From contig CAMUBZ010000001.1 in the NCBI GenBank assembly GCA_947087275.1, positions 1 to 64,000 on the forward strand: a DNA stretch of 64,000 nt. The letters run 5' to 3'. The notes below the pieces were generated by a model. The model saw only the letters and a program-made list of their open reading frames with translations. It was not told the DNA's origin and did no database searches. The translations under genes and the position numbers were made by a program. Below, one piece after another: positions 1 to 64,000 of the stretch; position 1 is the stretch's first letter; the number at the start of each line of letters is the position of its first letter. The DNA comes from an uncultured Candidatus Saccharibacteria bacterium (GTDB taxonomy: Bacteria; Patescibacteriota; Saccharimonadia; Saccharimonadales; Saccharimonadaceae).

Positions 1-35
1 TGACTGTACGGTAAAGCAAGTGCCCGCCTGTGAGT

Positions 36-61
36 AAAATGGAGCCTTGGGGCTCCATTTT
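36..61. terminator. bidirectional hairpin terminator
   Basis: The arms AAAATGGAGCC and GGCTCCATTTT form an 11-bp stem around a short loop, with A and T runs at the two edges, so it could stop transcription in either direction. It probably closes a gene left of the window. Confidence 0.6.
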
Positions 62-73
62 ACATTCCAAAAA

Positions 74-163
74 GTTGTCGGAATCGGTAAACTGGCGTAC
101 ATCAAAATCCCCGCGGTGAGCGTGCCGATCGGAATCCAGAACGGTGGATACGAAAGCACGTAA
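74..163 (+). pseudogene. possible sortase-like fragment
   Basis: A 29-codon open stretch with no start codon ends at TAA 161-163. It reads KVVGIGKLAYIKIPAVSVP and then IGIQNGGYEST. The pattern G-x-L-x-Y-I-x-I-P-x-x-x-V-x-x-P-I resembles the conserved strand near the start of the sortase catalytic domain. The catalytic His, Cys and Arg regions are absent and a terminator lies just upstream, so at most this is a remnant. The window encodes two sortase-type substrates elsewhere (26188 and 40570). The match is short and could be chance. Confidence 0.3.
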
Positions 164-218
164 AAATTGGAATGCAGAAAAGTATTTATTTTTGGCTTCG
201 GTGAAAACCGGAGGAATA

Positions 219-370
219 GGCAGTCGGAAGAAGGCGCGGCGTAGCCGCCCTTTCCGACTGCCGTTAAGAGTCGGCGTGCCTTGCGCACGCCGACGATACA
301 CCCTCTCCTTGCCTTTTGGCAAGGAGAGGGTACTAGATGTTTGAACTTGTAACGTCGTTACAAGTTCAAA
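219..370. repeat. array of four consecutive hairpins
   Basis: Four strong inverted repeats follow each other with almost no spacing. They are 219-229/252-262 (GGCAGTCGGAA), 270-279/285-294 (GTCGGCGTGC), 300-313/318-331 (14-bp stem, TTTT loop) and 340-354/356-370 (15-bp arms around one base). No U-tract follows them, so they are not simple terminators. They lie just upstream of the MazF-like gene and near the reverse transcriptase. Confidence 0.65.
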
Positions 371-468
371 AGTTATTTGTCTCTGTTTGCAAAATGATTT
401 TGATGTTTTATCGTGCTTGTGATTGTAAGTTTAACTTAAAATATGCTACACTCTGGGAATAACTAAAA

Positions 469-873
469 ATGGGAGTAAAGGTGGAAGAGAAACATTTTGA
501 TGAATGGATGGATTTAAAGAAAAGTTTACATAATATGAATCGGTTGCGGTTGGTTCATGAAGGTGAAATTTGGTGGTGTGCGATGGGCGAAAATGTTGGT
601 ATAGAAATTAATGGCAAACATAAGGTGTATTCACGTCCAGTGTTAGTATTCAAGAAGTTAAGTCGTTTTGGCTTTATGGGTATTCCGTTAACATCGCAGT
701 TTCATGAGGGCAATTGGTATGCACCATTTGTTTTTCAGGATAAAAGGGAAATTGCTGCACTTGCACAAGCGAGAGTACTAAGCGTAGCGAGACTTTACAA
801 GAGAATGGGGACGATGTCCGATTCGGACTTCAAACTAATTAAAAGTGCTTTCGCGCGACTTTATTTGGGGTAA
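469..873 (+). CDS. PemK/MazF-like endoribonuclease toxin
   Basis: The 134-aa product carries a PemK/MazF-type core: GEIWWCAMGENVG (about residues 32-44), RPVLVFKKLS (56-65) and GIPLTSQ (73-79), which matches the G-x-I-W/Y strand, R-P-v-l-v strand and PLTS strand of the family. These proteins cleave mRNA and normally pair with a small antitoxin encoded just upstream. No antitoxin ORF is visible; upstream DNA holds only the hairpin array. A TACACT -10 box (447-452) lies 16 nt before the ATG. It converges on the reverse transcriptase gene, and a terminator between them serves the latter. It may be a solitary PemK-like protein with an accessory role in the RT island; family call firm, role uncertain. 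Confidence 0.75.
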   Translation: MGVKVEEKHFDEWMDLKKSLHNMNRLRLVHEGEIWWCAMGENVGIEINGKHKVYSRPVLVFKKLSRFGFMGIPLTSQFHEGNWYAPFVFQDKREIAALAQARVLSVARLYKRMGTMSDSDFKLIKSAFARLYLG

Positions 874-892
874 GTATTATAATAAAAATGTC

Positions 893-917
893 CCCCAGTC
901 AGCCTCTGCTGCTGGGG
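893..917 (-). terminator. terminator of the reverse transcriptase operon
   Basis: CCCCAG/CTGGGG arms flank an internal loop. On the minus strand the hairpin is followed by a T-rich run (plus-strand A run near 882-888), as expected for an intrinsic terminator behind the minus-strand RT gene. Confidence 0.55.
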
Positions 918-969
918 TTGGACGGGTATCCCCGAATATACTTCTATTATAGCAAAAATTTCACTGAAG

Positions 970-2184
970 TCAAGATTTTTGTTGGCGGGGATGTTGCTTA
1001 CGATATTCCTCCTCTGGTACCCAATCGAATTCCCAACCAAAAGTATCAAAAACTTGTTTGAGAAACTTGCGACTATTGATATGTTTCATATTGCCCATGC
1101 GCGCCACAAAACCATCAATGTCGCCTTCGCCGTTGGTGGCAAGTTTATAGGCGGCTTTGTAACAGTTATTACGTACACGCTTGCCAGGAATGATGAAACG
1201 TGGGTAAACCACGGCACCAATGAACGGGATGCCTTTGTCGGCGGGTTGTTTGTATTGTTTCTTGGGGTGCAAGGTAAGTTTGAGTTCGCGCCGGAGATAT
1301 TTTTCAATGACTTTAACGTCGCGCAAAAGTTGCTCGCGCTTCCATATGGGGACGAGGATAAAAAAGTCATCCACGTAGCGCCCGTAATGTTTGTAACCGA
1401 GGTCAAATTGGATAAAACGGTCCAGTTGGTCGAGGAAAATATTTGATAAGAGTTGGCTGGTGAGGTTACCAATTACAATTCCGCTGCCCTTGGGCTGGTT
1501 GAAGAGGCTTTTGCTAGGCGGCAACTGTTTCCAATCGGAGCGTTTTCCACGAATGGCAATATCGCGCATCGGTTCGTCAAAAATCACCTCATGCCAGAGA
1601 TATTTGAGTGTGCCGTAGAGGCGATCCCGGTCATCGGGGTGACAGCGGATGCCATTTTCTTTGTCTGGGCGCGTGTTATGATAGAATTGTTGCTCTAGAC
1701 CCCAGAGGATGCGTTCGTATAATAATTTGTGGTCTAGACTCATAAAATACCCTTGAATATCGAGTTTGACGGTATAAGCGGGAATGGTATAGTTTTCGGT
1801 AACTTGGCGGAGGTGGTGAGCAAGGCGCTTTTGGCCATAAAGCGTGCCTTTGCCCTTGCGACAAGAATAAGAATCCGGGATAAAACGGCGATCCCACCAG
1901 TCAGCGCAGATGTTATAAAGAAAATGGTGTACTACGCGGTCGCGGAAGGGGGCTGCGACGATTTCTCGAATCACTGGGTCGCGCACGATAAAGGCGACGC
2001 CACGGCTAGGTTTATAATAGCGACGCATAATGCTATCGCGGAGGTCGATGGTGTCTTCCATGGCGTTAAGCTCATAGCGGTGTTCATCGACGGTGTGACG
2101 TTTGCCTTTGCGCGCGGTATCATAAGCCATCCAGAGTTCTTTGAGCAAAAATCGTTCAAAGCGTCGGTCGTCATAACTACTCAT
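970..2184 (-). CDS. reverse transcriptase, DGR type
   Basis: The 404-aa protein shows RT motifs in order: LDIQGYF (residues 141-147, first catalytic Asp), IGNLTSQ (238-244), YVDD (270-273, catalytic pair) and a K-L-x-LHPKK segment (302-309). IGNLTSQ in motif 4 is the signature that separates diversity-generating-retroelement RTs from group II intron RTs, which have QGxxxSP. There is no maturase or endonuclease domain, as expected for DGR RTs. The start overlaps the end of the upstream 331-aa gene by 8 nt, so the two are co-translated. I see no nearby template repeat. The FISUMP cassettes elsewhere in the window are the obvious type of DGR target, but their variation is not adenine-specific. 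Family call strong; the function here is open. Confidence 0.88.
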   Translation of the reverse strand: MSSYDDRRFERFLLKELWMAYDTARKGKRHTVDEHRYELNAMEDTIDLRDSIMRRYYKPSRGVAFIVRDPVIREIVAAPFRDRVVHHFLYNICADWWDRRFIPDSYSCRKGKGTLYGQKRLAHHLRQVTENYTIPAYTVKLDIQGYFMSLDHKLLYERILWGLEQQFYHNTRPDKENGIRCHPDDRDRLYGTLKYLWHEVIFDEPMRDIAIRGKRSDWKQLPPSKSLFNQPKGSGIVIGNLTSQLLSNIFLDQLDRFIQFDLGYKHYGRYVDDFFILVPIWKREQLLRDVKVIEKYLRRELKLTLHPKKQYKQPADKGIPFIGAVVYPRFIIPGKRVRNNCYKAAYKLATNGEGDIDGFVARMGNMKHINSRKFLKQVFDTFGWEFDWVPEEEYRKQHPRQQKS

Positions 2185-3172
2185 GGTCAGCGGCCTTTTG
2201 TTGGTCTTTGCGACGCTGTTTAGCGTATTCGCGAGCAGTGATGCGTTCGATTTCGACTAACCTTTCTAGAATATCACAAAGTTCACGGTGGTGGATGAGG
2301 CGGAGGTTCTCGATATTGGCCAGATTGTTGCGTAAATTGCGTGTATAGAGCAAAAGATTCAGGAGATTCTGGGCCTGGGTGGATTGCGGCTTGGTGGGGT
2401 GGCCGGTGGAAGAATAGGTAGAATTGGCGGGTTGATGCACAATACCAGAACTGGGTTTGGCGTTGGCGAAGTTGAGGTAGCTCACGAGCATCTCGTTAGC
2501 GTCCATAATCATGGGGCGAACAAGGGTTTCACGAGCGAGAGTATCAGAAATCCGCTTGCAATTATGATAAAGCAAGCGGTTCATTTCCAAAATCAGCGTA
2601 TAAAGTTCGGGAATGGGCGAAAGGGGAAGAATGATTGAAGTAATACGTTCAATATCTTGGTGGGAGCGGTCGCGCAGTTTGGCGATTTGCTCGTCATTAT
2701 AAACCTTTGGGAGTTTGTAAAAGTGAAGTTCGTCGGTCGAGAGTTTGCGATCAGGGAAGATGTTGATTTCGGCGAGCTGCAACTCTAGTTGCTCGATAGC
2801 GCGAATTGACACGACGCCGTCTTCGGAGCGGGAATAATCATCGGTATCATTCTTGACACTATAACGGCGGTGGATGCGGTCAGCGATAGTCAAAGTATAA
2901 AATAACACCGAGCGCCCAGCGATTTTTGAGAAATTGTCGGTTGAATCAAAAACTAAGAGGTGGTGATCGTTGGTTTGCTCAAATTCCATCACTTGAGCCT
3001 TGATGATACGTTGGCGTTGACGTAGGGCTTGACGAGCGGCGCGAGCAGCGGCTTTACTAGTGGAAGAAGGAGGGTCTTGTTGAATTTTTTTGAGGACAAT
3101 TTCGAGTTGATGTAGATCGAGATCGGCGTATTTGTCAATTTCGGCGGTCTTGATCGACGGCGGTTTTGTCAT
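2177..3172 (-). CDS. helical protein co-transcribed with RT, possible Avd-like accessory factor
   Basis: This 331-aa, mostly helical protein has a low-complexity linker near residues 245-270 (S/T/P/Q-rich) and a C-terminal helical segment beginning LLNLLLYTRNLRNNLANIEN and ending in a basic tail (KQRRKDQQKAADHE). DGR RTs often work with Avd, a small four-helix-bundle protein that binds template RNA. The C-terminal ~65 residues could fold that way but the protein is much longer than Avd, so this is inference from position and helicity. Its -10 (TATAAT, reverse complement of 3211-3216) is back to back with the promoter of the plus-strand gene at 3247. A CTGGAG ribosome site precedes ATG 3172. 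Confidence 0.6.
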   Translation of the reverse strand: MTKPPSIKTAEIDKYADLDLHQLEIVLKKIQQDPPSSTSKAAARAARQALRQRQRIIKAQVMEFEQTNDHHLLVFDSTDNFSKIAGRSVLFYTLTIADRIHRRYSVKNDTDDYSRSEDGVVSIRAIEQLELQLAEINIFPDRKLSTDELHFYKLPKVYNDEQIAKLRDRSHQDIERITSIILPLSPIPELYTLILEMNRLLYHNCKRISDTLARETLVRPMIMDANEMLVSYLNFANAKPSSGIVHQPANSTYSSTGHPTKPQSTQAQNLLNLLLYTRNLRNNLANIENLRLIHHRELCDILERLVEIERITAREYAKQRRKDQQKAADHE

Positions 3173-3210
3173 TTGCTTTTAATTTCTCCAGATTTTTTGT
3201 GCTTATGTTT

Positions 3211-3228
3211 ATTATAACATGCTATAAT
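3211..3228. promoter_or_regulatory. back-to-back divergent -10 boxes
   Basis: ATTATA (3211-3216) read on the minus strand is TATAAT for the 331-aa/RT operon. TATAAT at 3223-3228, within TGCTATAAT (extended -10), serves the plus-strand gene. The same arrangement recurs at 40099-40120. Confidence 0.6.
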
Positions 3229-3246
3229 GTTAGAAAGGAGAAAACT

Positions 3247-3540
3247 ATGGCGCTGATTGACGAAGAATTTATGACCGAAGTTGGTTTGGGCGAGATGCCA
3301 GCAGCAGAGAAGCAAGCCTTTATGGAACAAGCAACGGAAGAGTTGGAAGTGCGAGTGGGGCAGCAAATTAGTGCTGGTTTGACGCCAGAACAAATGCAGG
3401 AGTTTAATCAAATTGAAGATAGCGCCGAAGTGGCAAACTGGTTAGATCAGAACGTGCCCGGGTTCCGGGAAGAGGTTTTGCAAGTGTTTCGGCAGTTCAA
3501 ACAGGAGCTGATGCAGAACCGTCAACAGATTTTGGCTTGA
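3247..3540 (+). CDS. small acidic DUF5663-like protein
   Basis: The 97-aa acidic protein starts at ATG 3247 behind GAAAGGAG, in preference to an upstream in-frame ATG at 3166 that overlaps the promoter. The sequence (LIDEEFMTEVGLGEMP at the N-terminus, then alternating acidic and hydrophobic helices with NQIEDSAEVANWLDQNVP) resembles DUF5663, a short helical family common in CPR genomes with unknown role. A second such protein is encoded at 23023. Nothing shows a catalytic site or a signal peptide. Confidence 0.7.
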   Translation: MALIDEEFMTEVGLGEMPAAEKQAFMEQATEELEVRVGQQISAGLTPEQMQEFNQIEDSAEVANWLDQNVPGFREEVLQVFRQFKQELMQNRQQILA

Positions 3541-3595
3541 CAAGTTTTGCAATGTGTGCTAAGATAAAAGTATAAGGGCTTTGCTTAGCCCTGTC
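3537..3595 (+). promoter_or_regulatory. promoter followed by a hairpin
   Basis: TTGACA (3537-3542, overlapping the stop of the previous gene) and TAAGAT (3560-3565) are 17 nt apart in the same GTGTGCTA context as the shared promoters further right. The predicted transcript begins with a stem AAGGGCT/AGCCCT and would run antisense into the 3' end of fmt. Confidence 0.4.
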
Positions 3596-3609
3596 TTGTG
3601 GTGCTTTGA

Positions 3610-4551
3610 CTAGTTTTTGGCGTAGCCGTTGAGGAAAGATTTGACGTCCATGGGCTTTTTGCCTTCGGGTTGCAAACGGTCGATGGCGACAAAATTGCGA
3701 TCAGCGCATTTGAGCATGAGTGGAGTGCTGAGCTCGGGTGCCAGGGAAGGATCACAGATGATGTCGTTGGTGTTGACGGTATGAGCGTCTAGAATGATGC
3801 AAGTTTTGCCATAAAATTCGTATTTGGGCTTAGGGAAGCCTTGATAAGCGACGATTTGGCGGAAAATTTCGTTGGCGGTGTGTTTTTCGGGGTGCAACAA
3901 AGAATCGTTTTTGCTGAGTTTGGTGGTGAAAGTGGCTTGAGAATTATCTTGGTCTACAGGGCTCATCTTGCGGATTTGAGAAAGATTAGCTACGAGCCAA
4001 TCGGCGCCAGCAGTAGCCAGAGCGTGATAAATTTCGGTCTTGTTGATAGGTAAGTCGGATAAGGCGGCTTGATGATAAATCGGCCCCGCATCCATGGCTT
4101 TGACTAAACGCATAATAGAATAACTAAAATCGGTGTCACCAGCGAGGATAGCAGATTCAATAGGCGAAGCGCCGCGATATTTGGGCAGTAATGAGGGGTG
4201 CAGATTGAGGATACCTTCGGGGGCAAAAGCGTCAAGGACATCGCTTTTGATCATAACGCCAAAAGAGGCCAAGACACCAAAGGCTTCGGGGTATTGTTGT
4301 TTGAAGGTGACTGCTGTGGTGAGGTCGTCCTTGGTGCGGGCGTGAAAGAGAATTTCGCAATGTGCTTGTAGTACTTCTAGTGTAAAATCGGCTAGTGGGC
4401 CGTTGCCGAAGAAGATTATTTTGGGAGATTTTGCCATTTCGTCTTCTCGGGCGACGCGTCGCTCAGGCCCGTCGTTACGGGCTTCGCGCGCTGCATGCTT
4501 GGCTGTAGCCTCTGCACCCGCCCTCAAAGACGTAGTAGCAAAATCTCCCAT
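3610..4551 (-). CDS. fmt: methionyl-tRNA formyltransferase
   Basis: It formylates initiator Met-tRNA. The Rossmann-type N-terminus (PKIIFFGNG), the folate-site region LHPSLLPKYRGASPIESA and the C-terminal half (PKPKYEFYGKTCIILDA) fit Fmt. Two starts are possible. ATG 4551 lies one base after the def stop, giving translational coupling, but reads through a palindromic element (4423-4549) that adds about 38 Arg/Ala-rich residues. ATG 4437 gives a normal 275-aa protein beginning MAKSPKIIFFG. The extension is stop-free, like the in-frame insertions in recJ and priA, so I give the longer form but cannot decide. def and fmt act in the same formyl-methionine cycle. Confidence 0.9.
   Translation of the reverse strand: MGDFATTSLRAGAEATAKHAAREARNDGPERRVAREDEMAKSPKIIFFGNGPLADFTLEVLQAHCEILFHARTKDDLTTAVTFKQQYPEAFGVLASFGVMIKSDVLDAFAPEGILNLHPSLLPKYRGASPIESAILAGDTDFSYSIMRLVKAMDAGPIYHQAALSDLPINKTEIYHALATAGADWLVANLSQIRKMSPVDQDNSQATFTTKLSKNDSLLHPEKHTANEIFRQIVAYQGFPKPKYEFYGKTCIILDAHTVNTNDIICDPSLAPELSTPLMLKCADRNFVAIDRLQPEGKKPMDVKSFLNGYAKN
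4423..4549. repeat. long palindromic element at the fmt start
   Basis: Perfect 12-bp arms GGGAGATTTTGC (4423-4434) and GCAAAATCTCCC (4538-4549) enclose further paired blocks and an inner hairpin at 4466-4482 (GGCCCGTCGTTACGGGC). The same 17-nt inner hairpin occurs in the element inside the glycosyltransferase (28538-28554). One arm is the normal start region of fmt and the other supplies an alternative ATG coupled to def. Confidence 0.75.
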
Positions 4552-4552
4552 A

Positions 4553-5128
4553 CTAATCCTCAGGGAATAAGTTAGCGTTATCTTTGATTTCAGAATCGTA
4601 GTCGACGGGTTGGAGATCGCCCTTGTCGTCAAGACGATAGAAAGCGTCCTGATCATCGCGAATGTGATCGATAAAGAGGATACCATTGAGGTGATCGATT
4701 TCATGCATCAGGGTGCGGGCGAGGTAGCCATCCGCTTTGATGCGGACCTCGGTGCCGTCTTCAAGCTGAGCTTTTACTTTGACCTTGTGCGGTCGGCCGA
4801 CCAAGCCATAAATTTCGGGTACAGAGAGGCAGCCTTCGTGTTCTTTGATGATTTTGCCTTCGGTTTTGATAACTTCGGGGTTGATGAGGGCGGTGAAAGA
4901 ATTGTTCTTCTTGTCGTCAAAATCATCGCGCACGATGATAATGCGCTGGTTGACGCCCATCTGCGGGGCGGCCATGGCGGCGGATAGCTCATATGGGTGG
5001 GCCTTTTCCCAATCCAGCGAGAGCCGTACCATATCGGCGATAATTGCGTGAGTATCGTCGGTGATGTGGTTGACTTTGGTGGATTTTTGCCTGAGACGTG
5101 GGTCAGGGGTAGTGATGATTGATCTCAT
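4553..5128 (-). CDS. def: peptide deformylase
   Basis: This 191-aa metalloenzyme removes the N-formyl group from new proteins. The three family motifs are present: AAMAAPQMG (50-58, the G-x-G-x-A-A-x-Q loop), EGCLS (98-102, with metal ligand C100) and HEIDH (142-146; ligands H142 and H146, catalytic E143). A -10 box (reverse complement of 5137-5142) lies 8 nt before the ATG, so the message is probably leaderless. fmt follows immediately. Confidence 0.95.
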   Translation of the reverse strand: MRSIITTPDPRLRQKSTKVNHITDDTHAIIADMVRLSLDWEKAHPYELSAAMAAPQMGVNQRIIIVRDDFDDKKNNSFTALINPEVIKTEGKIIKEHEGCLSVPEIYGLVGRPHKVKVKAQLEDGTEVRIKADGYLARTLMHEIDHLNGILFIDHIRDDQDAFYRLDDKGDLQPVDYDSEIKDNANLFPED

Positions 5129-5210
5129 ATCTTATAATTATAGCACATTTTTGCCTAAATAAGATGCTTGTGGTAGGTAAAAGTGTTTGAAATATGCTAC
5201 AATGCTTGGC

Positions 5211-5493
5211 ATGATAAAATCAAGAGGTGTTTTAACTGATAATGGTGTACGCCTGCAACCGCATGAAAGGCTAACAGTGGACTTTTTCTTGGATCGAGGC
5301 GATAATGTATAAACATGCGGTTAAACAATCACCGAATCTGATTATTGATTTACGCAGACTGGAGTTTTCTTTACAAGGGCGAGTGAAAAGAATGTTCGAA
5401 AAGCGATTCCGAGAATCGGCACGGATAGAACGCATGCTAATCATAACAAATCGGAATTTGACAAAATTCACAAAAGGTTCTTGTAAAATTTGA
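5211..5493 (+). pseudogene. decayed CdiA-type tRNase toxin domain
   Basis: Two overlapping short frames read as the two ends of one domain. The first (5211-5306) gives GVLTDNGVRLQPHERLTVDF, the second (5305-5493) gives VKQSPNLIIDLRRLEF and then RESARIERMLIITNRN. In contact-dependent-inhibition nuclease domains a similar 'HE..TV..L...G' start is followed by a catalytic middle (PD-I-...-W-E-x-K-S type) and then 'QSxNxIIDLRR...R..R.MxVITK'. That middle is missing and the frame breaks at GATAATGTATAA, so it is a remnant with an internal deletion. A TACAAT box lies at 5198-5203 and a strong terminator follows at 5520-5566. The assignment is from memory of the family pattern. Confidence 0.5.
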
Positions 5494-5519
5494 TGAACTG
5501 ATTTATACTAAATGCAGAT

Positions 5520-5566
5520 GAGGGCGGCATAACTCCAGTGGGAGTTATGCCGAGCCCTCGTTTTTT
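5520..5566 (+). terminator. intrinsic terminator
   Basis: GAGGGC and GCCCTC arms extend an inner CATAACTCC/GGAGTTATG stem, followed by TTTTTT on the plus strand. It ends the toxin-remnant transcript before the convergent priA. Confidence 0.85.
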
Positions 5567-5567
5567 G

Positions 5568-7658
5568 TTAGAGAATGGATGGCGGGTCAAGTTCAAGGTG
5601 GAACTTTTGGAAGGGGACAAGGGCTTTTTGTAAGCGGGCGCGAGAGGTGGACTTGACGATGAGCTGCCAGGTGAACCCGCGGTTGCCGCGTTCGTGGAAG
5701 GCAGGCATCGGGGGTGAAACTTGAATACCAGGCGTGTTATTAAGTTGTTGATAGGCTTGTTGGATCTTGGCTAGAGTGGTTTTTTCGGTTTTGTAGGTGA
5801 TAGTGAGGCGAGCGAGGTAGGTAAAGGGGGGGAGTTGCTGACTGTGGCGCTTTTTGAGAAGATATTGGGCAAAAGCAGGGTAATCGGCCTTCATAGCGGT
5901 TTGGATGGCGGGGTGGTCGGGTTGATAGGTTTGAACCACGACACTAGCAGTGTCAAGGTGCCCACGGCCGACGCGCCCAATTACTTGAGTCAGGAGTTCA
6001 AAACTGCGCTCCTCGGCAGCAAAATCAGGCAAAGAGAGTCCAGAATCGGCTTGAACGACGCCGACAGTGGCGAGGTGCGGTAAATCTAGGCCGCGCGCAA
6101 GGGTTTGTGTGCCAATGAGGATGTTAATTTCGCCAGATTTGACGGCTTGATAAAGCTGGGCTAGGCTGGTATCTTTTTTGTTGTCACCATCAAAACGGGT
6201 GATTTTGGCTTGAGGAAAGAGACGACTGAGTTCAGTTTCGAGCAATTTGGTGCCAAAACCTTTATGAATAATGCCGGGGTGGTGGCAATTGGGGCAAGAT
6301 GAGGGGACCTTTTCTTCGTGGCCACAGATATGACAAGTGAGGAGGTAACCGTCAGCATGCAGGGTCATGTGGAGATAGCATTCGGGGCAAAGCGCCTGCC
6401 AGCCACATTCTTCACAGATGGTGAGGGGTGATGAACCGCGACGATTATGGAAAATTAGGGTTTGGTGGTGATTGTGCAGATTTTCGGTGATTTTGGCTAG
6501 CAGTTGGTTAGAAAAATAGCGGTTTTTGAGGAAATTAGCGCGGTCTTTGAGGTCGACGATGGTGATTTCGGGGTCAATAGCGGTGGATTTGGCTTTTTGG
6601 TTGAGCTCAACGAGGGAATTATGAGTTTTGGCGAGGTGATAATCGACGATATTAGGGGTGGCGGTGCCGGCAATACAAGGGATTTTGAGTTGACCAGCAA
6701 TAAAACTGGCGAGACGGAGAGCAGAATAGCGAGGGGAGTTTTCTTGATAATAGGCACCCTCATGGGCTTCGTCGATGATGATTAGCCCAAGGTTACCAAG
6801 GGGTGAGAGCAGGGCGGAACGTGGCCCGATGACGATTTGCGGTTGGTTGGTATTGCAAGTGTTTTCGAGCAAGGTGAGCCAAGTTTTACGGCGTTCGGTC
6901 ATGGTTTGGTTGGAATGGATGAGAGTGACAAGATTGCCAAAAGTTTGCTCAAAAATGTGGACTAATTGACTGGTGAGAGCTATTTCTGGCACTAAGAGGA
7001 TAACCGATTTTTGCTGTTTAAGGGTATCAGCAGCCATTTTGAGGTAGATATTGGTTTTACCGCTACCAGTAACGCCTCTGAGCAAACGAGTGGCTCCTGG
7101 GGCTTCCTGGAGGGCTCTGAGAGCCTTTTGTTGGGCGGGATTGAGCACTACTATAGGCAACTTCCCCTGCTGGTACGGACTCAGGTTAATATTAGATCCA
7201 CCTCTAGCACGCTTGTCAGTGGCGGGTGAAGTCTTCGACGTGTTGTCCTGCGGACTTGTAACACGTCTCTGGACTTCAGCCCTGTTTATACTGACGCACG
7301 CACTAGAGGTGGTCTTATTATTTGATTTCGTATCAGCAGAGCGAATTACCCCTCTAGCTGCCAGCCCGGCAGGGAGCATAAGGTTGGCGCAGGCTGGGAG
7401 TGGGGAAAGATAATATTGTGAGAGCCACGGAATCGCCGCAAGAAGGTGCCGCGGGATTGGAGTGGCGGTGATAACGCGGTTGATAGGTTTGGTGGCAAAT
7501 TTGGCCTCCTGGACTGGTTTAAGCACAATTCCGGTGATGAGACGCCGCCCTAAGGGGACCAAAACTACTTGACCGGGGAGGAGCTTTTGGTCGGATTGGT
7601 AGGTCAACGCGCCGCCATTTTCCCGAAAGACTTCGGTTGGTATCACCTCATAATACAT
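5568..7658 (-). CDS. priA: primosomal helicase PriA, with palindrome insertion
   Basis: This 696-aa SF2 helicase restarts replication forks. Visible parts: N-terminal 3'-DNA-binding region, Walker A GVTGSGKT, DEAH box DEAHEGAYY, and the zinc-binding segment between the helicase lobes with CEECGWQALCPEC and CHICG/CPNC pairs. Between the N-terminal region and the helicase core lies a low-complexity stretch rich in S, T, N and R, encoded by the palindromic element at 7188-7320. The reading frame stays open through it. A TATAAT box (complement of 7665-7670) six bases before the ATG suggests a leaderless message. Confidence 0.93.
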   Translation of the reverse strand: MYYEVIPTEVFRENGGALTYQSDQKLLPGQVVLVPLGRRLITGIVLKPVQEAKFATKPINRVITATPIPRHLLAAIPWLSQYYLSPLPACANLMLPAGLAARGVIRSADTKSNNKTTSSACVSINRAEVQRRVTSPQDNTSKTSPATDKRARGGSNINLSPYQQGKLPIVVLNPAQQKALRALQEAPGATRLLRGVTGSGKTNIYLKMAADTLKQQKSVILLVPEIALTSQLVHIFEQTFGNLVTLIHSNQTMTERRKTWLTLLENTCNTNQPQIVIGPRSALLSPLGNLGLIIIDEAHEGAYYQENSPRYSALRLASFIAGQLKIPCIAGTATPNIVDYHLAKTHNSLVELNQKAKSTAIDPEITIVDLKDRANFLKNRYFSNQLLAKITENLHNHHQTLIFHNRRGSSPLTICEECGWQALCPECYLHMTLHADGYLLTCHICGHEEKVPSSCPNCHHPGIIHKGFGTKLLETELSRLFPQAKITRFDGDNKKDTSLAQLYQAVKSGEINILIGTQTLARGLDLPHLATVGVVQADSGLSLPDFAAEERSFELLTQVIGRVGRGHLDTASVVVQTYQPDHPAIQTAMKADYPAFAQYLLKKRHSQQLPPFTYLARLTITYKTEKTTLAKIQQAYQQLNNTPGIQVSPPMPAFHERGNRGFTWQLIVKSTSRARLQKALVPFQKFHLELDPPSIL
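7188..7320. repeat. palindromic element inside priA, family copy A
   Basis: Outer arms around CCACCTCTAG (7199-7208 region) and CTAGAGGTGG (7303-7312) extend to TAATA/TTATTA. The inner core 7222-7286 is a nested hairpin that matches 46190-46254 over 65 nt with nine differences, eight of which form four compensating base-pair changes. The element is translated in frame within PriA. Confidence 0.85.
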
Positions 7659-7738
7659 AGGGATATTATAGCACAGGGCAATTTTGGGTTTGTAAAAAAC
7701 ACAACAAAGGCGTATAATAGAGGTAGAGGAGAGGTAAA

Positions 7739-8038
7739 ATGTTAGATATCTTCATTACATCACGAGTGCGGCGTAAGATTGTCGTAGTTTTTGCGAAATA
7801 TCCCGATTTTAAGACACATGTGCGGGCGCTGTCGAAGTTGATTAAGGAAGATCCGGGCAATATTCAGCGCGAGTTGCAGCGGTTGGAGCGCGGTGGGTTT
7901 TTGTTGGTGACACAAAAGGGTAATACCAAGATCTATCAGATGAATAAGCAATTCCCGTTGCTCAAGGAGTTGCAAAGTATGGTGATAAAGTCACAACAGA
8001 TGTCCAAGACCAATAAAGCCGACAAATCTCTAGGGTAA
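7739..8038 (+). CDS. winged-helix DNA-binding protein
   Basis: This 99-aa protein has the layout of a short ArsR/MarR-like winged helix: a leading helix (SRVRRKIVVVFAKYP), a helix-turn-helix (HVRALSKLIKEDPGNIQRELQRLERGG split over residues 22-49) and a wing (FLLVTQKGNTKIYQMN). 'P-x-N-x-x-R-E-L-x-R-L-E-x-x-G-x-L' is typical of transcriptional regulators. It has a GAGGAGAGG site before the ATG. recJ starts 9 nt after its stop, so they probably form one operon. Its target is unknown. Confidence 0.75.
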   Translation: MLDIFITSRVRRKIVVVFAKYPDFKTHVRALSKLIKEDPGNIQRELQRLERGGFLLVTQKGNTKIYQMNKQFPLLKELQSMVIKSQQMSKTNKADKSLG

Positions 8039-8047
8039 TTTGCAGGC

Positions 8048-9766
8048 GTGAGTGCGCTGTTTGAGGAGTTGTTGCGGATACGCGAGGTGGAGCCGGGTTT
8101 TTTGAACCCCAAATATGAAGAATGCGTGAACCCGATGATGTTGCCAGATATGCAAAAGGCGGTGGCGCGGATTCGTTTAGCGGTGGAGCGGCGCGAGAAG
8201 GTGATAATTTATGGCGACTATGATGCCGATGGCGTAACGGCGAGTACGGTGTTGCATGATACCTTGGTGCTTGCAGGGGTTCTGGCGGAAAATCTGGAAA
8301 TTATGTTGCCAAACCGGTTTGCGGATGGTTATGGTATGAGCACAAAAGTTGTGAAGCGAGCTACCGAAACGGGGGTGAAGTTAGTGATGACGGTAGACTG
8401 TGGAAGCCGTAATCACGAAATTGTGGAACAGTTGAATGCGCAAGGGGTGGACGTGATTATTACGGATCACCACGAATGTGCGGAGACGCTGCCTCAGGCA
8501 GTAGCCGTAGTTAACCCAAAACGGAGAGATTTGAGTGTGTATGGGAGCGAACTTGCTGGTGGCGAGCAATCTCTCGGCGCGCGCGGGTCGGATTCTTTAG
8601 ATGACGAGAGCGCGCCTGTGCTCGCAGAAGCAAGTTTGCAACTATGTGGGCTACGAGATCTGGCAGGGGTGGGTGTGGTGTTTAAGTTGGCGCAAGCCTT
8701 GGTGCGGGCGGGGATGATTCCGGAAGGGCAAGAAAAATGGTTGTTGGATTTGGTGCTGATTGGTACAGTGTGCGATAGCATGCGCCTCCGAGGAGAGAAT
8801 CGACGGCTATGTTATTATGGATTTAAGGTTCTAGAAAAGACGCGGCGCGCAGGGTTGAAGGAACTGATGTTAGCCGCAGGGGTAAAACGGTTGAACAGTG
8901 AAGCGGTGGGGTTTCAGGTCGGGCCGCGTCTGAACGCCGCGGGTCGCATGGAAAGTGCCGATCAGGCGTTGCAACTGCTGCTGGCTGAGAGTCGGCCACA
9001 GGCGGCGGCGTTAGCGTTGCAACTAGAGAATTTGAATAAGTCACGCAAAACCCAGCAGCAGGCAGCGCTAAAAGAGATTACGACCCGCGGCGTAGAGGGC
9101 GGGGCGGTGATGGTCGAATGTGGGGATTGGCATGAGGGCATTTTGGGGATTGTGGCCGGGAAACTAGTGGAGCAATATCACCGCCCCGCCATAGTGCTCG
9201 CCGAAACCGGCGAGGAATATAAAGGCTCAGGCCGCAGCTTCGGTGAGTTTAATCTGGCAGAGGCCCTGACGGTTTGTAAAGATTACATTATTTCTGGTGG
9301 TGGCCACGCCGAAGCCTGCGGCCTGAAAGTAGCTAAAGACAAAATTGCCGATTTTCGGCGAGCCATTAATGCCTATTATGATGGATTACAACTCAAGAAC
9401 CAGGAGCGGTTTTTGGACGTGAAGGAAGATTTGGCGGTAACGGATTTTGAGCAGCTATCTCTAGAACTAGTGGCGGAATTACAAAAGTTGGAACCGTATG
9501 GTATAGGTAATGAGGAGCCGATTTTTCTCTTGCCAGAGGTGCGCGTGATCGAAGCAGCAAAACTCGGCGTCGACGGTAAGCATCTGCGTTTGACGGTTTG
9601 GGATCAAAATGGTAAAAGTTTGAAGTTAATCCAGTTTTATGCACCAGAAGAATACCTCAAATTACGGGGTGGGGAAGTCATAAATGCCTGGATTACGCTG
9701 GGAGAAAATGAGTTTCGGGGGTTGCGCAGCGTGGAGGGGAGAATTGTGAAGTTAGCCGTATTGTAG
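8048..9766 (+). CDS. recJ: single-strand DNA exonuclease RecJ, with palindrome insertion
   Basis: This 572-aa DHH-family 5'-3' exonuclease acts in recombinational and mismatch repair. It shows YGDYDADGVT (about 55-64), the DHH motif in TDHHE (about 139-143), and the DHHA1 motif GGHAEACG in the C-terminal half, followed by an OB-like domain. Between NPKRRDLSVY and LCGLRDLAGVG a segment of about 33 acidic and small residues is inserted, exactly where the palindromic element 8547-8639 lies. In other RecJ proteins this loop is short. The start codon is GTG or ATG-like at 8048, closely following the regulator gene. Confidence 0.92.
   Translation: MSALFEELLRIREVEPGFLNPKYEECVNPMMLPDMQKAVARIRLAVERREKVIIYGDYDADGVTASTVLHDTLVLAGVLAENLEIMLPNRFADGYGMSTKVVKRATETGVKLVMTVDCGSRNHEIVEQLNAQGVDVIITDHHECAETLPQAVAVVNPKRRDLSVYGSELAGGEQSLGARGSDSLDDESAPVLAEASLQLCGLRDLAGVGVVFKLAQALVRAGMIPEGQEKWLLDLVLIGTVCDSMRLRGENRRLCYYGFKVLEKTRRAGLKELMLAAGVKRLNSEAVGFQVGPRLNAAGRMESADQALQLLLAESRPQAAALALQLENLNKSRKTQQQAALKEITTRGVEGGAVMVECGDWHEGILGIVAGKLVEQYHRPAIVLAETGEEYKGSGRSFGEFNLAEALTVCKDYIISGGGHAEACGLKVAKDKIADFRRAINAYYDGLQLKNQERFLDVKEDLAVTDFEQLSLELVAELQKLEPYGIGNEEPIFLLPEVRVIEAAKLGVDGKHLRLTVWDQNGKSLKLIQFYAPEEYLKLRGGEVINAWITLGENEFRGLRSVEGRIVKLAVL
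8547..8639. repeat. palindromic element inside recJ
   Basis: The arms GCGAACTTGCT (8547-8557) and AGCAAGTTTGC (8629-8639) enclose GGCGAGCA/TGCTCGC and CTCTCGxCGCGC/GCGCGxGAG blocks, giving a long bulged hairpin. Its length keeps the RecJ frame open. Confidence 0.75.
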
Positions 9767-9787
9767 ACAATCTTGAGGCGTCTACCA

Positions 9788-9892
9788 TTGACATTTTTGG
9801 AATTCTGTGCTATTATGAAATCATAAGCCCTATGTAGGGCGCTATCTGTAGTGGTGTATAACAAAAAATAACCCCTTGCGAGGTTATTTTTG
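9788..9892 (+). ncRNA. candidate small RNA
   Basis: TTGACA (9788-9793) and TATTAT (9811-9816) are 17 nt apart. The predicted transcript starts near 9823, begins with a GCCCT/AGGGC hairpin and ends at a terminator near 9892, about 65-70 nt. The next plus-strand gene is 400 nt away, beyond that terminator and an opposing gene, so the promoter seems to serve only this RNA. Confidence 0.4.
9863..9892. terminator. bidirectional terminator
   Basis: AAAATAACC and GGTTATTTT arms with A/T flanks on both sides. It can end both rpsU (minus) and the small RNA (plus). Confidence 0.75.
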
Positions 9893-9894
9893 GA

Positions 9895-10113
9895 TTATTT
9901 CAGCCCAAGGCGCATACGCTCGGCCTTCTCAGCGCGACGAATCTCGCGGATGATAGCCTTGCTGCGGCGCTCACGCTTGGAAATTGGCTTAGAGAAGCGC
10001 ATCTGCGACTTCTTGAGGGGCATAATCCCGCTCTGCAAAACCTTGCGGTTGAACCGACGGATGAGGTTTTCATTAGCCTCGTTCTGATCTTTACGTGTAA
10101 CTTTGATTGCCAT
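9895..10113 (-). CDS. rpsU: 30S ribosomal protein bS21
   Basis: This 72-aa very basic protein has the bS21 pattern: an N-terminal strand (MAIKVTRKD), ENLIRRFNRKVLQSGI, and a long Arg/Lys/Glu helix (KPISKRERRSKA, EIRRAEKAERMR). It sits in the 30S platform and contacts the anti-Shine-Dalgarno region. It is of interest here because so many genes look leaderless. Confidence 0.92.
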   Translation of the reverse strand: MAIKVTRKDQNEANENLIRRFNRKVLQSGIMPLKKSQMRFSKPISKRERRSKAIIREIRRAEKAERMRLGLK

Positions 10114-10150
10114 ACTATCTGCATTATATCAAATATATCTTTATTATGCA

Positions 10151-10279
10151 ACCCCTTTACATCTTTATTAACGATATCCGGTGGGCCTCTCCTCATCTAA
10201 AGAAACCCTCCGGGCGGGCTCTGCCATACGGAACCGGCTCAGCCGAGAAATGATGTCTTATAACAAAGATATAAAGGGT
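10151..10279. repeat. palindromic element upstream of adk
   Basis: Left arm 10151-10177 (ACCCCTTTACATCTTTATTA...) and right arm 10253-10279 (...TAACAAAGATATAAAGGGT) are inverted copies with few mismatches, and inner CCGGT/ACCGG blocks pair. The element ends one base before the adk -10 box. Confidence 0.7.
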
Positions 10280-10293
10280 GTATAATATAAGGC

Positions 10294-10836
10294 ATGATTA
10301 TTTTGATGGGCTTAGCAGGTAGCGGCAAAAGTACACAGGGGCAGTTGTTAGCGCAAGAGACAGGGCGCGTGTGGTTGTCGACAGGGCAGATTTTGCGGGA
10401 TTTGGGGGATGCAGAACTCCAGGCCGCTCTTAAACGAGGGGAGTTGGCGCCAGATAGTGTAATAATACCGTTACTAGAGGCCGAATTGCAGGATTTGGCA
10501 GCAAAGGGGAAAGATTGCGTATTGGACGGTTTTCCGCGTACCGCGCCACAGGCACAGTGGGTGGTGGAGAGTATAGCGGATCGGATAGAGATGGTGGTAC
10601 GGATTATAGTACCAAAAGATGAATTGGTGCGACGGATGCAGCTGAGGGGGCGAGCAGACGACCAAAGTTTGGAAGCGATAACAGAGAGGTTTCGATTGGC
10701 TGAACAAAATATTTATTCAATTTGTGAGATTTTGCAGAGCAAGGGAATTAAGATTGTAGATGTGGATGGAATAGGTACGGTAGAGGAGGTGCAAGCACGA
10801 ATGAAACAGGTAATAACAGAGGTAGAAAATGAATAA
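10294..10836 (+). CDS. adk: adenylate kinase
   Basis: The 180-aa protein interconverts ATP + AMP and 2 ADP. It has a P-loop MGLAGSGKST (5-14), the AMP-site DGFPRT motif, and a short LID (RLRGRADDQ type without the zinc insertion). The P-loop is GSGKST instead of the usual GAGKGT, so another NMP kinase is possible, though DGFPRT favours Adk. TATAAT at 10281-10286 is 7 nt before the ATG, so it is probably leaderless. It overlaps map by 8 nt. Confidence 0.85.
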   Translation: MIILMGLAGSGKSTQGQLLAQETGRVWLSTGQILRDLGDAELQAALKRGELAPDSVIIPLLEAELQDLAAKGKDCVLDGFPRTAPQAQWVVESIADRIEMVVRIIVPKDELVRRMQLRGRADDQSLEAITERFRLAEQNIYSICEILQSKGIKIVDVDGIGTVEEVQARMKQVITEVENE

Positions 10837-11614
10837 AAAATTTATACATCCTGTGGAAAACTCCCAGGAACTAGAGAAGAAAATTGCAGCAATGCGCAAG
10901 GGTGGCAAAATTTTGGGGAATTTGCTGCGTGATTTGAAGGCATATGTGCAACCCGGGATGACAGGAAGGGAAATTGACGCCTGGGTGCGGGCAGAGATCG
11001 TGAAGCGGGGGGCGAAGGTGGCGTATGATTATCTAGAAGAGAGTTTCCCTGGGGCGATTTGCATTTCGGTGAATGATGAGTTGGTGCATGGTGCGCCGAC
11101 GGATGAAGTGTTGGAAGAAGGAGATAAGGTGAGTTTTGATCTTGATGTGTTATATGACGGATATTATACCGATTCGGCTTTTACGATGATTGTAGGCAAA
11201 AAAGGTTCTCCTGCGGTGAAACAGATGATTGTGACGACGGAGCGCGCAATGTGGGCGGGAATTGATGTGGTCAAAGCGGGCACCAAAATTGGTGATATTG
11301 GCTATGCGGTAGAGAAAGTACTACGACAAGGTAAACTAGGGGTGATCGAGAATTATATTGGCCATGGGATTGGCAAAGAGATGCATATGAAGCCCGATGT
11401 GCCAAATTATGGGGTGCGGGGGCATGGTTATATTCTAAAAGTGGGGGATACGATTTGTATTGAACCGATGTCGTCCTTGGGAAAACCGGCTAATTATGTG
11501 GATCGAGAGAGTAATTGGACGGTCAAGATGAAGGATGGATCAATCGGTTGTCACTGCGAGCACACGATTTTGGTAACAGAGGATGGTTGCGAAGTATTGA
11601 CCTTGGCGGATTAG
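10829..11614 (+). CDS. map: methionine aminopeptidase type I
   Basis: The 261-aa enzyme trims N-terminal methionine after deformylation. It has the pita-bread fold signatures: SVNDELVHGAP, the first Asp ligands in SFDLDVLYDGYYTDSAFT, the His in YIGHGIGKEMH, and Glu ligands in CIEPMSSL and CEHTILVTEDG. The start overlaps adk, so both are translated from one mRNA. Gene pair adk-map is a common bacterial arrangement, here detached from the ribosomal operon. Confidence 0.95.
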   Translation: MNKKFIHPVENSQELEKKIAAMRKGGKILGNLLRDLKAYVQPGMTGREIDAWVRAEIVKRGAKVAYDYLEESFPGAICISVNDELVHGAPTDEVLEEGDKVSFDLDVLYDGYYTDSAFTMIVGKKGSPAVKQMIVTTERAMWAGIDVVKAGTKIGDIGYAVEKVLRQGKLGVIENYIGHGIGKEMHMKPDVPNYGVRGHGYILKVGDTICIEPMSSLGKPANYVDRESNWTVKMKDGSIGCHCEHTILVTEDGCEVLTLAD

Positions 11615-11669
11615 TTTCTTGAGGTTTTTGGCGGTTGTAATTTGTTAAGAATTACGCTATAATGAGCTT

Positions 11670-12893
11670 ATGGATGAAATTTCGCGCTATGCAGTTGGAC
11701 TAGATGTTGGCACAAATAATGTGCGGACCGTGGTGGCGAGCGTGACACATGGTGGGGCTTTGAATGTGATTGGCTATGCCGAGGTGCCAAATTCTGGGAT
11801 GCGCCGCGGTGTGGTGGCGAATCTTTCGGGTCCAGCGCAAGCGATTGACCGAGCCCTGGGCGAAGCGGAGCGGATGAGTGGTCATGAGGTGAATAGTGCG
11901 ACGATTTCGATTAACGGTGCACAGATTGTGTCAACGCGCACTGAGGGGATGATTGCCGTCGGTGGCATGGAACACGAGATTACAGAGAGTGACTTAGCGC
12001 GGGTAGAAGATGTGGCATTGCAGGGTAGAATTCCGGCCAATCAAGCCGTGCTGAAGGTAATTCCGTTACAATTTGTGCTTGATGGTCAAGGTGGAATCAA
12101 AGACCCACTTGGGATGACGGGTTCAAGATTGGAAATGAAGGCCAATGTGGTGTCAACAATGACGCCAAATTATGAAAATTTGCGTAAGACGGCTGAGCAA
12201 GCAAATGTGACGGCTGAACAGGTGGTACCGAGTGTAGAAGCGGCCGCACGAGCAGTATTGACCGAGCGTCAACGTGAAAACGGTGTGGCGGTAGTGGATA
12301 TTGGTGCAGCGACGACGGGCGTAGCGGTTTATGAAGAGAATGATTTGCAATATATTGGGGTAGTGCCAGTTGGGTCAAATAATATTACCAATGATTTGGC
12401 CGTGATGTTGGCGATTGATACGGAGGTGGCAGAGGAAATTAAACGACGATTTGCCACAGGTAGTTTTGGCTCGGTGGATGCGCCAGTAGTGATAAGGTGG
12501 CGGGGCAAAGAATTGCGGTTTGAGCGGAGTCAGATTGACGAAGTGGTGCAAGCCCGAATTGAGGAAATTTTGGATTTGGTGCGCAAAGAACTCAAGAAAG
12601 CGCATTATGATCAGCGGTTACCTGAGGGTGTGGTGCTGACGGGTGGTGGGGCTAAGATGCGTGACATTGATAAATTTGTGCGTGAGGTTCTCCAGACTTC
12701 AGTCAAGGTGGGCGTGCCGGCGGGGCTGTCTGGCATGACTGACGTGCTTGGCAAGCCCGAGTACGCAACTGCTGTTGGATTGATGCTGGCTAGCCTAGAT
12801 GGTGGGTCGTTGGTTCAGGGCAAGAAAGTCCGTGGTAAGGCCAAAAAAGATAAGAAACCGGGTGTAATCAAGCGTTTCTTGAGTAAATTTTAA
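11670..12893 (+). CDS. ftsA: cell division protein FtsA
   Basis: This 407-aa actin-like protein tethers FtsZ to the membrane. It shows the phosphate-1 loop VGLDVGTNNVR, SHS2/1C subdomain, phosphate-2 VVDIGAATTGVAVY and the adenosine motif VLTGGGAKM. The C-terminus is a basic linker (KKVRGKAKKDKKP) and an amphipathic membrane-targeting helix GVIKRFLSKF. TATAAT at 11658-11663 lies 6 nt before the ATG: predicted leaderless. ftsZ follows 64 nt later with its own -10 (TATACT, 12913 region). Confidence 0.95.
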   Translation: MDEISRYAVGLDVGTNNVRTVVASVTHGGALNVIGYAEVPNSGMRRGVVANLSGPAQAIDRALGEAERMSGHEVNSATISINGAQIVSTRTEGMIAVGGMEHEITESDLARVEDVALQGRIPANQAVLKVIPLQFVLDGQGGIKDPLGMTGSRLEMKANVVSTMTPNYENLRKTAEQANVTAEQVVPSVEAAARAVLTERQRENGVAVVDIGAATTGVAVYEENDLQYIGVVPVGSNNITNDLAVMLAIDTEVAEEIKRRFATGSFGSVDAPVVIRWRGKELRFERSQIDEVVQARIEEILDLVRKELKKAHYDQRLPEGVVLTGGGAKMRDIDKFVREVLQTSVKVGVPAGLSGMTDVLGKPEYATAVGLMLASLDGGSLVQGKKVRGKAKKDKKPGVIKRFLSKF

Positions 12894-12957
12894 TAATTCT
12901 AGTAGATGTGTGGTATACTAGAGAAAGATAAGAGAGGATAAGCGAGGTACGAAAACT

Positions 12958-14238
12958 ATGCCTGAGATTAAGCCAACAGAGGTAGAGAGTTCAGCAAGTA
13001 TTAAGGTTGTCGGTGTAGGTGGCGCAGGCGGCTCAGCAATAGATAGAATGAAAGAAGTCGGGTTGTCCGGCGTGGAGTTTGTGGCAGTTAATACGGATGC
13101 CCAGGCTTTACACCACTCATCGGCTGAGACCAAAGTGCATATTGGCCGTGGTTTGGGTGCTGGCGGTGATCCAGAAAAAGGTCGCGATGCGGCTGATAGC
13201 GCTCGGGAAGCGATTGGCAAATCGCTTGAGGGTGCAGATATGGTGTTTATTACGCTTGGTGCTGGTGGTGGTACTGGTTCCGGTGCGGGACCGATCGTGG
13301 CAGAAGAGGCTAAGAATCGTGATATTTTGACAGTTGGCGTAGCAACGAAACCATTTACGTTCGAAGGGGCTAAGCGTCGTGAGAATGCTGATGTAGCAAT
13401 TGAAAATTTGTCCAAGAATGTTGACGCTTTGATTACAATTCCGAATGACCGGTTATTGCAGACAATTGATCCTAGGACGCCACTTCTTGAGACATTCAAG
13501 ATTGCGGATGACGTTTTGCGCCAAGGTGTGCAGGGAATCTCTGAACTGATTACTGAGCATAGTTTGATTAACCTTGACTTTGCTGACGTAAAAGCAGTAA
13601 TGAAGAATGCTGGTAGCGCTTTGATGGGGATTGGCCGGGCTTCTGGTGATAATCGTGCCGTACTGGCAGCACAGCAGGCGATTGAGAGCCCGTTGATTGA
13701 GGTCAAGATTGATGGCGCACGTGGCGTGCTCTTCTCAGTGGCGGGTGGTTATGATATGGCCATGAGTGAAGTGCAGGATGCGGCCGAAGTAATTACTGCG
13801 GCAGTGGCTCCAGATGCTAATATTATCTTTGGGGCTAGCATTCGTCCAGAATTAGAAGATGAAATTGTGGTGACAGTAGTAGCAACGGGTTTTGATTCGG
13901 AGTACTATCGCAAGTTAGATGCTGAACGGGGTGGTAATGATCAGCAGGTCTTGAGTAGCCAGACGGTGGCTGATGTGTTGCCTCAGCAGCCTCAGAATAA
14001 TGTTGTTGATATGAATTCTGGTAGTAGCAATTATTACGGTAGTAGTTATGGTAGTTACAGTAGCCAGAGTGTGGTGCAACCACCAGTGAATAATCAACCG
14101 GTTGAACCGGCGACGTCTGACTTTACGGCAGAGAATCGCTCAAATATGTGGGATAGTATCCGGAATGATAACTCAGAAGATGATTTGGATGTGCCACCGT
14201 CTTTGCGGGATCGTCTGCGGGGCAAGGGTAAGGAGTAG
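12958..14238 (+). CDS. ftsZ: cell division GTPase FtsZ
   Basis: The 426-aa tubulin homologue forms the Z-ring. It has GVGGAGGSAIDRM, the tubulin signature GAGGGTGSGAGP, the T7-loop region NLDFADVKAVM, and a Ser/Asn/Tyr/Gln-rich C-terminal linker with repeated GSSNYYGSSYGSYSS. The conserved tail peptide that binds FtsA is seen as DLDVPPSLRDRL. The NrdR-like gene starts 3 nt after the stop and uses an AGGAG overlapping it, so they are co-translated. Confidence 0.97.
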   Translation: MPEIKPTEVESSASIKVVGVGGAGGSAIDRMKEVGLSGVEFVAVNTDAQALHHSSAETKVHIGRGLGAGGDPEKGRDAADSAREAIGKSLEGADMVFITLGAGGGTGSGAGPIVAEEAKNRDILTVGVATKPFTFEGAKRRENADVAIENLSKNVDALITIPNDRLLQTIDPRTPLLETFKIADDVLRQGVQGISELITEHSLINLDFADVKAVMKNAGSALMGIGRASGDNRAVLAAQQAIESPLIEVKIDGARGVLFSVAGGYDMAMSEVQDAAEVITAAVAPDANIIFGASIRPELEDEIVVTVVATGFDSEYYRKLDAERGGNDQQVLSSQTVADVLPQQPQNNVVDMNSGSSNYYGSSYGSYSSQSVVQPPVNNQPVEPATSDFTAENRSNMWDSIRNDNSEDDLDVPPSLRDRLRGKGKE

Positions 14239-14241
14239 ACC

Positions 14242-14706
14242 GTGGTGACGGCTCCGAGAATTGGCGATAGTAAGGTGCTCGAGAGTCGGGAAACTGACGA
14301 CGGTACGACGATTCGCCGTCGGCGCGTGAGCGCCGACGGCCATCGGTTCACGACTTATGAGCGGATTGAGTTGCCGCAGTTGATTGTGCGTAAACGGAGC
14401 GGGAATCGTGAGGTGTTTGATCGCGATAAGTTGATCAACTCCGTACGGCGTAGCGTGGGTAAGTTTATGAACTCCGAATTAGAAGTTGAAGAAGTCGTGA
14501 ACCGAGTCGAAAATCACCTCCGCCAGTGCAGTGAGGAAGAGGTGACGTCGGAGCAAGTGGGAAATGCAGTCCTCGATGTGCTGGCGGAGAAGAATGAAGT
14601 GGCTTATGTGCGTTTTGCAAGTGTGTTTTTGAAGTTTACAACATTAGACGATTTTGAGCGTATCCTTCGTGAACGAAGGAAGAAAGGGTGTGATATATGC
14701 GCATAA
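14242..14706 (+). CDS. NrdR-like ATP-cone protein lacking the zinc ribbon
   Basis: The 154-aa protein aligns along the length of NrdR, the ribonucleotide reductase repressor: VLESRETDDGTTIRRRR, GHRFTTYERIELPQLIVRKR, the ATP-cone (REVFDRDKLINSVRRSV to NEVAYVRFASVFLKF). All four zinc-ribbon cysteines are replaced: the N-terminal CPxCG position reads PRIGDS and the second CPxCG position reads VSADG. So the ATP-sensing cone is kept but the DNA-binding ribbon has lost its metal site. It has an unusual C-terminus with CDICA. It starts at GTG right behind ftsZ. Confidence 0.85.
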   Translation: MVTAPRIGDSKVLESRETDDGTTIRRRRVSADGHRFTTYERIELPQLIVRKRSGNREVFDRDKLINSVRRSVGKFMNSELEVEEVVNRVENHLRQCSEEEVTSEQVGNAVLDVLAEKNEVAYVRFASVFLKFTTLDDFERILRERRKKGCDICA

Positions 14707-14960
14707 TATGTGTGTGGCGGCGAGAAAGTGATTACGGTCGCACGGTAGAAGAATGGCTTACCGAGTTTGAACGGCGAACGGGGGTAGAGATTGAAAGCCT
14801 TGATCCAGATACACGAGAGGGGGAGAGCATTTGTCGAGCGTATGATGTGGTAGAATATCCGACGATTATCGCCATAGATAATAATGGTGGGGTTTTGTCG
14901 GTGTGGAAAGGTCGGAATTTGCCGACTTTTGACGAAGTGAATTATTGGGTGATGAAATAG
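14697..14960 (+). CDS. thioredoxin-fold protein without CxxC
   Basis: The 87-aa protein starts with a strand MRIICVWRRES, has a helix, and then VVEYPTIIAIDNNGGVLSVWKGRNLPTFDEV, which mimics the cis-proline half of thioredoxin (V-x-x-x-P-T-hydrophobic-hydrophobic-D-x-x-G). The redox CxxC is absent, leaving only C5 and C48. It overlaps the NrdR-like gene by 10 nt. A thioredoxin-like partner of unknown role is the best description. Confidence 0.55.
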   Translation: MRIICVWRRESDYGRTVEEWLTEFERRTGVEIESLDPDTREGESICRAYDVVEYPTIIAIDNNGGVLSVWKGRNLPTFDEVNYWVMK

Positions 14961-14983
14961 TCAATAGCGTGTAACGCTATTGA
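14961..14983 (+). terminator. hairpin terminator of the ftsZ operon
   Basis: TCAATAGCG/CGCTATTGA form a 9-bp stem immediately after the stop codon, with T-rich DNA behind it. Confidence 0.6.
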
Positions 14984-15017
14984 CGAAATTTGTCAGCCTT
15001 TTTTGCGTGAATTATGA

Positions 15018-15222
15018 TATAATCGAAATAGAAAAGCGTTTGAGCGGCTATCACCCGCGAGTTGGCGAAAGAACAGGGAAACCTTAGTAGAATCGCTCGT
15101 GAGTCTGCGTGAAAGATGGAAGTAAGAGTTTAGCGTTTAGCTAAGAAGTTAGATGGTACCGCCCGCTTGGGTTCTAACGGTTTATATAATCGTAGAAACC
15201 AACGGGATTTTTTATTAAAACA
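15018..15222 (+). promoter_or_regulatory. T-box leader for ileS
   Basis: An extended -10 (TGATATAAT, ending 15023) starts a leader of about 200 nt. It contains CTATCACCCGCGAG (around 15047-15060), which resembles the isoleucine specifier (ATC) segment of actinobacterial ileS T-boxes, followed by GCGAAAGAACAGG. It also has the T-box bulge sequence ATGGTACCGC (15152-15161) that pairs with the tRNA 3' end. A GGTTT/AAACC stem with CCCG/CGGG below it and a T-run at 15208-15214 looks like the terminator. Uncharged tRNA-Ile would promote readthrough. The compact stem I recalls the ultrashort class. Confidence 0.8.
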
Positions 15223-15232
15223 AAGGAGCATT

Positions 15233-18145
15233 ATGAAATACAAAGCAGGACAGAGACGACGTGCGAGCGAGTATGAACCCGCGCTAGTAGAGTGGTGGAA
15301 GAAAAATAAGACTTTTGAGAAATCAGTCGAGCAACGGCCAGAGGATGATTCGTATGTCTTCTATGACGGACCTCCGTTTATCACAGGGATGCCACATCAC
15401 GGGACGTTGCTTAGTAGCATCGTCAAGGATGCGGTGCCGCGGTATTGGACGATGCGGGGTAAGCGTGTGGAACGGCGCTGGGGTTGGGATTGCCATGGTT
15501 TGCCAGCCGAGAATTTTGTGGAAAAGCAGTTAGGAATCACTGATCGGCGCGAAATTGGCACCAAGTGGAGCCTGGAGGATTATATCCTGAAGGCGCGCGA
15601 GAGCATGGTGGCGAATTCGGAAACTTGGGAGGGAACGATTGACCGGATTGGGCGCTGGGTGGACTTTAAGGGGGCGTATCGCACGATGGACAAGAACTTT
15701 ATGGAGTCGGTCTGGTGGGCGTTCAAGACTTTGTATGAGAAAGGGAAGATCTACGAAGGCCGCAAGGTGTTGATGTATGATACGAAGTTTGCCACGCCGG
15801 TGTCGAAGTCTGAGGTGACAATGGATAACGATGCGTATCAGACGGTAACAGATCCGAGTGCGTATGTACGTTTCAAGATTACGGATCAAGCATGGCCAGA
15901 TACGTGTTTGCTGGCTTGGACCACGACGCCCTGGACGTTGCCAGCGAATATGGCGTTGGCGGTGAACCCAGAGATGGAATATATTGCCGTGCGGGTGACC
16001 GGGATGCACGAAACTATGATTTTAGCAAAGAGTCGGGCAGAGAAGGTACTAGAAGGCCGCGATTGGGAAGAGATTAAAAACTTTCAGGGTAAAGATTTGC
16101 TTGGCTTGACATATGAGCCAATCTGTGCTACAATAGAGGCAGAATCTAAGTTGAAAGACACTTGGACGGTTCTTAGTGGGGATTTTGTCTCAGATGTGGA
16201 CGGCACAGGTATCGTGCACATTGCGCCGGCGTATGGTGAGGATGATTACTTGTTGGCGCAGGTACACGAGGTGGACTTTGTGGATGTCTTGGACGAATAC
16301 GGCTACTATTTGCCAGAGGTGGCCGAGAAATTGCATGCGCTAGGTGTGCGTGATACTGACGAAAAAGGAATTGAGATTTGGGCGGGGAATAAATTCATTG
16401 CCAAATACTTGGAAGAGGCGGGGATTGTTTGGAAAATCGAATACATCAAGCATGAATATCCGTTTAACCCTCGCAGTAAGCAACGGATTATGTATCGTGC
16501 GTTTCCGAGTTGGTTCTTTGATATTCAGGGTAGCAAGCCGCTGATGATTGAGAAGAATGAGCAGGTAAACTGGTTCCCAGAGTATCTGAAGCATGGGCGG
16601 TTTGAGAAGAACATTGAGCAGGCGCCGGATTGGAATCTTTCTCGTGACCGGTTCTGGGCGACAGCGATGCCGGTGTGGAAAGGTGATAAAGGCACGGTGA
16701 AAGTGGTGGGGAGTTACGCCGAGCTGAAGGAACTTTCTGGGGTGGAGTTGGAAGATTATCACCGGCCTTGGGTAGATGAGATTGAATTTGACATTGATGG
16801 TGAGCACTTCAAGCGAATCGAAAAGGTGTTGGACTGTTGGTTTGAGAGTGGTTCGATGCCCTTTGCGCAACTACACTATCCGTTTGAGAATAAGGAGAAA
16901 TTTGAGCGGAACTATCCGGCGGATTTTATCGTAGAGTATGTGGGCCAGGTGCGGGCGTGGTTCTACTATGTGCACGCGGTCAACACGGCACTGTTTGGTG
17001 AAAACGCCTTCAAAAATGTGATTACGACAGGGACGTTGGCAGGGAATGATGGTCGCAAGATGAGCAAGTCGCTGGGGAATTATACCGACCCGAACGTCTT
17101 GATGGATCAATATTCGGCGGATGCACTTAGGTTTTTGCTACTCTCGAGTCCAGTGCTCTCTGGTGAAGATTTTGCCTTGACCGATAAAGATGTGAGTGAT
17201 GTGCAGCGGAAACTTGCGATGATTTGGAATGTGTATGATTTCTTTACTACTTATGCTGAGGTGGATGGATGGGATTTTGAAACGGCCTGGAAACCAGAAG
17301 GCAAGGCGGTGACTGATTTAGTGAATCCGCTCGACCGTTGGGTGATGAGTCGTTGGCATGAAACGAAGAAGCAGATTATTGAAGGGATGGAAGAATACAA
17401 TATTCCGAAGGCGCTAGCCGGAGTATTGCCGTTTGTGGATGACCTCTCGAACTGGTTTGTACGGCGCAGTCGGCGGCGTTTTTGGAAGAGTGAAGATGAT
17501 AGTGATAAAAATGAGGCGTATTTCACGCTGTATATTGTGCTAGTGAAGATGGCTGAGGCGCTGGCACCATTTGTCCCATTTTTGGCGGAGGAGTTGTATC
17601 AGAATATGACGGGTAGTGGCGAGAGCGTGCATCTTAGGAATTATCCAATGACTTGCGATGTGGATCAGGAGATTTTGGACCAGATGGCGCGCGTGCGGGC
17701 AGTCATCAACGAAGGTTTGGCGCTCCGGATGCAAAAGTCGGATACGGAGGCGCAGATCAAGGTGCGGCAGCCGCTGAACAAATTTGTGTATGCGGGTGAA
17801 CAATTGTCGGACTGGGGCGAAGAAATCGTGCGTGACGAGGTGAATGTAAAGTCGGTGGAACATGGTGCGGAAACGTGGCTGGACAAAAACATTACTGAAG
17901 AGTTGGCGCGTGAAGGGTTTGTGCGCGAGCTGATTCGGGCGGTGCAGGCGGCACGCAAGAAGGCTGGCCTCCAGGTGGACGATCGGATTAAACTGAGTGT
18001 GAGCTGCGTGGTGCCAGAAGAATGGGCGGAGACGTTGAAAGCGGAAGTGTTGGCAACTGGCTTGGCAGAGAACGAGAACTATGCTTATGACGAAATCGCC
18101 AAGGTTAGTGGTGAGAACGTGACGATTAGCTTGGAAAAGGCTTGA
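15233..18145 (+). CDS. ileS: isoleucyl-tRNA synthetase
   Basis: This 970-aa class I synthetase charges tRNA-Ile. It has the HIGH-type motif GMPHHGTLL, the editing domain (WTTTPWTLPANMALAV), the catalytic continuation DCHGLPAE, KMSKS in GRKMSKSLGN, and an anticodon-binding C-terminal part. The start is ATG 15233 behind AAAGGAG. A longer in-frame start at 15167 lies inside the T-box and is rejected. Lack of a C-terminal zinc finger and the motif set fit the eukaryote-like/type 2 IleS seen in CPR. Confidence 0.95.
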   Translation: MKYKAGQRRRASEYEPALVEWWKKNKTFEKSVEQRPEDDSYVFYDGPPFITGMPHHGTLLSSIVKDAVPRYWTMRGKRVERRWGWDCHGLPAENFVEKQLGITDRREIGTKWSLEDYILKARESMVANSETWEGTIDRIGRWVDFKGAYRTMDKNFMESVWWAFKTLYEKGKIYEGRKVLMYDTKFATPVSKSEVTMDNDAYQTVTDPSAYVRFKITDQAWPDTCLLAWTTTPWTLPANMALAVNPEMEYIAVRVTGMHETMILAKSRAEKVLEGRDWEEIKNFQGKDLLGLTYEPICATIEAESKLKDTWTVLSGDFVSDVDGTGIVHIAPAYGEDDYLLAQVHEVDFVDVLDEYGYYLPEVAEKLHALGVRDTDEKGIEIWAGNKFIAKYLEEAGIVWKIEYIKHEYPFNPRSKQRIMYRAFPSWFFDIQGSKPLMIEKNEQVNWFPEYLKHGRFEKNIEQAPDWNLSRDRFWATAMPVWKGDKGTVKVVGSYAELKELSGVELEDYHRPWVDEIEFDIDGEHFKRIEKVLDCWFESGSMPFAQLHYPFENKEKFERNYPADFIVEYVGQVRAWFYYVHAVNTALFGENAFKNVITTGTLAGNDGRKMSKSLGNYTDPNVLMDQYSADALRFLLLSSPVLSGEDFALTDKDVSDVQRKLAMIWNVYDFFTTYAEVDGWDFETAWKPEGKAVTDLVNPLDRWVMSRWHETKKQIIEGMEEYNIPKALAGVLPFVDDLSNWFVRRSRRRFWKSEDDSDKNEAYFTLYIVLVKMAEALAPFVPFLAEELYQNMTGSGESVHLRNYPMTCDVDQEILDQMARVRAVINEGLALRMQKSDTEAQIKVRQPLNKFVYAGEQLSDWGEEIVRDEVNVKSVEHGAETWLDKNITEELAREGFVRELIRAVQAARKKAGLQVDDRIKLSVSCVVPEEWAETLKAEVLATGLAENENYAYDEIAKVSGENVTISLEKA

Positions 18146-18150
18146 GCATA

Positions 18151-18346
18151 TTGACTTTTTCCATCAGGTGTGCTATAATTGAAGTATGAGGTGGTTTTTG
18201 ACGCTTTCAAATTTTTGTGTCAAAGATTAAAACTTGGTTTCTACCTCAGCATATTAGAATTGAGGTAGAAACGAACAAATTTATTTTCTGTACACAGAAA
18301 TGTCGCCAAGATGGCGACATCGGCAGAGTTAGGAGGGAACGTAGCG
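18151..18346 (+). promoter_or_regulatory. shared-type promoter with structured leader
   Basis: TTGACT (18151-18156), 17-nt spacer, TATAAT (18174-18179). The 160-nt leader has stems at 18237-18248/18261-18272 (GTTTCTACCTCA) and 18301-18319 (TGTCGCCA/TGGCGACA). An early GAGGT (18188-18192) could alternatively pair with ACCTC (18243-18247). An AGGAGG site follows. Confidence 0.6.
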
Positions 18347-18922
18347 ATGAAGGAACAGGAAATGATGGATTTTGCTCCGGGAGAGCAGGAAGCGGTACGG
18401 GTTGCGCAGGACTTTTTAGGAGATTCGGTGACGTTGAGAAAGGGGCGGCGACGGAAGAATATATACCGTTGCGCGATAATTTTTTTGACGTGGATGACCT
18501 ATTTTTCTTGTTTGTTACCTTATCTGGTGAACTGGATAATTAGTTGGACTTTTGGCGTAACGGTGGGTGTGCCGCAAGAGGTATATAGTCTGGGTAAATG
18601 GTCTGGAGTGCTGATCGGCCTGCCAATATATGTCGGCGTTCATCATGCGTGGTGTTTGGAGACTGGTTGGCATTTCAAGATTCGACGTGCAACAATCCCC
18701 GGTAAGTTAGTTGCGGCGTTGACGGTGCTCTTTGGACTGTGGCAGTCGGTCTTGCTAACTATACGTGTGTGGCCGTTGCCAGCTAAAACAAGATGGAGCG
18801 ATGTTTTGTGGGTGATAAATTTGACGGGGTTTGTTTTGGCATTGTTGGGGTATTTGGCGGCAGTTTTTTCCATTGAGGCTTTTACTACTGCGTGGCGTGA
18901 GAAGAGTGCAAATGCAGAATAG
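18347..18922 (+). CDS. four-helix membrane protein of unknown function
   Basis: The 191-aa product starts at ATG 18347, chosen because GTTAGGAGGGAA lies 10 nt upstream. A charged cytoplasmic N-terminus (about 40 residues, ending RKGRRRK) precedes four predicted membrane segments near residues 41-62, 76-95, 110-130 and 148-170. No family motif is recognised. Its promoter and long leader match those of the genes at 19230, 20811, 43660 and 53803, suggesting joint control. Confidence 0.7.
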   Translation: MKEQEMMDFAPGEQEAVRVAQDFLGDSVTLRKGRRRKNIYRCAIIFLTWMTYFSCLLPYLVNWIISWTFGVTVGVPQEVYSLGKWSGVLIGLPIYVGVHHAWCLETGWHFKIRRATIPGKLVAALTVLFGLWQSVLLTIRVWPLPAKTRWSDVLWVINLTGFVLALLGYLAAVFSIEAFTTAWREKSANAE

Positions 18923-18981
18923 ACATTAGCTATTGTTGGCTAGTAACATCACAAAATCTTCATATTTCTACCGTAATAATC

Positions 18982-19012
18982 AAAAAGGCTCTCTGTAATG
19001 GGAGCCTTTTTT
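18982..19012 (+). terminator. intrinsic terminator
   Basis: AAAAAGGCTC/GGGAGCC stem followed by TTTTTT ends the membrane-protein transcript. The remainder of 18923-19229 holds only the next promoter and leader. Confidence 0.85.
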
Positions 19013-19035
19013 CGTTGCAAAATATGGTTTACATA

Positions 19036-19229
19036 TTGACTTTTTGGCCAAAGTGTGCTACAATGGAAGCATGAGGGGTTTGCGAAATAAGCATAAACTC
19101 TTCAGGCACCTTGAAAACTAGCTGTAAAGGTAGATTTCAGGTGAGATTTTGGTAACTCGACAATATAGCATTCAGATAAGACTGACAAACAGACAAAAGA
19201 TGACAAATGTAGAAAAGGAGAGGAGAACT
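19036..19229 (+). promoter_or_regulatory. shared-type promoter and long leader
   Basis: TTGACT (19036-19041), 17 nt, TACAAT (19059-19064) in the context AAGTGTGCTACAATGGAAG. The leader of about 155 nt carries short stems and ends in AAGGAGAGGAG. Confidence 0.65.
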
Positions 19230-20537
19230 ATGTGCACGAAAATTCCAACTTGTAATGAAATGGTGAGTTTTACGAACTTGCCGTGTTTTTCCACGATGAG
19301 GCGCTTTGGTATACCCATTTTGAAAGGTGCAGAACCGGAGGAGTCTTTGGTAGTTTATACCAAAACGAATGAGTTCCGGGTGGACCGAACAGGAAAGCGT
19401 ATTACGGAGCGCAACCCAATGGAACCTCTGCAGTGCGAGAATATGCTGGATAGCATGGAACTTGGCTTGACGCAATCCGCGACTGTGTTGTGGGTGAAGG
19501 TGCCTAGCACCTTCTCATGTAGCATGCTACATGAGGGCGAAGATAGTCCTGTTACCGAGGAGATTGATAAGGCCAAGATGGCGGAGTTAATGCGCGGGCA
19601 ATGGGACTTTGCTAAGATGCCGAGTGTCGAATTGGCGCCACCAGCGGAGGCAACTCATTGGCTGGTTTGTCAACCGCTGAATGAGGATACAACTATCGAC
19701 TTGTACTTGGGCATATTGCAACAAAAAGCTAAGGGTATCTGGAAGACAAAAGATAAGATATATTTTATCGTGCCAGTAGGGTACAAGAATGTGGTTTGTG
19801 TGCAGGAGGAAAATGCTGAATCGGATGGATTGATGGATGAGGCGACATTCTTTGAAGCTAACGTCAAACCTTATCGCGAAACGTGCCAAAAGATATTGGA
19901 TGATTGGACTGATGCTGAACGGAAGAAAAAAGAGGCTTTTCCTGAGCTGCAACGTAAAGCCCGGGAATTAGTGCAATCTTATGCTAATTCCGTTGAGGCT
20001 ATGCGCGAAATGGACCCCAAATTTGAGGCAACTGCGTTGATGTTGGACGCTGCTGAAGAAAACTTTATATATGACGAGGTGTTTGAGCCATTAACTCAAG
20101 AAACTATGGAAAAGTTTTTAGGCATATCAAACCAGTTGCAGCAGCAACAAGAGCAGCTGGCGCAAGAACAGCAACAGCAGGCAAATGAGGAAGAAAAGCG
20201 GTTGTCGCGAATTGAGAGTTTCCGGAATGTATTGCGGGACTTAGACGTCAAAATAACCGTCCGGGATTTTGCTGGAATTTTGGTGCAGGAAGTCCCGCCA
20301 AGGTGTTTTGGTAAGACTGTGGAAGCGGATTTGTTGGAAAGTGAGATTGTGATTACAGTCTTAAAATCTGGTAAAAAATGTGAAGAAAGACATTTTTCTT
20401 ACACTGAACCCGGTGAAGCGGATGAGCTGCATGCAATGTTGGTGAAGTTAGGGTTAGATTATTTTAGCGATGATTTGGATGAAAAACCTAAAAAGTGTAG
20501 ATTTTTAGAAAAATTTCTTAATGGCACAAAAGCGTAA
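19230..20537 (+). CDS. hypothetical protein with Q-rich coiled coil
   Basis: The 435-aa protein starts at ATG 19230, with GGAGAGGAG just upstream. It has no signal peptide or clear membrane segment. The N-terminal half is mixed alpha/beta; the middle (about residues 225-335) is strongly helical with a glutamine-rich coiled coil (LQQQQEQLAQEQQQQ); the C-terminal ~90 residues are mixed. No family recognised. Two adjacent perfect DNA palindromes lie inside the gene (19497-19535). Confidence 0.7.
   Translation: MCTKIPTCNEMVSFTNLPCFSTMRRFGIPILKGAEPEESLVVYTKTNEFRVDRTGKRITERNPMEPLQCENMLDSMELGLTQSATVLWVKVPSTFSCSMLHEGEDSPVTEEIDKAKMAELMRGQWDFAKMPSVELAPPAEATHWLVCQPLNEDTTIDLYLGILQQKAKGIWKTKDKIYFIVPVGYKNVVCVQEENAESDGLMDEATFFEANVKPYRETCQKILDDWTDAERKKKEAFPELQRKARELVQSYANSVEAMREMDPKFEATALMLDAAEENFIYDEVFEPLTQETMEKFLGISNQLQQQQEQLAQEQQQQANEEEKRLSRIESFRNVLRDLDVKITVRDFAGILVQEVPPRCFGKTVEADLLESEIVITVLKSGKKCEERHFSYTEPGEADELHAMLVKLGLDYFSDDLDEKPKKCRFLEKFLNGTKA
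19497..19535. repeat. two abutting perfect palindromes in coding DNA
   Basis: AAGGTGCCTAGCACCTT (19497-19513) is directly followed by a 22-bp perfect palindrome centred on AGCATGCT (19514-19535). Both are translated within the 435-aa protein. Confidence 0.8.
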
Positions 20538-20565
20538 CACTGGACCTACCAGAACAGTTAGGAAA

Positions 20566-20600
20566 GCCCTCCGGCTCACTAAGAGTTGGAGGGAATTTTC
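20566..20600 (+). terminator. hairpin terminator
   Basis: CCCTCC/GGAGGG arms with a longer loop and a trailing TTTTC run end the gene at 19230. Confidence 0.55.
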
Positions 20601-20675
20601 TTTGGATTTTTAGTGATTTATAGATGTGGGAGTGGGGAATGTTGCGGATTTTGCAAAAATAAAGCATAAAAGGTA

Positions 20676-20704
20676 TTGACATTTTGGGGCATGTGTGCTA
20701 AGAT
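20676..20704 (+). promoter_or_regulatory. shared-type promoter
   Basis: TTGACA (20676-20681), 17 nt, TAAGAT (20699-20704) after GTGTGC. The leader of about 100 nt is A-rich and ends in AAGGAAAAATC before ATG 20811. Confidence 0.6.
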
Positions 20705-20810
20705 GAAGATAGTTAGATAATAAATAAAAACAATAAACAAACAATATCTAACCATAAAATCAACGCTAAGGCGAGAGTGTAAGCCAAAGCAAAAACAAAA
20801 AGGAAAAATC

Positions 20811-21068
20811 ATGCGTAAAACTAAAATTAAAACTAAACAAGGAGATACCGATATAAAGAATGATATCATCGACTTTAGTACATTGGATACTGAAGGTCGA
20901 GAAGATGATAGAGATACGTGGAATTCAATGCAGTTTCTGTGTGAAACCGATGGAAAGGAGGCGGGCTATAAATCACCAATTATGGTGAGCGAAGAAACTG
21001 TACGACGAATTAAGAATGCAAAGGTAATGGTGCGTGCGTTTGAAGCGCTAAGTGCTGACTTTGTTTGA
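20811..21068 (+). CDS. small hypothetical protein
   Basis: The 85-aa charged, soluble protein has a Lys-rich start (MRKTKIKTKQGDTD) and a helical C-terminus (VSEETVRRIKNAKVMVRAFEALSADFV). It is bracketed by its own promoter and a terminator at 21131-21154. No family recognised. Confidence 0.6.
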   Translation: MRKTKIKTKQGDTDIKNDIIDFSTLDTEGREDDRDTWNSMQFLCETDGKEAGYKSPIMVSEETVRRIKNAKVMVRAFEALSADFV

Positions 21069-21130
21069 GAAAGGAATTATTTACACGATAGATTACTCAT
21101 AGTATAGCGATCAAAATATAACCCGTGAAA

Positions 21131-21154
21131 ACCCGAACTTAAGTTCGGGTTTTT
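21131..21154 (+). terminator. intrinsic terminator
   Basis: CCCGAACTT/AAGTTCGGG perfect stem followed by TTTTT. Confidence 0.85.
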
Positions 21155-21228
21155 GCATTGTGGTTGTGTTTTGGGTGTGTTGGTGCTAGAATTAAGATAA
21201 GGATAATGCTGAGAGGTAGTGCTGGATA

Positions 21229-22968
21229 ATGAGGTCGTTTGAGCGAGATGGGAGCGATGTACTCAATACAGAGGAGTATTGGGAGCAGTTGATGCAATTG
21301 GCGGATAAGATGCCACGCGAGGGCGAGATTGACGTTGAAGCGGAACGAACTGATGACGCTGGTGGACCGAGTCGAGCTGAGCTGGGCACGATTGGCAGTA
21401 AGGCAGCTGCGTCAGTTATAAAGCCAGATGAGGTGATGCAGGCAGGACCGGAAGCGCGCCAGGAATTGGATGCGTGGCTGGAAACCATGAAGGGGAGTCC
21501 GGAAGAGTATTGGCATAAATTAGAAGATAAGTGGTGGTTTGACGAAGAGGCGCCGCTGGATCGGTATGCGATGCCGAAACTTGATGTGTTGATGAATGAG
21601 GCGAGTAAAATGTTGCGGGAGCAGGTGCCTGGGTTGAGTGACGAAGGAGTGCGAACGCGGGCAGAGATGGCGACGAAAGTTGTGTTGCAGGACTTGGCGA
21701 AACGAGAAGCAGAAATGCTGATTGCAACAAAAGATAAATTGGACCGCAAAGGTAATCGCAAATTGGATAAAGGGTGGGATGAAAAATTGTTGCATCGGGC
21801 TTTTTATGAGATGCGCAATCACTTGACGAATTTTTATAAGAGTTATGATTGGGTGAGAGATGGTGTGGCGGGGGATGATTTGACGGAGAATGAGCAGATT
21901 GCGTGGCGGACGGTGGTGGAGCCACAAAAGCCAGGAACTCTCAATATGCGAATTCTGTTGGATAAGTACCCACGACGTGAGGAAGAGGGGGCGGATGAAT
22001 ATTTTGCGCGACTCAAGAATTATACAAGGCAAGACAAGACGCGTGAAGATCAACTAGCGGCGGATGCGAAGTATGAAGCGGAACACCCGCAGCCTGTGGT
22101 GGAAACAGTCAAAAAACAGGAAGTGGAGAGACCTACAGAGAAGCAAGAAACGATACGTAAATTGAGGCCGGATGAGGCGGAAATTGTGTATGCTCCAGTT
22201 CCATTACAGAGTGAAATGGAACAACAAGGCACACGTGGGGTGCGGCAGGATGTGGAAGCATTGCCCTTGGTTGAAGATGTGGTAGAGGTAGGCCCTGTGC
22301 TGAAAACGGAAACTAAGACGGAACCAGTAGATGAGATGACTATGGTAGAACAGACACTTGATATGGCGCAGCAGGTGGCGCGGGTGATGAAACAGGATAA
22401 TGATGTACTGGAGGAATATAATCCGGCCAAGGCGGAGATGGCGGGAATGCTGGATGAATTGGCTGTATTGTTGGTTAATATCCAAGCGGCGCATGAGGCC
22501 TCAAAAGACGATATTGCAGAAGGAAAGCGCCAGAAGGATTTGGGCTTGGTGCCAGATCGTGTGTCGGTAGGTGAATCGGACGATATTCGTCGTGGAGAGC
22601 TGGCCTTGCAGAGTTTGTATGACCGAGGTTACCTTGACCGAGAAACTCCGGCAAGGGCAAATCTGGCATTTTTGCAGGAATTTCAACAACGTGCTGAGGC
22701 TGGAATTAAGAGTGAGAAGATTGAGTTGGAACGAGCAACGCGGGAGGCAGCGAGGGTAGTTGGTAATGATGAAGTTAATACGAAACGGCGAGAAAAAGCA
22801 CGGGATATGGCACAAGAGGCGCGCATGCGGCAGATGGCATACAGTGAATTACTTGAAAAAATTTTACCAGCATTAAGGTATTTGCAGAAAGTAGTACAGG
22901 AGGAAGTGCCAGCGGATGATGCAGAACATATCGTTGAGTTCCCATCGGAGGAGGTGTTGGAAGGTTGA
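21229..22968 (+). CDS. large acidic helical protein, unknown
   Basis: The 579-aa protein is rich in Glu, Asp, Arg and Gln and predicted mostly helical, without signal peptide or membrane segment. A flexible middle (about 290-390) is rich in charged residues, V, P and T. The ATG at 21229 has no clear ribosome site; a TAGAAT box lies about 40 nt upstream. It leads a run of three unknown genes and a surface protein, all on the same strand with short gaps, so they may form one envelope-related unit. No family recognised. Confidence 0.7.
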   Translation: MRSFERDGSDVLNTEEYWEQLMQLADKMPREGEIDVEAERTDDAGGPSRAELGTIGSKAAASVIKPDEVMQAGPEARQELDAWLETMKGSPEEYWHKLEDKWWFDEEAPLDRYAMPKLDVLMNEASKMLREQVPGLSDEGVRTRAEMATKVVLQDLAKREAEMLIATKDKLDRKGNRKLDKGWDEKLLHRAFYEMRNHLTNFYKSYDWVRDGVAGDDLTENEQIAWRTVVEPQKPGTLNMRILLDKYPRREEEGADEYFARLKNYTRQDKTREDQLAADAKYEAEHPQPVVETVKKQEVERPTEKQETIRKLRPDEAEIVYAPVPLQSEMEQQGTRGVRQDVEALPLVEDVVEVGPVLKTETKTEPVDEMTMVEQTLDMAQQVARVMKQDNDVLEEYNPAKAEMAGMLDELAVLLVNIQAAHEASKDDIAEGKRQKDLGLVPDRVSVGESDDIRRGELALQSLYDRGYLDRETPARANLAFLQEFQQRAEAGIKSEKIELERATREAARVVGNDEVNTKRREKARDMAQEARMRQMAYSELLEKILPALRYLQKVVQEEVPADDAEHIVEFPSEEVLEG

Positions 22969-23022
22969 CAGGTAAAAGTGCTTGTGGTAAATTTAAGAAA
23001 AGTCATGTAGAAAGGTATTTGG

Positions 23023-23358
23023 ATGCCAGAAATAAAACCGACGCAAACTAGAATTATCAATACGTTCGTAGATAAAATGATGGCGGACAAAGGTTTGGAT
23101 GCGATGAGTGCTGAAGAACAGGCAGAGTTGAAGAAGAATTTGCGGGTGAAAGTGGAAGAGCAGATTGAGCAGGCGATGTTGCGGGCCTTGAGTGATGCGC
23201 AGTTATTGGAATTGGAGAAGTTAGTGGATGATGGCGTGAGCGACGAGGAATTAGATCGGTTTTTTGCGGATTCGGGTGTGGATTTTACCAAAGCGGCAGA
23301 GCAAGCAATGATTGAATTTCGTAAGGCGTTTTTGGCCAGTGCAGCGGGGGAGATGTAG
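23023..23358 (+). CDS. DUF5663-like small acidic protein
   Basis: The 111-aa protein (MPEIKPTQTRIINTFVDKMM at the start; then LSDAQLLELEKLVDDGVSDE) shares the helical, acidic pattern 'ALSDxQxxELExLxDDxxSDEELxxFF' of DUF5663 and resembles the product at 3247. Its stop is followed directly by the ATG of the 935-aa protein, so the two are coupled. Confidence 0.7.
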   Translation: MPEIKPTQTRIINTFVDKMMADKGLDAMSAEEQAELKKNLRVKVEEQIEQAMLRALSDAQLLELEKLVDDGVSDEELDRFFADSGVDFTKAAEQAMIEFRKAFLASAAGEM

Positions 23359-26166
23359 ATGGCGGGAGAGAGTACGGGGCCAAATACTGGGGACATCACT
23401 GCGCAGATTGAGCAGGCGCGGCAAGCGATTCAGCAGTTTCAAGAATCTGGGAAGATGATGCTAGCGGGGTTGGAGGAATGGATTAAAGCGGTCGAGAGCG
23501 AATCCGGGAAGAAGCCTGAGACTTTGTCGGAAGAAGAAATTAACCGGATGCTTGATGAAGTAAGTAAGATAAATGTTGATAGATATGGCAATGGGTTCTC
23601 TAAGGAGACATGGCAGCGTTTGCAGGATTTGGCGGAAAAAGATTCTGAAGAGTTTTTAAAAGTATGCGCAGAGTTGTTACAGGGCGCACAAAGTAGTGGT
23701 GTCGAGGCAGGGTATCAACATGCGCAGAAAGAGATTGCGCAGCTTCTAGATGGTAAGTCGGCGGAAGAATTTTTGGCTGAACAACAGGAAGTGATAGATA
23801 GACTGAAAGCTGATGCGGCTATGGAAGAAGGAAGTATTGTTGCTCAAATTCAAGATTTGCCACAGCAAGATAGAGGTGAAGCAGAGAAACAACTGAGGAC
23901 TAAAAATTTGGACAAAATTGAAGCGGAACTGGCCGAAGCGCAGCGCAAGTATAATCTGATTGCAAATTTACAGAAAGGCAACAATGTTGAGCTGGTTTTG
24001 CCAAAAGCGTCCGATGAGGTTGTGGGTTCTGCAAAAAATAGTGAGCAAGAGTCTCCTATGGCTTATAATATAGAGCTGCCAAAATTAGATCCTTTGAGTG
24101 CTTCTTATAACACTGAAAAACAGGCTCGACGTTCAAGGGCCGAGAAGTTCGTGATGGATTCGAAGGGGATTATGTCGGCTAATTTTGGTGAGGAAATACT
24201 GAGGCGACTGAATGAACTTGAAGAACTTGAGAAACAAGAAGTTGAAAAGAGCCGAGATGATTTTGAATCTTCTACTAGTGGAGGCTCGGATGACGATATA
24301 CGGAAGACTGCGGAAGAGGCAGGTAAGTCATCATTCCGGACTAGGCCGACACGCACTGAGGAGCAAGCAAAGCGCGAGTATCGAGAAGGGCTTAGTAAGT
24401 GGGCGCGTGAGGTGACTCCAGGTAGATTAGACCCAGAGGTGGCCAAGATTTATGCCGAAGAGCAGGCTAAGAAAGAATATGATGAGAATTTAGCAAAATG
24501 GGCGGAAGAAGAATCAAAGAATCCGAACAAGAATCGGTTTGGTGACCCAGAGTTACCACCCGAAGAGAAAGAACGGTTGGTCGGGAAGATTTTTGGGGCT
24601 TTGCGAGGCAGAAAGCCTTTGAAACGAAGAGCATTTAAGGCGACTATGGGGCTTGCGTTGGCTTTGACCTTGTTTGGCGCGCGCGCCAATACGATTGTGG
24701 CGCAAGGTGATGGTGATGTGACTTCTGTTACGTCTGTGTCTACTACGCTTGAAGACTTTGGGGCTGAGGCTCCTGGTACTGGTGACATAGTAAAAATTTT
24801 TGAAGATGCCGGCGTAGCCGGAGATTCTGCTGTGGAACTAGCAGAATCTCTTGGAATGTCAGCAGAAGATTTATATGGTGGAGAGATCGATTACTCGCAG
24901 CATGATTTGTTGGCGGAAGGTACGGCATTGTATGAAGGGATTGCGGATCGAGAATCGAGTTTTGTGACGTCTAGCGGAATGATTATGGATATGGCGAAGT
25001 ATAATGACAAAGCACGCCACGGTAATCATTTTGCGGCGAGCATTGTGGATTTGCGAGACGACAAAGAAGCACTGATCAATGCTTTGATGGAAAATAATAT
25101 TGAGTTGCCATATCAGTTAGCCGCAACAACGGCAGCAATGCCAGAATTATTGCGGGCTTGTGGGGTGGACGAATCGATTATTACAAATGAGAACGTGGCG
25201 GAACGAGCGCAGGCCGTGATGGATGCGATGTTGGCTGATGGCGGTGGTGATTTGCAAAAGAAGTTAGCAGCGGCGTTGAACATCGCGATACGTAACGAAA
25301 ATACAGACATTAAAGTGTATCAAGAATATGGTTTGGAGCGGACGTTCTATGTCAAGCCATTCGAGGCACAAAATGTGGATAAATCTGGTGATATCCAGCT
25401 GGCGACTGACGTCAAGCAGCGTGATGGTGATTGGCAGATACAAATCACCGTCGTGTATAAAGATGAGGCACAAGATAAAATTACGCGTGAAGTGGTTGAT
25501 TTGAGTGGGCTTTGTGGTGGGCAGGTGAATCTGTATGCTGAAAGTTATGTGGTACGTAAGGTAATTACGGACGAAGCAGGTAAAGAACATGAAGATGTTG
25601 GCGTGGTGACATTTGTGACGACAGAACACAATGATGGGACGACGGAGCAAGAGGTAATTTATACTGATTTAAACACCGGCAAGCCGGATGGCGAACAGCC
25701 TGAAGGTGAGAAAACGCCTGAGGAGGGAGAGGGCGAGGACCAAGAAACGATAAAAGCAAAGAATGCAGCGAATTTGGTTGCAGGTATGGATCATGGCTTG
25801 CATGGGGAAGGGGTTAATAATCCTGCGAATTCTACTGCGAATGTGGTACCGGAGTTGAAGGACAATGGTGACGGTACGTTCACCTACGTTTCCAATGATG
25901 GCACAACGGCGACTGTTAAGGATGGTCAAGTTGTGAGTGTGGCGGATGGTGCTGGAACTGTTGAGGTGGCGAGTGGGAATACAGATGCGGTAGGTACGGT
26001 GACTGGAAACCCGTTGGAAGTCAAGACTGAAGAAGGTAAGTCGGCGGAAGTGAAGACTGAAGAAGGTAAGCCTGCAGAGGTTAAGATTGACGAGAGCAAG
26101 CCCGCAGAAGTCAAGGTCGAAGAGGGCAAGACATATACTCAGGCTGATTATGATAGTGCATTATAA
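23359..26166 (+). CDS. large single-pass membrane protein with coiled-coil cytoplasmic domain
   Basis: The 935-aa protein has a highly charged helical N-terminal half (1-420), with a basic segment (GALRGRKPLKRRAFK) just before one predicted transmembrane helix (about 429-447, MGLALALTLFGARANTIVA). An extracytoplasmic region follows, with an alpha-rich part (450-640), a beta-rich part (640-770) and a low-complexity tail with four imperfect 10-residue repeats (AEVKTEEGKP type, encoded near 26020-26130). No family is recognised. The DUF5663-like gene before it and the surface protein after it suggest an envelope complex. Confidence 0.72.
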   Translation: MAGESTGPNTGDITAQIEQARQAIQQFQESGKMMLAGLEEWIKAVESESGKKPETLSEEEINRMLDEVSKINVDRYGNGFSKETWQRLQDLAEKDSEEFLKVCAELLQGAQSSGVEAGYQHAQKEIAQLLDGKSAEEFLAEQQEVIDRLKADAAMEEGSIVAQIQDLPQQDRGEAEKQLRTKNLDKIEAELAEAQRKYNLIANLQKGNNVELVLPKASDEVVGSAKNSEQESPMAYNIELPKLDPLSASYNTEKQARRSRAEKFVMDSKGIMSANFGEEILRRLNELEELEKQEVEKSRDDFESSTSGGSDDDIRKTAEEAGKSSFRTRPTRTEEQAKREYREGLSKWAREVTPGRLDPEVAKIYAEEQAKKEYDENLAKWAEEESKNPNKNRFGDPELPPEEKERLVGKIFGALRGRKPLKRRAFKATMGLALALTLFGARANTIVAQGDGDVTSVTSVSTTLEDFGAEAPGTGDIVKIFEDAGVAGDSAVELAESLGMSAEDLYGGEIDYSQHDLLAEGTALYEGIADRESSFVTSSGMIMDMAKYNDKARHGNHFAASIVDLRDDKEALINALMENNIELPYQLAATTAAMPELLRACGVDESIITNENVAERAQAVMDAMLADGGGDLQKKLAAALNIAIRNENTDIKVYQEYGLERTFYVKPFEAQNVDKSGDIQLATDVKQRDGDWQIQITVVYKDEAQDKITREVVDLSGLCGGQVNLYAESYVVRKVITDEAGKEHEDVGVVTFVTTEHNDGTTEQEVIYTDLNTGKPDGEQPEGEKTPEEGEGEDQETIKAKNAANLVAGMDHGLHGEGVNNPANSTANVVPELKDNGDGTFTYVSNDGTTATVKDGQVVSVADGAGTVEVASGNTDAVGTVTGNPLEVKTEEGKSAEVKTEEGKPAEVKIDESKPAEVKVEEGKTYTQADYDSAL

Positions 26167-26187
26167 AAACTAAAAAAGGAGAAAATA

Positions 26188-27075
26188 ATGAAAAAGCAAA
26201 GAAAATGGTTTATGGGATTAGTAGCGGCAGTGATGTCGTTAGGATTGATGTTGAGCGGAGTGCCGGTAAGCGCTTGGGGGCCAGAACGTCCGACCTATAC
26301 GATGGCCCATCCGGCCGAAAAGGCGGTGTTTAATTCCATTACGGATAACGCTGCGATTGGGGATGAGCGTGATTTTGTGCGGATTGCGGAGGTTGATTCC
26401 GGCAAGGCTTTTACGAGTGAGCTAATTATAGAGCCAGATAAAGATTATATTGTGATGATTTATTATCACAATGATGCTTCGGCTACTTTTAACGATGTGG
26501 CGCATAATCGTGTGGGTTTTGCTGAAAATGTGCGCATGTCATCATTCTTTCCGAGTAAGCTGGACAAGGGTGAGCGTGGCAAAGTGGATGGCGTGATTAC
26601 CGCATCAAATACTGACCCAGCGTCGGTATGGGATGAGGCTTATATCACTGCGAGGGAAGCAGTAACTTTGGAATATATTGAGGGCAGTGCGGTAATTAGG
26701 AATCAGAAAGGCTCTGATGGGACCTTGTTAAGTGCGGCATTATTTACGAATGAAGGTGTATTGCTTGGAACAAATAGTCTGAATGGGCTAGTGCCTGGTT
26801 GTGATGAATATGCCGGGCAGGTGTTTTATCGTTTCCACACAACTGGCATAACAGCGGCGGAACCAGAAACTCCTGAGACTCCAGAGGAGCCAGACGTACC
26901 GGTCGTGCCGGATGAACCAACGCCGGAAGTTCCGGAAGAATTGCCGACGACAGGTCCGGCAGAAGTGGCCTTGGCGGTGGTGATTATCTTGGCGATTGCG
27001 GCTGGTGGATTCTACTGGTATAAGACACACAAGGCTGTGCGCAGAGTCACCAAGCGAGCTAAAGGCCGGAAATAA
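26188..27075 (+). CDS. secreted surface protein with LPXTG-type sorting signal
   Basis: The 295-aa protein has a signal peptide (MKKQRKWFMGLVAAVMSLGL, cleavage after VSA-W), an extracytoplasmic domain of about 200 residues, a Pro/Glu-rich spacer of PEEPDVPVVPDEP type, then LPTTG (252-256), a hydrophobic helix and a basic tail (RRVTKRAKGRK). This is the classic sortase anchor. The domain ending LGTNSLNGLVPGCDEYAGQV resembles a repeat often seen in CPR surface proteins. An AAAAAAGGAG site precedes ATG. No intact sortase gene lies in this window. Confidence 0.85.
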   Translation: MKKQRKWFMGLVAAVMSLGLMLSGVPVSAWGPERPTYTMAHPAEKAVFNSITDNAAIGDERDFVRIAEVDSGKAFTSELIIEPDKDYIVMIYYHNDASATFNDVAHNRVGFAENVRMSSFFPSKLDKGERGKVDGVITASNTDPASVWDEAYITAREAVTLEYIEGSAVIRNQKGSDGTLLSAALFTNEGVLLGTNSLNGLVPGCDEYAGQVFYRFHTTGITAAEPETPETPEEPDVPVVPDEPTPEVPEELPTTGPAEVALAVVIILAIAAGGFYWYKTHKAVRRVTKRAKGRK

Positions 27076-27087
27076 ACGTAAATAGTA

Positions 27088-27149
27088 TTGACTTTTTAGA
27101 CAAAGTGTGATACAATAGAAAGATAGGGATGTAAATATCCCTATCTTTT
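27088..27149 (+). promoter_or_regulatory. promoter directly followed by a terminator, upstream of rplU
   Basis: TTGACT (27088-27093), 17 nt, TACAAT (27111-27116). From the expected start site the RNA immediately folds as GATAGGGAT/ATCCCTATC (27122-27145) and then a T-rich run. This would give a ~30-nt RNA or act as an attenuator for rplU. A second weaker -10 (TATGATAAAAT, about 27169-27180) lies nearer the gene. Confidence 0.55.
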
Positions 27150-27211
27150 GGCTTGTTTTTTGCGTAAAAGTATGATAAAATGGCAAAAGATAATAATTTT
27201 AAGGGAAAATT

Positions 27212-27520
27212 ATGAAGAAAGCAGTTGTACTCATCGGCGGGAAGCAATATCTGGTCGAAGAGAAAGAGACCCTACGGGTGGACCTCCTCCCGGCAGGCAC
27301 AAAAGAGCTCGAAACTGGTGCTTTGCTTGTAATTGATGGCGACAAGGTTTCTGTTGGTACGCCAGAAGTGAAAGGCGTGAAAGTTTCGGCAAAAGTAGTA
27401 GAAGAGAAGGTTGCCGGGGACAAGATCCGGGTGATTCGCTACCACTCCAAGAAACGTGTCCACAAAGAGACGGGTCATCGTCAAAAATATTCGATGATTC
27501 AAATCGAAAAGATTGGCTAA
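27212..27520 (+). CDS. rplU: 50S ribosomal protein bL21
   Basis: The 102-aa protein fits bL21 throughout: KKAVVLIGGKQYLVEEKET, the loop before VRVIRYHSKKRVHKETGHRQ, and the terminal IQIEKIG. It binds 23S rRNA. The usual partner rpmA (bL27) does not follow, which is atypical. A terminator at 27529-27557 isolates the gene. Confidence 0.95.
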   Translation: MKKAVVLIGGKQYLVEEKETLRVDLLPAGTKELETGALLVIDGDKVSVGTPEVKGVKVSAKVVEEKVAGDKIRVIRYHSKKRVHKETGHRQKYSMIQIEKIG

Positions 27521-27528
27521 TAGCTAGT

Positions 27529-27557
27529 AAAAAATCGCTCCGGTAGGGGCGATTTTT
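27529..27557. terminator. bidirectional terminator
   Basis: AAAAATCGC/GCGATTTTT stem with A and T runs on either side. Confidence 0.85.
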
Positions 27558-27574
27558 GTGCTATACTGAGGATA

Positions 27575-29212
27575 ATGACTCGGAGGATGAAATTAGGTTT
27601 GGTATTGGCTATTGTGGTGCAGACAATAGTTTATCTTCTGGCGGGCGTGAGTAAAGCCTATATCCATATGGATGAGGCGTATTCGCTAGCGTTGGCGCAA
27701 TATGACAAGATTGACATTACTGAGAATGCAGATTTTTACAATACTTGGCATACCGATGAATATTATCAAGATTATTTGGCTGTACAGGAAAAGGATCATG
27801 AGAATTGGCGACCGGTGTATGAGAATCAGAAGAATGATGTGCATCCGCCGCTGTATTATCTCTTGTTGCGTACTGTCATGGGGCTGGCGCCAGGGCGGTT
27901 TTCCAAATGGCCGGGAATAATTTTGAATATTATAATTATGGCGGGGTGTACGGTATTCTTGTATTTGATTTTATGTAAGTTACTGGCAAAAGAGAAAAAT
28001 GCGGCGTGGAAAGCACTAGCAGTGGCACTGATAGCCGGGTTGACGGTGGCGGGGGTGAGTACGGCGGTGTATATTCGGATGTATGCTTTGCTGGAGTTGA
28101 TGGTGCTCGCGACATTGTGGCTACATTTGAAGTGGCGAGAACAGAAGAACCCTGGAATTGGCTGGTATGTAGCGATTGGCGTGATGGCGGTTTTGGGTGT
28201 ACTGACGCAATATTATTATTTGTTCTTTTTGGCGGGGTTAGTTTTGGTGGTGATGGTGCAGGATATAAGACGGAAAAATTGGCGAGATTTGGCAAAATAT
28301 TTAGGAAGTTTGGCTGTGGCAGGTGGGTTGGTATTGCTAATTTGGCCGCATATTTTGCAACATATGTTTTTTGGCTACCGCGGACAAGGGGTACTAAGCA
28401 ACTTGGTTAACTTGCCGGTGTTAGTCGGGCATTTGTGGGACTACTTTTGGATTGTGGATTATAATGTGTTCCATCGGACATTGCCATTTCTTTTACTTGT
28501 ATGTGCTGTTTGTATCTTTTTTGCAGGCACTTGGCTCGGCCCGTCGTTACGGGCGAGCCGGCGTTCGTCTCGCTCCCCGTTGGTCGCGAATGCTGCTAAA
28601 AAGACACAACCCACGCAAGACGTACAAAACATGGTATTATGGCCGACGGTGATATATTTTGTGCTAGCGGCAGTGGCCTCGCCGTTTATTGAATTGCGTT
28701 ATATTATGCCGGTTTGCGGGTTGATTTTTGCGCTTGTAATTTATGGAATGTATAAATTGCTGAAGGATATTTTGGCAGAAAAGTGGCGAAATGTTGTAAT
28801 TTTTACAACAATGTTTGTGGTGATTGTGGCGGCGCCAGTGCAGATTGGCTTGGGGTGGATGCGCGTGGAGTTGTTATACCGTGACCGTCAGGCGGTAATG
28901 ACAGCTGTGACAGAGAACCCAGATGTGCCGATTTTGTATTTTATTACCACTGAGAATAACCGATTTTTGGATAATATTTTACCATTCGCAGAGGCTAAGG
29001 AATCATATTTGGCGTTGGACTTGTTGGAGCCGACAAAACGGAATGTAGAGCAGATTTTGGCAGGGAAGGACTTGGGGCAAGGATTATTGGTTTTTGTGAG
29101 TAGCAGTCAAGATCAGGAAAAGGCTTTGGTGGCAGTCTCGCAAGCCACTGGGTTAGCCGAGGTGGAATATGTGCAAGGGGTAAATACGTGTGATGTATAC
29201 TATTTGCATTAA
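27575..29212 (+). CDS. GT-C fold (GT39/ArnT-like) membrane glycosyltransferase, with palindrome insertion
   Basis: The 545-aa integral membrane protein has about 11 hydrophobic segments. In the first periplasmic loop it carries MDEAYSLALAQYD, matching the catalytic D-E pair of polyprenyl-phosphate-sugar-using GT-C enzymes, followed by HPPLYYLLLR. It probably moves a sugar from an undecaprenyl carrier to a surface acceptor. Near residues 315-345 a hydrophilic segment rich in R and S is encoded by a palindromic element (28515-28604), kept in frame. TATACT lies 7 nt before ATG: leaderless. Confidence 0.8.
   Translation: MTRRMKLGLVLAIVVQTIVYLLAGVSKAYIHMDEAYSLALAQYDKIDITENADFYNTWHTDEYYQDYLAVQEKDHENWRPVYENQKNDVHPPLYYLLLRTVMGLAPGRFSKWPGIILNIIIMAGCTVFLYLILCKLLAKEKNAAWKALAVALIAGLTVAGVSTAVYIRMYALLELMVLATLWLHLKWREQKNPGIGWYVAIGVMAVLGVLTQYYYLFFLAGLVLVVMVQDIRRKNWRDLAKYLGSLAVAGGLVLLIWPHILQHMFFGYRGQGVLSNLVNLPVLVGHLWDYFWIVDYNVFHRTLPFLLLVCAVCIFFAGTWLGPSLRASRRSSRSPLVANAAKKTQPTQDVQNMVLWPTVIYFVLAAVASPFIELRYIMPVCGLIFALVIYGMYKLLKDILAEKWRNVVIFTTMFVVIVAAPVQIGLGWMRVELLYRDRQAVMTAVTENPDVPILYFITTENNRFLDNILPFAEAKESYLALDLLEPTKRNVEQILAGKDLGQGLLVFVSSSQDQEKALVAVSQATGLAEVEYVQGVNTCDVYYLH
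28515..28604. repeat. palindromic element inside the glycosyltransferase
   Basis: TCTTTTTTGCAGGCA (28515-28529) pairs with TGCTGCTAAAAAGA (28591-28604), and an inner stem GGCTCG/CGAGCC carries the hairpin GGCCCGTCGTTACGGGC (28538-28554), identical to that in the fmt element. Confidence 0.75.
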
Positions 29213-29237
29213 AGTTGTGATATAATTGAAAGTAGTT

Positions 29238-30005
29238 ATGGCTAAGGTGATTTGTATTACGAACCAAAAGGGTGGTGTCGGCAAGACGACGACGTCGGTA
29301 AACTTGGCGTATTTCTTGGCAAAGGATAAGTTTCGGGTGCTCTTGGTGGATGTGGATCCACAAGGGAATGCTTCAAGCGGTCTGGGTTTGGAGAAGACGG
29401 GACTTGAGACGAGTATGACAGAAGTGATGTTGGGAGTATCAAAATTCTCGGATATTATTGTGCGGACGGCGTTTAAGAACTTTGATTTGGCGCCAACCAC
29501 ACCGCAGTTAGCCAATGCAGAAGTTGAGATGGCGGGCATGAAACAGAAATTTGCAGTGCTAAAGAAGGCGATTGCGACGGTGGCTGACGATTATGATTAT
29601 GTAATTATTGATTCGCCACCGAGTTTATCACTGCTTACGGTGAATGGGATGATCGCAGCGGATTATTTGATTTTGCCAGTTCAGACGGAGTTTTATGCAC
29701 TTGAAGGAGTGGCGCAGTTATTAGAGAGTATGGCGATGGTGAAGAAGGCGATGAATCCAGATTTGAAATTGTTGGGTGTGCTGGCGACAATGTATGATAA
29801 GCGCACGTCATTGTCGGCGGAAGTTTTGGCAGAAGTGCGCAAATACTTTAAGGAAAAGGTGTTTCGGACGAGTATTCCACGCAATGTGCGCGTGGCGGAG
29901 GCTCCGAGCCATGGTGTGCCAGTAGGGGCATATGACAAGTTTAGTAAGGGGGCAAAGGCGTACAAAGAATTTGCGCGTGAGGTAGAGGAAAGGACAGAGC
30001 AATAA
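29238..30005 (+). CDS. parA: chromosome partition ATPase ParA (Soj)
   Basis: The 255-aa deviant Walker A ATPase has ITNQKGGVGKTTTSVNLA at its N-terminus, DVDPQGNASSGLG, and VIIDSPPSLSLLTVNG (Walker B). It positions the replication origin with ParB. ATG 29238 is chosen because it puts KVICITNQKGG at the start; TATAAT lies 11 nt upstream. parB starts 2 nt after the stop. Confidence 0.95.
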   Translation: MAKVICITNQKGGVGKTTTSVNLAYFLAKDKFRVLLVDVDPQGNASSGLGLEKTGLETSMTEVMLGVSKFSDIIVRTAFKNFDLAPTTPQLANAEVEMAGMKQKFAVLKKAIATVADDYDYVIIDSPPSLSLLTVNGMIAADYLILPVQTEFYALEGVAQLLESMAMVKKAMNPDLKLLGVLATMYDKRTSLSAEVLAEVRKYFKEKVFRTSIPRNVRVAEAPSHGVPVGAYDKFSKGAKAYKEFAREVEERTEQ

Positions 30006-30007
30006 TC

Positions 30008-30856
30008 ATGGCGAAGAAGAGCATGGGTTTGGGACGTGGGTTTGAAAGTCTGATTCCAACGAATTTGGTAGAAGAGGAGTTTGATCCTACACTTAAAGAA
30101 GACCAAAAAATGAGTCAGTTGGTGGAGTTGGACATCGAAACGGTGGTGCGCGATGAAGAGCAACCACGCAAGAATTTTACCAAAGAGAGCCTAAATGAAC
30201 TAGCGGCGTCGATCAAAGAACATGGCGTGTTGCAGCCGATTGTGGTGGTGAAGGTAGGGAAGAATTATCAGATTGTGGCGGGTGAGCGGCGTTGGCGGGC
30301 ATCGCAGATTGCAGGGCTTGAGAAGATCCCGGCAATTGTGCGGACTTTGAATGCTCAGAATAAGTTGGAACTTTCGATTATTGAGAATGCACAGCGTGAG
30401 GATTTGAATCCGATTGAGCTGGCGACGGCATATGCAAAGTTAAAAAATCAGTTTAACCTTTCGAATGAAGAGATTGGGCAACGTGTAGGTAAGAGTGCCG
30501 GTAGCGTGGTAAACACCATGCGGCTTTTGAAGTTGCCAGAGGAAGCCAAAAAGGCGATGCAGGAGCATAATCTGATGGAGGGTCCGATGCGACCGTTGAT
30601 TTCGGCAGAGCCGGAGATGGTGCATGAGATTTTGCCCAAGATGATTGAAGAGGGCTGGTCGGCGCGTAAAGTGGAACGCTATATTGCGGATCATAAGAAG
30701 AAGAGTTCGACCAATGTGATTAAAAATACACCGTATGTCAAAGAGGAAGCCAAACTTTGCAAGAAATATGACGCAGAAGTGCGAGTGCGGGGGCGTAGCG
30801 TGACTTTTAGCGCCAAGAATGATGAAGAATTTCGAGCATTGCTAGAGAAGTTTTAG
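30008..30856 (+). CDS. parB: chromosome partition protein ParB (Spo0J)
   Basis: The 282-aa CTPase and DNA-binding protein has GLGRGFESLIPT at the N-terminus, the CTP-binding segment QPIVVVKVGKNYQIVAGERR and the helix-turn-helix region LSNEEIGQRVGKSAGSVVNT. It should load at parS; I saw no obvious TGTTTCACGTGAAACA-like site nearby. Its gene ends 45 nt before the first FISUMP cassette element. Confidence 0.95.
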   Translation: MAKKSMGLGRGFESLIPTNLVEEEFDPTLKEDQKMSQLVELDIETVVRDEEQPRKNFTKESLNELAASIKEHGVLQPIVVVKVGKNYQIVAGERRWRASQIAGLEKIPAIVRTLNAQNKLELSIIENAQREDLNPIELATAYAKLKNQFNLSNEEIGQRVGKSAGSVVNTMRLLKLPEEAKKAMQEHNLMEGPMRPLISAEPEMVHEILPKMIEEGWSARKVERYIADHKKKSSTNVIKNTPYVKEEAKLCKKYDAEVRVRGRSVTFSAKNDEEFRALLEKF

Positions 30857-30901
30857 GGGTTGTAATATATCATCGTTGTTATGTTATTCTTCTCTCATCT
30901 C

Positions 30902-31132
30902 CTACATACCTAATACAGTACTAAGGCAGCGGAGGGGGAAAGCGAACCAACGTTCAAAGGGTCCTTCTGACGGATCAACAGTAGAGATATTGAAGCTCAG
31001 GTGATAGGCAGTCGCAGATAATATGGATGTATAACTTATCGCTCTTGACGGCCATTCATAACCTGCTTGACCAGCTAGATTAAAAGTAGTTCCGTTGTTT
31101 ATTCCTGGAAGATAGAGTTGCCCGCTGCGCAC
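30902..31132 (-). pseudogene. silent FISUMP C-terminal cassette 1A
   Basis: 76 codons from GTG/ATG-like RSG to the stop in the terminal repeat: RSGQLYLPGINNGTTF, GYEWPSRA, then DPSEGPFERWFAFPLRCLSTVLGM split by variable positions. It has the FISUMP-like W-x-S-R-A and F-P-L-R-C-L signatures but no N-terminal part, signal peptide or promoter. Confidence 0.65.
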
Positions 31133-31148
31133 GATAAATCTTTACTTC

Positions 31149-31376
31149 GTGCGCAGCGGGAACGTTTTTCTAGCTACTGGTATTATGTGGACTACTGGCT
31201 CTAATATGGCAATATGGTCAACATTTACAACATCAGCTAATTGGGCTCATGAGGCCATTCCAAGTGCATATCTACTTTCAGTTGATGGCAATAAAAGTGT
31301 AGCACCATCAGGTGGCCCGGTAGAGCGTAGCAATGGTCTCCCCCTCCGCTGCCTTAGTACTGTATTAGGTATGTAG
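31149..31376 (+). pseudogene. silent FISUMP C-terminal cassette 1B
   Basis: 75 codons reading RSGNVFLATG at the start and APSGGPVERSNGLPLRCL near the end. The interior is far more divergent than the ends (W-S-S-R is replaced). No start signal precedes it apart from the central inverted repeat. Confidence 0.65.
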
Positions 31377-31473
31377 GAAAGAAATTATATAAAAACCTTG
31401 TGATTTGGTGGATTTTTGTTATAATAGAGATATCTAGAAGAACTTCGGGGGTTAAATTAACGGAAAAGGAAAT

Positions 31474-33642
31474 ATGGTTAATAAGCAGGAAAGTGAGCGT
31501 CGTGCGCGCCTGATGAAGATGCGTGATGAACGTTTACCAGATATCAAGAAACAGTTTGAAGAGGCGCAAAAGCGCAATTTTAACAGTAATTTTGCGGATG
31601 GGGGTAAGGATGCGAAGTTGGTGCGTAAATCTAGTGCTAAAACTACCCCAAGAGCAACAGAGAAGGGGCCTAAGGCGTCTACGCAAAGAAAGAGCGGTGG
31701 TAAGGCGCTTCAGGCCAAAAGTGGTGCTAAGGGGCAAAGAACGGCCTCTGCGGCGCAAAATAAGAAGGCCGGTTTGGGTGTTTCGGTGCGTAAGGGGGAA
31801 ATGGTACATCATCAGCGCATGCTCTCGCAAGATGTGAATGCGCAGGCGACACAGCATATTATCGGGATTCCGGTGAACAAGAGCCGGTACAATGGCTATA
31901 ATGGCGCTCAGGTGACGGCCGCACAACTAAAGGCGGCGCGTCCCGACCCAGAAGCAGTACGGATTATCCCGATGGGTGGTGTGGGCGAGTTTGGCATTGG
32001 TAAGAACATGACCATCATCGAGTATAAGGGTGAAATTGTTTTGGTGGATATGGGGTCGCTGTTTGCGGGCGCGGATTATCCGGGTGTGAACTACATGGTG
32101 CCGGATATCCAGTATCTTGAAGATAATAAGGATAAAGTGAAGGCGATTTGTTTTACGCATGCGCACTTGGATCATATTGGGGCGTGTCGGCATTTGTTGC
32201 CAAAGTTTAACCCGTTGACGCCGATTTATGCTACTCCGTTTACGATTGGAATGATTCAGAAGCAAATGTCGGAGTTGGACGATGTGCCGGAGCTGAATTA
32301 TCAGTCAACGGATCCATTTAAGCATGAACAAATCAAAGTTAGTGAGCATCTGAGCATTGAATTTATTCATACTTTGCACTCGATTCCAGGGAACGCGGCG
32401 ATTGTGGTGCGGACGCCAAATGGAGCGATTTACCTTTCCGGTGACTGGCGTCATGAGAATAATCCGCTAGGCACACAAACGGATTACGAGCGGATTGACG
32501 AGATTGTGAAGAAGGAAGGCATCGCTTTGATGCTGAACGAAAGCACGAACATTGACTCTCCAGGGCGGCATCCGCATTCGGAATACGATGTGGGTGAAAA
32601 CTTAGGCCGGGTAATGGATCATTACGCTAATGGTCGAGTGATTGTGAGCTGTTTTTCGAGTCAGATTAAGCGGATTGAGCTGATTTTGAACGAAGCGGCT
32701 AAGCGGGGTCGCAAAGTAGCGTTTGCTGGTTTCTCGATGATTAATAACATTGAAGTAGCGCTTCGCGCGGGTGTGATTAAGATTCCAAAGAATACCATTA
32801 TGAAGATGGAAGATATCGTTAAGCTGCCAGATGATAAAATTACCGTGGTGTGTACTGGCTCGCAGGGTGAGATGAATGCAGTACTGAACCGGATGGTGAC
32901 GGGTGCGCACAAATATATCAAGATTAAATCAAGCGATGTGATTGTCTTTTCGAGCAACCCGATTCCAGGGAATGAGCCGCATGTGGTGGGGGTGGTAGAT
33001 GGACTGTTGCGTGAGGGCGCGCAAGTGATGCAAAATGGCAAAACGCATATTACAAATCTTGGACCGTTGCACCTTTCGGGCCATGCGTATTATGAAGATC
33101 ATGTGGACTTTTTGGAGCGCACTAAACCATTAAATTATTTGCCATATCACGGTGAGTTCTATATGCTAGAGCATAATGCGGAGATGGCAGAGAATGTAAT
33201 TGGGATTGCGCATGATCGGATTCTGGTGGCAGATGATGGCGATGTAATTGAGCTGACGCCAGATAAGAAGATCCGCAAGAATGGTCGAATCCCGGTGGGA
33301 AATAAACTGTTTGACGACGCGGATAAACCGGTGCATGAAGCGGTGGTGAAGGATCGAATTCATATCTCTAGGGAGGGTATCTTTGTGATTGTGCTGACGC
33401 TGAGTAAGAAGAATAATCGTTTGGTAAAGACGCCAGACATTGTAAGTCGGGCATTTATCTATTTGGATAATTCGGAAGAATTGGTGGCGAAGATTCGGCA
33501 TTATTTGCGCGTGCGCACGGAGAAGTTGACTGGTGACGATATGAAAGCGTTCAAAGAGGAAGTGAAGGAGGATGTGACCCACATCTTGTTTGATGCGACT
33601 GGGCATACGCCGATCGTGATTCCGGTGATTAACCGAGTGTAG
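31474..33642 (+). CDS. rnj: ribonuclease J with long basic N-terminal extension
   Basis: The 722-aa metallo-beta-lactamase RNase acts in mRNA decay and rRNA maturation. The zinc motif is HAHLDHIG (about 229-236), followed by LSGDWRHENN and the beta-CASP region (SCFSSQIKRIELI), and PYHGEFYML with the last His ligand. About 160 Lys/Ser/Ala/Gly-rich residues (KSSAKTTPRATEKGPKAS type) precede the catalytic domain, compared with few in Bacillus RNase J; this may bind RNA or ribosomes. ATG 31474 has an AAAAGGAAA site and a TATAAT box about 50 nt upstream. Confidence 0.95.
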   Translation: MVNKQESERRARLMKMRDERLPDIKKQFEEAQKRNFNSNFADGGKDAKLVRKSSAKTTPRATEKGPKASTQRKSGGKALQAKSGAKGQRTASAAQNKKAGLGVSVRKGEMVHHQRMLSQDVNAQATQHIIGIPVNKSRYNGYNGAQVTAAQLKAARPDPEAVRIIPMGGVGEFGIGKNMTIIEYKGEIVLVDMGSLFAGADYPGVNYMVPDIQYLEDNKDKVKAICFTHAHLDHIGACRHLLPKFNPLTPIYATPFTIGMIQKQMSELDDVPELNYQSTDPFKHEQIKVSEHLSIEFIHTLHSIPGNAAIVVRTPNGAIYLSGDWRHENNPLGTQTDYERIDEIVKKEGIALMLNESTNIDSPGRHPHSEYDVGENLGRVMDHYANGRVIVSCFSSQIKRIELILNEAAKRGRKVAFAGFSMINNIEVALRAGVIKIPKNTIMKMEDIVKLPDDKITVVCTGSQGEMNAVLNRMVTGAHKYIKIKSSDVIVFSSNPIPGNEPHVVGVVDGLLREGAQVMQNGKTHITNLGPLHLSGHAYYEDHVDFLERTKPLNYLPYHGEFYMLEHNAEMAENVIGIAHDRILVADDGDVIELTPDKKIRKNGRIPVGNKLFDDADKPVHEAVVKDRIHISREGIFVIVLTLSKKNNRLVKTPDIVSRAFIYLDNSEELVAKIRHYLRVRTEKLTGDDMKAFKEEVKEDVTHILFDATGHTPIVIPVINRV

Positions 33643-33703
33643 ATGGAGTAGCATCTGTTGCTACCTGGTTTACATAATTTCTTTGAACCCGGTGTCATCT
33701 CTC

Positions 33704-33731
33704 AAAAAAGGGCCTTGCTAGGCTCTTTTTT
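33704..33731 (+). terminator. intrinsic terminator of RNase J
   Basis: AAAAAAGGGCCT/AGGCTCTTTTTT stem-loop with a TGCT loop. Confidence 0.85.
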
Positions 33732-33806
33732 GACCCCGATGCCAGCCGTTTTATATGTTTATAGAAATTAGTAAACCTGACAGTTACAAATATAGTTTTC
33801 CACTCT

Positions 33807-34027
33807 CTACATACCTAATACAGTACTAAGGCAGCGGGTGGGTTTACTTATTTAATACAAATACTCTTCGATATATGGGAGGTGGAGGGGTTTGGTGGTC
33901 TTCACGTGCAAATTCTAATTATGCCTATTATTTTTATCTGACTAATAGCGTTAGTCCATCAAGTAATGATAATGACCGTTATTATGGTCGCTCCCTCCGC
34001 TGCCTTAGTACTGTATTAGGTATGTAG
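33807..34027. mobile_element. FISUMP cassette element 2, internally deleted
   Basis: The same terminal inverted repeats flank only about 150 nt. Only the right-hand half is readable, without its RSG start, giving GGGGLWWSSRANSNYAYYF and then VSPSSNDNDRYYGRSLRCL plus the invariant end. The left half has been deleted to its terminal repeat. The right terminal repeat overlaps the 3' end of murI. Confidence 0.75.
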
Positions 34028-34792
34028 GAGGTGCTGCACGTATTTAGCGACGCCGGTGTTGCCGTTTATTAACTTAGTGTGAGGAAAGAATTCTTGGATG
34101 AGTTCGGCGATGAGAACGTAATGCGTACACCCCAAAACGACACAATCGAATTGATTGTCTGGTAAGTTATTGAATAAATCTTGAAGTTTGGTGTTGATGG
34201 TTGGCGTGGCGGTAGTTGGGACATGAAAATTTGGCAACGAATCTTGCGGTGATAGTTGAACTTCTTTGGGATTCGCGAGCGTATTTTCGATAGCGTCAGC
34301 CAAACCAACGCAAGGTAAAATTGTGACCTGCTTATCATTAAGTGGTGTAGCTGGCGGATACGGTGAATTTGCGCCAATAAAAAGTGGGGAATTGGGGTAA
34401 TTTTGAGTAACCAAGCGCTTAACGGAATTGGCACGGGCGGTGGCGGGGGTACACAGAAGTAGGGGATGCCGAAAATTACAATCATGAGCAACTTTGAGAG
34501 CGGGCTCGGTACCGACAAAAGTGATGTCGGGGAAACGTTGGCGCAACTGATGGATACAGCGTGTGGTGGCGGTATTGCAAGCAATTACAATAATTTGCGC
34601 GCCCCAATTTTGGAGACGAGAGACGACGGCAGAATTAATCTCAAGTAATTCTGCGGGAGTTTTGGTGCCATAGGGGCAGTGTGCAACATCGCCAATATAA
34701 TAATATTCGGCATCAGGCGAGAGTTCACGAATGGCGGCGAGCGTCGAAAGTCCGCCGCTACCAGAGTCAAAAATGCCGATTTTGGTAGCCAT
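34016..34792 (-). CDS. murI: glutamate racemase
   Basis: The 258-aa enzyme makes D-glutamate for peptidoglycan. It has IGIFDSGSGGLS with the first catalytic region, VIACNTATT (Cys 1) and VVLGCTHYVL (Cys 2, with the acid-base pair). A TATAAT box (complement of 34799-34804) is 6 nt before the ATG: leaderless. The last codons (L-L-H-T-stop) are read from the terminal repeat of FISUMP element 2, so insertion of that element replaced the natural 3' end. Confidence 0.95.
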   Translation of the reverse strand: MATKIGIFDSGSGGLSTLAAIRELSPDAEYYYIGDVAHCPYGTKTPAELLEINSAVVSRLQNWGAQIIVIACNTATTRCIHQLRQRFPDITFVGTEPALKVAHDCNFRHPLLLCTPATARANSVKRLVTQNYPNSPLFIGANSPYPPATPLNDKQVTILPCVGLADAIENTLANPKEVQLSPQDSLPNFHVPTTATPTINTKLQDLFNNLPDNQFDCVVLGCTHYVLIAELIQEFFPHTKLINGNTGVAKYVQHLLHT

Positions 34793-34825
34793 TATTCCAT
34801 TATAGCATACGTGAAAATGTGGATT

Positions 34826-34863
34826 TTAGCACTCTTGACTTTTGAGTGCTAATCAAGTACAAT
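34826..34863 (+). promoter_or_regulatory. CIRCE operator overlapping the clpC promoter
   Basis: TTAGCACTC (34826-34834), 9 nt, GAGTGCTAA (34844-34852): an exact match to the HrcA-binding CIRCE consensus. The -35 TTGACT (34835-34840) lies in the CIRCE spacer and TACAAT (34858-34863) follows 17 nt later, so HrcA binding would block the polymerase. The start site falls only a few bases before ATG 34873. Confidence 0.95.
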
Positions 34864-34872
34864 AGAGGTACT

Positions 34873-37359
34873 ATGGACAACGATTTTAGCGAAATGATGA
34901 ATAAACTATCGGAAAATGCGCGGTTCGCCTTGCAAAAGGCGGATATGTTTAGCAAAAAATATAATGGTGGCTATATGGGGACGGAGCATATTTTGTTGGG
35001 GATTTTGGCGCAAGATATGTCGACGGGTGCGCGAATCCTGAGCCGGTTTGGAGTAGATTTGGATAAGGCGGAGAAGGCTTTGGGGCAAGAAGCGACAGAA
35101 GTGAACACTGATTCGCCAATGGCAATGATGTCGTTGTCCGAATCGGCCGTATTGACGATTCGGATGGCGGGCCATTTTGCGACGGAACGGAATGTGGGTG
35201 CGATTGGTACGGAATATTTGCTATACGCGTTGCTTACGCAGCAGAATTCGCGAGGTGCCGTACTGTTGCAAAAAATGGGCGTGGAGCATAACGATCTGGT
35301 GAAGGCCTTGGAAGCCGAAATGGATACGCGGATGCAACGCGAGCAAAACCAGAAAAAGAAGAAGGAGTTTAAGAAAGCACCACTCAAATGGTTGAAGCGG
35401 TTTGGTACAGACTTGACGGAACTTGCGAAGGAAGACAAGTTGGATACCGTGATTGGGCGTGATCGCGAAATCGAGCGTGTGGTGACGGTTTTGAGCCGGC
35501 GCACCAAGTCTAATCCAGTGCTGATTGGTGAGGCTGGAGTGGGTAAGACTGCAATCGTAGAAGGTTTGGCAGAGCGCATGGTGAAGAATGATGTGTCGGG
35601 GGTTTTGATTGGCAAGCGCATTATCCAAGTTGATCTTTCGACGATGGTGGCGGGGACAAAGTTTCGTGGGGAATTTGAGGAACGTATCAAGGGTGTGATT
35701 GACGAAGCGGTTGAGAATGATGATGTGATTTTGTTTATTGATGAGTTGCACCTTTTGACGGGTGCGGGTGCGGGTGAAGGCTCGATGGACGCGGCAAATA
35801 TTCTTAAGCCGGCTTTGGCGCGTGGTCAACTGCAACTAATTGGTGCGACGACTTTGGATGAATATCGTAAAAATATCGAAAAAGATAAAGCGCTTTCGCG
35901 GCGCTTCCAGACGGTGATGGTGGAGGAGCCGAGCCCAGAAGTGACGTTTAAGATTCTTAAAGGTGTGAAAGGTCATTACGAAAAACATCACGGCGTGGAG
36001 ATCCCAGACGAGATGTTGGAGGTGGCGATTAATATGTCAGGGCGCTATATTAACGATCGGTTTATGCCAGATAAAGTTATTGACGTGATTGACGAAGCAG
36101 CGGCGATTGCAAAAGTTGCAGCGGACAAAAACGGTGGTTCGGAGTATAAGAAGTTGCGGGTGCAGTTGAAGGATGCCGAGGATAAAATGGCGGAAATGGC
36201 TGAAAAAGAGGATTTTGAAGCGGCGGCGTTGTGCAAGACTAAGGCTGAACAACTGAAAGCCGAACTGAAGAAATTCAAGAAAAAGGGTGTAGAGAAGATG
36301 CCGGTCCTAGCGGAAGATGATTTGGCGTTGGCGGTGAGTTTAAAGACTGGGATTCCGGTGTCGAAGGTGCATGGTTCAGAATTGCAGCTCTTGAGCAAGT
36401 TGGAGGACCATCTGAAAAAGGCGGTGATTGGCCAGAATGAAGCAATTACGGTAGTGTCGCGCGCGATTCGTCGTGGGCGGAGCGGGATTGCTAATCCGAA
36501 TCGGCCAATTGGGTCGTTCCTCTTTATGGGGCCGACGGGCGTAGGTAAGACGGAACTAGCGCGAGTAATTGCGCGCGAGGTATTTGGCGGCGAGAATGCT
36601 TTAATCAAGATTGACATGAGTGAGTTTGGCGAGAAACATAATGTTTCGCGGCTCGTTGGCGCGCCAGCAGGTTATGTGGGTTATGAGGACGGAGGCAAGT
36701 TGACTGAAGCCGTGCGGCGGCGGCCATATAGTGTGATCTTGTTTGACGAGATTGAAAAGGCGCATCCGGATGTGTTTAACATGCTGCTGCAGATTTTGGA
36801 AGATGGTGTGTTGACAGACGGACAAGGGAATAAGGTCAAGTTTAATAACAGTGTGGTGATTTTGACTTCCAACTTGGGTGCCGGTGAGATGTATCGTGAG
36901 AGCGAGTTGGGTTTTGTGGCGAAAGATGCGAAGCAAAAGCACGAATTGAATGAAGAATACGAAGCTAGCAAAGAAACTGCGATGCGTGAGTTGAAGAAAG
37001 TGATGAAGCCGGAGTTGATTAATCGTTTGGATAGTATTACGGTGTTCCATCCTTTGACCCATGATAATGTGGAACGCATCTTTGATAATCTTTTGGAAGA
37101 ATTGCGCAAACGTTTGGCGGCGAAGAAATTAGGCCTAAAGATTACGCCCGAAGTGAAAAAATATTTGATTGAGCAGGGTTATGACCCAAAGAATGGGGCG
37201 CGGCCACTGAGGCGAGTGATTGAGGATGAAGTTGAGTCGCTGATTGCAGAGCAGATTATTGACGGAGTGTTGCAACCGGGTGATATTGCGGCGGTGGGAC
37301 TGAGCAAGAGCAACAAAGCCGGGAAGCGTCAGTTGACATTTAAGGTGGTGCATGAGTAA
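34873..37359 (+). CDS. clpC: ClpC-type AAA+ unfoldase
   Basis: The 828-aa protein unfolds substrates for ClpP. It has two N-terminal Clp repeats (residues 1-150), AAA-1 with GEAGVGKT and DELHLL, a middle coiled-coil of ClpC length ([16 protein letters not shown]), AAA-2 with GPTGVGKT and [10 protein letters not shown], and a C-terminal D2 small domain. ATG 34873 (MDNDFSEMM) is preferred over the upstream in-frame codon at 34846, which lies inside CIRCE. A ClpP partner is encoded 1 kb downstream. Confidence 0.95.
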
Positions 37360-38332
37360 ACCGCAGACTTTTTGGCAGAAGTATGCTTGGGTTGGGGTGG
37401 CGATGCTGTGTTTGGCGGTATATGCAGTTTTGCAATCATCGTGGTTGCTGGATACGCTGAAGGGAATTGGTTATGAACCAGATGCAACGGTGGCGGCGAT
37501 TGAAGCGGACTTGGAACTGACGGATACGGGGCGACGCATTTTTGCGGCGACCCGCCCGACCGTCGAGGGCAGTGAGGAATTTAATGAACATTGTGATAGT
37601 CATGATGCGGAAGTTTCGCTGTTGGGTTGTTATGCAGACGGTCGGATTTATATTTATGAAATAGCGCTCGCGCAATTGGCTCCAGCGAATAAAGTGACTG
37701 CGGCGCACGAGTTGTTGCATGCGGCTTGGGAACGGATGGGTGCAAGCGAGCGCCGGCAGGTGTCGGAGTGGTTGCAGCAATTATATGCAGAGCAGCGGGA
37801 GTGGTTTGATGATGAACTGGAAATTTATGATGATGCTGACCGGATTGAAGAAATGTACACGCGGGCGGGGACAAAATTAGCGGAACTGCCAGCAGAGTTA
37901 GAGCAACATTATGCAAAATATTTCCGGAATCGCGCAGTGATTGTGCAATTTTACCAGGATTATGAAGCGCCGTTTTTGGTTTTGCAACTAGAAATGGAAG
38001 AGTTGGCAGAGCAGATTAATGTGATTGGCGAACAAATCGAAGCTGAGCGCAAGACTTATATGCAGGATTTGGAAGATTTGGATGCGCGCATTGACAAGTT
38101 TAACACTTGTGCTGAAACGGCGGGCTGTTTTACGACAGAAGCGGAGTTTGCGCGTCAGCGTCAAGCCTTACTGGCGGAGCGGACGAATTTGGAGAATGTG
38201 CGGGCGGACTTGAATGCCAAAATTGCCGAAAACAATCAACGCATTCAGGATTATCGTGAGCGGCAGTTGCAACTTGGAGAATTAAATGATGCCATGAATT
38301 CAAATATTGAACTCATGGAAACGGTAAGATAA
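37352..38332 (+). CDS. membrane-anchored metalloprotease-like protein (HExxH) between clpC and clpP
   Basis: The 326-aa protein overlaps the end of clpC by 8 nt. It has an N-terminal membrane anchor (about residues 12-32), an extracytoplasmic domain with the zinc-protease motif AAHELLHAAWE (HELLH at 119-123; candidate third ligand among the Glu residues near 155-167), two Cys (81, 93) that could form a disulfide, and a long C-terminal coiled coil (200-326) with another Cys pair. A gluzincin-type peptidase is plausible; no named family recognised. Its position within a Clp operon suggests envelope stress or protein quality control. Confidence 0.65.
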   Translation: MSKPQTFWQKYAWVGVAMLCLAVYAVLQSSWLLDTLKGIGYEPDATVAAIEADLELTDTGRRIFAATRPTVEGSEEFNEHCDSHDAEVSLLGCYADGRIYIYEIALAQLAPANKVTAAHELLHAAWERMGASERRQVSEWLQQLYAEQREWFDDELEIYDDADRIEEMYTRAGTKLAELPAELEQHYAKYFRNRAVIVQFYQDYEAPFLVLQLEMEELAEQINVIGEQIEAERKTYMQDLEDLDARIDKFNTCAETAGCFTTEAEFARQRQALLAERTNLENVRADLNAKIAENNQRIQDYRERQLQLGELNDAMNSNIELMETVR

Positions 38333-38348
38333 TAAGTAAAGGAGAATT

Positions 38349-38942
38349 ATGCAAAATTATTTAGTACCAACGGTGGTGGAAGAAACCAACAAAGGGGAAC
38401 GGGCGTTTGATATTTACTCACGCTTGCTCAAGGAACGGATTGTGTTCTTGGGTGATCAAGTAACGCCCGAGACGGCGAATTTGGTGGTGGCGCAGTTGCT
38501 GTTTTTGGCAAGTGAAGATCCAAAGCGTGACATTAAACTTTATATCAACTCTCCTGGGGGTTCGGTGTACGATGGTTTGGCGATTATTGATACGATGAAT
38601 TATGTCAAACCAGACGTGCAAACGATTGGGATTGGTCTGCAAGCATCGATGGGGGCGATGTTGCTGAGTTGTGGCGCAAAAGGGAAACGTTTTGTGTTGC
38701 CTAATGCGCGTGTGATGATCCATCAACCATCTTATGGTACAGGCCAGGCTAAGGTGACGGATCAAGAGATTGAACTGCGCGAGGGTCTGTTCTTGAAGAA
38801 GCGCTTGGTGGAAATTTTGGCTAAGCAGACTGGGAAGAGTGCCGCGCAAGTCGAGAAAGACATGGATCGTGATAATTGGATGAGCGCCGAAGAAGCCAAA
38901 GAGTATGGCATCGTCGATGAGATTATTGACAAAATAGCATAA
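38349..38942 (+). CDS. clpP: ClpP protease subunit
   Basis: The 197-aa serine protease has a complete triad: S100 in ASMGAM, H125 in MIHQP and D174 in DRDNW. The hydrophobic-pocket and handle regions are normal ([20 protein letters not shown]). It should form the tetradecamer that ClpC docks on. It has a good AAAGGAG site and lies 16 nt after the metalloprotease-like gene. Confidence 0.97.
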
Positions 38943-39046
38943 GCGTGATAGAATAGAGGTAGACTGGTGGATTCCGGCGGGTTTTTGGGGATGTGCTGCT
39001 GGAATTGCTAAAGAACTGACAAGCGCCCGCCTATGAGCGGGCGCTT
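38926..39046 (+). ncRNA. candidate small RNA
   Basis: TTGACA (38926-38931, inside the end of clpP), 17 nt, TAGAAT (38949-38954). A transcript from about 38961 would be ~85 nt and end in the strong hairpin 39021-39046 (AAGCGCCCGC/GCGGGCGCTT). An early GGCGGG can alternatively pair with CCCGCC of that hairpin. There is no plus-strand ORF before 40142. Confidence 0.45.
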
Positions 39047-39084
39047 CAGTACTACTGAAATTTGCTGAGATTATCCCAAATGAT

Positions 39085-40014
39085 TTAGTATTGTATCGAC
39101 CGATGTTTGAGGAGTTGGGGTATGTGCTGGTGAACATGACCAACCAATTCGACGGCTTCGGCGAGTTTTTCAAAGCCGGCGCCGAGGAGGGCTTGATGGG
39201 TCATGTCGCGTTGGTCGTTGCGTAAGTTGTGGAAAAATGCCTGTTCTGGTAGGGTGGGTTGGAGGAAGCGGTAATAACGATAATGTTTCAGAGAGTTGGC
39301 TAACTCACAGTTCTCCAGATAGACATTATAGATACTATTGCGCTGTGTGGGGTTGAGTACGGGATGATGACCGGCAAAATTCTGGTTGAAGGTGTGCCCC
39401 ATGAACTGCATAAAGTTGGCTTGACCGTAGTCGATGGCTTCGCTGACTAAAAAACTGCGGACCCAATAATTATATTCTGTTTCGGCTGGATTATCCCGAC
39501 AAAAACGACGGTGACACCATAATGGCCAAGGTTGCTCCAGATCTTGCAGATCCTCCTGAATTGCGATGCGTAACTGATGGCTTTCATGAATATAATTTTC
39601 TAAGCAGAAATTATAAACATGTAAACTATCGAGAATCAAATGCAACGCATAGATCTGGCTGAAATGCAATAAAAAAGGATTACGAATATTGCGATCAAAT
39701 CGGAAGATCTTGGTGGAGTCCACATTTTGGCTGCGCAGTTCTTTGACGGTAGACTTGACTAAGTTGCGCAGATATTTACGCTCGTAGTTGGTGAGTCGTG
39801 GGTGAATGCGGAACTTGGCGCGCTTGAGCCAACGGTAAAAGACGGAAAACGGATTGATGGTGAGTTCGTAGGGGAACGCCAAGACGTTGTGCGCCGAATG
39901 TGAGGATGAGATCTCGAGGCAAAGTTGCAAGTATCTCTGAACATCATCTGGTGTACATGCGGTTAAGGCGGAAATCTTTTGGGGTGTTTCAGCTTCATAG
40001 GTTAACTGTCTCAT
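39085..40014 (-). CDS. hypothetical helical protein
   Basis: The 309-aa protein starts at ATG 40014 behind TAAGGAGGTT, in preference to a longer frame at 40059. It is rich in Phe, Tyr, His, Arg and Leu and predicted mainly helical, with segments such as PFYRWLKRAKFRIHPRL-like (SVFYRWLKRAKFRIHPRL) and FLLHFSQIYALHLILDSLHV. There is no signal peptide. The leader of about 80 nt comes from a TATAAT box (complement of 40099-40104). No family recognised. Confidence 0.65.
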   Translation of the reverse strand: MRQLTYEAETPQKISALTACTPDDVQRYLQLCLEISSSHSAHNVLAFPYELTINPFSVFYRWLKRAKFRIHPRLTNYERKYLRNLVKSTVKELRSQNVDSTKIFRFDRNIRNPFLLHFSQIYALHLILDSLHVYNFCLENYIHESHQLRIAIQEDLQDLEQPWPLWCHRRFCRDNPAETEYNYWVRSFLVSEAIDYGQANFMQFMGHTFNQNFAGHHPVLNPTQRNSIYNVYLENCELANSLKHYRYYRFLQPTLPEQAFFHNLRNDQRDMTHQALLGAGFEKLAEAVELVGHVHQHIPQLLKHRSIQY

Positions 40015-40098
40015 AAAACAAACCTCCTTAGGACTAGACTCAGATGAGATAAAAAACAAATTTCAAAAGAGCCTGAATTTGTGATAATTCACCTGTTT

Positions 40099-40120
40099 AT
40101 TATAGCACACATGCTATAAT
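40099..40120. promoter_or_regulatory. back-to-back divergent -10 boxes
   Basis: ATTATA 40099-40104 (minus-strand TATAAT for the 309-aa protein) and TATAAT 40115-40120 (rnhA) are separated by GCACACATGC, each in an extended TGC-TATAAT context. This is the same design as at 3211-3228. Confidence 0.6.
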
Positions 40121-40141
40121 AGGGAGAATGAAGGAGGCACA

Positions 40142-40558
40142 ATGAAAGTTTTGTGGACAGATGGTAGCGCGAGCCCAAATCCGGGGCCGGGCGGATTTGC
40201 GGTGCTAGACAATGGTAAACCGGTGGCTTTGGGGCGGGAGCCGCAGACGACGAATATTCGGATGGAGGGCCGAGCGATGATTGCAGCGATTGAATATGCC
40301 AAGGGAGAACCATGCGAGATTCACAGTGACTCGGAATTTTGGATTAATGTGTTGACGAAGTGGGCCCCGGGCTGGGCACGTAATGGCTGGCGCAAGAAGT
40401 CTGGAGAAATTGCGAATTTGGACTTGGTACAAAAGTTATATGCTTTATACCAAGAGAATCCGGTTGAGTTGGTGTGGGTGCGGGGGCATGTGGGCACAGC
40501 CGAGAATGAATTGGCGGACGAATGGGCGAATCGTGCGCGTCAAGGTGAAAGTTTGTAA
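40142..40558 (+). CDS. rnhA: ribonuclease HI
   Basis: The 138-aa protein cleaves RNA in RNA-DNA hybrids. The catalytic set is visible: D7 (TDGSASPNPG), E42 (MEGRAM), D63 (HSDSEF), H116 (VRGHVG) and D126 (NELADEWAN). It is preceded by GAAGGAGG and stands alone. Confidence 0.95.
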   Translation: MKVLWTDGSASPNPGPGGFAVLDNGKPVALGREPQTTNIRMEGRAMIAAIEYAKGEPCEIHSDSEFWINVLTKWAPGWARNGWRKKSGEIANLDLVQKLYALYQENPVELVWVRGHVGTAENELADEWANRARQGESL

Positions 40559-40569
40559 GCCTATCTAGA

Positions 40570-41403
40570 TTAGCGGCGACGGCGTGTGGTGCGTTGGGTG
40601 TGACGAGGTTCGTGGCGAATGATTACTGCGATAATGACGGAAGCCACGATGGCACCAGTGATAACCACAGCGATGACGGCAGGCCAAGCAACTTGACGTG
40701 GCGTGGGTTCGGTGATGCCGGTGGCGGGGACAGCAATGTCGTTGTTGATGCTACTGGTGTTGTTGGTGTCAATAGTATCACTAGCATCACTGGCTGAAGA
40801 CTCGGTGGAGTCTGGTGTTGCGTTAGCAGTGGGTGCGGATATTTTTGTGGTTGTAGCAGTAACTTGGTTTGTGCTAGAGTCGGCAGTTTTGGCTGTGCTA
40901 ACAGCGTGCGTATTGTTGGCATTGGTTTTGGCTGCGGGTGTGGCGGTTGAAGTGCTGGCTGGAGCCGTGGTGGATGAAGTGGCTGATGCGGCTGGAGATG
41001 TGGCTGGGGCTGTGCGGTTGAGCCCAAAGAGTAAGATGCAGCTTTGGTAGGCATGCTCCATGGCGGTCAGGGCATCCTGAAAAGTCTCATCTGAGACTTT
41101 GTGACGCGCAAGATAGTCGGCATCATCGTAGTGGTCGAATAGGGTCTGCACAGAATTGACGAGATTGTAGAGGTAAAGATATTCTTGGTAGTGAGGAACG
41201 CTAGGGCTGAGAACGGCGCTGGAATCGGGACCAAAATATGTGGGGTAGTCGCCAAGAGTTTCGAGCTGATGGATGGCAGATTGGAGTTCGGCTTGGGTGG
41301 GGCGAGTGGTGTTAGCATCGGTGGCAGAAGCATTAGAAACGCCAAGTAGGCTAGCACTTAAAGTTAATACCACGGCGCCGATTAGGGAAAGACGTCCCAA
41401 CAT
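40570..41403 (-). CDS. secreted Ser/Thr/Ala-rich surface protein with sorting-like signal
   Basis: The 277-aa protein has a signal peptide (MLGRLSLIGAVVLTLSASLL, cleavage near NASA), a folded domain of about 110 residues with a lone Cys region (HAYQSCILLFGLN), a long S/T/A/N/P-rich stalk (130-220), VPATG (about 225-229), a hydrophobic helix and a basic tail ending RRRR. This is a sortase-type anchor with V-P-A-T-G in place of LPXTG. The stalk is likely glycosylated or extended through the cell wall. Confidence 0.75.
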   Translation of the reverse strand: MLGRLSLIGAVVLTLSASLLGVSNASATDANTTRPTQAELQSAIHQLETLGDYPTYFGPDSSAVLSPSVPHYQEYLYLYNLVNSVQTLFDHYDDADYLARHKVSDETFQDALTAMEHAYQSCILLFGLNRTAPATSPAASATSSTTAPASTSTATPAAKTNANNTHAVSTAKTADSSTNQVTATTTKISAPTANATPDSTESSASDASDTIDTNNTSSINNDIAVPATGITEPTPRQVAWPAVIAVVITGAIVASVIIAVIIRHEPRHTQRTTRRRR

Positions 41404-41529
41404 AGATTACACTCCAATTAATTTATTCCATTCTAACAAACAGATTTTGAAGTGGCAAGCATGAGGGGATTGGCTGTGATTGCGGGGAGCAGGCTAGTAG
41501 GCTCTAAAAATTGGTGTTATAATAGAGAT

Positions 41530-42105
41530 ATGAAGAAGATTGTGCTAAAAAGTCAGGTGCCAGATCGGGCGAAGTTGGAGAAGAAAGTGGCTAATATCGG
41601 CATGGAGTTCTCGCCAGCGGTGTGGCAGAGTGAGCGGATTTATTGGCCGAGCGATTTTCGGCCAGGCACTAATCAACCACGGTTGATTTTGCGGACTGAG
41701 GTAGCACAGACTGACCAGCCGGCGACATATTATTTATATTTGAAGCGACATATTGAAGATAGTGGCTTGGATTTTGTGCATATGACGACAGTAGGAGATT
41801 ATGCGGAAGCGATTGAGATTATTAAACAGCTGGGGTATCGTGAGGCAGCAGACGTGAGTCGCCAACGGCAAACTCTACAATTAGATGGTCATACGACTTT
41901 GTATTTGGATACGGTTGAGGGGATTGATGGGACTTTTCTGAAACTAGAGGTGGAAATGGCAGATGATACTGTGCCGGTGGATGCAGTGCGGGCGACGCTA
42001 TTTGAGACGTTGGCACTTATGGGTTTAAAGACTTTTATGATGCAGACTTATGCAGAACTGTTGGCGGGGAATGTGTTGCAGCCGTATTATTTGCCAGAGA
42101 AGTAG
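41530..42105 (+). CDS. CYTH-domain protein (class IV adenylate cyclase/thiamine triphosphatase-like)
   Basis: The 191-aa protein reads as a beta-tunnel CYTH domain: a Lys-rich start (MKKIVLKSQVPDRAKLEKKV), LILRTEVAQ, YYLYLKRHIED, a paired helix with LGYREAADVSRQRQTLQ, LYLDTVEGIDGTFLKLEVEM. These enzymes bind triphosphorylated substrates; the exact substrate cannot be told. ATG 41530 is 6 nt after TATAAT (41518-41523): leaderless. A longer frame at 41452 lies over the promoter and is rejected. Confidence 0.75.
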   Translation: MKKIVLKSQVPDRAKLEKKVANIGMEFSPAVWQSERIYWPSDFRPGTNQPRLILRTEVAQTDQPATYYLYLKRHIEDSGLDFVHMTTVGDYAEAIEIIKQLGYREAADVSRQRQTLQLDGHTTLYLDTVEGIDGTFLKLEVEMADDTVPVDAVRATLFETLALMGLKTFMMQTYAELLAGNVLQPYYLPEK

Positions 42106-42118
42106 GATTATCTCCCAC

Positions 42119-42346
42119 TCCTACATACCTAATACAGTACTAAGGCAGCGGAGGGGGAAACTATGCCAACGGTGGTCTGGACCAGCTGATGGGACAACTG
42201 TAATATTATTGAACACAATATAATACGCACTAGGCGTAGTCGAACCATCAACACGCGTAGATGAGCCTCGTGAGGACCACATATAACTATGCAAGCCAGC
42301 ATTCCAGGCCTTACCGTTATTTGGGCTTATATCCCCGCTGCGCACG
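42119..42346 (-). mobile_element. FISUMP cassette element 3, single half
   Basis: Only one half is present. The terminal repeat (42119-42160) gives the invariant end; the inner edge is CCCGCTGCGCACG (42334-42346). It encodes 74 codons on the minus strand (RSGDISPNNGKAWNAG, YMWSSRGSS, VPSAGPDHRWHSFPLRCL). There is no partner half and no opposite terminal repeat. Confidence 0.75.
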
Positions 42347-42366
42347 AAGATGAAACTGTATTGAAT

Positions 42367-43404
42367 TTATCCTCGTGGTGGTTCTCCTTCGGGCTCGGAG
42401 AGTAATTTCTTGGATTTGATTTCGTAGCGGCGGCCGTTGACAGGGGAAATGTAATAATCTTCGGCGAGCAAATTGACAAACATGGTGAGGTCTTTGTCAT
42501 CCATGATGATAATTGAACCATCATCATCGGTCATGAGCTCAAGCTGCATGTCGTCGGCGTAGTCGATCAACTTGTCCTGGGGCATTTCCTCGGCAATATC
42601 GAGCGATTGAAGTTTTTTCACTAATGGTTTTTTGTCTTGCAATAAACCATTGAGGGTGAGACCTTCGGCAAAAGAGAGTTTGTATTTGTCGGTCAGCTCT
42701 TTGGCCTTGGCGTCGGCGATCACTTGAGATTTGTAATCGTATTGGAAGAGGTTCTCGAATTTGGTTTGGTTGAAAATAATGACAGTGTCGTCAACGATGG
42801 CAACTTGGTTGTCGTCGGGGACTTTGAGAGCGACTTCGGCAGAAAACGGCTCAAAACCTTCGCCATTGAGTTCCCAGGATGAACCGCCTTTGAGGGCGGC
42901 ACTGGCAGAAATGCCTTTGGCAATGTAGAAAGTCTTGCTGCCACCCTCGGCACCGGGGTAGGTGAAACGGGCGATAATGCCTTTGATTTTTTTGAACTCG
43001 TCGAGGTGGTCACTCATGGAGTCGATGTCGCGGTATTCGTGTTCGATCAGGTGGATGAGCGTCTCAGCGCGACCGACATTGCTGAGATTGGTGCGGTAGA
43101 TGACCTTGTCTTCACCATCGGATTTCTCGTATTCGCGACATTCAAGGCCTTTGTCGGCTTCTTTGATAATATAGCCGGTGGCCTCTTGCATAAAGAGGGC
43201 CTTGACGGAAGTAGTGAGGCTTTCGGAATAGCGTACACGATAAGGGGTATAGTTTTTGTTGAAGAGAAAAAGTTCGACTGAAACGTTGTTTTTGATTTCG
43301 TCGACTTCATTGGCCCAATGAAAAACGTCGAAAGTGTTACCTGTGTTAGTAGTAACAGGGGTGGACACAGGGGCCTGGGTCTCCGGCTGTGCAGATGAAT
43401 CCAT
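42367..43404 (-). CDS. KwaB-like DUF4868 protein
   Basis: The 345-aa soluble protein resembles KwaB, the DUF4868 partner of the Kiwa antiphage system. Features are an N-terminal sheet region, KIKGIIARFTYPG, AIVDDTVIIFNQTKFENLF (strand, strand, then the Phe-rich 'F-x-x-x-F-x-Y' helix), and the C-terminal FVNLLAEDYYISPVNGRRYE, matching 'LL-N-D-D-Y-x-x-S-x-x-T-G-x-x-Y-E'. Usually it follows KwaA, a four-helix membrane protein; here no KwaA is in the operon, though a four-helix membrane protein is divergently encoded at 43660. A GCGAGG site and TATAAT (complement of 43428-43433) precede it. The family call is from memory. Confidence 0.6.
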   Translation of the reverse strand: MDSSAQPETQAPVSTPVTTNTGNTFDVFHWANEVDEIKNNVSVELFLFNKNYTPYRVRYSESLTTSVKALFMQEATGYIIKEADKGLECREYEKSDGEDKVIYRTNLSNVGRAETLIHLIEHEYRDIDSMSDHLDEFKKIKGIIARFTYPGAEGGSKTFYIAKGISASAALKGGSSWELNGEGFEPFSAEVALKVPDDNQVAIVDDTVIIFNQTKFENLFQYDYKSQVIADAKAKELTDKYKLSFAEGLTLNGLLQDKKPLVKKLQSLDIAEEMPQDKLIDYADDMQLELMTDDDGSIIIMDDKDLTMFVNLLAEDYYISPVNGRRYEIKSKKLLSEPEGEPPRG

Positions 43405-43477
43405 AGTTTACCTCGCTTATTTGCTCCATTATAGCATAAAAAATCGCTCAAAGTAAGGAAAATTTATGTTACTGCTA

Positions 43478-43659
43478 TTGACTTTTTGAGTAAAGTGTGC
43501 TACAATGGAAGGTGACGAGATAATCAAATGTGGATTATTGCAAGATGATTGTTTCGCCAATAACTGATTGTTGGGGCAAATTTTGCAGGCCCCGAGCACC
43601 TTAACAAATTACTCATGTTAGAGGTGCTTTTTATTTTTCTGTCAAAGGAGGAGAAGATT
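43478..43659 (+). promoter_or_regulatory. shared-type promoter with attenuator leader
   Basis: TTGACT (43478-43483), 17 nt, TACAAT (43501-43506), context AAGTGTGCTACAATGGAAG. The leader has a GGGGC/GCCCC stem (about 43573-43593) and then AGCACCT (43595-43601)/AGGTGCT (43622-43628) followed by TTTTATTTTT. That is a terminator just before the AAAGGAGG site, so expression is probably attenuated. Confidence 0.7.
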
Positions 43660-44439
43660 ATGACAGTAGAGAAAATGCGCTACAAGTATTCGTCGGCAAT
43701 GGTGGCAATTGTTGCTCATATTTTGCTGCTGGTGGTTTGCATCTTGCAGCTGCGGGCAATTGCGGTAGTATCTACGGCGGAAGCGAAAAATGGCATTACG
43801 ATTGACACTGGAGGGTTGACGAGAAGAGAAGAACATACGGTAGTTTCTGACTCCGAGAAAGCCTTGAGGGCGTATATTGATGATGAATTCGTTGACCCAG
43901 TAGCGTTTGCTTTTAAGTATGAGGCCAGTTCGCTCCATTTGGATACTAAAGGTTGGAGCCCTTCGACTGTCAAGAACAAGCTGATATGGTGGAATTGGAC
44001 AATCGTATTTGTGATTGGGCTTGCGGTTGCTATCCGGACACGCTGGAAGATGTATAAGGCATTAGACGCCGAAAAGAATCACGGTACGATTATCATGGAA
44101 AAAGTCAGTAGCTATGATGAGGCTTTCGACAAGCGCAGTGTGGCGTATCTGTTGACCTTGCTGATTCTTTGGGCGTTTGGTATTGTGACTTATCACCCGA
44201 TTTTCTTTGGACTGCTTGGGCTGGTCATCGTCGAATGGCTGGAAGCAGCACGTTTCAAGAGCTACGGTGGCATTATCTTTGGTAATAAAGAAGACGGGAG
44301 CACGATATCCAACGAAGGCTCGTTGAAGAGGAAAATTGCTGAAACTCTGGGTTTTGGTAATGTGAATACTTCTAACGGGCGGCGAACCCGCGGTAAAGGC
44401 AATAGAATTGAGCCTAGCGGTTGGGGCGATGACCAGTGA
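43660..44439 (+). CDS. four-helix membrane protein, unknown
   Basis: The 259-aa product begins at ATG 43660 behind AAAGGAGGAG. It has a hydrophobic helix at 12-36, an extracytoplasmic region of about 70 residues, and three more helices near 108-128, 165-182 and 186-203, then a basic Gly-rich tail (NGRRTRGKGNR). No family recognised. It shares its promoter type with the gene at 18347, another four-helix protein. It is divergent from the KwaB-like gene, and KwaA is also a four-helix protein, but I see no specific KwaA feature. Confidence 0.7.
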   Translation: MTVEKMRYKYSSAMVAIVAHILLLVVCILQLRAIAVVSTAEAKNGITIDTGGLTRREEHTVVSDSEKALRAYIDDEFVDPVAFAFKYEASSLHLDTKGWSPSTVKNKLIWWNWTIVFVIGLAVAIRTRWKMYKALDAEKNHGTIIMEKVSSYDEAFDKRSVAYLLTLLILWAFGIVTYHPIFFGLLGLVIVEWLEAARFKSYGGIIFGNKEDGSTISNEGSLKRKIAETLGFGNVNTSNGRRTRGKGNRIEPSGWGDDQ

Positions 44440-44451
44440 GTAATTTGGAAA

Positions 44452-44492
44452 CGGGCGCTGCGATAATAGAAATATTATCAAAACAGCGCCCG
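44452..44492 (+). terminator. hairpin terminator
   Basis: CGGGCGCTG (44452-44460) pairs with CAGCGCCCG (44484-44492), with an inner GATAAT/ATTATC stem. Confidence 0.65.
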
Positions 44493-45058
44493 AGTTCTGT
44501 TTCTGGGATGTGGAAAACTTGGCAAAAATGGCTGGGTTTTCCACATTGTGGAAAAGAGAACAGGGAATCATGGCGAGAAAATTGCCAAAAATTGAAAAAA
44601 CTGAAAAATTTTGCGAAAAACCGCTTGCGTTTTTTGAAAAAGTCGGGTAAACTTAAATCAGTGGACGAACACCCACACAAACACAGCAAAAAACTACAAA
44701 AATAAACATAATAAAAATGACTTGTAGGAAATGTGACTGAGCGAGGGGTTGCCACAAAACAAAATTAAAGTAACTTAACAGCGTTTGAGATCGACCAACT
44801 AGGAGTTTTTGCGCGCGTTTGGGATACGCGACACCGAATCCAATAAGCACTTCCAAACAAACACCTCCCAATTAACTCTATGGTATTCATCTTTTGATGA
44901 AACCAACCCACTTTTACACTTTAAGTCTCTCAACGGCCACAGATATGGTGTACTTCGGTACAGCGTTTGTGGTAGATAACAGTGTAACGATAAACAAAAA
45001 TTTTACGCAAAGACAAAAACGCGGAAATTTCTAGTTGAACGGTCTCAAACAAAGAGTG
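44493..45058. other. long non-coding gap with DnaA-box-like sites and hairpins
   Basis: No convincing gene in 566 nt. Three DnaA-box-like 9-mers (TTTTCCACA type) lie within 47 bp: 44509-44517 (minus), 44537-44545 (plus), 44547-44555 (minus), followed by A-rich DNA. From 44640 to 45000 the plus strand is A/C-rich, opposite to the G/T-rich coding strand, which suggests a minus-strand RNA or a skew boundary. A UUCG-type hairpin (CCACA...GTAC TTCG GTAC...TGTGG, about 44938-44973) lies within TTACACT/AGTGTAA arms. Confidence 0.4.
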
Positions 45059-45070
45059 TATAATATACAC

Positions 45071-45946
45071 ATGGAAGAACTTCATCAGCCTGTATTATTA
45101 TCGGAAGTACTTGAAGTTTTGCAGCCGAAGCCCGGGGAATCATATATGGATCTCACGGCGGGGTATGCAGGGCATGCGAGTAGGATTTTGGATGTAACAC
45201 AGAACTATAAAGACGCGGTCTTGGTAGACCGGGATGAAAATGCGATTAAGGTTTTGCAGGAGAAATTTGCGAATTTTCCGGTGAAACTGAGGCATCAAGA
45301 TTTTTATAGTGCGGTGCTACAGGAAATTGAGTGTGGAAACTGTTTCGATATGATATTAACGGATTTTGGGGTTTCTTCTCCGCAGCTAGACAGAGCGGAG
45401 CGGGGGTTTTCCTTTGCTAAAGATGGTCCGTTGGATATGCGAATGGACCAAGCGCAAGAGTTGAATGCTAGTGTGATAGTGAACAAATGGCGAGAAAGCG
45501 ACATTGTAGACATACTAGAACGATATGGCGAGGAAAAACCGGGATTTGCAAAGTTGATTGCGCGGACGATTGTACATGGGCGACCGTGGACTTCGACGCA
45601 GCAGTTGGGTGAAGCTTTGGCAAAATTTGGCCGAGGTGGCCGAGTGCATCCTGCAACGCGAACATTTCAGGCAATTCGAATTGCCGTTAATGATGAACTA
45701 GGTGAGATTGAGCGGACTTTGCCGTTGATACCGAAACTTTTGAAGTCGGGTGGCAGAGTAGCCATGATTACGTTTCATAGTCTAGAAGACCGATTGGTAA
45801 AAGATTTTTTGAAGGCCGAAAGTAGCCTGGGTGAGGAATCACCCCTAGAAGTATTGACTAAAAAACCAATAACTGCGGAAAATGAGGAGTTGTTTATCAA
45901 CCCAAGAGCGAGGAGCGCTAAACTACGCGCAGCCAAAAAGAAGTAG
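45071..45946 (+). CDS. rsmH: 16S rRNA (cytosine-1402-N4) methyltransferase RsmH
   Basis: The 291-aa SAM-dependent enzyme heads the division cluster. Features are HQPVLLSEVLEVL, the SAM site YMDLTAGYAGHAS, DFGVSSPQLD, the GFSFAKDGPLDMRMD segment, and MITFHSLEDRLVK near the C-terminus. TTGAAC (45035-45040) and TATAAT (45059-45064) precede ATG 45071, with 6 nt between: leaderless. A longer frame (45035) is rejected. Confidence 0.96.
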   Translation: MEELHQPVLLSEVLEVLQPKPGESYMDLTAGYAGHASRILDVTQNYKDAVLVDRDENAIKVLQEKFANFPVKLRHQDFYSAVLQEIECGNCFDMILTDFGVSSPQLDRAERGFSFAKDGPLDMRMDQAQELNASVIVNKWRESDIVDILERYGEEKPGFAKLIARTIVHGRPWTSTQQLGEALAKFGRGGRVHPATRTFQAIRIAVNDELGEIERTLPLIPKLLKSGGRVAMITFHSLEDRLVKDFLKAESSLGEESPLEVLTKKPITAENEELFINPRARSAKLRAAKKK

Positions 45947-46085
45947 AGTGTGGAGATTCTAATTCTGTCAGCTGAAGTAGGGAAGTGAGTGAGGTTTCGC
46001 GAGGTAAGAGTGAAAGCGAGATTTTGCTATCTAGACTTTTGGTTAGATAAAAATAAAAACAAAATATAAAAAAGGAGGCAAAATT

Positions 46086-46154
46086 ATGCCACGTCAAATT
46101 ATTGTAACCAGCAACCGTTCTCGCGCGCAAAAAGTGCAAGTGCACTTCCGCTAA
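46086..46154 (+). CDS. 22-codon ORF with strong ribosome site
   Basis: ATG 46086 follows AAAAAAGGAGGCAAAATT and reads MPRQIIVTSNRSRAQKVQVH-FR then TAA. It is very basic. The stop directly abuts the palindromic element at 46153, so it could be a short peptide gene, a leader peptide, or a longer gene cut by the element. It lies in the rsmH-ftsL gap. No homologue recognised. Confidence 0.4.
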   Translation: MPRQIIVTSNRSRAQKVQVHFR

Positions 46155-46291
46155 AACGGTAAGAAGCTTATCCGTGGGTCTTCGGAACTGCGGGTAAGGT
46201 CTTCGACATGTTGCCCTGCGGGCTTATAACATGTCTCTGGACCTTAGCCCTGTTGATGTTCCGAATACCTCACGGATAAGCCCTACGGTTT
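46153..46291. repeat. palindromic element, family copy B
   Basis: Arms CTTATCCGTG (46167-46176) and CACGGATAAG (46271-46280), extended by AAACGGTA/TACGGTTT and CGGAAC/GTTCCG. The core 46190-46254 matches the priA core (7222-7286) over 65 nt with compensating changes. Confidence 0.85.
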
Positions 46292-46411
46292 GAGTGAAAC
46301 TTTCGGGCGGAGTTTGGAGGATTTTTGATGCCTGCTATGGGCCGCAAGGCTCACCAAAAATGGTTAGAGTTAACCAAGAGATGAAGTGTTTACCCAATAT
46401 ACATGACCTTC

Positions 46412-46460
46412 CCGGAGAGTCGCTAGATTACTTATGGCTCTGTCTAGCGCTCCTCTCCGG
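46412..46460. repeat. inverted repeat in the rsmH-ftsL gap
   Basis: CCGGAGAG...CGCTAGA (46412-46427) pairs with TCTAGCG...CTCTCCGG (46443-46460). A frame-spanning ORF here (46294-46494) is only open by chance. Confidence 0.6.
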
Positions 46461-46520
46461 TCTAAGATTGAAATTTATACATTTATTAAATTAAACAAAA
46501 ACAGCGAGGAAAATAAACTA

Positions 46521-46874
46521 ATGAGACCACAAGCAACTTACACGACAAGGCGTGGAACGACGATGTCGACGAGTTGGTCGCGGAACCAAAATACGGTGCG
46601 ACATAAATCGAAGTCACTCGGGACGATTTCGAATACGATGATTGTGGGGATGTTGGTTTTGATTGTGGGTTTGATTTATGTGGCACAGGGAACGCAAGCC
46701 ACAAACTATGATTATGAACTTTCGGCGATTGATGATGAGATTGCGGAACTTGAAGCGCGCAAAGAGGATTTGGCGGTAGAAAAGGCGCGTTTGACATCGA
46801 TTGCAGCCACCGAGAATAGCGAAGTGGCGAATAATATGGAGACGGCGAATAACAGCGGGTTTGTGACGGAATAA
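46521..46874 (+). CDS. ftsL: FtsL-like bitopic division protein
   Basis: The 117-aa protein has a basic cytoplasmic tail, one transmembrane helix (about 40-60, IVGMLVLIVGLIYVAQG) and a short coiled coil (YELSAIDDEIAELEARKEDL). This topology and its place between rsmH and the class B PBP identify an FtsL/FtsB-type divisome protein; the sequence itself is poorly conserved in the family. ATG 46521 is chosen after GAGGAAAATAAACTA. Confidence 0.65.
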   Translation: MRPQATYTTRRGTTMSTSWSRNQNTVRHKSKSLGTISNTMIVGMLVLIVGLIYVAQGTQATNYDYELSAIDDEIAELEARKEDLAVEKARLTSIAATENSEVANNMETANNSGFVTE

Positions 46875-46875
46875 A

Positions 46876-46985
46876 CAATAACATTATTATCTCAGAGACC
46901 CGCTCCAGCGCCCGTCCGCACGGAGCTGTCGCTCTTCGCTGCGCGCGTGCTCGCTCTTTTAGTCTCTTCGATTATAACGTTATTG
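46876..46985. repeat. palindromic element between ftsL and ftsI
   Basis: Left arm 46876-46899 (CAATAACATTATTATC...) and right arm 46961-46985 (...GATTATAACGTTATTG) are inverted copies with few mismatches. It ends 10 nt before the ftsI -10 box. Confidence 0.75.
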
Positions 46986-47007
46986 CTTAATATGATATAA
47001 TATTGTT

Positions 47008-48741
47008 ATGAGTCGTAACCGTTTTCTCAAGTTTGGACTTTTGGCTGTGGTGGCAGTGATTGTAGCGCGGCTGTTTTTTATTCAGATTGTGCAGCATGAT
47101 TATTGGGTAGAAAAGGCAGCAGCGCAGCAGATGATGCAATATACTTTGCGGGCGGAACGAGGGGAGATTTACATGATGGATGGGGATGAGCCGGTGGCGG
47201 TGGCAATGAACGCGACGGTTTATACGGTGATTGTGGACCCGATGTTGACGGATCCAGACGAGGCGAAGCAGGTGTTGACGCCGATTCTGGGAGATAAGCG
47301 GGTGGCGGAGTGGGATGATGTGTTTGCGAACCGGTCACTAAGGTATTATATTGTGGGGAAGAATGTGGAGCGCAAGGCAGCAGAAAAGGTGGCCGAGGCG
47401 GAACTTCCTGGGGTGTGGTTGCAGGCGAATACTAAGCGTGTGTATCCGGAGGGGAGTTTGGCGGCGACGGTGCTGGGGTTTGTAAATGCGGACGGCGTGG
47501 GACAATATGGGATTGAGGGGGCGCTGAATGAGCGACTAATAGGGAAAGACGGTTTATTGAAGACGGTGAAGGATGTTAACAACGTGGCGCTGTCGATTGG
47601 AGATGATAATATTAAAGTGCCAGCAGAAGATGGTGATGATGTGGTGCTGACGATTGATCGGAATTTGCAATATGGGGTGGAGAAGATCCTGACAGAACAG
47701 ACGGGGAAGATTGGCTTTAAGAACATTAGTGCACTAGTGATGAACCCGAATAATGGGGAGATTTTGGCGATGGCAAATATTCCGGGGTATGATCCAGCGG
47801 ATTTTGGTAATGTGGAAAGTGCGGCGGATTACGTGAATCACGTGGTGGAAGATCCATACGAGCCGGCGAGTGTCTGCAAGACGTTTGCCTTCGCGACAGG
47901 CATGGAATATGGGGTGATGACGGCAGAAACGACGTTTAATAATGAGAATGTGACATATGTGGATGATTGGCCGATTAAAAATTCTACCCAAAAGACGGAA
48001 CTATTAGGGATGGTAGATATGCAAACGGCGCTGAATTGGTCGTTGAATACTGGTTCGACGCAGGTATTACGCTGGCTTGGAGGGAGCGAGACGGATATTA
48101 ATGCGCAGGGGCGTGAGCGGTTGTATGACTATTATTACAATCATTTTGGACTGGGGCAGGCAACAGGGGTTGAACTTTTTGAAGCGACGGGGATTGTGTA
48201 TGAACCACATGCAGATATTTATGGCATTGATTCGACTTATGCCAATATGACTTTTGGGCAAAATATGCAGGTGACGATGCTACAGGTGGCGGCGGCGTTT
48301 GCGTCGGTGATTAATGGTGGAGAATTTTATACGCCGACGGTAGTGAAAGGCGTATTGAAGGACGGTGAGATTGTGGATGCAGTGCCGCGAAAGGTAGTAC
48401 GGAGGACGGTTTCGCAAGAGACAAGTGCAGCGATGCGTGAGATGCTGTATAATACGCGGCGAGCGTATCGTGCGAATGGGGCGGATAAAGCGGGGTATTA
48501 TATTGGCGGGAAAACCGGCACAGCGCAGGTGATTAAGGATGGGGAGTATTCGTTTGATGAGACGGTGGCGACGTATATTGGTTTTGGGGGTACAGAAGGG
48601 GAATTACCGCAGTATTTGATTATGGTGCGAGTGTGGGAAGATGGTAAGACGGCTGGAGGTGAGGCACAGGCTTTGCCGGTGTTTAATGTGCTGAATAGCT
48701 ATGTGCAGGATTATTTGAAGATCAAGCCAGCAGGGATGTAG
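47008..48741 (+). CDS. ftsI: class B penicillin-binding protein (FtsI/PBP2 type)
   Basis: The 577-aa transpeptidase has an N-terminal membrane anchor (FLKFGLLAVVAVIVARLFFI), a pedestal domain, and transpeptidase motifs: S-x-x-K in PASVCKTF, S-x-N in WSLNTGS, and K-T-G in GGKTGTAQ. No PASTA domains. It crosslinks septal peptidoglycan with FtsW. TATAAT at 46996-47001 lies 6 nt before ATG: leaderless. Confidence 0.93.
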   Translation: MSRNRFLKFGLLAVVAVIVARLFFIQIVQHDYWVEKAAAQQMMQYTLRAERGEIYMMDGDEPVAVAMNATVYTVIVDPMLTDPDEAKQVLTPILGDKRVAEWDDVFANRSLRYYIVGKNVERKAAEKVAEAELPGVWLQANTKRVYPEGSLAATVLGFVNADGVGQYGIEGALNERLIGKDGLLKTVKDVNNVALSIGDDNIKVPAEDGDDVVLTIDRNLQYGVEKILTEQTGKIGFKNISALVMNPNNGEILAMANIPGYDPADFGNVESAADYVNHVVEDPYEPASVCKTFAFATGMEYGVMTAETTFNNENVTYVDDWPIKNSTQKTELLGMVDMQTALNWSLNTGSTQVLRWLGGSETDINAQGRERLYDYYYNHFGLGQATGVELFEATGIVYEPHADIYGIDSTYANMTFGQNMQVTMLQVAAAFASVINGGEFYTPTVVKGVLKDGEIVDAVPRKVVRRTVSQETSAAMREMLYNTRRAYRANGADKAGYYIGGKTGTAQVIKDGEYSFDETVATYIGFGGTEGELPQYLIMVRVWEDGKTAGGEAQALPVFNVLNSYVQDYLKIKPAGM

Positions 48742-48767
48742 GTGTTTTTACCCAACTAATTTTTCCT

Positions 48768-48932
48768 CTAATAACCTTAGACCCTCAGCACGACTTCCTC
48801 GCGTCCGATGCTTGAGCCAGAATCTCCGGCTATGCCGTCGCAAAAGTTCCGCGAACTATCGCGCTGACTTTTGCTAGATTCTGTCTCCTTCATCGGGTTC
48901 GTCACTATGTGCTGAGGGTCTAAGGTTATTAG
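48768..48932. repeat. palindromic element downstream of ftsI
   Basis: Perfect 23-bp arms at 48768-48790 and 48910-48932 (beginning CTAATAACCTTAGACC). Inside, GATG/CATC, CCAGAATCT/AGATTCTG and GCAAAAGT/ACTTTTGC pair in order, giving a 165-nt bulged hairpin. Confidence 0.85.
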
Positions 48933-48968
48933 TGTAACAATCAGTCGACCTATATCTACTCTCATCTC

Positions 48969-49172
48969 CTATATACCTAATACAGTACTAAGGCAGCGGA
49001 GGGGGAAAGCGTGCAGGCGGTAAGAAGGGCCGTTAGATGGAGAAATAACATTACTATATATAGATAAATTATACCTATACCCAGCATTAGCAGCACGCGA
49101 TGCAACGATTCCGCCGTCGCTAGCAGGTGCTTCTATAATACCCCAGTCGGTACGGATATTCCCGCTGCGCAC
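48969..49172 (-). pseudogene. silent FISUMP C-terminal cassette 4A
   Basis: It reads RSGNIRTDWGIIEAPAS, GGIVASRAANAGYRYNLSI, ISPSNGPSYRLHAFPLRCL and the invariant end (with I in place of the last M). There is no N-terminal domain. Confidence 0.65.
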
Positions 49173-49393
49173 GGGAAACTGGTACAAAAATGTAAAACTG
49201 TACCACTTGGCTACGAATTGTAACAGGGATAAAAGACAAATCATACTGGTACAAAAGTTAAAAAGTGTATCAGTATAGTTATGTCAAAAACTAAACTGAA
49301 CTATTTTAGTGTTTTTATTCACTTGGTTATAGATCCTACCTCTGTAACCTTAAAGTAGAAATTGAATAAAACTGCTCTTTTTATTCAGTTGGC

Positions 49394-49594
49394 GTGCGCA
49401 GCGGGTATGTTAATCTAGCTGTAGTTGATGGTACGTCTGGGTTTGCTAGTCGGAACGGCTATGGTTGGTCATCGCGAGCAGTGGCTACTAATGCTTATCT
49501 CCTTGAATTTTATACTGCAGCACGTCCATCCTCAACAGGTAACCACTTCTTCGCTTTCCCCCTCCGCTGCCTTAGTACTGTATTAGGTATGTAG
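49394..49594 (+). pseudogene. silent FISUMP C-terminal cassette 4B
   Basis: It reads RSGYVNLAVVDGTSGF, NGYGWSSRAVATNAYLLEF, RPSSTGNHFFAFPLRCL and the invariant end. This copy is closest to the FISUMP consensus (Y-x-W-S-S-R-A...A-Y-x-L-x-F). Confidence 0.65.
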
Positions 49595-49624
49595 GAGAGG
49601 GGAAATGTGCTATAATAGTAATGT

Positions 49625-50653
49625 ATGGCTGATACTCTGAACAACGAAGCGTTTTATGGGTTGATTTTGGCTTTGGCGGCATTCTTTTTGGCGACTTTTT
49701 TGACGCCGATTTATACTTATTTTGCTTATAAATATAAGTTCTGGAAAAAGCAGAAAAAGACTACGATGACAGGCGAAGCATTGCCAGTGATGACGAAGTT
49801 GCATGCCAAGAAATTTACACGGCATTTCCCAACTATGGCGGGAGTGATTGGCGTGGTAACGGTCTTGGTAGTTACATGGATTTGCAACCTCAATCGAGAG
49901 CAGACTTGGTTGCCATTAGCTGGGTTTGTAGGTGGTAGTATTGTGGGACTGATTGATGATTTGATTAACGTTTTTGGCAGTGGTAAGGGTGCAGCTGGGC
50001 TTAGAGCGCCGGTAAAGTTTGCAATGATCACGGCGATTGGCGCCATCTTGGGTTGGTGGTTTGCGGTGAAGTTGGGCTGGACGGATATTATGGTGCCGTT
50101 TATTGGCGATATTGAGGTGGGGGTGATTGGTATGATTGTGATTTTTACTTTTGCCGTGGTAGCGACGAGCAATGCTGTGAATATTTCGGATGGTTTGGAT
50201 GGTTTGGCAGGGGGATTAGCGATGTTGGCTTATGGGGCATATGCGGTGATTGCTCTGTTCCAAGGGCAGTGGATGCTGACTGGGTTTTGTTTGACGGTGG
50301 TAGGTTGGCTGTTGTCGTATATCTGGTTTAACGTGCCACCAGCGCGTTTTATGATGGGTGACGTGGGGTCGTTTGCGATTGGCGCTGGTCTCGGTGTAGT
50401 AGCAATGATGACAAACGCCTTCTTCCTATTGCCGATCATTGGGATTTTGTTTGTGGTGGAAGCGGGTTCAAGCCTAATTCAGATTTTTTGGAAAAAAGTG
50501 TTCCACAAGAAGTTGTTAATCTCAGCGCCAATTCATCATCATTTGGAGGCAAAGGGTTGGGGTGAAGCCAAAATTGTGATGCGGTTTTGGGTGATTGCTG
50601 GGGTGTTTGCTTTGATTGGTGTATTCTTGGCGGTGCAAGGGGGAATTATTTAG
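49625..50653 (+). CDS. mraY: phospho-MurNAc-pentapeptide transferase MraY
   Basis: The 342-aa, ten-helix enzyme makes lipid I. It has GLIDDLINV (D-D motif), NAVNISDGLDGLAGG (catalytic Asp loop), PARFMMGDVGS, and the cytosolic His motif APIHHHLEAKGW. TATAAT at 49611-49616 lies 8 nt before ATG, right beside the end of FISUMP element 4, so the element forms the upstream border of the promoter. Confidence 0.96.
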   Translation: MADTLNNEAFYGLILALAAFFLATFLTPIYTYFAYKYKFWKKQKKTTMTGEALPVMTKLHAKKFTRHFPTMAGVIGVVTVLVVTWICNLNREQTWLPLAGFVGGSIVGLIDDLINVFGSGKGAAGLRAPVKFAMITAIGAILGWWFAVKLGWTDIMVPFIGDIEVGVIGMIVIFTFAVVATSNAVNISDGLDGLAGGLAMLAYGAYAVIALFQGQWMLTGFCLTVVGWLLSYIWFNVPPARFMMGDVGSFAIGAGLGVVAMMTNAFFLLPIIGILFVVEAGSSLIQIFWKKVFHKKLLISAPIHHHLEAKGWGEAKIVMRFWVIAGVFALIGVFLAVQGGII

Positions 50654-50666
50654 GTGGGCCTGTTGG

Positions 50667-51875
50667 ATGCGTAAACACAAAAGTGATCGAATTATTGGTG
50701 CGCTGACGGTGGTTTTGCTAGGCGTGGGCTTGATTATGATTTATGCGATTGGCCCAATGCGGGCAAATGTGGTGAATGCAGCATATGGTTCAAATGTAGG
50801 TGAAAATTCTTTCTTTTTTCATCAGGTAGCATGCGTTTTGGTGTCGCTTTTGGCGCTGATTTTAGCCTTCAAAATGCCGTATAGTTTTATTCGGAAATTT
50901 GGTAAAGTAATCCTAATTTTAGGGCTGGTAATGTGTGGCCTATTGGCGTTACTGGCGTTAGCGGGCAGCGGTTTGGCAAAGTGCGAACTTGGAGCGTGTC
51001 GATGGTTTAATCTCGGGACACTGCTTAGTTTTCAGCCGGCTGAGGTTTTGAAATTAGGCTTGATTTTGTATTTAGCTGGCCTGATGGCAGAGCGCAAAAA
51101 GGAAGGAAAGTTAGAAAGTTGGCCGGATTTTTGGTTGCCGTTTGCGGTGGTGTGTGGCTTGGCGTTACTCTTTGTGGTGGTGATTCAGCGCGATTTGGGT
51201 ACGGGTGTGACATTGATGGCGATTATTTTGGGGATGCTCTTTATGAGTGGTGTAAAGTTGCGCTATTTTATGATGGTACTAGGTATAATTTTGGTGGCAG
51301 GGGTGTTGGCAATCGTATCGTCGCCGCATCGGATTGAACGACTTTTGACTTTTAGTAGCGAGGAATCAAGCGACTCTTATCATATTGAAAATGCAATGAT
51401 AGCGATTGGTAGTGGTGGTTTGATGGGCGTGGGCCCAGGGAATAGTGTCCAGGCAACGGGATATTTGCCGGAGTCGATCAATGACTCGGTGTTTGCAGTC
51501 CTGGGTGAGACGTTTGGTTTTGTAGGCTTGCTCGCGATTGTAGCATGTTTCACAACTTTGTTGCTTAGATTACTGCGCACGGCGAACTTTTTGCATGATG
51601 ACGAGCAGGAATTGGTAGTAGTGGGAATTTTTGCCTGGATTACAGCGCATGTGGTGGTGAATATTGCGGCAATGACAGGTCTGTTGCCGTTGACTGGAAT
51701 TACATTGCCGCTTTTGAGTTATGGTGGCACGAGTATGATGTTTACGGCGGTGGCCTTGGGGCTGGCGTTGCAACTTTCGTGTTATACTAGTAGGGAACCA
51801 AGGAATGAAAGGACGGTAAAGCGTGCAGAAAACGTGAGTCGTCGGCAGGGAAGCATGAATAGGAGATTGGATTGA
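50667..51875 (+). CDS. ftsW: septal glycosyltransferase FtsW (SEDS)
   Basis: The 402-aa protein has ten membrane segments with SEDS hallmarks: GACRWFNLGTLLSFQPAEVLK, VVIQRDLGTGVTLM, SIGSGGLMGVGPG-like (IGSGGLMGVGPGNS), FAVLGETFGFVG, and GLLPLTGITLPLLSYGG near the end. It polymerises lipid II with the class B PBP. ATG 50667 lies 13 nt after the mraY stop. The stop overlaps the murG start (TGATG). Confidence 0.94.
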   Translation: MRKHKSDRIIGALTVVLLGVGLIMIYAIGPMRANVVNAAYGSNVGENSFFFHQVACVLVSLLALILAFKMPYSFIRKFGKVILILGLVMCGLLALLALAGSGLAKCELGACRWFNLGTLLSFQPAEVLKLGLILYLAGLMAERKKEGKLESWPDFWLPFAVVCGLALLFVVVIQRDLGTGVTLMAIILGMLFMSGVKLRYFMMVLGIILVAGVLAIVSSPHRIERLLTFSSEESSDSYHIENAMIAIGSGGLMGVGPGNSVQATGYLPESINDSVFAVLGETFGFVGLLAIVACFTTLLLRLLRTANFLHDDEQELVVVGIFAWITAHVVVNIAAMTGLLPLTGITLPLLSYGGTSMMFTAVALGLALQLSCYTSREPRNERTVKRAENVSRRQGSMNRRLD

Positions 51876-53152
51876 TGAAAGTTTTGGTGGTAGGCGGTGG
51901 TTCTGGTGGGCATATTACGCCAGCCGTGGCAGTGATTCGGGAAATGTTAGAAATGAAACCACGAACACGAGTGGAATTTTGGACGGACCGGAAGTACTAC
52001 AAGAATGTTGTAAAAATTACAACAGAAATTGGTGTGAGTTGGGGATCAAGCGTGCAAGAGACAAACCGGCGACAACCATATATTCGGGTGCGTAAGTTGT
52101 GGGCAGGGAAGTTTCATCGCTATGCGGGTTGGACATTCAAAGATTATTTTGTGAACTTTGGGATTACACTCAAAGATTTGGCATGGGGTAATATTGTGGG
52201 CTTTGTGGGATTTGTAGCGGGAACGGTACAAAGTTTTGGGCGGTTACTTTTGCCAGGGAAGCGCCCAGATGTGATTTTCTTGAAAGGGGGATTTGTAGGT
52301 TTGCCGGTGGGCTTGGTGGCGCGTCTGTTTAGAATTCCGTATATTGTGCATGAGTCAGATGCGGTGCCGGGTTTAGCTAATCGTTTATTGATGAAGCATG
52401 CAGCGGTAATCGCGACGGGTTGGAGCGAATTAAGGGGCGTGACGGATTACGTGCAAGTTGGTATTCCGGTGGCAGCGGAATTTAAGTTGGTAAGTGATTC
52501 CCAACAAAAGAACCTAAAGAAAGCATTTGGCTTTGATCCGGAGCGGCCGCTGGTGGTGGTGACGGGTGGAAGTCAGGGGTCGCTGAATATTGATAATGCA
52601 ATGAAAGAAATTTTGCCAGAAATGCTCAAGTTTACGAGTGTAGGATTGGTAGCGGGACGTAAGCACTATGAAGATATGGTGGAATTAAAGAAATATGAAG
52701 AGTGGGACAAGGCAAAACTACAGTCGAACTTTCGGATGTGGGAATTTAATTCGGCGATGCATGAGTTGATGGGGGCAGCGGATGTGGTGGTAAGTCGTGC
52801 GGGAGCAACGACGATTGCCGAGTTGGCGGCGCTGGGTAAGGCGGTGGTGTTGGTGCCATTTGAGCAGTTGCCAGGTGGGCATCAGACCAAGAATGCAGAG
52901 CGATTGTATGAAAAAGGGGCGGTAGCAATGGTGACAGACGAACGCATGCAACAGCAGCCAGGAATTTTACTGGAAGAGGTGCGGCATTTGGTGCGTGCGC
53001 CCAAGGAACGGGCGACGTTGGCCGAGAAACTACATGCCGAGGCAAGGCCGGATGCAGCCAAGAGTTTGGCAGAGATCGTACTAAAAGTTGGTGAAGAGGG
53101 TGTGTCAAAGCAAGATCAGAAACAGGTGGGTGGAGATGAGAAACAAGAGTAA
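51875..53152 (+). CDS. murG: UDP-GlcNAc transferase MurG
   Basis: The 425-aa GT-B enzyme turns lipid I into lipid II at the inner membrane face. It has VVGGGSGGHITPAVAV at the N-terminus, HESDAVPGLANRLL, VVTGGSQGSLNID, and SRAGATTIAELAALGKAVVLVP with GGHQTKNAERL (donor site). It is longer than most MurG (about 360), with an insertion near 65-105. It overlaps ftsW by 1 nt and the next gene by 17 nt. Confidence 0.95.
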   Translation: MKVLVVGGGSGGHITPAVAVIREMLEMKPRTRVEFWTDRKYYKNVVKITTEIGVSWGSSVQETNRRQPYIRVRKLWAGKFHRYAGWTFKDYFVNFGITLKDLAWGNIVGFVGFVAGTVQSFGRLLLPGKRPDVIFLKGGFVGLPVGLVARLFRIPYIVHESDAVPGLANRLLMKHAAVIATGWSELRGVTDYVQVGIPVAAEFKLVSDSQQKNLKKAFGFDPERPLVVVTGGSQGSLNIDNAMKEILPEMLKFTSVGLVAGRKHYEDMVELKKYEEWDKAKLQSNFRMWEFNSAMHELMGAADVVVSRAGATTIAELAALGKAVVLVPFEQLPGGHQTKNAERLYEKGAVAMVTDERMQQQPGILLEEVRHLVRAPKERATLAEKLHAEARPDAAKSLAEIVLKVGEEGVSKQDQKQVGGDEKQE

Positions 53153-53687
53153 ACGTACCCGCATGCGGCTCGGTCAGACGATTGTGGCTGAGCGGGAACA
53201 TGTGGAATCAGAATCGGAACGTATGTTGGCGCGCAAAAAGGCGCATCGGCGACAAACGACTTCGATTTTGATTGTGACGTTGATGCTGCTGATTTTGGGA
53301 CTAGCCTTCTATTTAGGGATGAAAGAACTAGCGATTACGCCAGAAATCACGGATGAGAACACGGCGAGCTATCAGATTCGAGCAGAGGTAGTTGATGAAG
53401 ATCGACGCGGGCAGATTTCTAGTCGGGTGCGCGCCTATATCGCGGATTTGGAACAGGATTTGCGTGATTTGGGCTTGACTGTCATCAAGGTGACTTTGCC
53501 GACTGGTGCGAGCCGGGCACTATATGTTGATATTGAGGGGCAGGAGGCTTATTATAAAGTAGATATTGATCGTGACGCTGCGACGACGGCAGAAGATATT
53601 GAGCGGATGTCACGTTATTTGGCGGAAAAAGATTTGCACCCAGAATACGTGGATGTGAGAGTTGAGGGCAGGGCTTATTATAAGTAG
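53136..53687 (+). CDS. ftsQ: FtsQ/DivIB-like bitopic protein
   Basis: The 183-aa protein has a basic cytoplasmic start with many Arg/Lys (to about 45), one membrane helix (48-68, TSILIVTLMLLILGLAFYLG) and an extracytoplasmic part ending DLHPEYVDVRVEGRAYYK, which resembles the last strand of FtsQ (V-D-x-R-x-x-x-R-x-Y/W). It follows murG as ftsQ does in many dcw clusters. It is shorter than usual, probably without a full POTRA. Call by position and topology. Confidence 0.55.
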   Translation: MRNKSKRTRMRLGQTIVAEREHVESESERMLARKKAHRRQTTSILIVTLMLLILGLAFYLGMKELAITPEITDENTASYQIRAEVVDEDRRGQISSRVRAYIADLEQDLRDLGLTVIKVTLPTGASRALYVDIEGQEAYYKVDIDRDAATTAEDIERMSRYLAEKDLHPEYVDVRVEGRAYYK

Positions 53688-53693
53688 TTACCA

Positions 53694-53802
53694 TTGACTT
53701 TTTCGATAATGTATGCTATAGTGGTAGTGAGGGACTGATTTTGGTGCCCTCAATTTTGTAGCTTAACAGGGAAAATTACTGAAGCCAGACCATAAGGAGG
53801 GA
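53694..53802 (+). promoter_or_regulatory. shared-type promoter and leader
   Basis: TTGACT (53694-53699), 17 nt, TATAGT (53717-53722). The leader of about 75 nt has a GAGGG/CCCTC hairpin and ends in AAGGAGGG before ATG 53803. Confidence 0.6.
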
Positions 53803-55131
53803 ATGAAAATGAAAAAATGGCGAGTGGTAATGATAGTAATATTGGCTGTATTGTTGAGCGGTTGTGGCATGGAAGACGAGGTGCCGGCATTTGTAGCTAA
53901 GCACGATGAGGGAATCGTGCCTTGGACGATGCAAGAAGCAATGACGCCTTCTGAGGTTGCTGCTATGGAAGAGGAACAGGGAATGAAGCCAGAACCTTTG
54001 GATGTTGAACTGGAAGCGGATATTTTGGGGATTTATGAAATCTCTGAGAGCGCGGAAGGGGAACGGATGACGGCAACTTCGCGACTGACAGCGGGGAAAG
54101 AATACGAGATTACCGCGAGGATTTTATTGTCCGCAGAAGCGGAGGCAGTTCTTGACCAAGAACTGGACTTTTTGCTGACTTGCCCGACAGTAGTGGAGCA
54201 GGGCAAAAAGTCCGAATTTACGGTAAGTGTTTTTGCGAACGGAGCTGAAGTAGTCGTGAATGAATTTGCAGCAACGAGTACAGCATGTAATTTGAATGTT
54301 AGTTATGTGCCGGAGAGCTATTGTGTCAAGAAGGGTGATTCGACTGTGAAGTTGGCGGCTGGTGATGTGCTTTGGAATGAGGATGTTGGGCGGCAAACGC
54401 TGGACTATTTAACCAAAGTGAATCAGCAACTTGGTGTATATGAATATACTCTGAGTTATCGCGTGCGGGTTGAAATGCTGGACACGCAGCGCAAAGAAGT
54501 AGCCGAACAGGCGGCAAGCCCAATTAGCGTGCGACTGGAGGGAATATCACAGCAATATGCTGACGACCGCGATAAGACGTCGGCGCTGATGGCACTGAAC
54601 GATTGCTTGCGGGATAATTACTTTATGCGCGAGTCCATGCTGTGTGAGGGGACAGCGTATCTGACCGTGGAAGTGTTTTTGCCGGACTGGGCGAGGGAAT
54701 ATGCCGAGCAATATGGCTTGGTGCTGACATGGTATAACTATCAGGATGCTCCTGGGTGCGGTATCGGCGTCAGTTTGCCGGCGTTCCCGGATAATTTGGG
54801 ACACGCGGAGGCGAGTTTGGAAAACATAGCGTTGACTGTTGCTCCAACGGTGAATGGGAAGGTGATGGATGATTTAACCGGAGCGCTCACACCTTGTCCG
54901 ACGACGCCGATATCTATATGGTCCAAGAAAGCCGATGAAGTGTTTGCGCTGGAGTGTTTGACGTTGTTGGAAGCACCGAGTGATGCGGACGTAATAGATG
55001 ATTTACGGATAAATCGCAGTACGGTGACGCAGATATTGGGCGGGGAAATAATCGAGAAATTGCCGGCCACGAATAGGTTTTATGTTGTGGCAGGTGCAGA
55101 TTTAGTCTGTGTAGAAGACGATGGTGAGTAA
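53803..55131 (+). CDS. lipoprotein of unknown function
   Basis: The 442-aa protein has a lipoprotein signal: a basic start (MKMKKWR), hydrophobic core (VVMIVILAVL) and lipobox LSGC with C21, so it should be diacylated and anchored outside. The mature part is acidic, beta-rich, with scattered Cys residues (for example TCP, STACN, YCVK, LCEG, PGCG) that could form disulfides. No family recognised. It carries the shared promoter type. Confidence 0.75.
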   Translation: MKMKKWRVVMIVILAVLLSGCGMEDEVPAFVAKHDEGIVPWTMQEAMTPSEVAAMEEEQGMKPEPLDVELEADILGIYEISESAEGERMTATSRLTAGKEYEITARILLSAEAEAVLDQELDFLLTCPTVVEQGKKSEFTVSVFANGAEVVVNEFAATSTACNLNVSYVPESYCVKKGDSTVKLAAGDVLWNEDVGRQTLDYLTKVNQQLGVYEYTLSYRVRVEMLDTQRKEVAEQAASPISVRLEGISQQYADDRDKTSALMALNDCLRDNYFMRESMLCEGTAYLTVEVFLPDWAREYAEQYGLVLTWYNYQDAPGCGIGVSLPAFPDNLGHAEASLENIALTVAPTVNGKVMDDLTGALTPCPTTPISIWSKKADEVFALECLTLLEAPSDADVIDDLRINRSTVTQILGGEIIEKLPATNRFYVVAGADLVCVEDDGE

Positions 55132-55148
55132 GTAACCCCTGTAAAAGA

Positions 55149-55177
55149 AAAATGTCCCGAAATTTGGGGCATTTTTT
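55149..55177 (+). terminator. intrinsic terminator
   Basis: AAAATGTCCC/GGGGCATTTTTT stem-loop directly behind the lipoprotein gene. From here to 55471 there is no convincing gene (two ORFs over 60 codons lack ribosome sites and family features). Confidence 0.8.
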
Positions 55178-55471
55178 GATGTGGTAGTTCTCTGCTTTTT
55201 GTTCGGGTTTTGTTCTGATTTTGGAAATGATGAAAAGTTGGATGCGTGGATGAGTTTTTTGAAGCGGATGTTGTGTGAAGCAGTGTGCAACTTTTTCACC
55301 CAAAAAACGAGGAAATTTGAAAAAAATGAAAAATCGGCGGCGGCCGGATTGGTGCAGGCGGTTTATAGGGGTGGCCTGGGATGATACTCATATTAACAGA
55401 TTAAACCGCTTATGCTTGTCGCAAAAGATGTATTGTGCGACATTACGTTTATGCTAAAAAGATGAGTATTC

Positions 55472-55630
55472 ATGCGTCCTTTCCTATTCTTTCTCGATCT
55501 AATTTTGGGAATTTGTGCGAATATTGTTGCCGTAATTCCCCAGCTAGGTAGTTCTGGCTTTGTAACGTGGTGCGGTGTGGTTTTGTTGCTGTTGGTATGT
55601 CTTATAACGTGGTTAGCTAGCCTGGAATAG
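55472..55630 (+). CDS. small two-helix membrane protein
   Basis: A 52-codon ORF with two hydrophobic stretches (FLFFLDLILGICANIVAVIP and VVLLLLVCLITWLASL) separated by QLGSSGFVTWCG, a hairpin-type small membrane protein. The ribosome site is weak (AAAAGATGAG). The motif GTAATTCCCC occurs in it (about 55529) and again at about 55721, with a related TTAATTCCCC at 55811. It may be a real small protein or a chance ORF. Confidence 0.4.
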   Translation: MRPFLFFLDLILGICANIVAVIPQLGSSGFVTWCGVVLLLLVCLITWLASLE

Positions 55631-55785
55631 CGTCGATGCCTCGTTCTATAGAAGTAACAGGGAGGGAATGATAGAGTATTTAAAATGGTTGTGGCACGGT
55701 AGATCTATAATTGAAAATTGCGTAATTCCCCTACTGTGTTAACAGAGGTGGAACTGAGGTAAAACAGGGGAACGAGAGCATAAAA

Positions 55786-55811
55786 AAGCACTCGCAATAT
55801 TGCGAGTGCTT
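55786..55811. terminator. bidirectional palindromic terminator
   Basis: AAGCACTCGCAA/TTGCGAGTGCTT perfect palindrome at the 3' end of the minus-strand ATPase gene. Confidence 0.75.
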
Positions 55812-55826
55812 AATTCCCCATCTGCT

Positions 55827-58748
55827 TTAGTGCTGAATACTGATTCCGGTTTCAGAATTGCTCTGAGAGGCGCCAGATTGCCCATTTTGGGGCTTTTGGT
55901 TGCGATCCTTGCTGTGATTGCGGTTGTTGTTGAAAGGTCGTTTCTTGAAGGTCTTAGCGCCCAAATCGGGCTTTTTGGATTTTTCTGTTGACTGCTTCCC
56001 CGTCTCTGGGAGGATAATTTGAGGTTTTTCGTTTCCCTGGGGCTTTTCTGGAGGGTTGGATTGACTTTGTGCGCTCTGCTGTACTAGTTGGCCAAGGTCT
56101 TTGAGACTGAGGCGTTCTTTGCCTTCGGCGGCATTAGGGGACATCTTGAGTTTGCGGAAGTCGCTTTGGGGAGTGGGGACATATTGAAAGTTCGGTTTTT
56201 GTTCGGATTTAGGACGATTGACGCCGTAATTCCCCGCCGGTTGCACGGAAAAACTGGTTTGCCCCTCAGCGCCAGCACTACCGGCGGCGCGGCCGCTATC
56301 AGAGAGTTCTTTCTTATATTTCTCAGATTGCTCGATGGTGGCGCGAATTTCATTCTCGACTTCCTCGCGGGGGCGAGCATAGCCACGACGGGAGATTTCG
56401 ACGATTTTATCAAAATTGTCTTGCGGGGTGGTGGGTAAAGCCAAAGTGGTGGCGGAGAAGGCTGGAACCTTCTCGCCGTTGATAATCATTGAGATAACAA
56501 AGTGGCGGTTATTGAGCTGGAGAAGGTCGGTAGCCTCAAAAGTGGGTTCAAACTGCTTGGCGAGAATCGGGGCGTCGTCGGCCGAAACGCGGAAGCTGAT
56601 TGTGGTGCCAACGTTACCGAAGACAGCGTCACGGACAGATTCAGTCATCTGGGAGGTGTATTGGTTAGCGACGGTAAGGTTAAGGCCGTATTTGCGAGCC
56701 TCAGAGAGGATGACGGCAAAGGAATCGGTAGCAAAGTTCTGGAACTCGTCGACGTAGAGATAGAACGGGCGTCGGTCGGCGACATCAGGGATATCAGAAC
56801 GGCTCATAGCGGCGAGCTGGACCTTAGTAACGAGGAAGGCGCCCAGAATGCCGGCGTTGTCTTCGCCAATCAAGCCCTTGGAAAGGTTGACGACGAGAAT
56901 TTTGCCCTCGTCCATGATTTTGCGGACGTCAAAACTAGATTTTGGCTGACCGATAATATTACGAATGATTGGGTTGGCCGTGAAGGCGCCGACCTTGTTG
57001 AGCACTGGGGCGATGCTCTCGTTGACCTGTTTTTCGTTCCATTGACCGAACTCGTGTTTCCAGAATTGCAGAACGGTGACATCAGTACAATAATCGAGGG
57101 TCTCTTTGCGGAAGTCCTTGTCTGTGAGCAAGCGTGAAATATCAAGCAAAGTGGCCTCAGGACGGTCAAGTAAGGCGAGAATCGTGTGGCGCAAGATGTG
57201 TTCGAGACGTGGACCCCAAGAATCGCCGAACATACGCTTGAGCACGCCGATGACTTCAGAACAAATATTGGGCTTGCGACTAGGGTCGCTCACTTCAAGC
57301 GGGTTGAAGGCTACAGGGTAAGCAGTGTCGGCTGGGTTGAAATAAATGACATCGTTAATGCGGCTCTCGGGGACAAAGCGAAGGTTGTTAATCGCAAAGT
57401 CGCCGTGAGGATCGATGATACAATAGCCCTGGTTATAAAACACATCGGAGAGTGCAAAGAGCTCGAGCATACCAGATTTGCCGGCGCCAGTTTGGCCAAT
57501 GATATAAACGTGACGAGAACGGTCACGCCGCAACATGCCGAATTGGTGGTTGATGCCACGGAAGTTGGTCAGACCAAAGGCAGAAATATTTTCGTCATGG
57601 GCGGGGTCGCCAGTAATCAGTGGTAGTTTAGCTGGGGGCTCGGCGGTTTTGGAACTTGCCCAGACAATATTTGGAGTTTCTACGGAAGTGTGCGGTAAGT
57701 GATAAACCGAGGCCAGCTCAGAAACGTTGAGGATAAAACCGCGGTCTTGGAACTGACGCATTTTGTAGGCATCGAGATCTTCGGTCTTAAAACTGCCTCC
57801 AGTGAGCCGGAAACCGTTGAGGTTGGTGGAATTATATTGTTTGAATGTACCGACGAGGGCTTGCATATTGAGTTTGGCATTAGTTTGGTCGTTGCCAAGA
57901 TAGGCGAGGCGGATTTTGACTTCATAGCCAAGTTTGGTGGCCTTTTCTTCGGCTTTGGCGATACGAGTTTTGTCGCGTTCGGATAACTCGGGGGCCTTGT
58001 CGCCGTTGGTTCCCCCAGTGGGAGGTCGGAAAAAAGCACCAAGAATCTCAATAATCCAAGTCCAATCAATACCAGAACTGCTACTGCCGCCAAAGAACTT
58101 GCGTCCAGACTTGATTTTGCGAATCCATTTGTCGGTGGTGGTTTTGCGCCAGTCGTCGGCGATTGGGCGAGTAAGAATCTGAATCCAAAGTTCTTCGGAA
58201 TTATCTGGATTGAGTTTGGCCAGAGTACCAGTGATACCAGCGAGAGGGTCAACTTCGAAGTTTTCGAAAGTTTTGATTGGAAGAGCCTCATTTTCGGTGA
58301 GAGTCAGCTCGGCGGAATAAGCAACGGGATATTTGGAACGATCATCAACGTAATCATCGGGCATCTTGTAGATTTGCACGGTGGGGTATTGGGCATAAAT
58401 CTGGCCCTCAACGAAGTTTTGGAGGATTTTGGGCACCCAAACATAGAAGCGGATTTGTCCGCCAGTAGAGACGATTTCGAAACTGAGGTGTTCTTGGATG
58501 CCACCAGAATTTTTGAGTTCGGCTTTGTCGCGCAAAATACCATGCAGACTGGCAAAAAGTTGCTCGGCAGCGAGTTCCTTTTTATCGTTCGTGCGCGGGA
58601 TTTCAAGCATCAAGAGGACGGAATCGATGTTGAGTACTTTGAGGCGATTGAGTTTTTTGTAATTGCGGTAGCCCAAAAAAACAAGAATGGCAACAATTGG
58701 AATCCAAACGATTGGCTGAATGATGAATTGAATAATTTGCGCAAACAT
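55827..58748 (-). CDS. TraG/VirD4-like membrane ATPase
   Basis: The 973-aa protein has an N-terminal membrane segment (QFIIQPIVWIPIVAILVFLG), a ~400-residue region typical of CPR homologues, Walker A GQTGAGKSGM (about 418-427) with CIIDPHGDFAINNL, and Walker B FYLYVDEFQNFATDSF with the TraM-recognition-like LTVANQYTSQM. The C-terminus (about 800-973) is disordered and rich in Q, N, P, K and S. Such proteins are DNA or protein pumps of type IV secretion or conjugation type; in CPR they are often solitary. ATG 58748 is 6 nt after TATAAT (leaderless); a longer frame is rejected. Confidence 0.85.
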   Translation of the reverse strand: MFAQIIQFIIQPIVWIPIVAILVFLGYRNYKKLNRLKVLNIDSVLLMLEIPRTNDKKELAAEQLFASLHGILRDKAELKNSGGIQEHLSFEIVSTGGQIRFYVWVPKILQNFVEGQIYAQYPTVQIYKMPDDYVDDRSKYPVAYSAELTLTENEALPIKTFENFEVDPLAGITGTLAKLNPDNSEELWIQILTRPIADDWRKTTTDKWIRKIKSGRKFFGGSSSSGIDWTWIIEILGAFFRPPTGGTNGDKAPELSERDKTRIAKAEEKATKLGYEVKIRLAYLGNDQTNAKLNMQALVGTFKQYNSTNLNGFRLTGGSFKTEDLDAYKMRQFQDRGFILNVSELASVYHLPHTSVETPNIVWASSKTAEPPAKLPLITGDPAHDENISAFGLTNFRGINHQFGMLRRDRSRHVYIIGQTGAGKSGMLELFALSDVFYNQGYCIIDPHGDFAINNLRFVPESRINDVIYFNPADTAYPVAFNPLEVSDPSRKPNICSEVIGVLKRMFGDSWGPRLEHILRHTILALLDRPEATLLDISRLLTDKDFRKETLDYCTDVTVLQFWKHEFGQWNEKQVNESIAPVLNKVGAFTANPIIRNIIGQPKSSFDVRKIMDEGKILVVNLSKGLIGEDNAGILGAFLVTKVQLAAMSRSDIPDVADRRPFYLYVDEFQNFATDSFAVILSEARKYGLNLTVANQYTSQMTESVRDAVFGNVGTTISFRVSADDAPILAKQFEPTFEATDLLQLNNRHFVISMIINGEKVPAFSATTLALPTTPQDNFDKIVEISRRGYARPREEVENEIRATIEQSEKYKKELSDSGRAAGSAGAEGQTSFSVQPAGNYGVNRPKSEQKPNFQYVPTPQSDFRKLKMSPNAAEGKERLSLKDLGQLVQQSAQSQSNPPEKPQGNEKPQIILPETGKQSTEKSKKPDLGAKTFKKRPFNNNRNHSKDRNQKPQNGQSGASQSNSETGISIQH

Positions 58749-58786
58749 AAGTATATTATACCATAGTCCCACCCACTATGGGATAC

Positions 58787-59824
58787 TTATTCTGCTGGAG
58801 CGAGAGTGTAGGAATCTTTGTCGACCTTGGAGAAGAGTTGCTTGTTTTGAAGGTTAAGCAACACGGTGGTTTCTTTGACCTTGCGGGCGCGCAAAACGCG
58901 TTTGACAATTTCTTCACGCGTGAGTGGTTCGCCAGCTTCTTTGAGAATATTAGTAATAATGTCAGCGACAGTTCCCTTGGCATAGCCCCAAGAACTGAGA
59001 GCGTAGATACCGCGACCAATCAGAATGAAGCGCGAATCTTTGATTAATTCGTTATGAATAGCTTGAATGGTGACATTCTTGCGGCGGAACTCAGATTTAG
59101 AGATGGCGTCGGCAATATCGGAGAAGTGCATCGGTTCCTTTTTGGTCTCGAGCACGACAAAAATCTTGTCGCGAATATTGCGTGGGTTCACGGTAGGCCA
59201 CTTAGCCAATCCCCAAAGACCATTCAAAGAGGCCAGGAGTTTGGAAATTGAAGCCACCGCGCGGATATGATCTGGATGTTCGTAATCCAGAGCCTCGTCA
59301 AGTTGATCGATTGTCATTGGCTCTTTGTGCTTCTTGATGACATCGACGACTTCGTCAACACGGGTATGCACGGTCTTGGCATCACCATACTCAGCGATAC
59401 CAATCGCAGCATAGTAGAGGTCATTCTCATCTAGAGCAGTCAAGTTGCTAGAAATTGCTGCAATAAAGGTGAGTTTGGCGCGTTCGGCCGGTGTAGACTT
59501 GTGGCCATAAAGACGCTCGGCAAGATCAGACGTGCGAGCTACGCGACCGAGTTCAGTAAGATTACGAATAATAAGCTTTTCGGCGGCGGCAAGGTCTTGA
59601 ATTTGGCCTTCATCGGCGCCAATGCGGAGACGTACGAGAATGGCTTTCTCGAGCTGACGTACGCGTTCGCGTGTAATATTTAATAGTTCGCCAATCTGCT
59701 CAAGTGTTTCTTTTTGCCCTGACAAGCCAAAACGGCGTGAGATGATTTCGCGTTCGCGATCTTGCTCAATAATGTCTAGACTACCCTTAATGGCGTTTTC
59801 GATAGTGCTGGTGTGCTGATCCAT
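58787..59824 (-). CDS. sigma-70 region 4 plus HARE-HTH protein
   Basis: The 345-aa protein starts with a sigma region 4 (about 25-70: EREIISRRFGLSG, TLEQIGELLNITRERVRQLE, the -35-reading helix-turn-helix) without regions 2 or 3. It continues with winged-helix repeats and a HARE-HTH domain like the RNA polymerase delta subunit (KEPMHFSDIADAI, RGIYALSSWGYAKGT). It may be an RNA polymerase-associated regulator special to CPR. The start is uncertain: ATG 59824 follows GAAGGGAAT; GTG 59848 is possible. Confidence 0.8.
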   Translation of the reverse strand: MDQHTSTIENAIKGSLDIIEQDREREIISRRFGLSGQKETLEQIGELLNITRERVRQLEKAILVRLRIGADEGQIQDLAAAEKLIIRNLTELGRVARTSDLAERLYGHKSTPAERAKLTFIAAISSNLTALDENDLYYAAIGIAEYGDAKTVHTRVDEVVDVIKKHKEPMTIDQLDEALDYEHPDHIRAVASISKLLASLNGLWGLAKWPTVNPRNIRDKIFVVLETKKEPMHFSDIADAISKSEFRRKNVTIQAIHNELIKDSRFILIGRGIYALSSWGYAKGTVADIITNILKEAGEPLTREEIVKRVLRARKVKETTVLLNLQNKQLFSKVDKDSYTLAPAE

Positions 59825-59992
59825 CCGATTCCCTTCGTTCCCCCTCACCCTATGTAATAGTTAATATTAATTCTTTGATTTTATGATAGCATATTTTCGT
59901 ATTGGCGTCAACAGGTATTTTTACCTTTTTGTTGACTTTCTAGGGCTATTATATCACTTTTTTGCCTAAAATGTGGAAAAATTATGAGAAAA

Positions 59993-62464
59993 TTAGGCTT
60001 TTTTGGGGCTTTTGGCGGCTTTGGTAGCGGTTTTAGCCTTGACCTTGGTGCTACGGCTGGTGGACTTTTTGGTGGTCTTCTTGGCGCTGCTAGAGGCCTT
60101 TTTGGAAGCCTTGGTAGCAGTTTTGCGGCTAAAACGGCCTTTTCCGCCTGATTTTTTGGTTTCGAGCATCTCTTTGGCTTGTTCGAGGGTAATCTTTTTG
60201 GGGTCTTGCTCCTTGGGGATTTTGACATTATTAAAGCGTCCAGGACCCTTGACATAAGGTCCATAGGCACCGTTGATAATCATAATATCACCCCAATCGG
60301 CAAAAATTGAGTCAACTTTCTCTTGATAGAGTTTGGCGGCAGTTTTGAAGTCGATTGTATAGGGGTCGTGATCTTTGAGTTGAATATTATATTTTCCGGC
60401 TTTGAGGTAAGGACCAAATGGACCACTGGAGGCGATGATGGTAGCGCCGTCCTTAGTAGTGCCAAGTTCGCGGGGGAGAGCCGGTAAATCAAGTTGCTTG
60501 AGGGCTGCTGCCAACGTAACGGTTTTTTCGGTCATTCCCTTGGGAAGAGGCGCAAAGCGGGGTTTCTCGCCGGTAGATTTTTCGTTGTCTCCAAGTTGGA
60601 TAAAACCACCGTTGCGACCAATTTTGGCATAAATTGGCTGGCCGGTCTTGGGATGTTTGCCTAGTTCCCTGGCATTGTTGTAGCGGGCGGCGTCGTCGGA
60701 TTTGATGACTTCTTTTTGGAATGGCCCATAGAAGTCACGTAGCATCTGGACGCGTTCGAGCTGATGTTCGGCGATTTTGTCTAAATCCTCTTCGATATTG
60801 GCAGTAAACTGATAGTCAACGATGTTGTTAAAATTGTCGGTCAAAAAGCCGGCTAAGAGTTCGCCAATTGGGGTGGGAATGAGTTTCCCCTTGGTGGAAC
60901 CAGTTTTTTCGGTGACGATTTCGCGTTTGACTTGGTGCTTTTCGAGAGTGAGTTGGATGACATCGCGGGGTTCGCCTTCCGACTCGCCTTTGACTACGTA
61001 ACCACGGGACTGAATAGCCTGCATAATCGAAGCATAGGTGGATGGGCGACCGATACCGAGCTCTTCGAGTTTCTTCACTAAGGAACCTTCGGTGTAGCGG
61101 GCAGGTGGTTTGGCAAAGTTTTGCCGGGCGACGATTTTGCTGGCTTTAAGGGGGTCATCTACAGTGAGCGTTGGCAATTCGTCTTCCTTGGTGCGGCCAG
61201 TAACTTTGAGGAATCCGTCAAAGATAATCACTTCACCTTTGGCTTCAAAGAAATATTTTTTCTCTACATCTGTTGTAATTTTCTTGGCTTTGCCAAGAAA
61301 ATCCTGCGTATCCTCAGTCATGAAAACTTCGTTTTCGCGACTTTCGGATGCTTGGATTTTTACAACAGTTTTCTCGGTTTTGGCTTCAGCCATTTGGGTG
61401 GCAAGGGTGCGGTTACGGATTAATTTATATAATTTGCGCTCGTAATCGTTCTTGCCAGCGACTTCTTGTTCAATATGGGTAGGGCGAATGGCTTCGTGAG
61501 CCTCTTGGGCACCAGCGGACTTGGTTTTGAAGTTGCGCACTTGCAAATATTCCTTGCCGTAATGTTCTTCTACGAAACTGGCGGTTTGAGCGATGGCCTG
61601 CTTGGAAAGATTGAGACTGTCGGTGCGGTGATAAGTAATTAGACCTGCTTGATAGAGGGCTTGAGCCGCAGTCATAGTAGTGCGAGTGGAAAAACCAAGA
61701 CGCGAGTTGGCTTCGATTTGCATTGAAGCGGTCGTGAACGGTGGTGCTGGGCGGCGTACCCCGGGGCTAGTGACGATGTCAGCAACGGCGAACTGTGCAT
61801 CAGTAACTTTCTCAAGATAGTTTTGGGCGGTTTTTTCGGTATCAAAGGTGTGATCAAGCGTGGCGGAGAGTTCGTCTTTCGCCTTGGTGAGAAAATTCCC
61901 CGTGACTTTGAATTTGGCGCTGGAAGCAAATTTTTCGATCTCTTGTTCCCTCTCGACGACAAGCCGGAGGGCCGGCGACTGTACACGCCCAGCAGAAATC
62001 GCGCCAGGAACTTTGCGCCGGACGACGCCAGAAAGATCGTAACCCACTAGCATATCGAGCGTTTGGCGGGCTTGCTGGGAATGTACCATATCCATGTCCA
62101 CTCTGCGCGGGTGCTGGATGGCGTTTTCGAGGGCGGGTTTGGTAATTTCATGAAAAGTAATGCGGTTAGTGTTCTTGGGGAGTTTCAGAACTTCCATCAA
62201 GTGCCAAGAAATCGCCTCACCTTCGCGGTCTTCATCCGTTGCGAGCCAGATGGTGTCGGCCTCGGCGGCGGCTTTTTTGAGCTCGTTGATGATTTTGGTG
62301 TGGCCAGGGTCAATTTCATAAGTGACATCAAAAGTCTCTTTGTCGACTTTGGTGTCCTTGCGAATATGACCGACGGATGCCAAAACATGAAAATCCTTAC
62401 CGAGATATTTCTCGATAGTGTGGGCTTTGGCTGGAGACTCGACGATCACTAGATTTTTTGGCAT
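59993..62464 (-). CDS. topA: DNA topoisomerase I
   Basis: The 823-aa type IA enzyme relaxes negative supercoils. It has the TOPRIM start VIVESPAKAHTIEKYLG, DEDREGEAISWH, and the active-site Tyr in GLITYHRTDS. It has no Cys-type zinc fingers; instead it carries TopA C-terminal repeats (IGRNGGFIQLG, GPFGPYLKAGKY, NGAYGPYVKGPGRF) and a Lys/Ala/Ser-rich tail that may bind DNA. A TATACT box about 9 nt before ATG suggests a leaderless mRNA. Confidence 0.96.
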   Translation of the reverse strand: MPKNLVIVESPAKAHTIEKYLGKDFHVLASVGHIRKDTKVDKETFDVTYEIDPGHTKIINELKKAAAEADTIWLATDEDREGEAISWHLMEVLKLPKNTNRITFHEITKPALENAIQHPRRVDMDMVHSQQARQTLDMLVGYDLSGVVRRKVPGAISAGRVQSPALRLVVEREQEIEKFASSAKFKVTGNFLTKAKDELSATLDHTFDTEKTAQNYLEKVTDAQFAVADIVTSPGVRRPAPPFTTASMQIEANSRLGFSTRTTMTAAQALYQAGLITYHRTDSLNLSKQAIAQTASFVEEHYGKEYLQVRNFKTKSAGAQEAHEAIRPTHIEQEVAGKNDYERKLYKLIRNRTLATQMAEAKTEKTVVKIQASESRENEVFMTEDTQDFLGKAKKITTDVEKKYFFEAKGEVIIFDGFLKVTGRTKEDELPTLTVDDPLKASKIVARQNFAKPPARYTEGSLVKKLEELGIGRPSTYASIMQAIQSRGYVVKGESEGEPRDVIQLTLEKHQVKREIVTEKTGSTKGKLIPTPIGELLAGFLTDNFNNIVDYQFTANIEEDLDKIAEHQLERVQMLRDFYGPFQKEVIKSDDAARYNNARELGKHPKTGQPIYAKIGRNGGFIQLGDNEKSTGEKPRFAPLPKGMTEKTVTLAAALKQLDLPALPRELGTTKDGATIIASSGPFGPYLKAGKYNIQLKDHDPYTIDFKTAAKLYQEKVDSIFADWGDIMIINGAYGPYVKGPGRFNNVKIPKEQDPKKITLEQAKEMLETKKSGGKGRFSRKTATKASKKASSSAKKTTKKSTSRSTKVKAKTATKAAKSPKKA

Positions 62465-62710
62465 ATATTATCTAGTATAACATGAGTGTCAATATGTACC
62501 GCTTAATCTTTTTGATAAAATTGCGATTTTAACGAGGATATGCTTGCTAATTTTTTTGATTTTGATATATGCTGAGGGCAGAGTAATGGGTGATGACGCC
62601 TTTTTCGTAAATTAAGATGGAGGAAGGGAGGAAAGGTTTATGGTGATACACTTTAATTTGAAGCGGATCCATGTCTGCGTAACAATTATGCAGATAAAAA
62701 TTATGCAGAT

Positions 62711-63233
62711 AAAAATTACTTTCGCCCGTAAAAGACGAAAGTAGACAAACCTGATAATTCTACTTTAGCACTGATTTGAAAGTTTGGCAAGCAGGTTTGC
62801 ATTGCCGGGGCTGCCCATTACTCGCAACGGTATTTAATAAATCATGAAAAGTTGAGGCCGTGACGGGCTTTTTGGCACTTGGGCGCCAAAAAGCCCCAGA
62901 CAAGTAGGTAAGGGTGGGCATCACCTACGGGCATCAGGTTTCCCTGACGGTCTGGGGCTATTTGGCCCTATAACGCATCGTCGTCCGACTCCGGAAGGGT
63001 GTCCCGGAAGCGCGACCCACCTCACACAAACACGGGGCCCGCCGGTTATAGGGATTGCTATGCCTTCGAACTTGCCCTAAAAGTGGAGGTAATACTTACA
63101 GCCGGTAACCTTAGAAGAAATTATCGGCCCTAGGGATTTCAAAAGCACGCAATTTCGGTCAGCCTTGAGCAAGCTCTTAGCTAACGGAAATTATGATTTA
63201 TTTAGGTACAGTTGGAGTTAATAACCCTAACTG
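62711..63233 (-). ncRNA. large structured RNA, unidentified
   Basis: A strong minus-strand promoter (TTGACA, complement of 63263-63268; 17 nt; TATAAT, complement of 63240-63245) starts a ~520-nt RNA that ends at ACTTTCG/CGAAAGT plus U-run (62711-62742). It contains many paired blocks: CCCTATAA/TTATAGGG, CCCCAGAC/GTCTGGGG enclosing two hairpins, a stem TTTTTGGC/GCCAAAAA, and GAGC/GCTC nested in TTTC/GAAA. No long ORF. I could not find RNase P (GGAAAGUCC), tmRNA (tRNA-like ends) or SRP signatures. It may be a divergent rnpB/ssrA or a new RNA. Confidence 0.6.
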
Positions 63234-63261
63234 ATAAGCATTATAGCACACGAGGAAATAA

Positions 63262-64000
63262 ATGTCAATACTTTTTTCAAACTTTTTTCAAAAAATCAAC
63301 AGAATTGCACCTCAAGAGGCCGATTTTACAGAGGTGTTAGAGTCTATTGCGGTTAAGCCAAAAATATTATATTTTTATGGAAAAATGCCCGAAAATCGGT
63401 TAAAATCGGGATGCAAACAGGCAACAGAGAGACCAAAAACGATTGCAATTGTGGGGTCGCGTAAGCCAACCAAATATGGTGAAAATATTGCTTATAAATT
63501 GGCTTATGAAGCGGTAAAACGGGGTGCGGTGGTGGTTTCGGGGCTGGCATTTGGGATTGATTCGGTAGCACATCGGGCGGCGTTGGATGCGGGTGGAGTG
63601 ACTGTGGCGGTGCTAGGCACGCCGATTGATCAAGTGTATCCTAAGACACATCTTGGACTGGCAGAAAAGATTATTGCGTCGGGTGGATGCGTGATGAGCG
63701 AACTTGCACCAGGGGCGGAATTCTATCCGAAAACCAGCTTTTTGGAGCGGAATCGGTTGATTTCGGGATTGGCGGATGTGGTGGTGATTCCGGAAGCCGC
63801 TGAGCGGAGTGGATCGCTGAATACCGCGGCGCACGCTTTGGAGCAGGGGCGTGAGGTGTTTGCGGTGCCTGCAGATATTACTCGGCCATTGTCAATGGGG
63901 TGCAATCGTCTGATCCGCCAGGGAGCAACGCCACTATTGGGGATAAATGATGTGTTGGATATCCTATTCCCGCCGAAACGTAAGGTAAAATTGCATCAAG
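63262..64000 (+). CDS. dprA: DNA processing protein DprA, 3' truncated by window
   Basis: 246 codons up to the window end. The Rossmann-type DprA core is clear: TIAIVGSRKPTKYG (about 56-69), VSGLAFGIDSVAHRAAL, VAVLGTPIDQVYP, FLERNRLISGLADVVVIPEA and SGSLNTAAHALEQGREVFAVP. It protects incoming single-stranded DNA and loads RecA in transformation. ATG 63262 follows a GAGGA site. Its first bases overlap the -35 of the minus-strand RNA, so the two start regions interfere. Confidence 0.93.
   Translation, partial: MSILFSNFFQKINRIAPQEADFTEVLESIAVKPKILYFYGKMPENRLKSGCKQATERPKTIAIVGSRKPTKYGENIAYKLAYEAVKRGAVVVSGLAFGIDSVAHRAALDAGGVTVAVLGTPIDQVYPKTHLGLAEKIIASGGCVMSELAPGAEFYPKTSFLERNRLISGLADVVVIPEAAERSGSLNTAAHALEQGREVFAVPADITRPLSMGCNRLIRQGATPLLGINDVLDILFPPKRKVKLHQ

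Follow-up and report, generated by a model that had tools for sequence, protein, structure and literature searches.

A DGR-type reverse transcriptase operon in a Saccharibacteria genome carrying dispersed template units and start-less FISUMP cassettes

The window analysed here is a stretch of 64,000 nucleotides from an uncultured Candidatus Saccharibacteria bacterium. Our analysis indicates that it encodes a DGR-type reverse transcriptase (RT) and an Avd-like partner which, together, are likely to be served by many template RNAs acting in trans and feeding a repertoire of silent cassettes. Five sets of observations are established: the gene content, the structure and covariation of the templates, their association with one RT subclade, the adenine-biased change seen in relatives and one cassette shared by a silent site and an expressed gene. 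All genomes compared are metagenome assemblies.

The RT operon and its relatives

The RT gene is the only one of its type in the 829-kb assembly and overlaps by 8 bp the gene encoding a 331-aa partner (Table 1). Among solved structures, the best match of the RT is that of the BPP-1 DGR (8ub7, E 1e-20), the next RTs being found at E 1e-3. Furthermore, RTs of this family are carried by 97 of the 174 genomes of the genus, with up to four copies each. We examined 32 loci around the RTs of relatives by an ungapped scan in which template adenines were scored as free. Template/variable pairs of 84-303 bp were found in 29 of them, with nearly all mismatches located at template adenines (for instance, 26 out of 26 in L108 and 24 out of 25 in L115). 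These sister RTs, which are 42-58% identical to the window RT, thus sit in DGR loci with a variable gene nearby, usually one adjacent target gene, and one cis template. Therefore, this enzyme family works in ordinary DGRs. Matches to TIGR02145 were obtained for the variable-region genes of relatives, above its cut-off in two of the three cases. In most of the sister loci L089-L119, the template follows the RT on its 3' side and is usually carried by the opposite strand, unlike in BPP-1.

On the basis of the best solved match and of the sister loci, and without a full RT phylogeny, the window RT is of DGR type. Assignment to defence RT families was rejected, as PADLOC and NCBIfam give only partial matches, those from NCBIfam scoring far under the curated cut-offs. 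The structure model of the RT (pLDDT 41) was too poor for interpretation. The RT and its partner are intact and are respectively 95% and 93% identical to those of the closest relative, L140, whereas the surrounding DNA is only ~80% identical. Hence, both proteins are under selection.

The partner has no Pfam, NCBIfam or PADLOC match and no significant PHROG match. It was modelled with AlphaFold2 from a five-sequence alignment (mean pLDDT 59), the C-terminal half being well predicted. Comparison of this model with VIA-align gives residues ~183-324 the four-helix fold of Avd, with Z-scores of 15.3 to Avd 4dwl and 15.2 to the Avd chain of 8ub8 and a superposition at 1.7-1.8 A over 109 residues. 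Z-scores below ~13 are not telling for helical bundles, and those obtained here exceed this value. Two four-helix proteins, 2gsc and 2rld, score slightly above Avd against the same domain. The N-terminal ~180 aa were modelled with low confidence and no fold could be assigned to them. The model therefore predicts that the partner combines an additional N-terminal region and an Avd domain in one fusion protein.

Table 1. Location of the features identified in the window
Feature	Position	Strand	Remarks
Contig end	1-55	.	55 bp common to contigs C1 and C8, assembly fork
PemK/MazF-like toxin gene	469-873	+	PF02452, E 2.7e-7; 3' of RT
RT ORF	970-2184	-	404 aa; IGNLTSQ and YVDD motifs; RVT_1, E 3.4e-8
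Partner ORF (predicted Avd fusion)	2177-3172	-	331 aa
DUF5663 gene	3247-3540		Divergent from the Avd-fusion gene
Start-less FISUMP cassette	30902-31132	-	VRSG...PLRCLSTVLGM*; head-to-head with 31149-31376
Start-less FISUMP cassette	31149-31376	+	16 bp from the 30902-31132 cassette
Isolated cassette 3' tail	33807-33837	-	Partial cassette
Start-less FISUMP cassette	33830-34024	+	No perfect 5' boundary
Start-less FISUMP cassette	42121-42345	-	94% identical to C2:124256-124480
Start-less FISUMP cassette	48969-49172	-	Coding part identical to C4:42497-42700
Start-less FISUMP cassette	49394-49594	+	Mild adenine bias vs template C5:30967 (A 17/40, other 25/125, p 0.007 uncorrected)

Search for a template near the RT

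No variable-protein gene adjoins the RT operon, whose neighbours are the PemK/MazF-like gene and the DUF5663 gene. The PemK/MazF-like gene has no obvious antitoxin partner, and its position 3' of the RT is conserved in L140. As contig C1 ends at window base 1, only ~970 bp of DNA are visible 3' of the RT. The interval separating the toxin gene from the contig end contains a 32-bp near-perfect palindrome (ACCCTCTCCTTGCCTTTTGGCAAGGAGAGGGT, positions 300-331).

No adenine-biased repeat pair was found in window positions 1-12000, a direct near-repeat search around the RT found nothing, and a whole-genome seed search gave no clear pair involving the RT neighbourhood. The ungapped scan used for the sister loci detected no local template/variable pair at the window locus, nor at the G024, G014 and G022 loci. 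Moreover, the covariance model of the template RNA has no match in the 64-kb window (best E 1.9) and the templates of relatives show no similarity to window positions 1-970. A short resemblance to the template tail (CGCGGTGAGCGTGCCGATCGG, near positions 112-132) was rejected, as the leader model finds nothing there. Where relatives have a template adjacent to the RT, the core of its leader starts ~120-155 bp past the RT. Three of these loci (L141, L142 and L143) carry a template RNA where the window and L140 carry the PemK-type gene, and the DNA that follows the L142 template aligns to window DNA, the toxin gene occupying the position of the template. When used as queries, the templates of relatives gave short matches at many places elsewhere in the genome.

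An earlier sequence-only reading of the window had proposed a DGR-type RT coupled to a helical 331-aa protein, an Avd helper being frequent in such systems, with neither a visible template nor an adjacent variable-protein gene. All these claims held: the first is supported by the 8ub7 match and the adenine-mismatch pairs of 29 of the 32 sister loci, and the second by the Avd fold found in the partner.

Dispersed template units with a structured leader

A profile search of all frames revealed two classes of short FISUMP-coding unit, class T (template) and class V. Class T units are present in 12 copies on eight other contigs of the genome, none being located in the window. Their FISUMP-coding repeat (180-210 nt) is adenine-rich and contains many AAC codons, as in templates. 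It ends with a homing-type sequence (CCCCCTCCGCTGCCTT) followed by variable bases and by a tail finishing in ..GGTGCCGATCTTT. This tail was found in 6 of the 174 congeneric genomes, with 0 matches for the reversed control. Four class T units are 92-95% identical between the window genome and G197, without adenine excess, and several are located at syntenic sites in these two genomes.

When the sequences upstream of 27 class T units from five genomes were aligned, a conserved leader (~170 nt) became apparent, with an extended -10 promoter element (TATGnTAnAAT), one hairpin and a core extending from AAAGATCG to GAACTTC. The 3' tail of the units (CGATCTTT) is the exact complement of the leader AAAGATCG; therefore, leader and tail can enclose the template. 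Within the three helices of the core, 12 of the 18 pairs vary on both sides, with a count of 83 double-change cells vs 27 +/- 5 in shuffles, a pattern that is destroyed by sliding the partners. For instance, the outer arm is GAAGTTC/GAACTTC, GAAGTTG/CAACTTC, GAGGCTG/CAGCCTC or GAGGTTT/AAACCTC depending on the copy. The fold of the leader RNA is thus supported by covariation; there are no RNA data and transcription is inferred. No match to the template RNA was found in Rfam.

The covariance model of the leader core (R1), run with strict filters over the 174 genomes, matches in ten of them, all of which carry a window-type RT (>=66% identity). The leader is present in 12 copies in the window genome, 21 in G191 (one beside the RT), 10 in G197, 8 in G024, 5 in G190 (in tandem), 5 in G014 and one each in G192, G193, G196 and G013. 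It is absent from the other 164 genomes, including ~84 that carry only a sister RT and all those without RT. Three genomes (G195, G194 and G169) have a window-type RT but no leader match under the strict filters. In G190, the five tandem leaders are ~420-870 bp apart and form a template array on a small contig (L224, G190:C63:1926-4234). The leader adjoins the RT on the same strand in L141, L142 and L143; there and in G191, the template is 3' of the RT and in sense orientation. In G013, the leader is inverted and located beside a broken RT. The natural reading, which is an inference, is that a cis template turned into a dispersed RNA gene family and that the lineage of the window then lost the cis copy.

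Silent cassettes and the expressed surface gene

Class V cassettes, of which the genome has ~70 start-less copies, have the 5' sequence GTGCGCAGCGG and the internal CCCCCTCCGCTGCCTT in common with class T units and end with AGTACTGTATTAGGTATGTAG. No long frame precedes them and the longest open frame containing the cassette tail is 137 aa. Internal stops are absent from all 68 bounded class V cassettes, whereas only 24% would be expected to be stop-free at 25% random/neutral divergence. Furthermore, pairs of cassettes have a pN/pS of ~0.65, with synonymous sites near saturation. Therefore, the coding sense of the cassettes is under selection, despite the lack of a preceding long frame. Their 3' tail is nearly invariant in 66 distinct copies. 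In the last ~40 bases this holds even at third positions, suggesting that they act as DNA or RNA.

Of 30 pairs of neighbouring cassettes, 25 are arranged head-to-head (p 3e-11), with inverted GTGCGCAGCGG ends, and several cassettes are exact duplicates found in different surroundings. Five head-to-head pairs are separated by only 14-16 bp, for instance at window positions 30902-31376; the cassettes of the 48969-49594 region are also head-to-head. Four contig ends of the window genome (C2:1, C4:62239, C3:113095 and C10:37208) fall inside cassettes, in matching pairs; cassette repeats limit its assembly. Genomes of the window-type RT subclade have from 18 to 142 cassette matches each. G030, which is 97% complete, has 73 cassette-like matches and no detectable RT. 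Therefore, cassettes do not strictly need a window-type RT, and it is possible that the cassette system of G030 outlives the RT or does without it.

A FISUMP gene of G024 (L131:13072-14931), which has a signal-peptide-like start, terminates with a cassette whose 221 bp are 99.5% identical to a silent cassette located on another contig, the flanks being different. Its homologue in the window genome (C13:12569-14005) runs off the contig within the FISUMP domain, before the cassette. Such a truncation is expected since repeats break assemblies, and no full-length gene with a cassette tail is assembled in this genome. Two frames of G197 (612 and 663 aa) were rejected as expressed genes, being cassettes that run into unrelated frames.

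Adenine bias between templates and cassettes

The adenine bias is clear in G024 and G197. In the window genome it is weak and restricted to single pairs, and is the weakest link of the argument for this genome. In G024, the 12 closest cassettes differ from templates at 159 of 459 template adenines vs 119 of 1842 other bases (35% vs 6.5%; odds ratio 7.7, p 5e-50), a p value that is optimistic because related cassettes are not independent. In the closest template-cassette pair of G197, the differences affect 14 of 36 adenines and 8 of 143 other bases (p 1.7e-6). The best pair of the window genome differs at 21 of 44 adenines and 28 of 162 other bases (p 9e-5, among 68 pairs tested). When all template-cassette pairs of this genome are considered, the mismatch rates are 0.37 for A, 0.35 for C, 0.30 for G and 0.24 for T. 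These nearly equal rates led us to reject, as a general rule, that its cassettes are simple hypermutated copies of the current templates. The small excess of changes at adenines in most of its pairs implies that its cassettes are old or drift in some other way.

The sequence-only reading had guessed that the template was either left of the window or remote, and the remote part of this guess held, with 12 dispersed templates on other contigs. Its proposal of FISUMP-like targets also held. It had added that the lack of an adenine-biased pair anywhere in the genome would refute a DGR; the search for such a pair succeeded narrowly in the window genome, with a single pair, and clearly in close relatives. 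Neither the structured leaders of the 12 templates nor the ~70 start-less cassettes, several of which are inside the window, were visible to that reading.

Proposed mechanism and alternative explanations

In the mechanism that we consider likely, the operon would provide both DGR proteins, an error-prone RT and an Avd-fusion partner. The templates would not be provided in cis but by 12 separate template-RNA genes, each with its own promoter, leader, repeat and tail. Leader and tail of the template RNA would recruit RT-Avd, which would copy the template with adenine mutations. The cDNA would then replace matching variable regions that have the 5' GTGCGCAGCGG and the homing sequence CCCCCTCCGCTGCCTT. 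The putative targets are the ~70 silent cassettes and a full-length FISUMP surface protein with a signal peptide, for which the gene starting at C13:12569 is a candidate. Cassettes and expressed gene would swap sequence by gene conversion. Transcription, catalysis, homing and the recombination or exchange of cassettes are all inferred. According to a bolder reading, towards which the evidence leans only slightly, an autonomous family of structured template RNAs seeds and refreshes a genome-wide silent archive that is recombined into the surface gene, adenine hypermutation and gene conversion forming one system.

A first alternative is a degenerate DGR: the cis template would have been lost when the PemK region replaced it, the operon would be inactive and the scattered units would be fossils. 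The lack of a template within 970 bp of the RT, the weak adenine bias of the cassettes in the window genome and their near-saturated synonymous sites favor this view. However, the RT and its partner are intact and more conserved with L140 than the surrounding DNA, the leaders keep compensatory pairing, four templates are still 92-95% identical to those of G197, and both G197 and G024, which have scattered templates, keep the same RT. We therefore consider this alternative unlikely.

It is also unlikely that the cassettes belong to a RecA-type silent-cassette system functionally unrelated to the RT, with a DGR resemblance due only to the common FISUMP domain. The cassettes of G030 in the absence of RT, the exact duplicates in different places and the cassette common to the expressed gene and a silent site of G024 are in favor of such a system. 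Nevertheless, templates and cassettes have both boundaries in common, including the 16-nt homing-type sequence, and the cassettes of G024 and G197 differ from templates preferentially at template adenines, which is the DGR signature. Moreover, template units occur only with the window-type RT subclade.

Finally, a true cis template located just beyond the left contig end, with the scattered units as secondary copies, could be suspected since the contig stops at an assembly fork ~970 bp beyond the RT and the L140 sequence breaks off about as far from it, but this is unlikely because the leader core of relatives starts well inside this distance, the region following the L142 template matches window DNA in which the toxin gene takes the place of the template, and 12 further template genes would remain to be explained.

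Comparison with known systems

DGRs are generally seen as compact, a single template lying next to the RT. The dispersed-template reading that we favor shares several features with the BPP-1 DGR (bRT, Avd, TR, VR/mtd; 8ub7 RNP): the nearest solved RT, the Avd fold of the partner, the adenine-directed change from template to variable region (here in relatives) and a repeat whose 3' end carries a homing-type sequence, beyond which the tails diverge. However, the only template of BPP-1 lies between avd and brt, and bRT-Avd is recruited by a structured RNA, the spacer located 3' of this template (PMC12875486). Here, 12 trans templates are independent genes, the structured region is 5' of the template, a short 3' tail can pair back and the Avd fold makes up the C-terminal domain of the 331-aa partner.

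Remote targets and trans activity also characterize the DGRs of Treponema denticola, cyanobacteria and Thiohalocapsa. In Treponema, two to seven complete target genes depend on a single template (PMC4891356), and in cyanobacteria, variable proteins remote from the RT coexist with a cis template (PMC7517822). Genomes with several DGR loci, each with its own template or degenerate remains, and some trans action have also been described (PMC10907252). CPR have their own DGR clade, clade 2 (PMC8144416). Within this same lineage, the sister loci of the genus are complete DGRs with FISUMP targets, but each carries a single cis template, in most cases antisense to the RT, and the adjacent target gene is usually single.

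Neisseria pilS and Borrelia vls are known as silent-cassette systems of antigenic variation. Many promoterless and start-less cassettes with conserved ends, a full-length surface gene and cassette sharing are common to these systems and to the one proposed here. By contrast, adenine-mutating reverse transcription would add variation here, and the cassettes are spread genome-wide, mostly in head-to-head pairs. In the open-licence literature that we searched, there is no report of many template-RNA genes per RT, of start-less variable cassettes or of a DGR combined with silent cassettes.

The inferred template RNA is a DGR RNA with strong covariation whose structure is 5' of the template, in an order unlike the solved one, and it provides a sequence tag locating templates that repeat finders working near the RT would miss. 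If our reading is true, this dispersed template RNA family would show that the DGR machinery can work in trans and multiply its template repertoire. It would also mean that a DGR is coupled to a silent-cassette archive in an episymbiont with a tiny genome.
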